From the IMG/VR virus record IMGVR_UViG_3300045282_000047, positions 1-36,690 of that record: DNA of 36,690 bases; one strand, written 5' to 3'. The position numbers were made by a program, and so were the translations under genes. Positions 1 to 36,690 of the stretch are shown here, one piece after another. The notes beneath the pieces were generated by a model. That model ran no database searches, was not told the DNA's origin, and saw only the letters and a list, made by a program, of their open reading frames with translations. The first letter of the stretch is position 1. The number at the start of each line of letters is the position of its first letter. This DNA comes from a virus.

Positions 1-4
1 CACG

Positions 5-232
5 CTACCTGTCTCCTTGATAAGCTTTCTTTTCGATCCGGCGCGCTCTGATGTACTCGATGATTCGTCCGATCTTTTCGAGTAACTCACGTTCTGAGAT
101 CTTGAGATCCGGCTCGACATCTTTCATCATAGACTCGAGAATCTCAAACTCGAATAGGTTGAGATACTCAGGCCGCTTAGATGGTGGTGGTTGTGCCCTT
201 AAAGGCTGGAGTTCATTATCGTTATCGTTCAT
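5..232 (-). CDS. Small acidic/basic hypothetical protein, 75 aa
   Basis: I do not recognise this protein. The N-terminus is polar and Asn/Asp-rich with a short Pro-rich stretch (QPPPSKRP). The rest is predicted helical, with an acidic middle and a basic C-terminus (RARRIEKKAYQGDR). It is the last gene of the left-hand leftward cluster. Its final codons contain AAGGAG (plus positions 13-18), which would be a good ribosome binding site for a GTG at positions 3-1 if the window is circular; that GTG is in frame with the DNA polymerase at the right end. A 10-bp hairpin lies about 25 nt upstream of its start. Coding is likely from length and position in an unbroken cluster; function unknown. Confidence 0.6.
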   Translation of the reverse strand: MNDNDNELQPLRAQPPPSKRPEYLNLFEFEILESMMKDVEPDLKISERELLEKIGRIIEYIRARRIEKKAYQGDR

Positions 233-247
233 TGCGTGAAGTCTTTC

Positions 248-325
248 TTAGATTCCTAGAATCAGCTTCGCTGATTCTATGCATTCCGCTTCTGTCTTGC
301 CTGTTGTAGACATCAGAGTCCGCAC
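248..325 (-). CDS. Possible very small ORF, 25 aa
   Basis: A GTG-initiated frame gives a 25-residue peptide that reads like protein (MRTLMSTTGKTEAECIESAK, then LILGI). An internal ATG at 311-313 would give 21 residues. The frame is the same as that of the upstream gene and lies directly after its TAA, so it could also be a C-terminal extension seen only on stop-codon readthrough, or a decayed end. No clear Shine-Dalgarno sequence is visible. Its C-terminal half coincides with the hairpin at 257-279. Low confidence. Confidence 0.25.
   Translation of the reverse strand: MRTLMSTTGKTEAECIESAKLILGI
257..279. other. Perfect 10-bp hairpin, 3-nt loop
   Basis: TAGAATCAGC (257-266) and GCTGATTCTA (270-279) are perfect reverse complements separated by TTC. 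It lies between two leftward genes, about 25 nt before the start of the gene at 5-232. No run of U follows on either strand, so it does not look like a factor-independent terminator. An mRNA-stability or processing element is possible. Confidence 0.5.
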
Positions 326-346
326 GAGTTTACCGAGTGCAGAGTC

Positions 347-775
347 TTAGACAGACTTGGGATCACGAGATTTCCCGTTGCCCTTAACTTGAGGCGGCAC
401 CTTGATCTTACGAAGCTCACGTCGTTCCTCTTCGGTGAGCTTTTGGATATGCTCTGATCTGACGCCTCGCGCTGCTGACGCCCGAGACTTGAACTTCTCG
501 ATTTCGGCTTCGAGCGCCGCGATGTGCGCGTCAAGCTGATCGAGGTTAAGGGGCGCATCTGGTACGATCAGGGCGCGCGCCTCTATCGCAGACTCCTGCA
601 TCAGGTTAACATAGTCAACCTTTACAGTCTCAGAAATCACGGCTGTTCTCGGGCCAAGGATGCCAGAGTGCAACGGACATAGCTTCTGGTCACCCTCATC
701 ATCTTTAGATCCGAAGTACGTGTTACACTCACGACCGTTCGGATCTGTATATTGACAGCGTTTATAGCTGATCAT
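347..775 (-). CDS. Putative Zn-binding, coiled-coil hypothetical protein, 142 aa
   Basis: The N-terminus has Cys/His spacing that suggests a small metal site: C7, C17, then C33 followed by PLH, in the segment from CQYTDPNGREC to KLCPLHSG. Residues about 75-100 (LDQLDAHIAALEAEIEKFK) have a heptad-like coiled-coil pattern, and the C-terminus is strongly basic and Lys/Arg-rich (about 110-142). This resembles small phage DNA- or RNA-interacting proteins, but no family is recognised. Its start overlaps the stop of the gene at 772-993 by an ATGA junction, which suggests translational coupling. Confidence 0.65.
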   Translation of the reverse strand: MISYKRCQYTDPNGRECNTYFGSKDDEGDQKLCPLHSGILGPRTAVISETVKVDYVNLMQESAIEARALIVPDAPLNLDQLDAHIAALEAEIEKFKSRASAARGVRSEHIQKLTEEERRELRKIKVPPQVKGNGKSRDPKSV

Positions 776-993
776 TGCGTTAGTTGCTTTCTAATCTCCT
801 TAAGCTGATCTAATTCGGCATACAAATCACCGAATATCGGATCGTTCTGCTCTACGAAAATTCTTCCGGAGAGCACAACCACTAGATATTCATGACCGCA
901 GCAGACGAAAGACGACGTAGACTTACGGGGGGCCATGAAGGCCCTCCCGCAAGACGGACAGTGTACTTCAAACTGATGCTGTCTCAGAGACAT
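772..993 (-). CDS. Zinc-ribbon hypothetical protein, 73 aa
   Basis: The N-terminal half has a CPSCG motif (C12, C15) and then CCGHEY about 16 residues later, a short zinc-ribbon arrangement; the C-terminal half is an amphipathic helix (DLYAELDQLKEIRKQLTQ). Such tiny ribbon proteins are common in phage early regions and often bind nucleic acid or host proteins, but no target can be inferred here. It is coupled to the next gene (347-775) by ATGA and overlaps the preceding gene (968-1153) by 26 nt. Confidence 0.65.
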   Translation of the reverse strand: MSLRQHQFEVHCPSCGRAFMAPRKSTSSFVCCGHEYLVVVLSGRIFVEQNDPIFGDLYAELDQLKEIRKQLTQ

Positions 994-1153
994 GTTTCTG
1001 TAACCAATCAGGATCGAGCATTGCCATCGTCATATCTAGCTCACCATCGTAGTGGTGAATGTTCCAGTGACATGCATCCGAGACTTTGTCGAACGCACGG
1101 ATGAATTTGATATCATCCCCGTTGATTTGCCAGAGAACCACGTATAGCTTCAT
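968..1153 (-). CDS. Hypothetical protein, 61 aa
   Basis: I do not recognise the family. The protein reads as a compact alpha/beta domain: a beta-rich start (MKLYVVLWQINGDDIKFIRA), then FDKVSDACHWNIHHYDGELDM and a Trp-containing helix near the end. A short stretch with AGGACT precedes the ATG on the minus strand. It lies 1 nt downstream of the gene at 1155-1415 and overlaps the next gene by 26 nt, consistent with one leftward mRNA. Confidence 0.55.
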   Translation of the reverse strand: MKLYVVLWQINGDDIKFIRAFDKVSDACHWNIHHYDGELDMTMAMLDPDWLQKHVSETASV

Positions 1154-1154
1154 G

Positions 1155-1415
1155 TTAGTCCTCCATTGGAGTGAACTGCATCTCAGCTTCGGCCTCTGTT
1201 TCGATTGTAGTCTCAGAAGGGCAGACTTCGTAGCCCAGATCTGAGTAGTGATCCAACACTGCTATCACCTCAGACATGAACCAGAAGTAGGTTGTCCCTC
1301 CTATATCTGTACTCACCTTAGTTGCCCAGAGGTGCATCTGAATATCATGAGTCGCCCGCCTCTTGAACAAGCGGTACTGCTTAGTCTCTACGTCTACGCT
1401 AACTTGCATTGTCAT
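1155..1415 (-). CDS. Hypothetical protein, 86 aa
   Basis: Not recognised. It begins with a beta strand (MTMQVSVDVETKQYRLFKRR), has a central aromatic segment around GGTTYFWFMSEVIAVL, and an acidic Glu-rich C-terminus. The ATG overlaps the stop of a short upstream frame by ATGA, so translation is probably coupled. It is transcribed leftward within the early cluster. Confidence 0.6.
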   Translation of the reverse strand: MTMQVSVDVETKQYRLFKRRATHDIQMHLWATKVSTDIGGTTYFWFMSEVIAVLDHYSDLGYEVCPSETTIETEAEAEMQFTPMED

Positions 1416-1462
1416 TTCTTGAATTCCTCTCTCAGTTTATCGACTAACTGTCTGAGAATCAT
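1412..1462 (-). CDS. Mini-ORF, 16 aa, coupled to the next gene
   Basis: An ATG preceded by CAGGAG at 6-nt spacing opens a 16-codon frame, MILRQLVDKLREEFKK, whose TGA overlaps the next gene's ATG (ATGA). The same frame stays open upstream to about 1552 and would read as an acidic extension (LIGVLADQIEVEESESDYQE), but no ATG/GTG/TTG start was found there. The C-terminus resembles that of the adjacent small gene at 1568-1723 (VADKLHEEISK), so the two may be paralogues, one of them truncated. It may be a leader peptide that couples translation. Confidence 0.4.
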   Translation of the reverse strand: MILRQLVDKLREEFKK

Positions 1463-1497
1463 GGATGGCTCCTGATAATCAGACTCAGACTCCTCAA

Positions 1498-1535
1498 CTT
1501 CGATCTGATCGGCTAGAACGCCGATCAGATCGAAG
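1498..1535. other. Perfect 16-bp hairpin, 6-nt loop
   Basis: CTTCGATCTGATCGGC (1498-1513) pairs perfectly with GCCGATCAGATCGAAG (1520-1535) around the loop TAGAAC. It is one of the longest uninterrupted stems seen in the window. It sits between leftward small genes, within the open frame upstream of the mini-ORF at 1412-1462. No U-tract follows on either strand, so a factor-independent terminator is unlikely; an RNase processing site or a protein-binding dyad fits better. Confidence 0.6.
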
Positions 1536-1567
1536 CTGACATTCGGTGAACATTACTCTGATGACTC

Positions 1568-1723
1568 TCATTTCGAGATTTCCTCATGTAGCTTATCGGC
1601 AACGTATCGCTGCAATCTGTCTACCTCTAGTTGCCTGGGAGCCCAGATCACTCTTGATAGGTCCCTGAGTGCATCGAGGATTAGCCTAGCTTCAGTCTCG
1701 TCTACTGTCAGGTTGATATCCAT
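1568..1723 (-). CDS. Small hypothetical protein, 51 aa
   Basis: A clean 51-codon frame reads MDINLTVDETEARLILDALR and ends VADKLHEEISK. The pattern of a short beta strand, an acidic turn (VDETEA) and then a long helix rich in Leu, Arg and Asp is typical of a very common class of tiny phage proteins of unknown role. The start lies inside the end of the upstream gene at 1692-1940 (32-nt overlap), with a weak AAGGT upstream. The C-terminus resembles that of the mini-ORF at 1412-1462. Confidence 0.6.
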   Translation of the reverse strand: MDINLTVDETEARLILDALRDLSRVIWAPRQLEVDRLQRYVADKLHEEISK

Positions 1724-1940
1724 GATATTTCATTACCTTATTCTTACCGAACGCGAAGCGTTCGGGGAAGATTTCACGGACTCTATCCTTCGCCTCATCT
1801 AAACTTGGCTCTGGATAACTCAAATCCGCGTAGTGTTCGATAATTCCGTCCACTAGCTCATTGAAGTCGAATTCATAGCCATTCTCTGATTCGCAGGCTA
1901 AGATTGCCGTACGAATCGCTTCATTGCTAACATCTGACAT
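1692..1940 (-). CDS. Hypothetical protein, 82 aa
   Basis: Not recognised. The sequence is acidic in the first half (ESENGYEFDFNELVDGIIEH) and ends with a basic, unstructured tail (KNKVMKYHGYQPDSRRD). It is predicted mostly helical. It lies 3 nt downstream of the gene at 1944-2369 and overlaps the next small gene by 32 nt. The context is an early leftward cluster; no function can be assigned. Confidence 0.6.
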   Translation of the reverse strand: MSDVSNEAIRTAILACESENGYEFDFNELVDGIIEHYADLSYPEPSLDEAKDRVREIFPERFAFGKNKVMKYHGYQPDSRRD

Positions 1941-1943
1941 TGC

Positions 1944-2369
1944 TTAAGACTCCTTCAAAATCGCCATCAAAATACTGTCCTTGACTAGACTCGCGTACTT
2001 GCCCCATCTGGCCGGAAGGGCTTCAATGAGAAGAGCGCGAGCCATGTTTATGTCCAGACTGGGGTTGTTTGCAGTTAAGAAATCAACGGCTTGTCTGAAC
2101 TTGAACTTCCGACCGATGCTCTTTTCGTGTGAAGATATAACATTTCTCACGATTGTTACATTTGACTTGAAGGTCGGTGTAGACTCAAGTGCCTCAATCT
2201 GTCTGATTCGACTCTGATAATAGTGACGAGTCGTATCTAAGGCCTCTTCCATACTGGAATAGCCTGACAATTTAAGCTCTCTATCTGAGGCGTCCTGCCA
2301 GAGTGCGAGGCTTTCGGCCATCTCACGCCTTAATCTACTCACTTTCTGAGACATGTCGGATAAACTCAT
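1944..2369 (-). CDS. Helical hypothetical protein, 141 aa
   Basis: Not recognised. The first 65 residues are predicted coiled-coil-like helices (MSQKVSRLRREMAESLALW, then YYQSRIRQIEALES), followed by a more globular C-terminal part. It is the first gene downstream of the large non-coding segment 2370-2928 in the leftward direction, so its mRNA probably starts there; the motif copy at 2842-2879 points toward it. Close packing with the next gene (3 nt) supports a shared transcript. Confidence 0.6.
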   Translation of the reverse strand: MSLSDMSQKVSRLRREMAESLALWQDASDRELKLSGYSSMEEALDTTRHYYQSRIRQIEALESTPTFKSNVTIVRNVISSHEKSIGRKFKFRQAVDFLTANNPSLDINMARALLIEALPARWGKYASLVKDSILMAILKES

Positions 2370-2524
2370 TCCTTCGTTTAGGCTGAATCACTGAACAGTT
2401 TATGCTGTATCTATCTGAAATCTAGTGGGTTATATGGCGCAGGTGCTTCAAGGCATATGCCCCTACCTGATTGTACCCTACCCTTGCTGAGAAATCCAGG
2501 GGTTGGCTGAAAGATAGTTTGTGG

Positions 2525-2632
2525 GTTACATTACAGTGTAACTGTGAGGGGTTTGTATCTTAGTTATATATATCTATATATATATATATGTAACTAATTT
2601 TTAACCAGACCCCAGAGCCGTTACAAGTTACA
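2525..2632. other. Candidate replication origin: AT palindrome with GTTACA iterons
   Basis: TTAGTTA (2560-2566) and TAACTAA (2591-2597) bracket an almost pure TA stretch, giving a roughly 38-bp cruciform-prone, easily melted tract. Around it, GTTACA occurs at 2525, 2620 and 2627 (plus) and at 2537 and 2589 (as TGTAAC); another copy is at 2915. The 2525/2537 pair forms a dyad. Five hexamers in about 110 bp is far above chance. Iterons beside an AT-rich unwinding tract are the usual layout of a theta-type origin, but no initiator gene was recognised, so this is inference. A regulatory region is the alternative. Confidence 0.4.
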
Positions 2633-2692
2633 AGTCACGTGAACCCGGCGATGGCGGCCCTCCAGTCTGACGACGGGTAGGAGGGTACTCGC

Positions 2693-2723
2693 GGCTAAGG
2701 CCAGCTAGGCCAGCGGCTTAGCC
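2693..2723. other. Hairpin with 7-bp outer stem
   Basis: GGCTAAG (2693-2699) pairs with CTTAGCC (2717-2723), and two GGCC tetramers inside can pair with each other. On the plus strand it is followed by TGTTTCCC, a poor U-tract, so terminator activity is doubtful. It shares the CTAAG/CTTAG core with the early regulatory motif. Confidence 0.35.
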
Positions 2724-2841
2724 TGTTTCCCGTACCAGATACCGCGTAGACGTGGCATAGACACGCGCTAAACTGTACATAGACGCGGGAATCAGTTTAT
2801 CCGACTCATCTGAGGAAATCTAAAGAATATCAGCGGAGACT

Positions 2842-2879
2842 GGCGAGTTATGCTAAGATATGGGCTTAGGTTGGAGTCT
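2842..2879 (-). promoter_or_regulatory. Early regulatory motif, copy 1
   Basis: Read on the minus strand, it contains AGACTC, then CCTAAGCCCATATCTTAGC and ATAACTCGCC. It matches the plus-strand copy at 4370-4405 along almost its full length, differing by one inserted base in CATA(T)CTTAG. It points leftward toward the gene at 1944-2369. CATATC/CATACT could be a -10 element, or the CTAAG/CTTAG arms could be an operator. Confidence 0.45.
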
Positions 2880-2928
2880 GGAGCCGTTCCGTTAAGGAAA
2901 ACGGCCCCAGAGAGGTTACAGAGAGAAG

Positions 2929-3273
2929 TTATTCGACTCCAAGAATCGTCTTGGCGATCGAAACTGCCTCCTCTTCGGAAACTGGTTTTCCGACTGCCGC
3001 GCGCTGCTTTGTGATCTGAGCGACCAGTTTGGCAACGGCGTTGTCTGGACCCGCTTCGGCTGCGACAATCTCAGCACGCACTCTATTGCGCTGAGCCAGA
3101 TCATGGCCGTAGTTGAAACGGTCAAGGATGTACTTTGCCTTGTCCTCAGTCTGGAGAGCTTCCAGAACGTCTTGGATTTCGTAAACCTGACGAGTATACG
3201 TCTTGGTTATTTCGCGATTAGCTGCTCCCGGAACGGGAATGGTCACGGTAACGAGGGATTCACTGAGCTTCAT
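2929..3273 (-). CDS. Hypothetical protein, 114 aa
   Basis: Not recognised. It starts with a beta-rich section (SESLVTVTIPVPGAANREIT) followed by helices, ending with a small helical domain (PVSEEEAVSIAKTILGVE). The start is well supported: AAGGAG lies 8 nt before the ATG on the minus strand. Directly upstream lie the early regulatory motif copy 2 and a 16-bp tandem duplication (3292-3333), so this gene probably has its own regulated promoter. No gene follows it for about 560 bp, suggesting a monocistronic or near-monocistronic unit. Confidence 0.65.
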   Translation of the reverse strand: MKLSESLVTVTIPVPGAANREITKTYTRQVYEIQDVLEALQTEDKAKYILDRFNYGHDLAQRNRVRAEIVAAEAGPDNAVAKLVAQITKQRAAVGKPVSEEEAVSIAKTILGVE

Positions 3274-3291
3274 TTCAAATTCTCCTTGTGT

Positions 3292-3333
3292 GCTAAGTAT
3301 GGTCTTATTCGGACTCTGTCTTATTCGGACTCT
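3292..3333 (-). promoter_or_regulatory. Early regulatory motif, copy 2, with 16-bp tandem repeat
   Basis: On the minus strand, AGAGTCCGAATAAGAC occurs twice in tandem without a gap (plus 3302-3317 and 3318-3333) and is followed by CATACTTAGC. The CATACT lies about 24 nt upstream of the ATG at 3273. The tandem units look like adjacent binding sites for a regulator immediately upstream of a -10-like element. They match the AGAGTC...TAAG part of the other copies. Confidence 0.5.
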
Positions 3334-3382
3334 TTAAGTTTAACCTGACCGCGTTAGGAAGTCAAGTCTTTGCTGAGAAAAT

Positions 3383-3583
3383 CTACGATTTCGGTTGAGT
3401 CATTTGGCTCAACCGAATCTCACGGTGCACCCTAACGGACAGGTCAGAGAAGCTCTGACTTGCCGCTAGAAGATTGGTGAAGGCTGGCTCAGATTCGAAG
3501 CCTTTATCTTTTAGGAAGATCAGTGCTTCTAGCATTGCCAGAGAGATTTTGTCAAGACGATCGGCTGCCATTGTTATCTCCAA
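3383..3583 (-). CDS. Small helical hypothetical protein, 66 aa
   Basis: Not recognised. The sequence is predicted almost wholly helical (DKISLAMLEALIFLKDKGF, then SFSDLSVRVHREIRLSQ), with no membrane segment or metal motif. It overlaps the end of the upstream gene (3574-3879) by 10 nt. A second ATG four codons in (MAADRL) is an alternative start. It is transcribed leftward in the early cluster, probably from the motif copy at 3897-3919. Confidence 0.55.
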   Translation of the reverse strand: MEITMAADRLDKISLAMLEALIFLKDKGFESEPAFTNLLAASQSFSDLSVRVHREIRLSQMTQPKS

Positions 3584-3879
3584 GTACGATGCTCTTCAGC
3601 AATCCATTCTGCGCCGTCGTACTCTCTGATGACCCATTTGACGTCATCCGGGATTTCGACGATTTTCAGATCTCCAGGTTCATGACTGGCCATACGGCCA
3701 AGTTTCTCAACCGTGGTTACTAAAGCGGGATCATCTCGCCTGACATAATCGCGCCCGGATTCGTCTGAGAAGTTACCGAAGTCCGATATTTCGACCCCGG
3801 TAATTTTCCGATAAATCTCCCGCGCGCGTTCAGATAGATGAAAGCCGCCGTAAGTCGTGTTAATCACGATTCTCTGCAT
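3574..3879 (-). CDS. Conserved phage hypothetical protein (YGGF...EIPDDV...W family), 101 aa
   Basis: The pattern is one I recognise from many unrelated phages: an N-terminal beta strand with VINTTYGGF, a middle RDDPALV segment, then LKIVEIPDDVKW and a C-terminal EYDGAEWIAEEHRTW. Homologues are about 100-140 aa and are annotated only as conserved hypothetical, so the function is unknown. An AAAGGAAC precedes the ATG, and the early regulatory motif copy 3 lies just upstream. The broad spread of this family among phages makes this the most confident small gene of the left cluster. Confidence 0.85.
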   Translation of the reverse strand: MQRIVINTTYGGFHLSERAREIYRKITGVEISDFGNFSDESGRDYVRRDDPALVTTVEKLGRMASHEPGDLKIVEIPDDVKWVIREYDGAEWIAEEHRTWR

Positions 3880-3896
3880 TGTGTTATGTTCCTTTC

Positions 3897-3919
3897 AGTA
3901 TGGGCTTAGTCTTGACTCT
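3897..3919 (-). promoter_or_regulatory. Early regulatory motif, copy 3
   Basis: On the minus strand it reads AGAGTCAAGACTAAGCC followed by CATACT, nearly identical to copy 4 at 4370 (one extra G). It lies 18 nt upstream of the ATG at 3879. If CATACT is a -10, the leader would be very short (about 10 nt) and the ribosome site would be at its 5' end, so an operator role remains possible. Confidence 0.45.
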
Positions 3920-3944
3920 GAGCAACTCGCGCTGCGCGCTCGTC

Positions 3945-4151
3945 TTATCGGATGATCAGAGTTGAAGTGCGCTTCACTTTGACTCGCATGTAGCCGTTAG
4001 GCTGTAGAGTCATTGTGAAGGATTCTAGTCTGGAAGATATTGCGCGGCCCTCGATTTCCTTACCCAGATCTTCGATAATCTGGCGGAGTTTGTAGTCTCT
4101 GTCGGCGGTTCCGGCAGAGTACTCTAGCGGCTCAAATTCATCGCGCGCCAT
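3945..4151 (-). CDS. Hypothetical protein, 68 aa
   Basis: Not recognised. The protein is acidic at the N-terminus (ARDEFEPLEYSAGTADRDY), then helical, and ends in a beta-rich basic segment (YMRVKVKRTSTLIIR). Its ATG overlaps the stop of the preceding gene by one base (TAATG), indicating coupled translation. It ends 66 nt before the next gene, with the regulatory motif copy 3 in that gap. Confidence 0.6.
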   Translation of the reverse strand: MARDEFEPLEYSAGTADRDYKLRQIIEDLGKEIEGRAISSRLESFTMTLQPNGYMRVKVKRTSTLIIR

Positions 4152-4291
4152 TACTTCACCTCGATTCTCTGGAAATTAACCAGATTAGGCGAAGTCTCGA
4201 GCCGAAACCAATTCTTCCGACGCGGCCACTTGATCTTTCGGTTACCAAACATCTTGAGGCAAGCCAAGTCTGCGAATACACGGTGTGTCAT
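4151..4291 (-). CDS. Small basic hypothetical protein, 46 aa
   Basis: A 46-codon frame reads MTHRVFADLACLKMFGNRKI and continues with a Lys/Arg/Trp-rich stretch (KWPRRKNWFRLE) before ending NLVNFQRIEVK. The strong positive charge suggests nucleic-acid contact. Its TAA overlaps the ATG of the gene at 3945-4151 (TAATG), and an AGGACT lies upstream of its own ATG. The stop of another short frame (4288-4413) overlaps its start by ATGA. The family is unknown. Confidence 0.6.
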   Translation of the reverse strand: MTHRVFADLACLKMFGNRKIKWPRRKNWFRLETSPNLVNFQRIEVK

Positions 4292-4413
4292 TGCTTTATA
4301 GTCCTATTCTGAATCTGAGGATTCTCGCAAGACTCGAATCGGTAAGACTCGAGCGAAGCGAGAGTCCTCAGAGTCAAACTAAGCCCATACTTAGCATAAC
4401 TCGCCTTATTCAT
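4288..4413 (-). CDS. Doubtful small ORF, 41 aa
   Basis: The frame MNKASYAKYGLSLTLRTLAS... has 41 codons and its TGA overlaps the next gene's ATG (ATGA), as in true coupled genes here. Against it: there is no Shine-Dalgarno sequence, and most of the frame is made of regulatory-looking DNA, namely motif copy 4 and an array of seven GANTC sites. It could be a leader peptide, or chance. Confidence 0.25.
   Translation of the reverse strand: MNKASYAKYGLSLTLRTLASLESYRFESCENPQIQNRTIKQ
4311..4375. repeat. Array of seven GANTC sites
   Basis: GANTC occurs at 4311, 4320, 4331, 4336, 4346, 4362 and 4371, seven times in 65 bp, where chance gives about 0.25. Neighbouring sites form small dyads (GAATC TGAG GATTC; GACTC...GAGTC), and AAGACTCGA is repeated at 4329 and 4344. 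It lies between a leftward gene start and motif copy 4. The sites may bind a regulator; GANTC is also the target of CcrM-type methyltransferases. Confidence 0.55.
4370..4405 (+). promoter_or_regulatory. Early regulatory motif, copy 4 (plus strand)
   Basis: It reads AGAGTCAAACTAAGCC, CATACTTAGC, ATAACTCGCC. It is the only copy facing right and, with copy 1 at 2842-2879, forms a widely spaced inverted repeat around five leftward genes. If it is a promoter, it would transcribe the structured non-coding region 4414-5203. A rightward frame starting at 4414 (84 codons, Arg/Ser-rich, no Shine-Dalgarno) follows but does not look protein-like. Confidence 0.45.
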
Positions 4414-4810
4414 ATGTCAAAGATCAAAGGACTTGGCTATACGCCCGCACGTTCTAGTGCTCGATTCGGGTCAAGAATACGGTGCTTGGGAGATATGAGA
4501 TCTCTGCTATCCCGCAAATCGACCGTGTCTCAGGCTCGTGGCCCGTTCAGATTTGCTCTGTATCTCTGGAGAGTCGGTCAGATCCGCCAGCGCGAGAACC
4601 GCGCCCGACCCCGCCCGACCCCGTCAAACTTGCTACTCTCTAAGTATACAGGACGCCGCCCAGACTAGTTATCATCTGCCTTACAGTTCGACGCTTTTCT
4701 GCATGAGAAGTATTTATGGTCAGATAAGCCGCGCCTATGGGAGTATCGGACCTGAGTGTCTGAATCGAGGCCATCGGAGATTAAGACCTGAATGTCTGAA
4801 GCTCAGCAGT

Positions 4811-4870
4811 GTAAGCGAGCAGACAGACTGGGGGTATGCCCCCATACGCAGGGACTGTAATCTCGCTTAC
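4811..4870. ncRNA. Candidate structured RNA A
   Basis: GTAAGCGAG (4811-4819) pairs perfectly with CTCGCTTAC (4862-4870). Inside, ACAG (4823-4826) pairs with CTGT (4855-4858), and the apex is GGGGG-TATG-CCCCC (4830-4843). An alternative apex, GTATG-CCCC-CATAC (4834-4847), excludes the first, which is typical of switching structures. No terminator or clear promoter was found, and the strand is unresolved; a protein-binding DNA site is an alternative. Confidence 0.35.
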
Positions 4871-5034
4871 GGGGGGTTATTGAAAGCTGGGCAGTCTGAG
4901 GGAATTAAACTGTACAGAATTCCAGTCTGGGACTCCTCTTGCTCGCTGCGCTCGCAAGTTTACCACCGAAATTCAGATATTTATTGTATCGCATTGCGAT
5001 GCGCGGCGCGGCCGCGTGAAGAGTTCGCGGCGCA

Positions 5035-5143
5035 TATAATAAGGATACGTATGAAGGATTAATGAAGGCTTTACGCGGGGTGCCAAGGCGTTTGTCGCGA
5101 CGGCCCCAACTCCCAACACCCCGATTTTGAAATTAATCCTTCA
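5035..5143 (+). ncRNA. Candidate structured RNA B with TATAAT upstream
   Basis: TATAAT lies at 5035-5040, although no good -35 is visible. Twelve nucleotides on, TGAAGGATTAAT (5052-5063) pairs perfectly with ATTAATCCTTCA (5132-5143). Nested inside, CGGGGTG (5076-5082) pairs with CACCCCG (5117-5123), enclosing a further GC-rich region with GCC/GGC and GCG/CGC pairs. The nesting of perfect stems across 92 nt favours an RNA fold. It is too short inside the 7-bp stem (48 nt) to be a tRNA. Strand is inferred from TATAAT only. Confidence 0.4.
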
Positions 5144-5203
5144 GCGAATCGTTCACGCGCCAAACTTATCTGAGGCGCGCGGCAGAGATGTTACGTAACT
5201 TAT

Positions 5204-5548
5204 TTAGGTCATTCTCCAGATATCTTCTTCGGTCAATCTTAACTTAACCTTGGCTACTTTTAAATCCGTGGGAGACTTGAGACTTAGTTTGGATTTTCCA
5301 GAGATTAAACCGCCTATAAATTCCATCATAGCAGGATCTGGGTTAAACCACTCTCCTCGAACCCTGTGTTTAGCAAAAGTCAGATGTAACCAAGTCTCTT
5401 CGGAGTGATCCCCTTGAATTGTTCCAAGTAAGACAAGTTTATCGGGACTTCCTACTCTCATTTGAGCGAGTCTATGAATTATGTTTCCAGGGCTTGACTT
5501 TCCAATCTTAACTAATCTAGTCAGTTCTCCTTGAACGAAATAAATCAT
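5204..5548 (-). CDS. GIY-YIG superfamily protein (Mug113/T5orf172-like), 114 aa
   Basis: The first 70 residues match the compact GIY-YIG fold of the Mug113/T5orf172 families: IYFV near residues 2-5, VKIGKS (13-18) as the second strand, a conserved Arg in HRLAQMR (R26), the GSPDKLVLLGTI strand, then EETWLHLTF and the closing GEWFNP. GIY-YIG proteins are small endonucleases; this subgroup is common in phages and its targets are largely unknown. The C-terminal 35 residues are Lys/Ser-rich and may bind DNA. It stands alone between the structured non-coding region and the divergent promoter region, where a 10-bp dyad could control it. Confidence 0.8.
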   Translation of the reverse strand: MIYFVQGELTRLVKIGKSSPGNIIHRLAQMRVGSPDKLVLLGTIQGDHSEETWLHLTFAKHRVRGEWFNPDPAMMEFIGGLISGKSKLSLKSPTDLKVAKVKLRLTEEDIWRMT

Positions 5549-5584
5549 TTGAATCTGGGTTCCTCCGGCTACTTCATTTTACCA

Positions 5585-5614
5585 TACTTTACCCCGCAAA
5601 GCAAGGGTAAAGTA
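5585..5614. promoter_or_regulatory. Perfect 10-bp dyad, candidate operator
   Basis: TACTTTACCC (5585-5594) and GGGTAAAGTA (5605-5614) are separated by 10 bp, so the half-site centres are 20 bp apart, about two helical turns, as for a dimeric repressor. It sits in the divergent gap between the leftward GIY-YIG gene and the rightward late operon, 28 bp upstream of the late -35. No other copy was seen. Confidence 0.55.
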
Positions 5615-5641
5615 ATGAAAATAGGGCATTTACGATTTATG

Positions 5642-5670
5642 TTGACTTTGCCTAATTTATAAGGTATCCT
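5642..5670 (+). promoter_or_regulatory. Sigma70-like promoter for the late operon
   Basis: TTGACT (5642-5647) and TATCCT (5665-5670) are separated by 17 bp, a good bacterial housekeeping-type promoter. Transcription would begin near 5677, about 18 nt before the terminase small subunit start. This fits the absence of a phage RNA polymerase gene: the host enzyme would be used. Confidence 0.6.
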
Positions 5671-5694
5671 GGTACAACGGGCGAAGTTTATCTG

Positions 5695-6234
5695 ATGCTA
5701 TTATCTGAAGACAAAGTTAGGAACAGGCTAGCATCTCCGGCGAATCTCGCTGCTCGCTTCGCTAAGTCTGAGCCTGAGCCGAATCTCGAAGTCCGTAAGA
5801 ATTGTCAGAAGAGATTCATCCCGAGATCAGTCAGAAACGCGGCAGCCTTCGCAGGTGCGGTCGGCTTAGATACGCAGCAAACTATCGCAGATAATCTCGG
5901 AGTGTCTCAGATGGAAGTCTCGCTACTCGCCAGCGGCAAAGTAGCCTCAGACGTTCCCGTAGCCAAGATAGATCAAGTCTTAGAGAAGACGATGAGCCAT
6001 GCGCGGGACTTGGCCCTCTCTCGTCTCCTCTCGACTCTAGGCTTCATTGACGACGAGAAACTTGAGCGAGCGACTCTGAAAGACTTATCGACAATGGCAG
6101 GGGCGATGAGCAAGGTCATAGATAAGACGATGCCTCATCACGAAAAAGACTCTGGAGTCACTCTCGTCGTCTATGCTCCTGAAATAAAATCTGAATCAGC
6201 TTTCAGAGTCATCGAAGTAAATAAGAATACCTAG
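5695..6234 (+). CDS. terS: Terminase small subunit
   Basis: The call rests on position directly before the large terminase plus sequence pattern. A helix-turn-helix (QQTIADNLGVSQMEVSLLAS, residues about 62-81) for recognition of phage DNA is followed by helices that would form the oligomerisation core (TMSHARDLALSRLLSTLGFI and the KDLSTMAGAMSKVIDKT segment). The C-terminus ends in a beta strand (GVTLVVYAP) resembling the segment that contacts the large subunit. The protein marks concatemeric DNA for packaging and presents it to TerL. The ribosome site is weak (GGCGAAG); the promoter at 5642-5670 lies immediately upstream. The length of 179 aa is normal. Confidence 0.75.
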   Translation: MLLSEDKVRNRLASPANLAARFAKSEPEPNLEVRKNCQKRFIPRSVRNAAAFAGAVGLDTQQTIADNLGVSQMEVSLLASGKVASDVPVAKIDQVLEKTMSHARDLALSRLLSTLGFIDDEKLERATLKDLSTMAGAMSKVIDKTMPHHEKDSGVTLVVYAPEIKSESAFRVIEVNKNT

Positions 6235-6243
6235 GTTCTCGTC

Positions 6244-6292
6244 TGAGGCTAGTTTGAGGCTAGTTCGAGGATAGTTCCCGCAGTCAACTATC
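6244..6292 (+). repeat. Three 11-bp tandem repeats plus dyad, candidate terminase-binding site
   Basis: TGAGGCTAGTT (6244-6254), TGAGGCTAGTT (6255-6265) and CGAGGATAGTT (6266-6276) are adjacent, giving one repeat per helical turn. The last unit's GATAGTT (6270-6276) pairs with AACTATC (6286-6292). Repeats phased on one DNA face in the terS-terL gap are what a small-terminase pac or cosB site would look like; this is inference from position. Confidence 0.45.
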
Positions 6293-6296
6293 TCAA

Positions 6297-6413
6297 ATGA
6301 CTACTTTAGATGACGCCTCAGATGAGCAAGTCGGTGCGCGCCGCGGTTTCCCAGACCGACTGGGTCCTCCATCGGGACGCAAATCGGCGGCGCGCGCCGT
6401 TAAAGTTCGGTGA
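6297..6413 (+). CDS. Possible small ORF in the terS-terL gap, 38 aa
   Basis: An ATG frame gives MTTLDDASDEQVGARRGFPD followed by RLGPPSGRKSAARAVKVR. The second half is basic and Gly/Pro-rich, similar in flavour to N-terminal tails of some small terminases. There is no Shine-Dalgarno sequence before it. The frame lies over the inverted-repeat structure at 6336-6395, so either the peptide or the nucleic-acid structure may be what is maintained. Confidence 0.3.
   Translation: MTTLDDASDEQVGARRGFPDRLGPPSGRKSAARAVKVR
6336..6395. other. Branched inverted-repeat structure in the terminase gap
   Basis: GCGCGCCGC (6336-6344) pairs perfectly with GCGGCGCGC (6387-6395). Within it CCCAG-accga-CTGGG (6350-6364) and GTCC...GGAC (6364-6367 with 6375-6378) can form further stems, although they share one base at the join. 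A branched fold is therefore possible in the RNA, or a cruciform in DNA. Confidence 0.35.
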
Positions 6414-6482
6414 CCGCTCGACAATGTGAGCCACGTAGGTTGTACACCAAGTACACCAAGGAAGTTCGGAAACCAAGGAAGA

Positions 6483-8063
6483 ATGGCTGAGCAGCAAGTC
6501 TGGCGACCTCATCCACGGCAGACGGCGTTCCTCTCGCTCCCTGATACCATCTTGGAAGCGATGTACGGAGGTGCGGCTGGAGGGGGGAAATCAGAATGCC
6601 TCCTCATGTTGCCTCTCGCTCGCGGATTCTATAAGCATCCCCGGTTCAAGGGAATTCTCTTTCGTCGAACCTACCCAGAGTTAGAATCCGAGATAATCGT
6701 AAGATCCCATCACTTCTATACACCTGCCGGAGGTAACTACAACTCTGAGAAGCGTCGTTGGACTTTTCCGAGCGGCGCAGTCATGCAGTTCGGCCACGTA
6801 GAGTATGAACAAGATGTCAGAAAATATGACACTGCTGAATACAACTACATGGGATTTGACGAGCTTACCAGCTTTACCCAGTACCAGTATATATACCTCG
6901 CGATGTCAAGATGTAGAAGCTCTTCTCGCGATCTTCCGGCAATTGTCAGAAGTGGAACCAACCCCGGTAACGTCGGTCACGGTTGGGTACGAGACAGATT
7001 CATCGAGCCAGCTCCAGCTCAAAGTATCATTCTTGATTCGCTTACAGGACTGAAGCGGATTTTCATCCCCTGCCTTGCCTCTGATAATCCTCACATCGAC
7101 CCGGAGTACATCAACAGATTAGGCGGCTTACCTGAAGCCGAACGGCGCGCGAAGCGCGACGGGGATTGGTGGACCTTCTCTGGCCAAGTCTTCGATGACT
7201 GGAGAGAAGAGCACTTCCCGGACGAGCCTGAGAACGCCCAGCATGTCATTCAGGGCTTTGACATACCGCCGTGGTGGCCGCGCCTCCTCGCCATAGACTG
7301 GGGCTTCTCTGCGATGACGATCGCACTCTGGGGCGCGCTGAGTCCAGATGACAGGCTTTACGTCTATCGAGAGATGACGTTTCAGAAAGAGCGAATCTCC
7401 ACCTGGGCAACGGAAATAGGAAAGGCTTCAGCGGATGAAAAATTAAGTGATATCGTCCTGTGCCAGTCAGCGTTTCAGGACCGGGGCGGCGATATCTCGA
7501 TAGCTGCTGAGTTCCAAAAGGCCTCTGGTTTACTGCCGAGATCATCTGAGAACAGCAAAGGCTCGCGGATCTCAGGCAAACTTCTCTTACAAGAATACCT
7601 GCGCTGGCGACCCAAGCCGACGCGGAAGACTCCGAGGTCAAACTTCTCTCAAGACGAGGCTCAGGAGGTTCTCAGAAAGCTCGGAACTGTTGCTCATGAA
7701 TCCTACGTCAAGCAGTTCCTCGAGGAGAAGCCTGAGTGCAACCTGCCGCGCCTCCAGGTATTCAATACTTGCAAGTCGATCCGAAAATGCATTCCGCTCT
7801 GCATCTACGATGAGAAGAATAAAGAGGACGTAAAGGAATTCGACGGTGACGATCCGTATGACTGCCTTCGTTATCTAGTCAAGGCCGCCAATGACAGACA
7901 CTTTCCAGCCAACGTGGACAAATACAATAAGGATATTGCGGAAGTCCTCACTGAATTCTCACGGAATCAAAACTACACCGCGCTCCACCGGAGCATGGAG
8001 CGCCTCGAGTCTCGGAAACCGAAGGCGCGCCCAATTTCTCGCTTCCATAGAAGGCTCAGATAA
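6483..8063 (+). CDS. terL: Terminase large subunit
   Basis: This is the packaging motor: an ATPase that drives DNA into the prohead and a nuclease that cuts concatemers. Numbered from the chosen start, Walker A is GGAAGGGKS (K36, S37), Walker B is YMGFDE (D126, E127), and the RNaseH-like nuclease begins at LLAIDWGFS (D272), with further acidic residues at QSAFQDRGGD and FDGDDPYD. At 526 aa it is full length. I chose the ATG at 6483 (MAEQQVWRPHPRQ) because AAGGAAG precedes it and the RPHPRQ motif starts homologous proteins; the frame can be extended to a GTG at 6426 without support. It follows terS after a 248-bp gap containing repeats. Confidence 0.95.
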   Translation: MAEQQVWRPHPRQTAFLSLPDTILEAMYGGAAGGGKSECLLMLPLARGFYKHPRFKGILFRRTYPELESEIIVRSHHFYTPAGGNYNSEKRRWTFPSGAVMQFGHVEYEQDVRKYDTAEYNYMGFDELTSFTQYQYIYLAMSRCRSSSRDLPAIVRSGTNPGNVGHGWVRDRFIEPAPAQSIILDSLTGLKRIFIPCLASDNPHIDPEYINRLGGLPEAERRAKRDGDWWTFSGQVFDDWREEHFPDEPENAQHVIQGFDIPPWWPRLLAIDWGFSAMTIALWGALSPDDRLYVYREMTFQKERISTWATEIGKASADEKLSDIVLCQSAFQDRGGDISIAAEFQKASGLLPRSSENSKGSRISGKLLLQEYLRWRPKPTRKTPRSNFSQDEAQEVLRKLGTVAHESYVKQFLEEKPECNLPRLQVFNTCKSIRKCIPLCIYDEKNKEDVKEFDGDDPYDCLRYLVKAANDRHFPANVDKYNKDIAEVLTEFSRNQNYTALHRSMERLESRKPKARPISRFHRRLR

Positions 8064-8083
8064 AGGCTCAGATAGGAATTCAG

Positions 8084-8233
8084 ATGATTACAGTAAAGTT
8101 GTTGCTGATGATCCTGGCAGTGATCTGTTTCCTGATCGCCGCAATTGGAGTCCCAGCATCTCCCAGAGTAAATCTGGTAGCCGCGGGCCTCTTCTTTTGG
8201 TCGCTATCCGTGATCGTAAGTCCGATAACCTAG
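8084..8233 (+). CDS. Small membrane protein, two TM segments, 49 aa
   Basis: The frame MITVKLLLMILAVICFLIAA followed by IGVPASPRVNLVAAGLFFWS and LSVIVSPIT has two hydrophobic helices (about 4-20 and 29-46) linked by a Pro-containing turn with one Arg. Similar 45-60 aa proteins with a VP(A/S)-PRVNL-type linker are common in phages and are usually left unnamed. A holin-like role is conceivable since no other lysis gene is recognised, but nothing in the sequence proves it. GATAGGAATTC precedes the ATG. It lies 20 nt after terL and 8 nt before the next gene. Confidence 0.7.
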   Translation: MITVKLLLMILAVICFLIAAIGVPASPRVNLVAAGLFFWSLSVIVSPIT

Positions 8234-8241
8234 GAGAGTCT

Positions 8242-8811
8242 ATGCCTCAAAGACAAGTCATTATCGTCGGTACATTAAGTTTTACCGATGAACAAGGCGG
8301 TCCTCATCCAGAGCACCCTTGGGTACCGCCTCAGGGTCCAGAGGGTCCGAATGTCCCAGGCTGGCCGAACGTGCCAGGGAACTGGCCCAGTCTGCCAGGA
8401 CAAGGCGGAGGAGGCCAAGGTCCCGGATCTGGAGGACAACCTCCTTATCCGAGCCATCCGATTTATAACCCGCCTTATCCTCAGCATCCTATTTGGCCGA
8501 CTCCCCCGCAGCCTGGTGGAGGTCCGCCAAGACCTGGATGGCCGAATGTCCCAGGAAACTGGCCGTCTCTTCCGGGACAAGGCGGACCTGGTGGACCCGG
8601 ACAAGGCGGAGGAGGCGATCAACCGCAGCCGTCTCATCCGACAAGTTCTCCCCCGGATCAGCCCCCGCCAGATGGATTCGTATGGCAACAGGCATTCGTC
8701 CCCTCAATTGGAGCCTGGATCTGGGTTTGCGTCCCCCAAGATGAGCAGCTAAGACAAGGCGGCGGCGGTCAGCAAGATCAAGATCCGAATCAGCAATATC
8801 AGCAAGGCTAG
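8242..8811 (+). CDS. Pro/Gly-rich accessory virion-type protein, 189 aa
   Basis: After a short beta strand (QRQVIIVGTLSF), residues about 15-150 are Pro/Gly/Trp-rich and disordered, built around a repeated unit PGWPNVPGNWPSLPGQGG that occurs twice about 75 residues apart. The C-terminus (FVWQQAFVPSIGAWIWVCVP) returns to an aromatic beta pattern. Related low-complexity proteins follow terL in many podoviruses and have no known function; a flexible virion linker or decoration is likely. TAGGAG precedes the ATG by 6 nt. The frame extends further upstream over terL, but that part is out of frame with the real gene and was excluded. Confidence 0.7.
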   Translation: MPQRQVIIVGTLSFTDEQGGPHPEHPWVPPQGPEGPNVPGWPNVPGNWPSLPGQGGGGQGPGSGGQPPYPSHPIYNPPYPQHPIWPTPPQPGGGPPRPGWPNVPGNWPSLPGQGGPGGPGQGGGGDQPQPSHPTSSPPDQPPPDGFVWQQAFVPSIGAWIWVCVPQDEQLRQGGGGQQDQDPNQQYQQG

Positions 8812-8814
8812 ATC

Positions 8815-9183
8815 ATGCGAGAGTGGCTCATACGTCTGCTTGGGGGTGCCACTTCGGCAGAGGTTGAGTTCCTCAGGATGCAACTCCGAGACAAAGGGAG
8901 TCTTTCGGAGGCTATCCTGGAACTGAGGAGTCTGATCATGCCATCTCAGACTCCTCAGCCAACAATTCCAGTGAAGGCATCGGACTCTCCAATCAAGACG
9001 GTCTCAGAACCCTGGACTGTTAGGAAGCGGCGGTTAGAACTTGAGGATTTGAAGAGATTACGAGATGAAAAAGAAGTTAAATCTACCGATTATGAGGTCG
9101 GTCGCGAAAGGTATGCGTCCAGTCGCAGCCCCTCCGAAGGCCCCATCAGACAAAAACCCGTTCAAGAAAGCCAAGTTCGCTAA
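8815..9183 (+). CDS. Conserved hypothetical protein, 122 aa
   Basis: The start MREWLIRLLGG with the following SAEVEFLRMQLRDKGSLSEA is a type of N-terminus I associate with small proteins in the same place in other podoviruses: an amphipathic helix, then a short coiled coil. The middle (MPSQTPQPTIPVKAS) is Pro-rich, and a PWTVRKRRLELEDLKRLRDE segment forms a second charged helix. The N-terminal helix could lie on a membrane. It begins 3 nt after the previous stop. No function is assigned. Confidence 0.65.
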   Translation: MREWLIRLLGGATSAEVEFLRMQLRDKGSLSEAILELRSLIMPSQTPQPTIPVKASDSPIKTVSEPWTVRKRRLELEDLKRLRDEKEVKSTDYEVGRERYASSRSPSEGPIRQKPVQESQVR

Positions 9184-9204
9184 GTCTTTGGAGGGAGCCT
9201 TTGA

Positions 9205-10335
9205 ATGAGCCTCAGATGTCAGTATTTCGGCCAGCCGTATGGCGAGACGGTTAGATACTACTGGCTCGATGTCCGATTCCCGTGTTGTCTCGGACCTCTA
9301 TACGGGCCAATTGGAGTCGTCACCTCGGAAAATCTCGATCAGAACAATGTCGTCCTCTGTCAATGGGACGCGGAGCCTGGGGCGACGGAGTATTACCTTC
9401 TCCAGACAGAGGAATCTCAAGTTCCAGGGTTCCAGGAGATGTGCTTGGTTCGCAAGACGGGCGCGACGTCGTATTCTGATGATGGACAGCAGTTAACTCA
9501 GTACCCGGATGACAAGAGGCCGCTCCGACCTACGCCAGGGACGCCAATCGAAGTCGCCGTCACGAGGCCTCTTCACCGCCCAGATCGACGCCAAGGTGAT
9601 CCTGACAATCGTCGTCAACCTCCAGCTCCTCTTGAAGATCAGAAACGCCCGGAGCATCGAGTCTCTCAAATCGGAGTTCCTGTCTCGAATTTAGAACATC
9701 CAGACAGGCCGAATCCGCTGCTTCACGATCCGTCGAAAGATAGGGCTGATCAACTTCAGGCTCAGACTCAGGAATACGCGCGCGATTCTGAGAAGCTGCC
9801 TCAACAGCCGGGAAGAGTCAGTCCCAGAGCAGGCCAGGGCGGGGCGCAGCATGAGACTGCGTCGGAGCCACGGACGGAACAGCCGATACACCCGGAGGTC
9901 GCCAAGCACCCTCCGACAACGATGGTTCCTAATCCTGCAAAACCTGGCGCGCCCCCGAAACCGTCAGAGCCGGGCGTTACTGGCTCGGGGCCAGTTTACG
10001 ACCCGAGGCAAGGGCAGCAAGGGCAATATGATCCGAGGCAGCATCAGACTGGGTCGAAACCGGGCGGGCAGGGACCGGGAATGACACAAGCTCAGCCTCC
10101 TCCGGGGCCAGCCTCCAGACCTCCAGCGCCGCCTCCGTTTAGGATGCCTGAATCTGCGAAGAAGCAACCGCAGCCTCAGCCGCCAGAGCCGAAACCATCT
10201 GAGCCGCCGAAGGGTCCTCCGAAGCAGCCACCGGGACAACAGCCGCAGAAACCTCAGAGACAAGAAGACCAGAGATCTGGACCGACGATCCCGAATCCTT
10301 ACGCCCCGAAGTCCACTGAAAACAAAAGCTCATGA
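9205..10335 (+). CDS. Fibronectin-III-like domain with long Pro-rich tail, 376 aa
   Basis: Residues 1-105 form a beta-sandwich-like domain of the fibronectin III type: YYWLDVRF, then LDQNNVVLCQWDAEPGATEYYLLQTE, typical of phage fibre N-termini. The same domain opens the next gene, so the two proteins probably share a docking site. Residues about 110-376 are disordered and rich in Pro, Gln, Lys and Arg (PKPSEPPKGPPKQPPGQ and similar). It may be an adaptor or a structural linker on the tail. GGAGGGAGCC precedes the ATG, and the stop overlaps the fibre start (ATGA). Confidence 0.7.
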   Translation: MSLRCQYFGQPYGETVRYYWLDVRFPCCLGPLYGPIGVVTSENLDQNNVVLCQWDAEPGATEYYLLQTEESQVPGFQEMCLVRKTGATSYSDDGQQLTQYPDDKRPLRPTPGTPIEVAVTRPLHRPDRRQGDPDNRRQPPAPLEDQKRPEHRVSQIGVPVSNLEHPDRPNPLLHDPSKDRADQLQAQTQEYARDSEKLPQQPGRVSPRAGQGGAQHETASEPRTEQPIHPEVAKHPPTTMVPNPAKPGAPPKPSEPGVTGSGPVYDPRQGQQGQYDPRQHQTGSKPGGQGPGMTQAQPPPGPASRPPAPPPFRMPESAKKQPQPQPPEPKPSEPPKGPPKQPPGQQPQKPQRQEDQRSGPTIPNPYAPKSTENKSS

Positions 10336-13300
10336 TCGTCGCGGAGTATTACGGAAAATTCGGAAGCACGACGAGGTATTACTGGCTCGTAGCCCAGTTT
10401 GCCTCGTCTGCTCCTGTTATCTTCGGACCAGCCATCGTTCAGACGGTAAATCCCCTAGATAACAACAACCGAGTCCTTCTCAAGTGGGACTACGTTCCAG
10501 GATCGACGTATTACAGCGTAGTCCAGACACCAAATTCAAATCCGCCTAACCTTCAGAAAGATGTCGTGGCCGCGATAGTCTCGACTACGACGGTTCATCA
10601 CGCGACTGACTTCGGAGTCATTCAGGACTGGTATTATCCATCTCCAGGCGTTGCCGGTGGTGGCGCAATCGGGGTAACTAGCGTATTTGGCCGGACAGGC
10701 CAAGTACTCGCGGTCACCGGGGATTACGATGTTACCCAAGTCACCGGGGCCGTCCCGCAGTCTCGTCAAATCGTCGCGGGCCTCGGCTTAAACGGCGGCG
10801 GCTCCCTTGCGAGCAACGTCTCAATAGCAGTTACGCCGGATACGACGCTTCAGAAGTCTAGTATTTACAACAGCGGCGTCCCGATTGGTCAGAGATCGAC
10901 TCTGAATCTCATCGGAGGCGCGGCGCTCACCATCTCGGTAGCCGATAATCCTGGGCAGAACTGGATTGACGTAGTATTCTCATCGAAAACTGGTTCCGGT
11001 TCAGGCCTAGTCGACCCGACGGTAACCAAGGGAGACTTAATCGTAAACAACGGGACTCAGGTAGTCCGATTACCGTCAGGTCCGAATGGTCAATACCTGA
11101 TAAGCGACTCCGCTTCGCCATCTGGGATCAAATGGGGCGGCGGAGCGTCTCAGTCACCTTGGCTGTCGGATATCAACGCTGCACAGTTCAGGCTTTGGAA
11201 TCTCGGATCTCTTGAGTTCAGGTCACAATCCTCGCTAACTGCGACCCCGATAGTCCTCTATGACGGATCTTCTTACATAAACCGAATACTAACTAACGGC
11301 GATCCTACGACTCCAGGCATCTTTATAACTCAGAATTACGGATACTCGAATGGATTTGCTAGAGATGATCCGTCTAAAGGGGGTACTTCAATCAATTTGC
11401 TGAGGACCGAAGGGGAATATGACAATCTAGGCTCCTTCATCTTAAGCATTGATGATATCAGGAATTCCGGCACTTATTCGAACAGAGTTCTCCAGTTCTC
11501 TGCTGCACAATCGGATCTTCAGCTATTTGAGCAGAATCGGCCAGCGCCTTACGCCGACTCTATGGCCCCGAGCCTCTCCTTCAGAGGTAATGCATCCACT
11601 GGTAGCAAGGTCAAGTCTTCTATAACGAGCTACCCAGGGTCGAGTAATATCTCAATTGCGGCGCGCAGGGACTACAACGCGTCTAATGGAACGCCAGACC
11701 CCGGCACTATATCAACGACTTTAAGGATAAGAAATAACGGCACCGCGGCCTTATTCGCGACGACTGATCTAGGCGGAATAGATGTCGGTGCGGATACCAT
11801 ATTCTGGTTCGATTTATCGAATAAACGTCTCGGGATCGCGAATAGGACTCCAGGCTACGCCATTGATGCAGTCGGTGATATAAACATCACGGGAGTCTAT
11901 CGAGTTAACGGCGTCCCCATCTCAACAGGTGGCGGCGGAGGGATGACGGACCCGACGACAACTAAGGGAGATCTGATAGTTCACGGCGCGACGACGACTC
12001 GGCTAGGAGTCGGATCTGATGGACAAGTTCTAACTGCTGATTCTGCTCAGACTCTTGGCGTCAAGTGGGCGGCAGGCGGCGGAGGAAGTAGTCTTAGTAT
12101 CTCTGACGAGGGATCTTCGATCGGAGCCGCGACGGTATTAAACTTTATCGGGGCGGGAGTAACGGCAGCCTCAGCGGGTGGCGGGACGATTAATGTCACG
12201 ATACCGGGAGGCGGCGCGGGATCGCAGACGCCGTGGACCTCCGATATCGACGCAGCTGGATTCAAACTGAATAACGTCGGGACTATTGGCATCGGGTCGA
12301 ATGCGATTCCACAAGCCAAGCTTTTGGTAACTACAAATCCAGCGGCTCTTCCACAAGCCCCTGCGGGAACGCTTATACAAGCAGCCGGATCAGACTCTGG
12401 AGTGCCGCGTATCATGGCGGATGCTTGGTTTGCGACCCCGACCTTCGTAGGTCGCGCCGCACTTGGAACATCGGCTGCCCCGACAGCGATTAGCGCGGGG
12501 ATAAGCATGGCCTTGTTCGGAGGGCTTGGACGTGGCAGTGCATCATACTCGACGCAAAGCCGCGGCCATATGCAGGTAATGGCGTCTGAAACTTGGACAG
12601 ATAGCGTGCAAGGCACTTATCTGACCTTCTACACGACTCTGAACGGAGGCACGACGACTGCTGAGAAAGTGCGGATTGATAACGCTGGCAACGTCGGAAT
12701 AGGAATAACCAATCCGACCGAGAAGTTGACACTGGGCGGTACGCGCCCCGCTATTCTGTTCGACGGCGGTTCGACGGCTCGGGGCCGAGTTCAGCAGATG
12801 ACCGTTACCCCAGGAGTCGGCATCTTGGCGAATCTGACTTACGACGGCGCCGCCTTTCAGCGAGATGACATCGCTCAGGCAGCGAGTGTGCTGACTATCG
12901 GAGCGAGTAGCATGACGGTGCGTTATGCCCCCGCAGGCGCAAATCCAGCCACGACGACGACTCCATTCACGTTCGACTCGGCGAACTCTAAATTTGGCGT
13001 CGGAATAGCCCCAGCAGTTGTTGGTCATTTTTATAGCCCAGGAACTTGTCAAATCAGAAATGAGTCCGTCGCGGCAGGGGCTGTATCAGCCCTTGAACTA
13101 AAAGTAGATAATCATCAATGGCAGTTGGCTGGTGGAGGATCTACCAGTGGACTCAACTTCTTTTATCTGTACGACTCTACAGCCGCTGCTCATAGACTAC
13201 AGATAAATAACGCAGGCAATTTCATATACTCTTGCCCTAATGCATGGTCAGGGGACGCAAATCTATTCAATAGCTCGATGTCTTTGTGGATAAATGAAGG

Positions 13301-13373
13301 CTCTAACCTTCTTAACATTAGGGTCAAATACGCTAATGGAACTTCAAAGGGTGTTACACTTACCCTATCTTAG
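10332..13373 (+). CDS. Tail fibre protein, 1013 aa
   Basis: Domain order: an N-terminal fibronectin III-like domain (1-105) homologous to that of the preceding gene; a VFGRTGQVLAVTGDYDVTQV module (about 118-230) typical of phage fibres; two copies of a TKGDLIV...LTADSA...VKW repeat (about 228-270 and 545-580), each followed by PW(T/L)SDI(D/N)AA; then beta-rich shaft with a GNVGIGITNPTEKL motif before the tip. The C-terminus ends LLNIRVKYANGTSKGVTLTL without an obvious self-cleaving chaperone. It would form the trimeric receptor-binding fibre. Coupled to its neighbour by ATGA. Confidence 0.85.
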   Translation: MIVAEYYGKFGSTTRYYWLVAQFASSAPVIFGPAIVQTVNPLDNNNRVLLKWDYVPGSTYYSVVQTPNSNPPNLQKDVVAAIVSTTTVHHATDFGVIQDWYYPSPGVAGGGAIGVTSVFGRTGQVLAVTGDYDVTQVTGAVPQSRQIVAGLGLNGGGSLASNVSIAVTPDTTLQKSSIYNSGVPIGQRSTLNLIGGAALTISVADNPGQNWIDVVFSSKTGSGSGLVDPTVTKGDLIVNNGTQVVRLPSGPNGQYLISDSASPSGIKWGGGASQSPWLSDINAAQFRLWNLGSLEFRSQSSLTATPIVLYDGSSYINRILTNGDPTTPGIFITQNYGYSNGFARDDPSKGGTSINLLRTEGEYDNLGSFILSIDDIRNSGTYSNRVLQFSAAQSDLQLFEQNRPAPYADSMAPSLSFRGNASTGSKVKSSITSYPGSSNISIAARRDYNASNGTPDPGTISTTLRIRNNGTAALFATTDLGGIDVGADTIFWFDLSNKRLGIANRTPGYAIDAVGDINITGVYRVNGVPISTGGGGGMTDPTTTKGDLIVHGATTTRLGVGSDGQVLTADSAQTLGVKWAAGGGGSSLSISDEGSSIGAATVLNFIGAGVTAASAGGGTINVTIPGGGAGSQTPWTSDIDAAGFKLNNVGTIGIGSNAIPQAKLLVTTNPAALPQAPAGTLIQAAGSDSGVPRIMADAWFATPTFVGRAALGTSAAPTAISAGISMALFGGLGRGSASYSTQSRGHMQVMASETWTDSVQGTYLTFYTTLNGGTTTAEKVRIDNAGNVGIGITNPTEKLTLGGTRPAILFDGGSTARGRVQQMTVTPGVGILANLTYDGAAFQRDDIAQAASVLTIGASSMTVRYAPAGANPATTTTPFTFDSANSKFGVGIAPAVVGHFYSPGTCQIRNESVAAGAVSALELKVDNHQWQLAGGGSTSGLNFFYLYDSTAAAHRLQINNAGNFIYSCPNAWSGDANLFNSSMSLWINEGSNLLNIRVKYANGTSKGVTLTLS

Positions 13374-13384
13374 AAAGGATAAAG

Positions 13385-13768
13385 ATGGCAGACAGAGCAG
13401 TATCAGAACATGGATTAACAGACTTCTTCGCCGATATGCTCGAAGGCGAGCCGTTCTATGGCGAAGGATATCAGAATCCTTACGCACCGGAAAATCCCGA
13501 CTACGTCATCATGCCGTCGGGATATGCTATTCCAACAGATTACTGCAAATATACGTTCAGCAACGCGTATAAATACGGCTGGGCTAAGCAAGCCGGAGTT
13601 TCGTCTGAGGAGTACTTGCTGAGAAACTGCGCCTATGGTGAGCAATGGGTCGTAGACGGCTGGGATCATAAGTCTTACGATCCGCGCACGGGCAAAGTTG
13701 ATACATTAGAAGAAGGTGGAGGAACTGGGCTTCCTTCTCCGAGTCTCTATCCGTATTACACCTACTAA
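13385..13768 (+). CDS. Tyr-rich hypothetical protein, 127 aa
   Basis: Not recognised. The protein is rich in Tyr, Gly and Pro (PFYGEGYQNPYAPENPDY, KYTFSNAYKYGW) and has two isolated Cys pairs that do not form a metal site. AGAAAGGATAAAG precedes the ATG, and the stop overlaps the next gene's ATG (TAATG). Its place directly after the fibre suggests a fibre tip accessory, assembly factor or receptor-recognition subunit, but this is positional inference. Confidence 0.6.
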   Translation: MADRAVSEHGLTDFFADMLEGEPFYGEGYQNPYAPENPDYVIMPSGYAIPTDYCKYTFSNAYKYGWAKQAGVSSEEYLLRNCAYGEQWVVDGWDHKSYDPRTGKVDTLEEGGGTGLPSPSLYPYYTY

Positions 13769-15978
13769 TGAGACAGATTCTCTTAGCTTCGACCGTACTA
13801 ACACTATCGGCTCAGATCGTGCTCCCTCCGGGAGTGACACTGCGTCCAGGCCAGCAATATCAGTTCTACGGAAACTGTCCCGGCAAGACGTGCCGGTTCG
13901 AGCTTGGTCTTGGTCACGATCGGACGTCATCGATCACCGTCGATGGACTGTACACAGCGCCGTCGTCGGCGGTGCCACGGTCGAAGCTCGGAGGATGTCC
14001 AGTGATGCCGTTGTCCTCGATATTCAATACGAAGATCACTAGCTTGCCAGTCGATCCGAACTCCGTCGCGATGATAAATCAAATCGTGTCGCGCGCCATA
14101 GGAGGGACTGGGACGCTGCATTTGACCTCGACTGGACCGTTAGTCGTTCCAGTAGACGACGCGACTCAGAAAGTCTTCTTGCAGAGTTATTACAAGAATC
14201 TCGGCACTGGATCATGGCCTTTGGGGACTCCGCCGTACCTGCGCGTTGGCTCCAAGGATCGCCCGAAGGCCATGAACCAGACTGGCTGGCGAATTCTAGG
14301 CATCGATAACAGAGTCATGGAAGTCGATGTGAATAACTGTAATAGTTATGAGTACTACTTCTCCGGGTCGATCGAAGACGCGCTCGAAAATCCTAAGTTA
14401 TCGCCAGTTACCAGCAAGTTATCGAATATCTCAGCCTATAGCGTTCTGAACACAATGGACTGGGATAATGCACTAAATAAGCCTGTAGGACTAAACGGAA
14501 GCGCAAACGCCTCCGGAATGTGGCATCAGCCACTTCAGCTAGACGTTGATGAGCTAATGCAGAGCGTTGACAAAGACGGCGCGAATGCAAACTTAGGTCA
14601 TCTAATTGGATTTACTCTCCCGAACGTGAATATTCGCCCTTATAGCTCCGGAGACAGACGCTGGCCTGCCATCCTCTGGGCAGGAGGCTATACGGATGGC
14701 CTTGTGCCTTATGGGACGAGATTCAGATTAAAGCAGACGTTCGTCGATGCCTTTCCTTACGCGCAAGCCTGCATAACGGCTGGAACTACAACTGGTATCG
14801 GCATCATATCGCAGCAACGCTGCCAGAATGCCATTCGGGGAATCTTCAACACGATCAGAGACTATGGCGTGATCATGATGGACGGAACTAGTACGTCAGA
14901 CTCGGGCGGCATGCACGTCAGGAGTCATGGTCGATATGACCCGGACTGGTTCGCCGCGGCATGGGCATTTAGTCAGTCTAAGGCTAGAGGTTGGGGCAAC
15001 GCGCTCGCCTCTTTAGAAGCGGTGAACGAGCAGTCTCTGATGGTCGATTTAAAATCGAACATGGTCAGAGATCCGATTGCGAATCCAGAAGTCGTCCGCT
15101 ATGTTGACATCACGAATCCCACGGCGCCGAAAGTCTTAGACGTGCGCGATATCATAGTTTATCCTCCGACGGTCGGAGTACTCGCTAACCAGTTCAGCGT
15201 CGTCGCTGGATCAGGACCGCTTGATCTCAAGTACCGAAATGTTTGGGCCACCGGATTCAAGGATAACTCTGCGATCACCTGGACGATCGTTTCCGGTCCC
15301 GGTACCGTCAGCGACGGCAAATATCTTGCTCCGAAGACTCTAGTATCTCCAGCGACGACTATGGTGCGCGCCTCGCACAGCGAAGATACGGGCCAATACG
15401 CGGACATCAGGATCGTCAATTTCCCGGCGGTCGGAAATGGACTCTGCATCCGTCTCGCCGCGTCTCAGCCCGCGAACGTGAAGGACAAGCTAGGTAGGAC
15501 ATGCTGGAACTTCGACGACGTGAAAGTCCAGGTCAATCCTTTCGGTACAGTCTTGCTGGGCAACCTCAATCAAGTCGTTTCTCAAGACCCTGCGTTTCCG
15601 AACGGCGGAGTTTGGCGTTCAGGAGTGAATACTGAACAGATGGCGCATTTTAGTCTCCCCAATGGCAAATACAAGGTCAGTGCGCTCGTAGTCACGCCAT
15701 ACGGGAACCCGTTGAGTTCGACCACGCCTTATGATCCGGCGGTAGTTGCTAACAGCAATACGATTGACATCAACGGTCAGATGGTATTCGGGCCGCAGAA
15801 TATGTTGCGCGTGATCGGAGCGCCGAATACAGGGAAAACTGTGCCTCTTACGGTAGACATAAAAGGCGGAGATATGATTTTCGGCTGGAGAATCGAGGGT
15901 AAATTCGGTGGTGCGGCTCCGTATCTAGCTGGAATCCTGATTGAGAGCACTACTACTCGACGACGGAGAACAAGATGA
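13768..15978 (+). CDS. Exported Ig-like/malectin-like protein, 736 aa
   Basis: The N-terminus MRQILLASTVLTLSAQIVLP has the charged start, hydrophobic core and small residue (Ala15) of a Sec signal peptide. Next come a short Ig-like segment (TVDGLYTAPSS), a large globular region opening with CPVMPLSSIFNTKITSLPVD (about 75-465) and containing YGTRFRLK and YGVIMMDG motifs, a second Ig-like domain (about 470-555, with SDGKYLAPKT), and a C-terminal malectin-like carbohydrate-binding domain (about 560-730). This layout resembles secreted Acidobacteriota proteins, so acquisition from a host is likely. It might be a tailspike, or a protein exported by the infected cell. Both ends are coupled to neighbours. 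Confidence 0.7.
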   Translation: MRQILLASTVLTLSAQIVLPPGVTLRPGQQYQFYGNCPGKTCRFELGLGHDRTSSITVDGLYTAPSSAVPRSKLGGCPVMPLSSIFNTKITSLPVDPNSVAMINQIVSRAIGGTGTLHLTSTGPLVVPVDDATQKVFLQSYYKNLGTGSWPLGTPPYLRVGSKDRPKAMNQTGWRILGIDNRVMEVDVNNCNSYEYYFSGSIEDALENPKLSPVTSKLSNISAYSVLNTMDWDNALNKPVGLNGSANASGMWHQPLQLDVDELMQSVDKDGANANLGHLIGFTLPNVNIRPYSSGDRRWPAILWAGGYTDGLVPYGTRFRLKQTFVDAFPYAQACITAGTTTGIGIISQQRCQNAIRGIFNTIRDYGVIMMDGTSTSDSGGMHVRSHGRYDPDWFAAAWAFSQSKARGWGNALASLEAVNEQSLMVDLKSNMVRDPIANPEVVRYVDITNPTAPKVLDVRDIIVYPPTVGVLANQFSVVAGSGPLDLKYRNVWATGFKDNSAITWTIVSGPGTVSDGKYLAPKTLVSPATTMVRASHSEDTGQYADIRIVNFPAVGNGLCIRLAASQPANVKDKLGRTCWNFDDVKVQVNPFGTVLLGNLNQVVSQDPAFPNGGVWRSGVNTEQMAHFSLPNGKYKVSALVVTPYGNPLSSTTPYDPAVVANSNTIDINGQMVFGPQNMLRVIGAPNTGKTVPLTVDIKGGDMIFGWRIEGKFGGAAPYLAGILIESTTTRRRRTR

Positions 15979-17012
15979 GAAATCTTTACGGTACACTAGT
16001 TCTGACTGCGGCCCTTACGAGTTGCTATCGTCCTGCTCAGTATGCTCCTAGCGCGAGCGGCTTTCTGCTGGCAGCGGATTATGGAGTCAAGTGTGATGGC
16101 AGCACTCAGAACGCCACGCCTCTACAGAACGCGATCAACGCGGCGGGGACGACGCATAGGGCACTCTATATCGAGGCCGGGACCGGAGTCTGTTGGTTCA
16201 ACACTACCCTAACGATCAACGCGAATAATGTAATCGTGCGAGGTATAGGAAGACCTACGCTCTCTTACACGGGCAACGGCTCCGCGATCACCATTGGTCA
16301 GCCCTCTAGCGTCGTCTACCAAGCGGAATTGAGTGATCTAATCATCAGCTTGGAGAACGCAGGGACATCGGCCATTGGCATCACTGAGGTAGCCACTCGT
16401 AACTCAGTCGTAAGCAATGTAGAGATTAAGACAGGGCAGGGCCGCGCCAATTCGATCGGACAGACTGCTGTAAAGATAGACGGCACGGGATCATTTAGCG
16501 CGATGAACGATTTCAATTCCGTCTACATCCACGGGGATTTCACGACAGGTTATCTGATAACCGGAGCGAACAGCTTTAACTCCACGAACAGCACACATAT
16601 CATCAGCGGAGGAGTCTTCAACACGGCCACGAACAAGGGTGGCAGTATCGGTATCCGCGTGCAGTTCGGGGACACGACTAGAGTCACGCATACGTCGGTG
16701 GAAAACTGGGGAACGGGCATTCGCGTCGAGTCTAACTTTAACGGACCATTCAGCGGACGCTTTGAAAACAACGTCATGGACTGGGAAGTAACGCAGGGAG
16801 TAATCAATACTTCGTTCACTGGCGGAGTATTCTCAGAGCATACCGATAAAGGCACTGGAACGGCATTCACGTCCAACGGCTCGGAACTGAAGACTCAAAT
16901 TGGTGATACTCTGTACATCCCGGCTCTTAAGTCTAAAACAGGAGTTCGATCAGTCTGTATAGACTCGACTGGCAAGCTGACATCGCAGACCGGAGCCTGC
17001 AACGGCACCTAA
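15975..17012 (+). CDS. Lipoprotein-type right-handed beta-helix protein, 345 aa
   Basis: The N-terminus MRNLYGTLVLTAALTSC has a lipobox (L14-T-S-C17), so the protein could be lipidated and anchored outside the inner membrane. Then FLLAADYGVKCDGSTQNATP is the typical opening of the pectate-lyase/tailspike superfamily, followed by beta-helix rungs to about residue 310 and a C-terminal VCIDSTGKLTSQTGACNGT cap common in phage and acidobacterial proteins. Possible roles: tailspike depolymerase that has kept a captured signal sequence, or a surface lipoprotein that blocks receptors or superinfection. No catalytic residues can be assigned by eye. Coupled to the previous gene by ATGA. Confidence 0.75.
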   Translation: MRNLYGTLVLTAALTSCYRPAQYAPSASGFLLAADYGVKCDGSTQNATPLQNAINAAGTTHRALYIEAGTGVCWFNTTLTINANNVIVRGIGRPTLSYTGNGSAITIGQPSSVVYQAELSDLIISLENAGTSAIGITEVATRNSVVSNVEIKTGQGRANSIGQTAVKIDGTGSFSAMNDFNSVYIHGDFTTGYLITGANSFNSTNSTHIISGGVFNTATNKGGSIGIRVQFGDTTRVTHTSVENWGTGIRVESNFNGPFSGRFENNVMDWEVTQGVINTSFTGGVFSEHTDKGTGTAFTSNGSELKTQIGDTLYIPALKSKTGVRSVCIDSTGKLTSQTGACNGT

Positions 17013-17019
17013 ATAAATT

Positions 17020-17277
17020 ATGACTGAGAACAAACAATTAGACCAAGCTGCAATCGAAACGATAGCGGATTTGAATTCTCAGATCCGAGCACTAAACGTG
17101 GCTAAAGAAGCAGTTCTAGTCTACTATCACAAGCAGAATAAGCTAGTCATAGGAGAATGGAATCTTGCGGAAAATCAACAGGAGCTTATAAAACGCAATG
17201 GGACCTCAAATGCCGCAGATGCCGCAGCCGCCGCAGATGCCGCAGGTCACGCAACCCGAAGCACCTATCCAGAATAA
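17020..17277 (+). CDS. Conserved small phage protein, 85 aa
   Basis: The first 60 residues (QAAIETIADLNSQIRALNVA, then KEAVLVYYHKQNKLVIGEWNLAENQQELIKR) form a helical domain of a type I have seen next to portal genes in other podoviruses, without known function. The last 25 residues are Ala/Asp-rich low complexity (NAADAAAAADAAGHA) and come from reading the portal gene's CCGCAGATG repeats in another frame: the two genes overlap by 80 nt. The ribosome site is weak. It lies 7 nt after the preceding gene. Confidence 0.6.
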   Translation: MTENKQLDQAAIETIADLNSQIRALNVAKEAVLVYYHKQNKLVIGEWNLAENQQELIKRNGTSNAADAAAAADAAGHATRSTYPE

Positions 17278-19492
17278 CGAAGATCTCCCTGAGAATCTTC
17301 AGAATGTTCTGAAGGACCTTGTACGTCAGTACGAGCATGAGGACTCTTGGGTTCGTAAACAACAACTGAAGCTGTGGAAGAAGAATGAAGAGTTTTGGCA
17401 CGGCATTCAGTTCATCTTCTGGTCAGAGTCTCGTCAAGATTGGGTATCCCCTGCGGAAACTAAGTGGACTGGTCAAGAGGAGGGTCGAGAAGAGGCTGAG
17501 GGACCATTTTACGACTTTGTTATCAATATCTATAAGGCTCACGGAGAGTCTGTTATCGCAGCTCTATCGGCTGAGGTACCGTCTGTAAGATTCCCGCCCG
17601 ATGATGCTGAAGATGAGGACGATCTAGTAACCTCCAAGACCTATGATAAGATAGCAGATCTGATCCAGAGGCATAACAACGCTAAGATGACGTTGTTGCA
17701 AGCCTTGTTCACCCTCTGGAATCAAGGAATGGTTTGCGCTTATCACGCCCCAAAGGCTGATAAAGCGTTTGGAGTAGTCGAAATACCGCAATATACTCGT
17801 TCTAAGTTCTGTGAGTTCTGCTCAAAGCCTGTTGCAGAGCCAATGTCTGAGTCTGTGCCGCCTTCACAGGATCAGATGACTGGGGCTGCGCCTCCTGTCC
17901 AGAGTCCTCCTGGTCCAACTATGCCAGGAGCGCAGCCTCAAGTACCTCAAGAGTCTTGTCCAGACTGCGGAATGCCAGTGACCGAACGTCCGGTGATCAC
18001 AGGATATTCAGAGTCGCCGAAAACTCGGGTCGTTTGGGAACTTTACGGACCGATATTTGTTCAAGTCCCATTCTACGCGCGCGATCAGAAGGAGTGTGGA
18101 TATCTCTTACTGAAGAAGGACTTCCCTGTAGCCTTGCTCCAGAATCTCTACCCTCATATGGAGGATAAACTTGAGCATGACACGGCTGAGGACGCGGAAT
18201 ACGAAAGATTCACACGAAGCCCTTCGACTTTCTCTAGCTATTCGAGAATTGACGAGCGTCGTAATCTGAGGGCACTTAAGAGAATCTGGTTCCGGCCCTG
18301 GGTATTAGACGGACTGAGCAAGGAATTTGAGTCTGAAAAACAACAACTCAAAGAGATGTTCCCGGATGGAATATATTGCGCTTTTATTGGCGATAATTAT
18401 GTGGAGTCTCGTAATGAAGATGTTGATAAGTATTGGACGGTAGGCAAATGTGGTTTGTCAACCTTCATTCACTGCGATCCGTTGGGACAACCTCTGATTT
18501 CGGTTCAGGAGTTGAGAAACGTCTTAGTTAATCTAGTACAGGAGACTATAGAGCATGGTATTCCATCGACTTTTGCAGATACCGAGGTTCTCGACTTCGA
18601 CACATATTCTAGGCACGAAGCAAGACCCGGCATGGTATTCCCTGTGGTTAGAAAACCAGGTGAGGCTATCGCTGACGCATTCTACGAGTCTTCTCGTGCA
18701 ACCGTCTCTAAAGAACTCGGGGCCGTTTGGAAGCAATTGGATCAAGACGGTCAGTTCGCCGTAGGCTCTTTCCCGTCGATCTATGGAGGGCCATCCGAAG
18801 GCAAAACTCGTACTGCCTCAGAGTATAACAGCTCTAGGCAGATGGCTCTTCAACGCCTCTCGATTAGCTGGTCATACGTCGTCCAATGGTGGACCAAACT
18901 AATCGAGAAGTCCGTGCATCTCTTCGTCGAGAACGTCGTTGCTGACGAGAAGTATGTAATTAAAGAGAATAACAACTATATCAATATCTGGATCAGACAG
19001 GCTGAGATGACTGGTAAGGTCGGTGACGTGGAGCCTGAAGGCTCGGAAATGTTCCCGACTACGATCATGCAGAAGCAGGATCTCTTTATGAAACTGCTAG
19101 GACTCAATGATGACATGATTAAGTCCGTCCTCTTCGATCCAGAGAATCGTCGAATGATCGCGGACATCTTAGGCGACCCGAATCTTTACGTACCTGGGGA
19201 AGATCAGAGGATCAAGCAGGCGCGCGAGATTCAGATGATGATTAAGACTAGCCAAGTTGTCCCGATAGAGACTGCGGTAGATGACGACGATGTCCATATA
19301 GGGGCGCTGAAGAACTTCATGGTCGGCGCGGTCGGTCTTGATCTGAAGATGACCAATCCGCAGGCGTATCAAGCTCTAACTCAACACCTTCAGATGCACC
19401 AACAGAATCAGATGATGCAACAGATGCAACAAATGCAGGCTCAGGGTCCGGGAGACGGACAGCCTCAACCACAGGAGACTCCAAATGGCTGA
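17198..19492 (+). CDS. Portal protein with zinc-ribbon insertion, 764 aa
   Basis: The portal dodecamer forms the DNA gate at one head vertex. Support: a DSWVRKQQLKLWKKNEEFWHG region like those of podovirus portals, residues about 450-600 (LVNLVQETIEHGIPSTFADT, then RTASEYNSSRQMALQRLS) matching the conserved core, and position before scaffold and capsid genes. Unusually, residues 205-257 carry CEFC (C205, C208) and CPDC (C254, C257) separated by a Pro/Gln-rich linker, a split zinc ribbon. The N-terminus has MPQ repeats and the C-terminus is Met/Gln-rich (QQNQMMQQMQQMQAQGP). AGGAG lies 13 nt before the start, so an ATG at 17210 is an alternative. Confidence 0.85.
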   Translation: MGPQMPQMPQPPQMPQVTQPEAPIQNNEDLPENLQNVLKDLVRQYEHEDSWVRKQQLKLWKKNEEFWHGIQFIFWSESRQDWVSPAETKWTGQEEGREEAEGPFYDFVINIYKAHGESVIAALSAEVPSVRFPPDDAEDEDDLVTSKTYDKIADLIQRHNNAKMTLLQALFTLWNQGMVCAYHAPKADKAFGVVEIPQYTRSKFCEFCSKPVAEPMSESVPPSQDQMTGAAPPVQSPPGPTMPGAQPQVPQESCPDCGMPVTERPVITGYSESPKTRVVWELYGPIFVQVPFYARDQKECGYLLLKKDFPVALLQNLYPHMEDKLEHDTAEDAEYERFTRSPSTFSSYSRIDERRNLRALKRIWFRPWVLDGLSKEFESEKQQLKEMFPDGIYCAFIGDNYVESRNEDVDKYWTVGKCGLSTFIHCDPLGQPLISVQELRNVLVNLVQETIEHGIPSTFADTEVLDFDTYSRHEARPGMVFPVVRKPGEAIADAFYESSRATVSKELGAVWKQLDQDGQFAVGSFPSIYGGPSEGKTRTASEYNSSRQMALQRLSISWSYVVQWWTKLIEKSVHLFVENVVADEKYVIKENNNYINIWIRQAEMTGKVGDVEPEGSEMFPTTIMQKQDLFMKLLGLNDDMIKSVLFDPENRRMIADILGDPNLYVPGEDQRIKQAREIQMMIKTSQVVPIETAVDDDDVHIGALKNFMVGAVGLDLKMTNPQAYQALTQHLQMHQQNQMMQQMQQMQAQGPGDGQPQPQETPNG

Positions 19493-20708
19493 TGAATTAA
19501 CTGGTACGACTACGGTAGAAGAAGATGTGGTACTACTTGAAGGTGACGAAAAGCCTTCACGTGATGAAGAATTGGTGGAGGCTCCTGATGGCGAGGATAA
19601 ACTGGGAGATGGAGATGAGGAAGCTGAGGAGGAGTCTGAAGAAGGAGCAAAATCGGAGGAGGAGCCAGTAACTTACTATGACCGTCCGTCAGTTAAGCAA
19701 ATTAAAGAGAAATATCCCGATTTTTTCAAGACCTTTCCTCAGATTCGAGACATGTATTTTAGGGAATCAGAGTTCTCTAAGGTTTTCCCAACAGTTGATG
19801 ATGCTCGTGAGGCTGCTTCGAGTGCAGAGAGCTTCGTTACCCTCCGAGATGCAGCACTTAACGGGGACGCTAAAACGATTCTCACCGCAGTCGGAGAAGC
19901 TGACCCCAAAGCCCTTCATAAGATGGCGGGTAATCTTCTAAGCAATCTTTATGACATCTCGAAGGACGCGCATTGGGAAGCTGTTGCACCAGTTCTGCAG
20001 AACGTCGTTCAGTCTTTCTACAACGAAGGCAAAACGACTAACAATACTGATCTTACGAATGCTGCCCTTCATCTTAGCAAATTTCTGTTCAACAACTTTG
20101 ATGTAGCTAAAGGTAAGTCTGTTGTCAAGAGTCAGTCGCCTGAGGCTACTGAAGAGCTTAAGAAGATCGAAGATGAGCGAAATAAGCTATTCGCAGAGAA
20201 GCTAACGGGCTTCACGAACTCCGTGTATACTGAGGGCGGAGATGGCTTATTGGGCCTCATCGGAGCTGATCGGAAGATCGACCCTGAAGGAAATCTGACC
20301 AAGGGGATGAAAGATTACGTCATAAACAAGGTGATTGAGGAAGTCAATCAGCAGATGCAATCTGACCCTGAGCATGTTCGGATGATGCAGTCCCTGTGGA
20401 CGAAGGCTAAACGAGAAGGATTCGGCGATACTTGGAAGTCCAGATTAGTCACCGCGTACCTGGCGCGCGCAAAATCGCTCGTTCCCGGCGTAAGAGCCAA
20501 ATACGTCTCAGAGATTCTTGGCACTTCTGTCAAGTCATCCGATAAAACAAGAACCAAAGTTGAGCATCAGAATGGCAGAGTCGAACCAGGACAGTCGGGC
20601 CTCGCCGCTAAAGATAGGCCCGTTAAATTCTCGGCGAAGGAAATTGACTGGAGCAAGACGAGCGATCTTGATTTCATCAACGACAACGTAAGCTTGAAGA
20701 GGAAATAA
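19485..20708 (+). CDS. Putative scaffolding protein, 407 aa
   Basis: The N-terminal 65 residues are extremely acidic (GDGDEEAEEESEEGAKSEEE), followed by a conserved PSVKQIKEKYPDFFKTFPQI motif, a long helical middle and a Lys/Arg-rich C-terminus. Acidic, helical proteins lying exactly between portal and major capsid are scaffolds in podoviruses; they direct prohead assembly and then exit. AGGAG lies 7 nt upstream of the ATG, which overlaps the portal stop by 8 nt. The call rests on position and composition. Confidence 0.75.
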   Translation: MADELTGTTTVEEDVVLLEGDEKPSRDEELVEAPDGEDKLGDGDEEAEEESEEGAKSEEEPVTYYDRPSVKQIKEKYPDFFKTFPQIRDMYFRESEFSKVFPTVDDAREAASSAESFVTLRDAALNGDAKTILTAVGEADPKALHKMAGNLLSNLYDISKDAHWEAVAPVLQNVVQSFYNEGKTTNNTDLTNAALHLSKFLFNNFDVAKGKSVVKSQSPEATEELKKIEDERNKLFAEKLTGFTNSVYTEGGDGLLGLIGADRKIDPEGNLTKGMKDYVINKVIEEVNQQMQSDPEHVRMMQSLWTKAKREGFGDTWKSRLVTAYLARAKSLVPGVRAKYVSEILGTSVKSSDKTRTKVEHQNGRVEPGQSGLAAKDRPVKFSAKEIDWSKTSDLDFINDNVSLKRK

Positions 20709-20709
20709 T

Positions 20710-21969
20710 ATGGCGGGCAATGAAAGCCAAGTCGTTGGCGCGGAGCTAGAACGTGTGCTCCCGAAAGTCCCCACGCTCTTTGACCGAGACGATGTCTTCT
20801 ATTCGGCTCTCGAAAAGCGTCCTGTCGAGGTAATCTCGGCGCGTGATATGAGAATTCCGCTCGAACTCCGGCCTGGAGGGAAGACGGGATACTACAACCC
20901 AGACGGTGGCGACATGGGCCGCGGCGACATGCCGACGTTTGACAAGGCGCTCATCAACAGCGTTCACATGCGGCACGCGGTTGAGTTCACCTCGAAGACG
21001 ATGTGGGCAACGGATTCTAACCGGAAGGCCGTTATCAACGCGTTCAGGCATAATCTGGCGACGGGCATGAAGGAATTCCGTCGCAACGTCGATAGCTACT
21101 GCATGACAGCTGGTAATGGAGTCCTCGGGACGATTACGACCGTGTCCAATGCTGGCGGTGTTGACACTTATACGCTGACAACGGACGGCTACGGCGCGCG
21201 CCTGCTCAGATACGGGATGAACATAAACGTCTACACCTCGAATCTGTTGACGAACCGGACGGCAGCCGGCGAAGTATCGATCAGTTACCTTGATATTCCA
21301 ACCAAGACCATCAAGGTGCCAACGGTAGCCGGAGCATCTCCGGGTGATCTGATCGTCGCTAGTGGCCTGTCGGCCACTCCTCCGGTAGGGATGTTAGGGG
21401 TGCCCTATCACGCCTCAAACGCCTCAGTCGGCACGTGGCTAGGCTTCGATCGAGCATTGACTCCAGAGATTCGAGCCAACGGCACTGACGGGGGTGGCGT
21501 CGCGCTGACTCTCCCGGCCCCGAGACTTGCGATCAATAAGATCGGTGACCGCGTCGGTATCAATACGAACTCGAAAGTGACTGCCTGGACCCATCCGGCT
21601 CAGAGAGCAGCTTATGAGGAACTCGCGCAGAACGTCATGGTCATCAACAAGACGTCTGGCGATGATACCGCTAACCTGTACTTCAACAACAACATGAAGA
21701 TCGCAGGCGCGCCTCTTAAAGTCTCGTACAGCTGGGACCGGACGCGCATCGACTTCATCGACATGGATGTCCTGGGCCGCGCCGAGTTGCACCCAGCGGG
21801 ATTCTACAAGAATCCAGACAACGATCAGAGAATCTGGGAAATTCGAGGCACGACCGGAGGCGTGGCGACGTCATGGATCTTCTACATCGTTGCCAGCTTT
21901 AACATGTACGCCTCGAATCCGGCAGGACTCAGCTACATTTATAACCTGAGGCCTCCGAACGGGTACTAA
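20710..21969 (+). CDS. Major capsid protein, 419 aa
   Basis: The capsid shell subunit. It begins with VVGAELERVLPKVPTLFDRD and RMRIPLE-type early strands (ARDMRIPLELRPGGKTGYYN), contains an extended loop with a Gly/Asp-rich segment and closes with the beta-rich SWIFYIVASFNMYASNPAGL, a pattern seen in capsids of related podoviruses. Local base use is more G+C-rich and shows fewer rare codons than neighbouring genes, as expected for the most highly expressed gene. GAGGAAATA lies just before the ATG; the stop of the scaffold gene is 1 nt upstream. Confidence 0.85.
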   Translation: MAGNESQVVGAELERVLPKVPTLFDRDDVFYSALEKRPVEVISARDMRIPLELRPGGKTGYYNPDGGDMGRGDMPTFDKALINSVHMRHAVEFTSKTMWATDSNRKAVINAFRHNLATGMKEFRRNVDSYCMTAGNGVLGTITTVSNAGGVDTYTLTTDGYGARLLRYGMNINVYTSNLLTNRTAAGEVSISYLDIPTKTIKVPTVAGASPGDLIVASGLSATPPVGMLGVPYHASNASVGTWLGFDRALTPEIRANGTDGGGVALTLPAPRLAINKIGDRVGINTNSKVTAWTHPAQRAAYEELAQNVMVINKTSGDDTANLYFNNNMKIAGAPLKVSYSWDRTRIDFIDMDVLGRAELHPAGFYKNPDNDQRIWEIRGTTGGVATSWIFYIVASFNMYASNPAGLSYIYNLRPPNGY

Positions 21970-21978
21970 GGCTCTGAA

Positions 21979-22488
21979 ATGCAGCAGTTCAAGGAATTCT
22001 TAGATCGCCAGGGGAGGAACCTTCAAGACCTCCCGAACTGGAAGCTGGTCTGGTCTGAGGATGCGATGGAACTCAGGAAGGGTGAGTTTAGTGAATTCCT
22101 AGGCTCAGTCTTCCTGAGGACCGTGCGCGATGTGAGATGGGTTCGGAAGTATTCGTATATCAAAGATCGCTGGATTCTAGAGCGTTGGTTCCCTCCAGAG
22201 ATTTGTTATACGGATGAATTGCCGAACTCAGTGCAGGGAAGCTATGAACCCGTCTTCGTCTATGAAGATAAGAATGGCCTAGCACTGCCTGTTACGATAA
22301 AGAGCCTAGAGCACATCATCGGAGCAGCTAATCGACCACGGAAAGTCTCAGCTGAGCAACGTGAATTAGAGATCATGAACGAGTTAACGAAGGCGGAAGA
22401 TCAGGAAGTTAAGGACTTCGAGGATTCAATTGACGCTTCGCCAATTGCGAGTTTGTTGCATACCAAGGAAGGCATAATTGTCCCATGA
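21979..22488 (+). CDS. Head-region conserved hypothetical, 169 aa
   Basis: Not recognised by name. Residues 1-115 have an alpha/beta pattern rich in Trp and Arg (LVWSEDAMELRKGEFSEFLG, VRDVRWVRKYSYIKDRWILE), and the end is helical and acidic (SAEQRELEIMNELTKAEDQE). Genes of this kind follow the capsid gene in related phages. The protein might be a head-completion factor or a virion component. The stop overlaps the next start (ATGA). Confidence 0.6.
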   Translation: MQQFKEFLDRQGRNLQDLPNWKLVWSEDAMELRKGEFSEFLGSVFLRTVRDVRWVRKYSYIKDRWILERWFPPEICYTDELPNSVQGSYEPVFVYEDKNGLALPVTIKSLEHIIGAANRPRKVSAEQRELEIMNELTKAEDQEVKDFEDSIDASPIASLLHTKEGIIVP

Positions 22489-23114
22489 CACCTAGAGAAG
22501 AGCCAGTCTGTACCATCGTCTCGATAGTCCCGAGGCCGATCCGGCAGGAGTTCCCAGGACTGATACCGCCTATATTTGAGCTTGAGGAGTCGGACGGAAA
22601 TTATCCAGTCGTCAAACTCGTCAAAACCGCGATGCACTTCGTGTATCTTGATGAAACTCGAGGTTCGCTACGAGTCCAAGACAGCCCGAATGAGGTGGCG
22701 CGCGCCATTTGCGACGACTTCACTAACTCTCAAGTCGGAGTTTCAACGGACTCTGTAGGGCGACCCGGAATCTTCTGGCTCGTCGGTGAGCTTACCGCGC
22801 CAGAAGTTATAGAGAAGCATACTCCTCGACTCCAGAACGCTCATGCTCTCCAGACCATCTGGATGACCGACCTCGCTAGAATGGCGGATAACGACTGGAA
22901 TCGATATCACGCGCACAATGTAGTCTCCGAGTTCCAGATCAAGGTAGCTAGAATGCTTGGTTGGAATCCTGAGCAACATGATTGGATGACACCTGAGAAG
23001 CACCCGGATACCTGCCCAGCGTGCAACACTCCTACCAAATCTGGTATCATCATCTGTCCAACTTGCAGGTGCATCCTTAACCCCGAAGAGTACAAGAAAC
23101 TTCAGTTCGCTTGA
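22485..23114 (+). CDS. Zinc-ribbon hypothetical protein in head module, 209 aa
   Basis: The first 160 residues form an unknown alpha/beta domain with a segment on VKLVKTAMHFVYLDETRG and a conserved-looking RPGIFWLVGE turn. The C-terminus has a zinc ribbon, CPAC (C177, C180) and CPTC (C191, C194), which I place within 33 residues of the end. Ribbons in virion-module genes may stabilise subunit contacts or bind DNA. It is coupled to the previous gene. Function unknown. Confidence 0.6.
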   Translation: MTPREEPVCTIVSIVPRPIRQEFPGLIPPIFELEESDGNYPVVKLVKTAMHFVYLDETRGSLRVQDSPNEVARAICDDFTNSQVGVSTDSVGRPGIFWLVGELTAPEVIEKHTPRLQNAHALQTIWMTDLARMADNDWNRYHAHNVVSEFQIKVARMLGWNPEQHDWMTPEKHPDTCPACNTPTKSGIIICPTCRCILNPEEYKKLQFA

Positions 23115-23128
23115 GAAAGGAAAGTTAA

Positions 23129-23491
23129 ATGGCAAATGCTGCTGTTACAGATACTGCTACGACCAATAGCACGGTCGGAGGTCTTCAACATATCTACGGA
23201 ACCCTTACGATCGCTGCTAGCCCCGACGTCTATGTCTCTGGAGGACTCGCTGTAGACTTCTCCGGAAATCTAGTCAAGGCCACGAGGCCTCCAATCTGGG
23301 TCGACTTCACCAGCGCCAATGGCTACTACTACGCTTATGTTCCTGGGACAAGCATCCTGAACGGAAAGATTAAGATCTCTGTTACCGGATCTGCTAGTAC
23401 TCCGATGACAGAGATAGCGGCCTCGGCTATTCCGGCTGGAGTCAGCGGCGACGTGGTCAGATATCACGCGGTATTCGTTGGGCAAAACTAA
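23129..23491 (+). CDS. Putative head decoration/stabilisation protein, 120 aa
   Basis: A small beta-rich protein (ATTNSTVGGLQHIYGTLTIA, then SPDVYVSGGLAVDFSGNLVK) that resembles decoration-type or other small structural proteins in capsid modules. There is no signal peptide or TM segment. AGAAAGGAAAGTT precedes the ATG, a strong ribosome site that fits high expression. The stop and the next ATG overlap (TAATG). The role is inferred from size, fold type and position. Confidence 0.5.
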   Translation: MANAAVTDTATTNSTVGGLQHIYGTLTIAASPDVYVSGGLAVDFSGNLVKATRPPIWVDFTSANGYYYAYVPGTSILNGKIKISVTGSASTPMTEIAASAIPAGVSGDVVRYHAVFVGQN

Positions 23492-24165
23492 TGTCACTAG
23501 CTTCAGTCGCACTCGCATCTGCTCGGGAGTACATGAACGACTCAGCGGGTCAGTTCTGGACCGATGCTGTCCTGATGCCGAAGCTTCAGGAAGCTCATCG
23601 GCAGATGCAAGTGCGCCTCCAGTTAGCGGGGATTCCGGTTATCAAGACGGTTAGTACCGTCTTAACCGTTCCGGCGCGCACGACTGACTTGACAACTGTA
23701 GCCGGATATCCTGCTGACCTTGTCGAGCCTAAGTGGTTGAAGTCTCGAAATTCAGGACAGAGAAATTCTGACTTCGTTGACATGACTCAGTGCGATTACA
23801 TACCAAACTGGGACATGGGGACATCGCTGGGCTGGTGGTGTTGGCAGGGTGAGAAGATTCTCCTTCTCGGATCAACTATAGCTAAGGAGGTTCAGCTTCG
23901 TTATGTCAGAGGATTGGCCGTCCCGACTACAGCAGGATCTAGCCTTGGCTTCATCTATGCTGAAAACTTCCTTGGCCCGAAGACTGCAGCACTTGCGGCA
24001 ACTGCTACAGAGAATGCATCAGCGGTTCAAGAATGGGCAGCGGAGGCAGAGAAAGCCTTGACGGATATCATTAGAATGAACATCCGCGGCTTGCAGAATC
24101 TCCCGGCTAAGAGACAGGCCTATCACAGAGGAAGACACGGCGCGCACGCCCTTAGAGGTAGTTGA
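23491..24165 (+). CDS. Head-tail connector (adaptor-like) protein, 224 aa
   Basis: The N-terminal helices (LASAREYMNDSAGQFWTDAV, then LMPKLQEAHRQMQVRLQLAG) and the central DLVEPKWLKSRNSG segment have the pattern of podovirus connector proteins that bind below the portal (P22 gp4 / T7 gp11-like role). The order after capsid and before the tail hub gene supports this. The C-terminus is Arg/His-rich (KRQAYHRGRHGAHALRG). No homology search was possible, so the specific family remains open. Confidence 0.65.
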   Translation: MSLASVALASAREYMNDSAGQFWTDAVLMPKLQEAHRQMQVRLQLAGIPVIKTVSTVLTVPARTTDLTTVAGYPADLVEPKWLKSRNSGQRNSDFVDMTQCDYIPNWDMGTSLGWWCWQGEKILLLGSTIAKEVQLRYVRGLAVPTTAGSSLGFIYAENFLGPKTAALAATATENASAVQEWAAEAEKALTDIIRMNIRGLQNLPAKRQAYHRGRHGAHALRGS

Positions 24166-24177
24166 TAAGGCTAAAAG

Positions 24178-26151
24178 ATGAGATTAGAAGATTATCAGAA
24201 AATCTCGTTCTCGAAGTTCAATGGCATCTATGACAGGGGAGACTCTGATTCGGTCCCTCCGGATCATGCCATTGATTGCGGCAATGTACTCCTCCGAGAT
24301 CCTGGTAATGTCAGACAGCGTCCTGGTAGTAAACTAAGTTTCACCTTAACTCATAGGCACCCGACTTGCGTCAATCAGTTCCTCGCGACCGGGAACGGAG
24401 GTGCGTTCTTCGTCACGATGGACGGATTCGGTAACATGTACAAGGAGTCTGGTAGCGCCTCGACTCTAATCTGGCCACCCGCTGGTGAGTTCGTCTCGGA
24501 TCAAGGCTACATGGACTTCGCCGGACTGAACATGTTCGGGAGGACGTATTTCAACATCATTCGGCGATTCACCGGGGTCGGAGCTTTCACAGAGTCAATC
24601 AAAGTCTGGGACGGAATCAATCCGGTTAGAGACGCCGCGGGACTGCCCCCTTCGTATCTTGGTAATCCGCCAGTTGGAGTCCCCCCTTCTAATGGACCAT
24701 CTGACTTCTATACGGTGCCCAGGACCGGCGGAGTCGTCAGCCTTGGAGTGCACCGGGTCGCGGTAAGTTATGAGACGAATACTGGATTCATAACTCGCCC
24801 GGGTCCGATCTGGAATCTAGCGACTAATAATAAGCTAATCTATACTCAGTCATTTAGCGACGGGACGAACTATTTACTGGCAAATAATATTCCAATAGCT
24901 CAGAGTTATCAGAAAATCGTCGCGCGCCACCTCTTGATGACGAAAGGCGATGAGCTTCAGTACTTCTTCGTCCCAAATGGTCGAATACCTGATAATATCA
25001 CGACTAGCTGGAATATAAACTGCACTGATAACGAACTAATCGTCGACGCCAGTTACCTATTCGACGTTCTGGATACGATTCCTGGAGGCTACGACGATGG
25101 AGGTCTTACTAAGTATCACGGACGCCTATTCGTATGGGGCGGAGAGGCTGATCTAGTTCGAGTGAGCTATGCTGGCGATACCGAGACTTTCAGCGACGTG
25201 ACTGGCTACGTGCAGCTTCCGTCAGAGTCTAATGGAAACTATGTCAGAGGCTCCTTCTCGCTCCGTGATACTCTATACTTCACGAAAGGCGTTGGAATCT
25301 TTGCGACTCAGGATCTGAGCGGAGACGAGCCAGCTAACTGGCCAGTGACAATCATCGACGGATCAGCAGGTTCCTGGAGCAGTGGAATTTCGACTATCAC
25401 GACTTCGCAAGCTGGCCTGCCTATCAGTGACGCAGTCCTCTTAGCTGATATAGAAGGCTTACACCTGTTCAACGGCGGAATCGTTACGCCGCCGCTTACC
25501 TGGAAGATCGATGATGTTTGGAAACAAATAACGGGGTCGAAGAGCAGCGTCGTGATGCAACAGATAACTGTTGTGATCGACCCCTTCGATCATCTAATCT
25601 ATATCATCAATCCTTACGCCTCTGTTCCAGGATTGAATTTGCTAGTCGGAGACTTTTCGGAGGGCATGGACTCTCAGAATATTAAATGGACCCGTTGGTA
25701 CATAGGTTCGATTATAGGTAAATCTATATCACTAGTTAGTACCTCAGACATTGACGGGACTCAATCCTATTGTCCTAGAATAGCAACGACAGATAACAGG
25801 ATTCTTAAGTTCTCACCTGAGTTGACTCAAGATTTAGGCTTAGACTTCTATGGCGTTTATAGATTCGCTTATACTCCAATAGAAGTCGGCTCGCTCAACA
25901 TCTTTAGAGGATTTAGAGTCAGGGCTAAAGGCACGGGAATCCTGATACCCTATGTCTATACTCAAGATGACCATTATGAGACAATCAACACTCCTGGAAC
26001 TATATCACTGGTAACATCACCGGTTCAGGATTACTTCAGAGAGATGAATATTATGAATGAGAAGATCTCTCTAGTCTTTCAATCCCCTAACTTCACGGTG
26101 AACAGGGTCGACCTTTTTGGTACAGTGAAACTCAAATCGAGGCCAGCATGA
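24178..26151 (+). CDS. Tail hub/tubular-type protein, 657 aa
   Basis: A large beta-rich protein that begins KISFSKFNGIYDRGDSDSVP with PPDHAIDCGNVLLRDPGNVR, an N-terminus I associate with podovirus tail-hub proteins that form the nozzle below the connector (roles comparable to P22 gp10 or T7 gp12). Repeating beta-propeller-like elements (GRLFVWGGEADLVRVSYAGD; LRDTLYFTKGVGIFATQDLS) follow. It occupies the expected place after the connector protein. The stop overlaps the next ATG (ATGA). Family naming is tentative. Confidence 0.7.
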   Translation: MRLEDYQKISFSKFNGIYDRGDSDSVPPDHAIDCGNVLLRDPGNVRQRPGSKLSFTLTHRHPTCVNQFLATGNGGAFFVTMDGFGNMYKESGSASTLIWPPAGEFVSDQGYMDFAGLNMFGRTYFNIIRRFTGVGAFTESIKVWDGINPVRDAAGLPPSYLGNPPVGVPPSNGPSDFYTVPRTGGVVSLGVHRVAVSYETNTGFITRPGPIWNLATNNKLIYTQSFSDGTNYLLANNIPIAQSYQKIVARHLLMTKGDELQYFFVPNGRIPDNITTSWNINCTDNELIVDASYLFDVLDTIPGGYDDGGLTKYHGRLFVWGGEADLVRVSYAGDTETFSDVTGYVQLPSESNGNYVRGSFSLRDTLYFTKGVGIFATQDLSGDEPANWPVTIIDGSAGSWSSGISTITTSQAGLPISDAVLLADIEGLHLFNGGIVTPPLTWKIDDVWKQITGSKSSVVMQQITVVIDPFDHLIYIINPYASVPGLNLLVGDFSEGMDSQNIKWTRWYIGSIIGKSISLVSTSDIDGTQSYCPRIATTDNRILKFSPELTQDLGLDFYGVYRFAYTPIEVGSLNIFRGFRVRAKGTGILIPYVYTQDDHYETINTPGTISLVTSPVQDYFREMNIMNEKISLVFQSPNFTVNRVDLFGTVKLKSRPA

Positions 26152-26699
26152 AGTTCACTGGCGAGCCTCGAATCAATTTGCCAGGGGCTACTCCGACGTT
26201 CGATAAGACTCCTGTAGCCAAGGGGCGCATTCCCTCAGTTAACACTGATTTCATAACGATGGTGAGTCGGAAGATGCCAGCTCTAGTCGAGCCTGTCATT
26301 CTCTTGACGATGAAAGCCAATGCGATAATAAATGGTGTCAATCTGAGGACGATGTATCATCACGTCCTCGTCATTCATAATTTAGTTCCGAGAGATAACG
26401 CTTGCGCTAATCTTCCGATGCGAATCGCAGGGACGACGCTGATAGTTCATGGCACGACCCGGTATGCTTTGATCAAAGATTTCAATCTTCAGATAAATTG
26501 CTTTGCACCGAGTTACACTGGAGTCCTGATGAGCTATATAATCCCGAATACTACTAAACCAGGTATCCTCGTAACAAAGTCTCATGTAGTCCTAGCTGAC
26601 GTTGATGATCTAGCAGTTCTAACATTTGATATTAAAACTGGAGATTCAGCATCTGAGCCAGATGGTCTAATATCCTTGGCATTTGAATGGACATCTTAA
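26148..26699 (+). CDS. Virion-module hypothetical protein, 183 aa
   Basis: Not recognised. It is beta-rich in the middle (VEPVILLTMKANAIINGVNL, then RIAGTTLIVHGTTRYALIKD) and reads like a jelly-roll or sandwich fold, without signal, TM or metal motifs. It lies between the tail hub and the GNAT-like gene and is coupled on both sides (ATGA upstream; 13-nt overlap downstream). A tail or minor head component is plausible. Confidence 0.6.
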   Translation: MKFTGEPRINLPGATPTFDKTPVAKGRIPSVNTDFITMVSRKMPALVEPVILLTMKANAIINGVNLRTMYHHVLVIHNLVPRDNACANLPMRIAGTTLIVHGTTRYALIKDFNLQINCFAPSYTGVLMSYIIPNTTKPGILVTKSHVVLADVDDLAVLTFDIKTGDSASEPDGLISLAFEWTS

Positions 26700-27106
26700 C
26701 AACTCCGATTGAAATTCGGGACATGATTGATGAGGAACTTATTAAGGAGTTCCCGCGGGACTTTCCGTTCCCCGATCTCGAGAGTCTACTATATTTCTCT
26801 CGCAAAGAAGTCTTAATGAATGGCCGCGTCGTGGCAGCTGCATTCATGAGACTGACTAGTGAGGCCATCTTGATACAGGCTCCGGACTTGCCAAGAGCAT
26901 CCCGTGCGAAAGTCTTGATGGCCCTCACTGGTGAGATGGATCGAGAGCTTGAGAGATTCGGACTGGACGATGTCCACGTGTTCATCAGCGAACCTGAGGT
27001 CGCTAAGACTGTCACGTTTTACACCAAGAGGCTTGGCTTCATCAAAGTCAGCGGAGTGCCTCTGATGAGGAGGTTACATGGCGAAGAAAGAACAGCAAGA
27101 AGCTAG
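26687..27106 (+). CDS. GNAT-like acetyltransferase fold protein, 139 aa
   Basis: The pattern fits the GCN5-related N-acetyltransferase fold: beta strand GRVVAAAFMRLTSEAILIQA, an ARVKVLMALTGE-type helix (SRAKVLMALTGEMDREL), strand VHVFISEP and the closing FYTKRLGFIKVSG, which is the usual last motif (xxxYxKxGFxxxx). The usual acetyl-CoA loop (Q/RxxGxG/A) is not evident: the corresponding PRASRAK lacks the glycines, so it may not be an active enzyme. GNAT-like genes do occur among podovirus ejection genes. It overlaps both neighbours. Confidence 0.65.
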   Translation: MDILTTPIEIRDMIDEELIKEFPRDFPFPDLESLLYFSRKEVLMNGRVVAAAFMRLTSEAILIQAPDLPRASRAKVLMALTGEMDRELERFGLDDVHVFISEPEVAKTVTFYTKRLGFIKVSGVPLMRRLHGEERTARS

Positions 27107-28064
27107 AGGAACTGCACGAGATATAGCTAAACAGTCTAAGCAGGATACCCGTGATGCGTTGCACGGTGCTCCAGGTGGGGCATTTGGCTCAAGTGGACTG
27201 ACTGGAGATCGCACTGCCGCTCAGGGCCAACGAGATACTACCTTGGGAAACATCCGTGGCTATGAAGATGAGCTTCATGGTTATCAGGATCAGACTAAGG
27301 ATTGGTCGAATAAATATCAAAGCAAGTTTGAGGACTACGCGAATACCGGAGGTGTTGATCCGGGGCAACTAGCTAAACTGCGTACAGGCTATGAAGGCTT
27401 TGCGAACACGGGAGGATTCACTCCAGAGCAAGAAGCTGGCTTCCGACGCAGCGCCTCCGGTGCGGTCCCTGCGGCATACGACGTCATGATGAATGAGGCT
27501 CGTCGGAAGCGAGCCTTGACTGGTGGCCTCGGGGGCGGTGGTGAGCTATCGCAGATGACTCGTCAGCTTGGCGAGACTTCGGCTAGAGCTAATACGGCTG
27601 GAGAGGTAGCCTTAGCAGATCAAGAGAGGCAGGGCAAGCTAGCTGGCTTATCCGGACTTGGCGGCGTCGAGAGCCAATTAGCTTCTAATAAACTTTCTGG
27701 AATCCAAGGCGGTGCCAACGTCGGACAGGCCGGAATTCAGATGGGATCGAATCTGTCTCAGGCCGGTGCTAACATGGAGCAGAATCTGTATAACTCTCAG
27801 ACTGGTGAGATCAGTCAAATGGGATCTCAGATTCTGCAAATGCTAGGCATCGATCAATCTAATCAGTCTCTCTCACTACAGACTCTTCAGAGTTTAGCGA
27901 ATACGCCAGGACTCTTCGATAACATAATGAAGGTAGGCGGACTAGCAGTTGGAGGTCTGACCGCGGCGACTGGTGCTGGTATGTTAGGCGGGGTCGGTAA
28001 AATAGGTGGGACTCTTGGTAAAATACCAAAGGGAGTCAATCCCTTAGCTGGTGTGAATCTGTAA
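27078..28064 (+). CDS. Putative internal/ejection protein, Gly-rich, 328 aa
   Basis: The N-terminus is charged (AKKEQQEARGTARDIAKQSK), the middle is Gly/Gln/Ser-rich with helices, and the C-terminus has a hydrophobic Gly-rich stretch (KVGGLAVGGLTAATGAGMLG) that could insert in a membrane. Internal proteins ejected with DNA in podoviruses often have this mix. AGGAGGTTAC lies just before the ATG, the best ribosome site seen in the window, although the start is inside the preceding gene. It is the first of three ejection-type genes. Confidence 0.65.
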   Translation: MAKKEQQEARGTARDIAKQSKQDTRDALHGAPGGAFGSSGLTGDRTAAQGQRDTTLGNIRGYEDELHGYQDQTKDWSNKYQSKFEDYANTGGVDPGQLAKLRTGYEGFANTGGFTPEQEAGFRRSASGAVPAAYDVMMNEARRKRALTGGLGGGGELSQMTRQLGETSARANTAGEVALADQERQGKLAGLSGLGGVESQLASNKLSGIQGGANVGQAGIQMGSNLSQAGANMEQNLYNSQTGEISQMGSQILQMLGIDQSNQSLSLQTLQSLANTPGLFDNIMKVGGLAVGGLTAATGAGMLGGVGKIGGTLGKIPKGVNPLAGVNL

Positions 28065-28073
28065 GGACTAATC

Positions 28074-29258
28074 ATGGCAGGCTTTCCAAATCCAATACTC
28101 GATCAGTTGAGACGCCGGAGAATCTTCGAGCCTCAGCTTCAGCCTCAGTTGTCTCAAATTCCTGAGGAGGATAATCAATTTCAGAATCCTCCTCAAATGA
28201 GAGATGAGCAGCCTGAGTTCAAGACTCCTTATCAAGATGCCTATCGCAATAAACTAGGCGAAGCTCCGAATCAAGCCGATGCTCAGTATCAGCCTAGCCG
28301 GACTAGGAATGTTCTAGGTCGTATAGCAGCTGGAGCAGCGGGAGTATTCGGAGATCCCGCGGCTGGGGCGCACTTAGGCCGTGAGTTGATTCATGGTAAA
28401 TATCTGAACGCTGAGAGGCAGTACGAGAGTCAGTTGGAGCCAGTGAAGCAGCAGGCTATTCTGGAAGCCCAGACTAATAAGCAACGCTTAGATGATATTC
28501 TGAAGCGCGCTCAGGCCAACTCCGCTAACGCGACTGCTGGATATCGTGGTGCCCAGGCTGGTAATATTAACTGGGAGAGAAGCCCGGAGGGAATCAAAGT
28601 TGCGGAGCATCGAGATATTATCAAACAAAGGCCAGTTTATGGCGGAGGGATGCTCTCGATTCAAGATCCTAATGCTCCGGGGACATATACTACTAAGCAG
28701 ATCAGTACGACTCCGGGAGAGGTGGCTAATATAGGAGTTGCTGGAAGAGCATCTGAAGGTGAGAAGAATCGGATGCATCAAGCGGGTCTTCAAACTGAGA
28801 GGCTTACCTCAAATCTAGCCGTTCAAGAGGCAAATCGGAAGGCCGTGCACGATAATATGCTAATTCGTGAGGGCCGTATGGATCAAAGGGCTAGACTCGG
28901 TCGTGAGGCTACAGGAACTCGTCAAGATAAGGCTATTCAGGCTAGGAAAGACTTGGTCGGTAAGGATAAGATACACTCGGCAGCGGCTGTTCACAGAAAA
29001 GCTTTGGACATTGGTAAGGAGATGAGGACTAGCGATCCTCGTTTCGCCGATTTCGTTGACGAATCTGGCAATGTAACTGATTGGAGTCCATCCTGGTACA
29101 CCTCCGCATCTAAAGAGAAGGCGTACAATGATTTCATGAGTGAGAGGAAGCGGAGGATTGGTGAAGCCTTCAACACTAGCTATGAAGATCTCTACGGAAG
29201 TGAGAATCCTCTAACTGTTGAGTTTCCAGAAGGCAGTGATGATGGAGAGGATCGTTAA
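28074..29258 (+). CDS. Putative ejection protein, 394 aa
   Basis: Residues 1-75 are Pro/Gln-rich and disordered, followed by a small hydrophobic Gly/Ala stretch (VLGRIAAGAAGVFGDPAAGA) and then long polar helices rich in Gln, Ala, Arg and Glu to the end. Such helical, charged proteins with an Ala/Gly patch are typical internal virion proteins that help DNA cross the cell envelope. The stop overlaps the next gene's ATG (TAATG). Confidence 0.6.
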   Translation: MAGFPNPILDQLRRRRIFEPQLQPQLSQIPEEDNQFQNPPQMRDEQPEFKTPYQDAYRNKLGEAPNQADAQYQPSRTRNVLGRIAAGAAGVFGDPAAGAHLGRELIHGKYLNAERQYESQLEPVKQQAILEAQTNKQRLDDILKRAQANSANATAGYRGAQAGNINWERSPEGIKVAEHRDIIKQRPVYGGGMLSIQDPNAPGTYTTKQISTTPGEVANIGVAGRASEGEKNRMHQAGLQTERLTSNLAVQEANRKAVHDNMLIREGRMDQRARLGREATGTRQDKAIQARKDLVGKDKIHSAAAVHRKALDIGKEMRTSDPRFADFVDESGNVTDWSPSWYTSASKEKAYNDFMSERKRRIGEAFNTSYEDLYGSENPLTVEFPEGSDDGEDR

Positions 29259-29395
29259 TGCCATATAAGATTGTAGGCAAAGAGGTTGTCAAGAAGGACA
29301 CTGGTAAGAAAGTTGGAAGCTCTAAGAATCCTAAGAAATATCTTAGAGTCCTAAATGCCATCGAACATGGTTGGAAACCGACTCGTCGTAAATAG
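29258..29395 (+). CDS. Small basic protein, 45 aa
   Basis: A 45-codon frame reads MPYKIVGKEVVKKDTGKKVG then SSKNPKKYLRVLNAIEHGWKPTRRK. It is strongly basic (about 14 Lys/Arg). The start PYKIV and the end LNAIEHGWKP are like those of a recurrent family of small basic phage proteins of unknown role, which suggests a real gene. DNA condensation in the virion is possible. The ATG overlaps the previous stop (TAATG), and its end overlaps the next gene by 41 nt. Confidence 0.75.
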   Translation: MPYKIVGKEVVKKDTGKKVGSSKNPKKYLRVLNAIEHGWKPTRRK

Positions 29396-32300
29396 TCCTT
29401 ACGGAGGTTCGAAACCCTTCGACTGGAGCGCTCCAACTCCGCCGACGCAGGAGGAGCTTGCTCAGATTGCAGAGGAGCAAGGACTCAACGTAGCTCCACC
29501 TCCTCAGATAGCACCAGAGATTCCTTCCCTTCCAGATTTCCTAAGCCCTAGTGCTCCATCTGCTGCTAATCCTCCAAGCGAGTCACCGACTCCTCCTCAA
29601 TTACCTGTCCAATCTCCAGATATTGGCAACGCTTACAATGATGTCTTGAAAGCTGCTCCGGGTCCTGGAATCCCTCAAGCTCCTAATCTTCCAGAGATTC
29701 CTAATATTCAGCCACAAGCTCCTAAGATATCTAAAGGAGTCCTTGATAGAGACTTGACACCTCAAGTTACGTCTAGTATTGAATATGGCAATGTCGTAGA
29801 ACCTGGGCAACCTAAAAGCCTCGAAGAGCTTCAAGCCCTGCATCCTGGTGATCCGAAATACTGGGCACAAGGTCAGGCTGCACCTCCGAGTCCGGCTAGC
29901 TTGGGATCAGTAGACTATCTAACTGGATATCGGAATCAGCCTCAAACTTATGGAGATATTCCTGTAGCTCCTCCATCTGACGCGAATCTCTCAACTCAAC
30001 AGCTTCTTCAGCAGGAGGGTCAAAGAGTTTCCGGAGGGCTAGATAAGACTATTGAGGCGGCGCGCACTCCTATCGTTAAGTTTCAGGATCTACCAATAGT
30101 CCCGACCCTCAACGCTGGAGAGGGCCAGATGTTCCAGTCTCTCAACCAATTGAGAGGCTCGAATCCCAATGACATTCCGACGGCTATTGCTAATAAGTTA
30201 GCTGAAGTTGGAAGCTCCTTTACGACCCCAGAGAATGCAGCGATTATAGCGACTATGGGAGTTGCTACTCCTCTAGTGGCTGGAATAGCTGAGGGTAAGT
30301 TCACTTACGACATGCTAGCTGGGGCAATTCACACTTTGCCTCAGATTAAAGAAGCAGCAGATAAAGGTGATTGGGCCACCGTCGCTTCAGGAGTCACTGA
30401 GTTAGCTACTCTCGGATACTTCGGGACTAAGACAGGCAAGGGAGCGCTTGAGGTTGGTCGGAATGCATTAGAGGGCGCGCGCCTTGCTGGTCCGGGAAAA
30501 AGGCTAGAGGGGGCAGTTGAAGGAACTAAGTATGGAGCACAAACTGCAGAGCTTGAGAGGGAGACTGAAGCTCTTAACCGAGAGAATCTCGGAGTTAAAT
30601 CTCAGCCGGTTTCGGAACGCATCGGTCAAGCACTTAACTTACCTCCGGGAACTGGCTCTGCGATTCTGGGAAGAGGAGGACGGCGTGAGTCTTTAACGAA
30701 AAGGGCCGAGATCGGCTCATCTAATCCTGAGGAAAGTCTTAAGAAGCTAGGGGAGCTTCAAGTTGGATCTCCTGAAACCTCGAAGCCTGAGTACACAGTC
30801 GGTCCTCCGAAGGAGATGCATCCCCTTCAGATTCAGAATCGAAAAGCTCTCGTTGACAAAGCTGTTGAGTATATTAAGAGCAATTACGGACCTGAGGCTC
30901 TTGAGGAAGTCTTTAACAGAGATCCAAATGAGTTATGGCGTGCGGTCGAGAAAGTCCCTGGACTGAGCAAGCAAAAGTATTATAAGTTGTCTGAGAACAG
31001 CAAACAAATGATTATGGACGAACTAACTAAGTCCCCTGAGGCTGGACCTGTTAGGACTCCAGAGGTCACTGAAGCACCTCGAACTATGGAAGTCGTTGAA
31101 GCTTCGAAAACTCAAAAGCAGCCTTGGGAGATGACTAGAGAAGAGCTAAGCCAAGCTCATGAGGAGGCCAAGGGAGCAGATAAGAGACTTCTAACTGAGT
31201 TGTTTGGAGACAATGCTCAGACTTATGAGCGTGCTGCTCGGGCCGCGGAGTCGAGTAATTCTGAACGTGCTAATGCCGCTCAACAGGTTGTCGACCACAT
31301 GGAGGAGTCTCTGACAGAGGCTCAGCGTAATAAACTATATGGTATCGGTGAGACTGGTGCTACCATTGAAGACCTTGGAGATTATCGAAGTGCTCTTAAT
31401 CAAATAGATGTTTCCTCACCAGAAGCCCTTGGAGACTCATTGAAATATGCAATGACTAAAATTGGTACTGAGCGTGATCCCGCAAATATGGATCATAACC
31501 AACGGGTCGCATATGCTCAGATTCAGGAGGCTTTCAGAGTTGCCAAAGAACAGGACTGGAGTACAAAGGAGATTTCTGATGCTGCACTGAAAGGAGCAGC
31601 TGGTAGATTCTCTGATCCAAATGATGCGGCCTATATGCTCGAACAGTTCCGGACTAAGTCTGAAAAAGCTCCGAAAGCTATTGAAGGTCCGGAGGCTAAT
31701 CTAACTAACAAGCTCAGGGAGTTCATGAAGGAGGAATCCGGAACCTTGAACGTAACTGAACTTATCAATAAATTCAAGGAGACTAGAGGTTCTGTTCGCA
31801 AGAATTTCAGGCTATTAGACCGAGCGCTTGAGAAAACTCCATTTGCCCCCGTAGTTGATATGATGAAGAAGGCATATTTCGATAAGCACGCATGGTCTAT
31901 CGATAAGTACCAAAAGTTTGATGCAGCGTCGAAAGGGTTTAAGGACTGGAAAGGCTTACATGACTATCTAGAAGGAGTTCGTACCAATCCTAGTCCTGAA
32001 GTCACTAGAGTTGGAGATGCTTGGCTTAAACTGGCTGAGAACATGCACGGGGCTAGCCTTGGTCCTAGAGCTAAGTTCTCTGATTACATCACTGAGCTTA
32101 TGAACAAGAACAGGTTTAGTGATCAGACTAAAGATGATGTAGCTAAAGCTATAGCTTCTGATCCTAAACAGATGATGCGAGAGTATGTCAACATGACGAG
32201 CGATGTCGTCAATGAGAGACCTCAGACTAAACAAGCTCAGCAGTTTATCGATTCTCAAGCCCCTGGGATCGATAAAGAGATGGCTCAGATGATGGTTGAT

Positions 32301-33242
32301 AACATGACTGGAGCTGATCTGGCGCGGAGCGCTTCCAGACGTGGCATCAAAGAGTTCGATGACATCTTCGCGAGATCTGGTAGTCGTTCAGTCTTAGCCT
32401 TCTCTACTAAGCTACAAGCCCTACACATGGGTCGCTTCCTAACTCAAGGTGTTCCAGAACTTATAACGACTCCAGGTAAGTCAGCTAAGGGAATCGTGAA
32501 GGCTCTTGCCAGTCCTAAAGAGGCTATCAATAGAGCACGCGATGCCGGACTTTTGCAACAGCAGTCTGTTCCGTGGCGCTTCAAGAACAAAGGCGAGAAG
32601 TTTGACGCGCTTGCAAACTTCATGGATGCCGGGAATACCTTCTCGAAAGTCTTGATTCATGAGGCGATGAGGGAACGCTTCAGGAATTCTGGTGGAGACT
32701 GGGAAAGGAAGGCTGTCGAAGAGACGGCTAAGGCCGAGGGCATGGTCACGCCGTACTCCAAGTCTAACTACATAGGGCGCGCGCCGAAATCGCTAGTCAG
32801 ATTCAAGGATTGGTTCCAACAGTACGTTGAGAATGTTGGTCAGGCTGGACACGATGCCGTTATTAAACGAGATCCTAAGTCTGCGTTAAAGTTCGCGACT
32901 TATATCGGGACCGCTGTGCTCGCTGAGGAGATTGCTAAAAAGACTGGTATCAAGTTCTCACATATTCACGGTTATAACGCATTCAGAGTTGGATCTCCGG
33001 AGCTTCAGGCTGCTGCTAATATAACGGAAGCTCTGACTCATGTTAAGAATAATAAGCTCAGTCCTCAATTAGTCAGAGCTATAGCAGAGTTCGGTCGTAT
33101 AGCTATCCCAGGTGCTGGGCTTCTAACTAAGGAGGTCACGAAACATGGTGAGAAAAGTCTCAAGGTTCGTAACCCCCTTGATGTGTTCAATCCTCTCGTT
33201 GATCAGAAACTTCGTGGGACTCAAGGTAGTTTAGGCTTCTGA
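29355..33242 (+). CDS. Large internal virion/ejection protein, 1295 aa
   Basis: The largest gene. Residues 1-250 are Pro-rich and disordered; around 293-325 a hydrophobic stretch (AAIIATMGVATPLVAGIAEG) could be membrane-interacting; the remainder is largely helical and charged to a C-terminal domain ending FNPLVDQKLRGTQGSLGF. Size and place at the end of the late operon match large podovirus internal core proteins (T7 gp16-like or P22 gp16/gp20-like role). No lysozyme or transglycosylase motif is visible. There is no good ribosome site; an ATG four codons on (29367) is an alternative start. Its 3' end overlaps the convergent HNH gene by 22 nt. Confidence 0.75.
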   Translation: MPSNMVGNRLVVNSPYGGSKPFDWSAPTPPTQEELAQIAEEQGLNVAPPPQIAPEIPSLPDFLSPSAPSAANPPSESPTPPQLPVQSPDIGNAYNDVLKAAPGPGIPQAPNLPEIPNIQPQAPKISKGVLDRDLTPQVTSSIEYGNVVEPGQPKSLEELQALHPGDPKYWAQGQAAPPSPASLGSVDYLTGYRNQPQTYGDIPVAPPSDANLSTQQLLQQEGQRVSGGLDKTIEAARTPIVKFQDLPIVPTLNAGEGQMFQSLNQLRGSNPNDIPTAIANKLAEVGSSFTTPENAAIIATMGVATPLVAGIAEGKFTYDMLAGAIHTLPQIKEAADKGDWATVASGVTELATLGYFGTKTGKGALEVGRNALEGARLAGPGKRLEGAVEGTKYGAQTAELERETEALNRENLGVKSQPVSERIGQALNLPPGTGSAILGRGGRRESLTKRAEIGSSNPEESLKKLGELQVGSPETSKPEYTVGPPKEMHPLQIQNRKALVDKAVEYIKSNYGPEALEEVFNRDPNELWRAVEKVPGLSKQKYYKLSENSKQMIMDELTKSPEAGPVRTPEVTEAPRTMEVVEASKTQKQPWEMTREELSQAHEEAKGADKRLLTELFGDNAQTYERAARAAESSNSERANAAQQVVDHMEESLTEAQRNKLYGIGETGATIEDLGDYRSALNQIDVSSPEALGDSLKYAMTKIGTERDPANMDHNQRVAYAQIQEAFRVAKEQDWSTKEISDAALKGAAGRFSDPNDAAYMLEQFRTKSEKAPKAIEGPEANLTNKLREFMKEESGTLNVTELINKFKETRGSVRKNFRLLDRALEKTPFAPVVDMMKKAYFDKHAWSIDKYQKFDAASKGFKDWKGLHDYLEGVRTNPSPEVTRVGDAWLKLAENMHGASLGPRAKFSDYITELMNKNRFSDQTKDDVAKAIASDPKQMMREYVNMTSDVVNERPQTKQAQQFIDSQAPGIDKEMAQMMVDNMTGADLARSASRRGIKEFDDIFARSGSRSVLAFSTKLQALHMGRFLTQGVPELITTPGKSAKGIVKALASPKEAINRARDAGLLQQQSVPWRFKNKGEKFDALANFMDAGNTFSKVLIHEAMRERFRNSGGDWERKAVEETAKAEGMVTPYSKSNYIGRAPKSLVRFKDWFQQYVENVGQAGHDAVIKRDPKSALKFATYIGTAVLAEEIAKKTGIKFSHIHGYNAFRVGSPELQAAANITEALTHVKNNKLSPQLVRAIAEFGRIAIPGAGLLTKEVTKHGEKSLKVRNPLDVFNPLVDQKLRGTQGSLGF

Positions 33243-33721
33243 GTCTTCTTCTTAGCTTTAGACTTGGCTTCAGACATCCGATGGCAAGCGAGACAAACCC
33301 TTCTACCTAGAGTGTCTAAATGAGTGTTATCTCCTGCTAATTCATGACCCCATTTACAGTGTGTTTTACTCCTTCGTTTTAGAGAAGCTGCTCTTCCAGC
33401 TTCTCTAGGCCATCCCTTGTGAGTCCCTAACACTACACTGTCTATTGTATTCTGTGCCGTAGTTCCCAGATAAAGATGTTCTGGATTACAGCACTTGCAG
33501 TTGTGGCACTCATTTTTGTGTAGGACTAAATGGTAAGAGTCTAAACTTAGCCCTAGAGAGGTTAGCAAAGCGTACCTATGGGCCAGTTTTGAAACCCTAA
33601 ACCCTAAATAGATAGTTCCATAACCTTTCTTATCAAGATATCCAGTCCAGTTCCAGCAGCCTGTCTCTGGATCAACCTTGACCTTGATTTTGAATACCTC
33701 CGGGAAGTCCTCAAGTCTCAT
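33221..33721 (-). CDS. HNH endonuclease, 166 aa
   Basis: The order of motifs is that of the HNH_3 type found in phage homing endonucleases: CWNWTGYLDKKGYGTIYLG, then a KLAHRYALL helix, VLHKNECHNCKCCNPEHLYL (His and Cys/Asn of the active site and a zinc site) and GTTAQN. After this a second CXnH-like zinc-binding stretch (HCKWGHELAGDNTHLDTLGR then VCLACH) and a Lys-rich tail follow. The enzyme would nick or cut DNA and act as a selfish element. It is the last gene of the leftward replication module. Confidence 0.85.
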   Translation of the reverse strand: MRLEDFPEVFKIKVKVDPETGCWNWTGYLDKKGYGTIYLGFRVSKLAHRYALLTSLGLSLDSYHLVLHKNECHNCKCCNPEHLYLGTTAQNTIDSVVLGTHKGWPREAGRAASLKRRSKTHCKWGHELAGDNTHLDTLGRRVCLACHRMSEAKSKAKKKTQKPKLP

Positions 33722-33732
33722 TTCGGGATTTC

Positions 33733-33933
33733 CTACTCCGAAGCGCTGAACTCTTCTGGATATAGAGTCTCTATCAGAACCTCGTGAGTTTCGTACACCT
33801 CGATTCTATCCTCTGGGTACTTATTCAACACGTATCTAGTCCAACGATGCATATGTACTAGATCATTGCTAAAGTGTTGAATCGGTCTCTCTAGCTTCAT
33901 CTTAGTTAAGAGAATCGCTCTATATTTCATCAT
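33733..33933 (-). CDS. Small hypothetical protein, 66 aa
   Basis: Not recognised. It is basic in the first half (KYRAILLTKMKLERPIQHFS, with MHRWTRYVLNKYP) and acidic at the end (EVLIETLYPEEFSASE). AAAGGAG lies about 5 nt before the ATG on the minus strand, and the start overlaps the end of the primase/helicase gene (ATGATGA), so it is well supported as a gene. It may be a replication accessory protein by position. Confidence 0.6.
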   Translation of the reverse strand: MMKYRAILLTKMKLERPIQHFSNDLVHMHRWTRYVLNKYPEDRIEVYETHEVLIETLYPEEFSASE

Positions 33934-35129
33934 GCTCCTTTCTGATATGCCTTGTAGTGTGCGAATGCACTTTCCGTTAGTTTGTAGACCGTATGTCCAG
34001 GGATAGATTTATCCTTTCTCATCTCAAGGCCGTTATGCTGAAGTAGAGTATCCAAAAGTCTATCGACTACGTCAGCTAAAATTGGGAACATCTGTTTCAA
34101 GAGTTTGACTCTCGAAATTTCGAGGTTTGGAGCACGCTCGAATAAACCGAGCAATTTCTTAACCGCAACAGACATATCTGGTGCGGCACCAATTCCATGA
34201 GACATCTTTGCCGTCCCACTAGTGATACACTCCTCGCACTTCTCGATGGCCTCTTCGATTATGTGTTTGCTGAGTTCAAGAGAATCCTCGTATGCAAGAG
34301 AGAGTAACATGGAGGCCTTCAAGACTTGATCTCCTAATCTTTCGACACTACCTGTCTTGTCGTCAAAGTCTTTACCTCTGATATCGACGTACCATCTATT
34401 GTACTCAGTCTTACCTCTTTCGGTCCATTTGAACTCACCTTCCAGTTTCGCTATCTCCTTCAGCCGCTCTGATAAGACCTTTAGTGGCACCAAACCTTCA
34501 GGCTTATCGACTAACGAATTGATGCATTGAGCTTTGCTTTCATAGACTAAGAAGGTCCGAGCAATGAATCCACCTTCCATGTCTCGATTCTTTATCACCT
34601 CATCGAAGAGCCTTTCGTTCGAGGCTGCTAAGAGGTTTATGCAAGGGTGCTTCAATTCTTCAGTGGGTGAACCCTTTAAGGTATTCCGCCAAGAATCGCT
34701 GTGCTCATGAGTGTTGTGAAGCCCCGTGAGGATAGTCAAAGCACCTGGATCGTCTATGATAAATGCTGCGAACTCATCGGATAACAAGATACCTTGTGCA
34801 TCTGAGAGAACTACACCATTCTCTAATGTCACTTGGGTCGAAAACTCTTTGATAATCCCCTGAATCGAATTGCGTCCGGCAACAACTCTAGTGTTCTTAA
34901 CCTCGTTGAGGAGAGACTTGACTAACGAAATAGCTGGTCCCTTTCGTAAGCCAGACTTTTCAGAAACCAACATCACATAAATGTTGGGGAACAGTTTGTA
35001 GATGTGTTTGTCAAGCCAAACGCGTTTCCTGACCGTAGCTGCTATAGCTGCAAGTCCTGCCCAGTAGTAATATCTAGCTGGTGTCTCCGCAAACTGATGT
35101 GCGCGAACAATTGTGTCTAGCCATGACAT
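33930..35129 (-). CDS. DUF3987-like primase/helicase ATPase, 399 aa
   Basis: The pattern YYYWAGLAAIAATVRKRVWL, then LFPNIYVMLVSEKSGLRKGP, is that of the DUF3987/phage primase-helicase group. A variant Walker A (SEKSGLRKGP instead of GxxGxGKS) lies at about residues 55-64, Walker B is GILLSDEFAAF (about 114-124) and a sensor-like segment follows at HPCINLLAASNE. A C-terminal winged-helix-like part (YEDSLELSKHIIEEAIEKCE and following) ends the protein. It would unwind or prime DNA during replication. It overlaps the neighbouring small gene by 13 nt and belongs to the polymerase operon. Confidence 0.7.
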   Translation of the reverse strand: MSWLDTIVRAHQFAETPARYYYWAGLAAIAATVRKRVWLDKHIYKLFPNIYVMLVSEKSGLRKGPAISLVKSLLNEVKNTRVVAGRNSIQGIIKEFSTQVTLENGVVLSDAQGILLSDEFAAFIIDDPGALTILTGLHNTHEHSDSWRNTLKGSPTEELKHPCINLLAASNERLFDEVIKNRDMEGGFIARTFLVYESKAQCINSLVDKPEGLVPLKVLSERLKEIAKLEGEFKWTERGKTEYNRWYVDIRGKDFDDKTGSVERLGDQVLKASMLLSLAYEDSLELSKHIIEEAIEKCEECITSGTAKMSHGIGAAPDMSVAVKKLLGLFERAPNLEISRVKLLKQMFPILADVVDRLLDTLLQHNGLEMRKDKSIPGHTVYKLTESAFAHYKAYQKGA

Positions 35130-35320
35130 TTATTCTGAGCCTTCTTTCTGATCAGGTATTCCTCAGTGGCCCAATCTAGCCAGCATATGTCTACTCCGAA
35201 ACAACCAGGTTGAGGATTATCTTCGGCCCACTTTCGCATTGTTGAACAATGCTCAAGTTCAGTGTCCGTTCCTTTATCCGGCATTCGATACTCTACCGGA
35301 TTCTTTTCATTTCTCTCCAA
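35117..35320 (-). CDS. Small hypothetical protein, 67 aa
   Basis: Not recognised. It contains four Cys (in EHCSTMRKWAEDNPQPGCFG, VDICWLDW and KNKCHG) that might bind a metal, and it is Asp/Glu/Trp-rich. It overlaps the end of the polymerase gene by 28 nt and the start of the primase/helicase gene by 13 nt, fitting a compact replication operon. Confidence 0.55.
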   Translation of the reverse strand: MERNEKNPVEYRMPDKGTDTELEHCSTMRKWAEDNPQPGCFGVDICWLDWATEEYLIRKKAQNKCHG

Positions 35321-36690
35321 TTCTTTTCTCCCATCTTGATCTCACAGGGTATCACAATTGGATCCCGTGGTAACGAGCACTTAGACATATCAATTGGCCG
35401 CTCCAGCTCTTCAATTATGACCCTTGTGAATAGGTCTACACGGTCTGGAGTGCATTGAGCCAGGAACGAATCATGGCTCTCTTGTAAAATTGCAAGTCCT
35501 GGGCAACGTCGCTCTATTCTGAGCATCGCGAACTTGAGATGATCAGATACTGTTCCCTGCGGTATATTAGCATACGCCTCTTTGAACAGTTCGTCACCCC
35601 AGCGATTGAAGAATTGCCTTTCGCGACCGAACGGATTCGTTAGTCGTCGATCATGATCTCGAAGATATTCCCGAATCTCATGATGAAACACCCCTCGAAT
35701 ATTTGGGTTGCTCCTGTGAAATTTGTCAAGTATCTTACCCGCTCTCCATTCACTAATCTGGGCTTGAAGGCTCGCCTCGCGTTTACCCATGTCATAATGC
35801 CCTGCGTGTCTAAACTTCTTACCAAGCTGCCGTGAACGCTCTGATATGATGCCCTTGAGGAACTCGTTAATCTGCTCAGCCCATAGTTTGGATAATTCAG
35901 GGGGCGCATTGAAGAAGCTCTGAAGGAGGCCGTCCGGCGCAGTGTCTTCAACCCAGGCTGCGGTGACTCTGTGTATATCGACTTGATAATCGAACATTTT
36001 GAGGAGCTTCTGATCTCGTGCAAGTGCAGCGACGATGCGAGCTTCAGCTTGGCTGAGATCTGGCTCAAGGAATACACATCCCGGATCGGGAACGAACATT
36101 TCACGTAAGTCTTCTCCTACCTCAGAATGCTTCGTAATAGTCTGAAAGGCTAGCCCGAACTGCTCAGTTGTCACTGGTGGTTTGAGTACTGTCGTTGAAG
36201 TTCGTCCAGTTTCAAGGCAAATCCTATAGCTAGTTCGCAAACGGCCATCAGGATGCGGGCGAGCATTGACATAAGTACCGATAGTCTTCTTGACCTTGCG
36301 CGTTTCGAGTATGTTCTCGATCACTGCCTTCTTCAACGGATCTTTCGTCGCGTTGCGGCAAAGAGCATCCAACGTCTTCTCATCTGTGCCCTTGCGTGGA
36401 GGGAGTCCGAGGTCTCCGAATAATAGCTTGGAAACCTGTTTCGGACTTTGGACATTGACCTTGACACCGACCATTGACTCCAGTTTAGTTTCGAGATTTG
36501 CTGATTGCTCCGTGTACTTGGCAAGTAGCCGACGCTGTACCGCGTCGTCTCTTAGTATACCACGCTTTTCCAAGTCATAATAGAACTGATGCAGAGGCAT
36601 CTGACGCTCGAAGAAGAACTCATCGAGCTTACGCTCTTTTAGTTCAGCAAGCTCGCGCTCATAGACTTCATACGTCACCACTGCATCCTT
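35293..36690 (-). CDS. Family A DNA polymerase (5' end at the window edge)
   Basis: Phage replicative polymerase of the Pol I family. Counting from the GTG at 36681: thumb with NVQSPKQVSKLLFGDLGLP (76-94), motif A EPDLSQAEAR (D208), motif B RQLGKKFRHAGHY (R284, K288, H292, Y296) and motif C QESHDSF (H403, D404). Position 292 is Phe or Tyr in Pol I and T7. No exonuclease domain precedes: the frame begins within the usual exo-polymerase junction (KDAVVTYEVYERELAEL). The frame is open to the edge; if the ends join, a GTG at 3-1 with AAGGAG gives a complete protein of about 465 aa. Otherwise an exonuclease domain may lie outside. Confidence 0.9.
   Translation of the reverse strand, partial: KDAVVTYEVYERELAELKERKLDEFFFERQMPLHQFYYDLEKRGILRDDAVQRRLLAKYTEQSANLETKLESMVGVKVNVQSPKQVSKLLFGDLGLPPRKGTDEKTLDALCRNATKDPLKKAVIENILETRKVKKTIGTYVNARPHPDGRLRTSYRICLETGRTSTTVLKPPVTTEQFGLAFQTITKHSEVGEDLREMFVPDPGCVFLEPDLSQAEARIVAALARDQKLLKMFDYQVDIHRVTAAWVEDTAPDGLLQSFFNAPPELSKLWAEQINEFLKGIISERSRQLGKKFRHAGHYDMGKREASLQAQISEWRAGKILDKFHRSNPNIRGVFHHEIREYLRDHDRRLTNPFGRERQFFNRWGDELFKEAYANIPQGTVSDHLKFAMLRIERRCPGLAILQESHDSFLAQCTPDRVDLFTRVIIEELERPIDMSKCSLPRDPIVIPCEIKMGEKNWREMKRIR

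Follow-up and report, generated by a model that had tools for sequence, protein, structure and literature searches.

The gene pair and its surroundings

The window, meaning the whole stretch of DNA analyzed here (36,690 nucleotides), is the IMG/VR virus record IMGVR_UViG_3300045282_000047, positions 1 to 36,690. Between a large fibre-like gene (10332-13373) and a portal-like gene (17198-19492) lies a pair of genes, called here gene 1 and gene 2, whose predicted products begin with signal peptides. The features of the locus are listed below with the basis of each assignment.

10332-13373, plus strand: conventional fibre-like gene, 1013 aa, signal-free, 2 Cys; neighbour of the pair (ORF listing)
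13768-15978, plus strand: gene 1, predicted exported protein of 736 aa with 8 Cys in its mature part (ORF listing)
13768-13812, plus strand: signal peptide of gene 1 (MRQILLASTVLTLSA), Q16 being the first residue after the predicted cut (own heuristic; homologue in contig L002)
13969-14784, plus strand: central domain of gene 1, residues 68-339, conserved Cys C77 and C191 (BLASTP to a bacterial exported family)
15085-15945, plus strand: C-terminal beta-rich region of gene 1 (judged by eye only, without a profile match)
15975-17012, plus strand: gene 2, predicted exported protein of 345 aa, probable pectate-lyase-type beta-helix (ORF listing, phmmer, Cys count)
15975-16022, plus strand: signal peptide of gene 2 with a possible lipobox LTSC, C16 (pattern match only)
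16092-16193, plus strand: Cys pair of gene 2, C40 (KCDG) and C73 (GVCWF), helix cap (comparison with the L132 spike and signal-free spikes)
17198-19492, plus strand: portal-like gene (assigned by position and size; the query that drew 28 relatives)

The gene order of the window is a terminase (phrog_979), several genes including the 1013-aa signal-free fibre, the pair, and then portal-like, scaffold-like and capsid-like genes. These last three labels reflect position, size and general appearance, with no profile match. Genes 1 and 2 overlap by 4 nt (ATGA at 15975), and the start of gene 1 overlaps the stop of an upstream 127-aa gene (TAATG). Because of this coupling, the start codons that give both proteins their signals are supported.

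Other features of the window were observed. Gene 1 ends in an unusual basic tail, TTTRRRRTR (15948-15977), directly before gene 2. An FNIII-like N-terminus is common to the adjacent genes at 9205-10335 and 10332-13373 (phmmer E 5e-13) and may serve the signal-free fibres as an anchor; short proteins related to it were found in loci L003, L007, L011 and L018. A small gene amid the late genes (26687-27106) looks by eye like an acetyltransferase, with no PHROG match; the late regions of the phages Tunturi 1-3, described below, likewise have annotated acetyltransferases.

Signal peptides and the possible lipobox

Signal peptides were called by our own heuristic for n-, h- and c-regions, not by SignalP. 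By this heuristic, each of the two N-termini runs from a short, positively charged n-region through a hydrophobic stretch to a predicted cleavage site, which lies between MRQILLASTVLTLSA and QIVL in gene 1 and between MRNLYGTLVLTAALTS and C in gene 2. The full pattern was found in only two of the approximately 40 ORFs of the window, and these are gene 1 and gene 2. The ORF at 23491-24165 gave a looser form only, without a positive n-region. A previous sequence-only reading of this DNA had described two coupled genes with N-terminal Sec signals, and the ORFs, their 4-nt overlap and the signal pattern bear this out. The lipobox that it named, LTSC, is a possible one and occurs in gene 2 only, where four residues downstream of the hydrophobic stretch match [LVI][ASTVI][GAS]C. 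Among the homologues found, none has a lipobox.

A homologue of gene 1 was found on a 4.4-kb phage contig (L002), directly downstream of a different terminase. The two proteins share 84% identity over 334 residues, and the TTG start of the homologue overlaps an upstream stop. In this comparison of two sequences the signals differ in their letters and agree in type and junction (MIYTLIAAIAASALSA followed by QIVLPPG in L002, MRQILLASTVLTLSA followed by QIVLPPG in the window). The signals thus do not look like relics and appear to be maintained, as the signal was kept in L002 although the segment had diverged.

Folds and origins of the two proteins

Gene 2 probably encodes a pectate-lyase-type beta-helix, as the sequence-only reading had proposed. 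It has the motif YGVKCDGST...LQNAINAA, as in helices of this type, and matches a 669-aa spike encoded at locus L132 (phmmer E 5.6e-8), the only relative of gene 2 found. Weak tblastn matches were to phage proteins, one of them annotated as a pectate lyase. Pfam, PHROG, NCBIfam and PDB sequence searches gave no usable match, and AlphaFold2 gave a pLDDT of 33.

The L132 spike consists of a signal, a virion-anchor domain and then the helix. In isolates such as PBR31 and P26218, the tailspikes begin with this anchor domain, which starts there at residue 1. It has two Cys in L132 and zero or one in 63 signal-free relatives. Among its closest relatives no other signal-bearing member was found, and a pattern search with the Cys pair returned L132 alone, so the virion-anchor case is that of one protein. 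At the N-termini of gene 1 and gene 2 no virion-anchor domain was recognized. In gene 2, C40 (in KCDG) and C73 on the following strand are both kept in the L132 spike, and the position of C40 is Gly in the signal-free spikes compared. Two or more helix-cap Cys are present in all three signal-bearing helices versus one of nine signal-free helices. The helix-cap and L132 counts are small numbers that point in the same direction as the general cysteine test described below.

For gene 1, the Ig-like and malectin-like domains proposed earlier, which correspond to the beta-rich region at 15085-15945, were not confirmed. Searches of Pfam, PHROG, NCBIfam and PDB sequences with the 736-aa protein returned no match, and an AlphaFold2 model built from two sequences had a pLDDT of 28. 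Residues 68-339 match an exported Streptomyces protein (WP_159395844.1) with 28% identity and an E of 2e-11 in a two-sequence BLASTP comparison; in a plasmid collection search the same match had an E of 0.02. With gene 1 alone as query, no bacterial homologues were found in genome contigs; with the domain alignment as query, two actinobacterial loci were found, including one of Kitasatospora (L172). Gene 1 shares its central domain and two conserved Cys with this bacterial family and differs from it in adding other regions. A family member on a plasmid of Streptomyces sp. 3211 (L171, 2665-3894) carries the motifs GCPV.P..SI and PPMGLRLRLKA; the phage member has no Pfam or NCBIfam match.

The suggestion of capture from a host is supported for the central domain of gene 1 by this homology to bacterial secreted proteins (28% identity, Streptomyces), and its further part, a recent capture with relic signals, is contradicted by the evidence given below. 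ORF17 of the Tunturi phages has CHB_HEX_C/Fn3_assoc domains, typical of bacterial secreted enzymes. Judging from gene 1 and this ORF, the bodies of the signal-bearing proteins seem to be drawn from bacterial secretomes.

Signal-bearing fibres in portal relatives

With the portal-like protein as query, 28 related contigs were found. Many of them encode, beside the portal, unrelated large fibre-like proteins that have strong signals. The genes sit between the portal-like and scaffold/capsid-like genes. Their bodies contain GDLSGTYPNP or collagen-like repeats, or pectate-lyase helices (in L023, Pfam PF12708, E 1.7e-12), and the body in L024 matches annotated tail fibres of Methylophilales and Synechococcus phages. 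The pair had been read as a local oddity; it is one instance of a broader class of fibre/spike-type proteins that bear signals. Its membership is based on location, signal, cysteine pattern and, for gene 2, the fold motif.

In nine portal relatives, the first signal-bearing gene has a related segment of about 60 aa after the signal in many pairs, forming two sub-groups. The bodies of this gene are near shuffle level in nearly all pairs, with L023/L030 as a clear exception. A conserved N-terminus with swapped bodies is the usual evolution of virion receptor-binding proteins. Near-complete relatives with signal-bearing genes also carry smaller signal-free fibre-like genes. One close relative (G006, loci L165-L167) has no signal-bearing fibre and two very large signal-free fibre genes, of 1596 and at least 1150 aa. 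L030:12327 has Cys but no signal, and for this reason we rejected the idea that signal-free relatives always lack Cys in the post-signal domain of the portal clade.

Unrelated lineages and cultured phages

Several unrelated podovirus lineages, soil phages among them, carry members of the class, which are made alongside their late genes. When viral contigs were scanned for the motif GDLSGTYPNP, 98 fibre ORFs with complete N-termini were returned, and signals were present in 15 of these versus 38 of 743 other ORFs. In the late operons of two contigs, all large fibre-type genes recognized bear signals: 669, 513, 735 and 2489 aa in G011 (43.7 kb) and 655, 401 and 365 aa in G012 (40.9 kb). No large signal-free fibre was recognized on either whole contig. 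The 2489-aa fibre-like protein of G011 (loci L262-L264 joined, 29984-37453), in a phage late operon, has 78 Cys.

Cultured isolates have the same pattern. Tunturi 1 and Tunturi 2 (PP887698 and PP885685) are podoviruses of Tunturiibacter, Acidobacteriota (PMC11924767). In both, ORF12, ORF13, ORF14 and ORF17 are large fibre/spike CDSs with signals; in Tunturi 1 their mature parts have 20, 10, 20 and 32 Cys, respectively, and ORF16 is an odd exception with one mature Cys. No conventional or other large fibre-type gene was recognized in these two phages, and no portal homology to the window was detected. The main text of the Tunturi paper makes no mention of signal peptides (PMC11924767). Tunturi 3, 4 and 5 infect the same host genus, and their fibres (first 50 kb) are signal-free with few Cys, which argues that export depends on the phage rather than being imposed by its host. 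The earlier hint of an Acidobacteriota-like layout agrees with the cultured phages Tunturi 1 and 2.

Cysteine parity

Functional signals would place the folding of these proteins in an oxidizing compartment, and paired cysteines would then be expected. Fibre-like ORFs of at least 150 aa were collected from the loci and clustered by BLAST, and cysteines were counted in the mature parts. Among signal-bearing clusters the count was even in 35, odd in 4 and zero in 2 (binomial p=1.7e-7; median 1.73 Cys per 100 aa), and among signal-free fibre clusters it was even in 48, odd in 67 and zero in 40 (median 0.51), in a fibre-like set chosen by our own composition thresholds. Thresholds and cleavage rule were altered between versions of the test; an earlier, cruder version gave the same direction (36 even and 5 odd). 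Within the portal clade alone, the signal-bearing counts are 13 even versus 1 odd. The pair is even in both members, with 8 mature Cys in gene 1 and 4 in gene 2, the latter in addition to the possible lipobox Cys. Only the signal-bearing proteins show this excess of even counts, which is what export followed by disulfide bonding would predict.

Comparison with known systems

Podovirus tailspikes and depolymerases (P22-type modular; Xanthomonas phage PBR31, Rhodoferax phage P26218) share with the class the pectate-lyase-type helix motif of gene 2, the N-terminal anchor domain of L132 (PBR31, P26218), a late-gene position and, in the relatives, a conserved N-terminus with variable bodies. The known spikes compared begin at the anchor domain with no signal, whereas the signal-bearing proteins have a signal in front and extra cysteine pairs. 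Tunturi 1 and 2 share with the class their arrays of signal-bearing, Cys-rich fibre/spike CDSs, annotated as tail fiber, tail spike/pectin lyase and virion structural protein.

Superinfection-exclusion lipoproteins of the T5 Llp/Cor type are also phage-encoded and exported, and one member of the pair is possibly lipidated. Llp itself is small and periplasmic, contains a disulfide and binds to the plug of FhuA (PMC9586334). The pair differs in consisting of large fibre/spike-type proteins (345 and 736 aa, with a possible lipobox in one only) rather than a small lipoprotein beside a receptor-binding gene. Signal-bearing endolysins (fOg44 Lys44, SAR endolysins) are phage proteins exported by Sec before lysis (PMC6116005). 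They share Sec export with the class, but are cell-wall enzymes for lysis and not fibre-type proteins.

Probable export, possible docking and alternative explanations

The signal-bearing fibre/spike-type proteins appear to be Sec-exported and disulfide-bonded. Export with disulfides is the best-supported part of the interpretation, and export as such is highly probable. Between the two earlier options, export during infection is favored over relic signals by the L002 divergence, the unrelated carriers and the paired cysteines. In the proposed mechanism, the proteins would be translocated late in infection by the host Sec machinery and then cleaved, the gene 2 product perhaps being lipidated. 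They would be oxidized and fold with disulfides in the periplasm. At lysis, the exported proteins would meet virions and become glycan-binding or glycan-cleaving receptor proteins. The parts of this mechanism that we infer are the actual export, the disulfides, the glycan target and the docking at lysis. On balance, it is slightly more likely than not that this explanation holds, with the pair Sec-exported, disulfide-folded and part of a recurrent class of fibre/spike-type proteins.

For the class, docking to virions is the leading guess, held with slightly less than even confidence. It is favored because Tunturi 1 and 2, G011 and G012 have no other recognized fibre genes and because L132 has an anchor domain. 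For this pair docking is rather unlikely, the estimate being lower because the window also has a signal-free fibre. No precedent was found for exported spikes joining cytoplasmically assembled capsids.

The main rival to docking was already suggested by the sequence-only reading. The proteins may be exported and never present on virions, acting on the infected cell surface or its surroundings as secreted glycan-binding proteins or depolymerases. Their roles might be receptor blocking, slime shedding or preventing the adhesion of progeny to debris, and in function they would then resemble superinfection-exclusion lipoproteins. This reading is held with well under even confidence. Signals, cysteine parity and the possible lipobox of gene 2 would suit it, as would the secreted-enzyme domains of Tunturi ORF17; the bacterial secreted origin of the gene 1 central domain is equally compatible with an exported protein that acts free. 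As signal-free fibre-like genes are present in this window and in several relatives as well, virions need not carry the exported pair. Against free action stand the phages and contigs with no other recognized large fibre-type gene (Tunturi 1 and 2, G011, G012), the virion-anchor domain retained in L132, the combination of a constant N-terminus and exchanged bodies, a hallmark of receptor-binding proteins of virions, and sizes of 345 to 2489 aa, far above those of Llp-like exclusion proteins.

It is improbable that the signals are relics on recently captured host proteins that stay cytoplasmic and assemble normally. The host-like domain of gene 1 and the virion-type domains in L132 and L024 are compatible with this, but the signal persists in the diverged L002 homologue, signals recur on many unrelated fibre-type proteins, and an even-cysteine excess specific to signal-bearing proteins is not expected of relics. 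Even less probable is that the hydrophobic N-termini are a virion part, for example one that inserts into the host membrane at infection. Such an N-terminus on a fibre-type protein could act in delivery, but Sec export is indicated by the charge of the n-region, by the cleavage motif, which in most has Q at +1, and by cysteine parity. Very little weight can be given to a pattern created by contaminating host DNA or wrongly called starts: IMG/VR contigs are uncurated and gene 1 would lose its signal if it began at the GTG at residue 18, but cultured isolates have the pattern, the genes lie between portal-like and scaffold/capsid-like genes in relatives, and both in the window and in L002 the starts overlap the stops of preceding genes.

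Implications

The textbook view is that a tailed phage is assembled entirely within the cytoplasm, a picture that would change if fibre/spike-type proteins are indeed exported. In the literature searched, outside which most subscription journals lie, no report of signal peptides on tailed-phage fibres was found, which is weak evidence of novelty. Tentatively, receptor-binding spikes of several tailed-phage lineages may be Sec-exported, acquire disulfides in the periplasm and dock to virions only once lysis has brought the two compartments together. For annotation, a fold alone does not make a virion protein, and a signal alone does not make a host gene. Tunturi 1 and Tunturiibacter are a cultured phage-host pair in which the question is testable now. 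If docking at lysis is true, the assembly of a tailed phage would span two cell compartments; alternatively, phages may secrete a class of large proteins that act at the surface of the infected cell.
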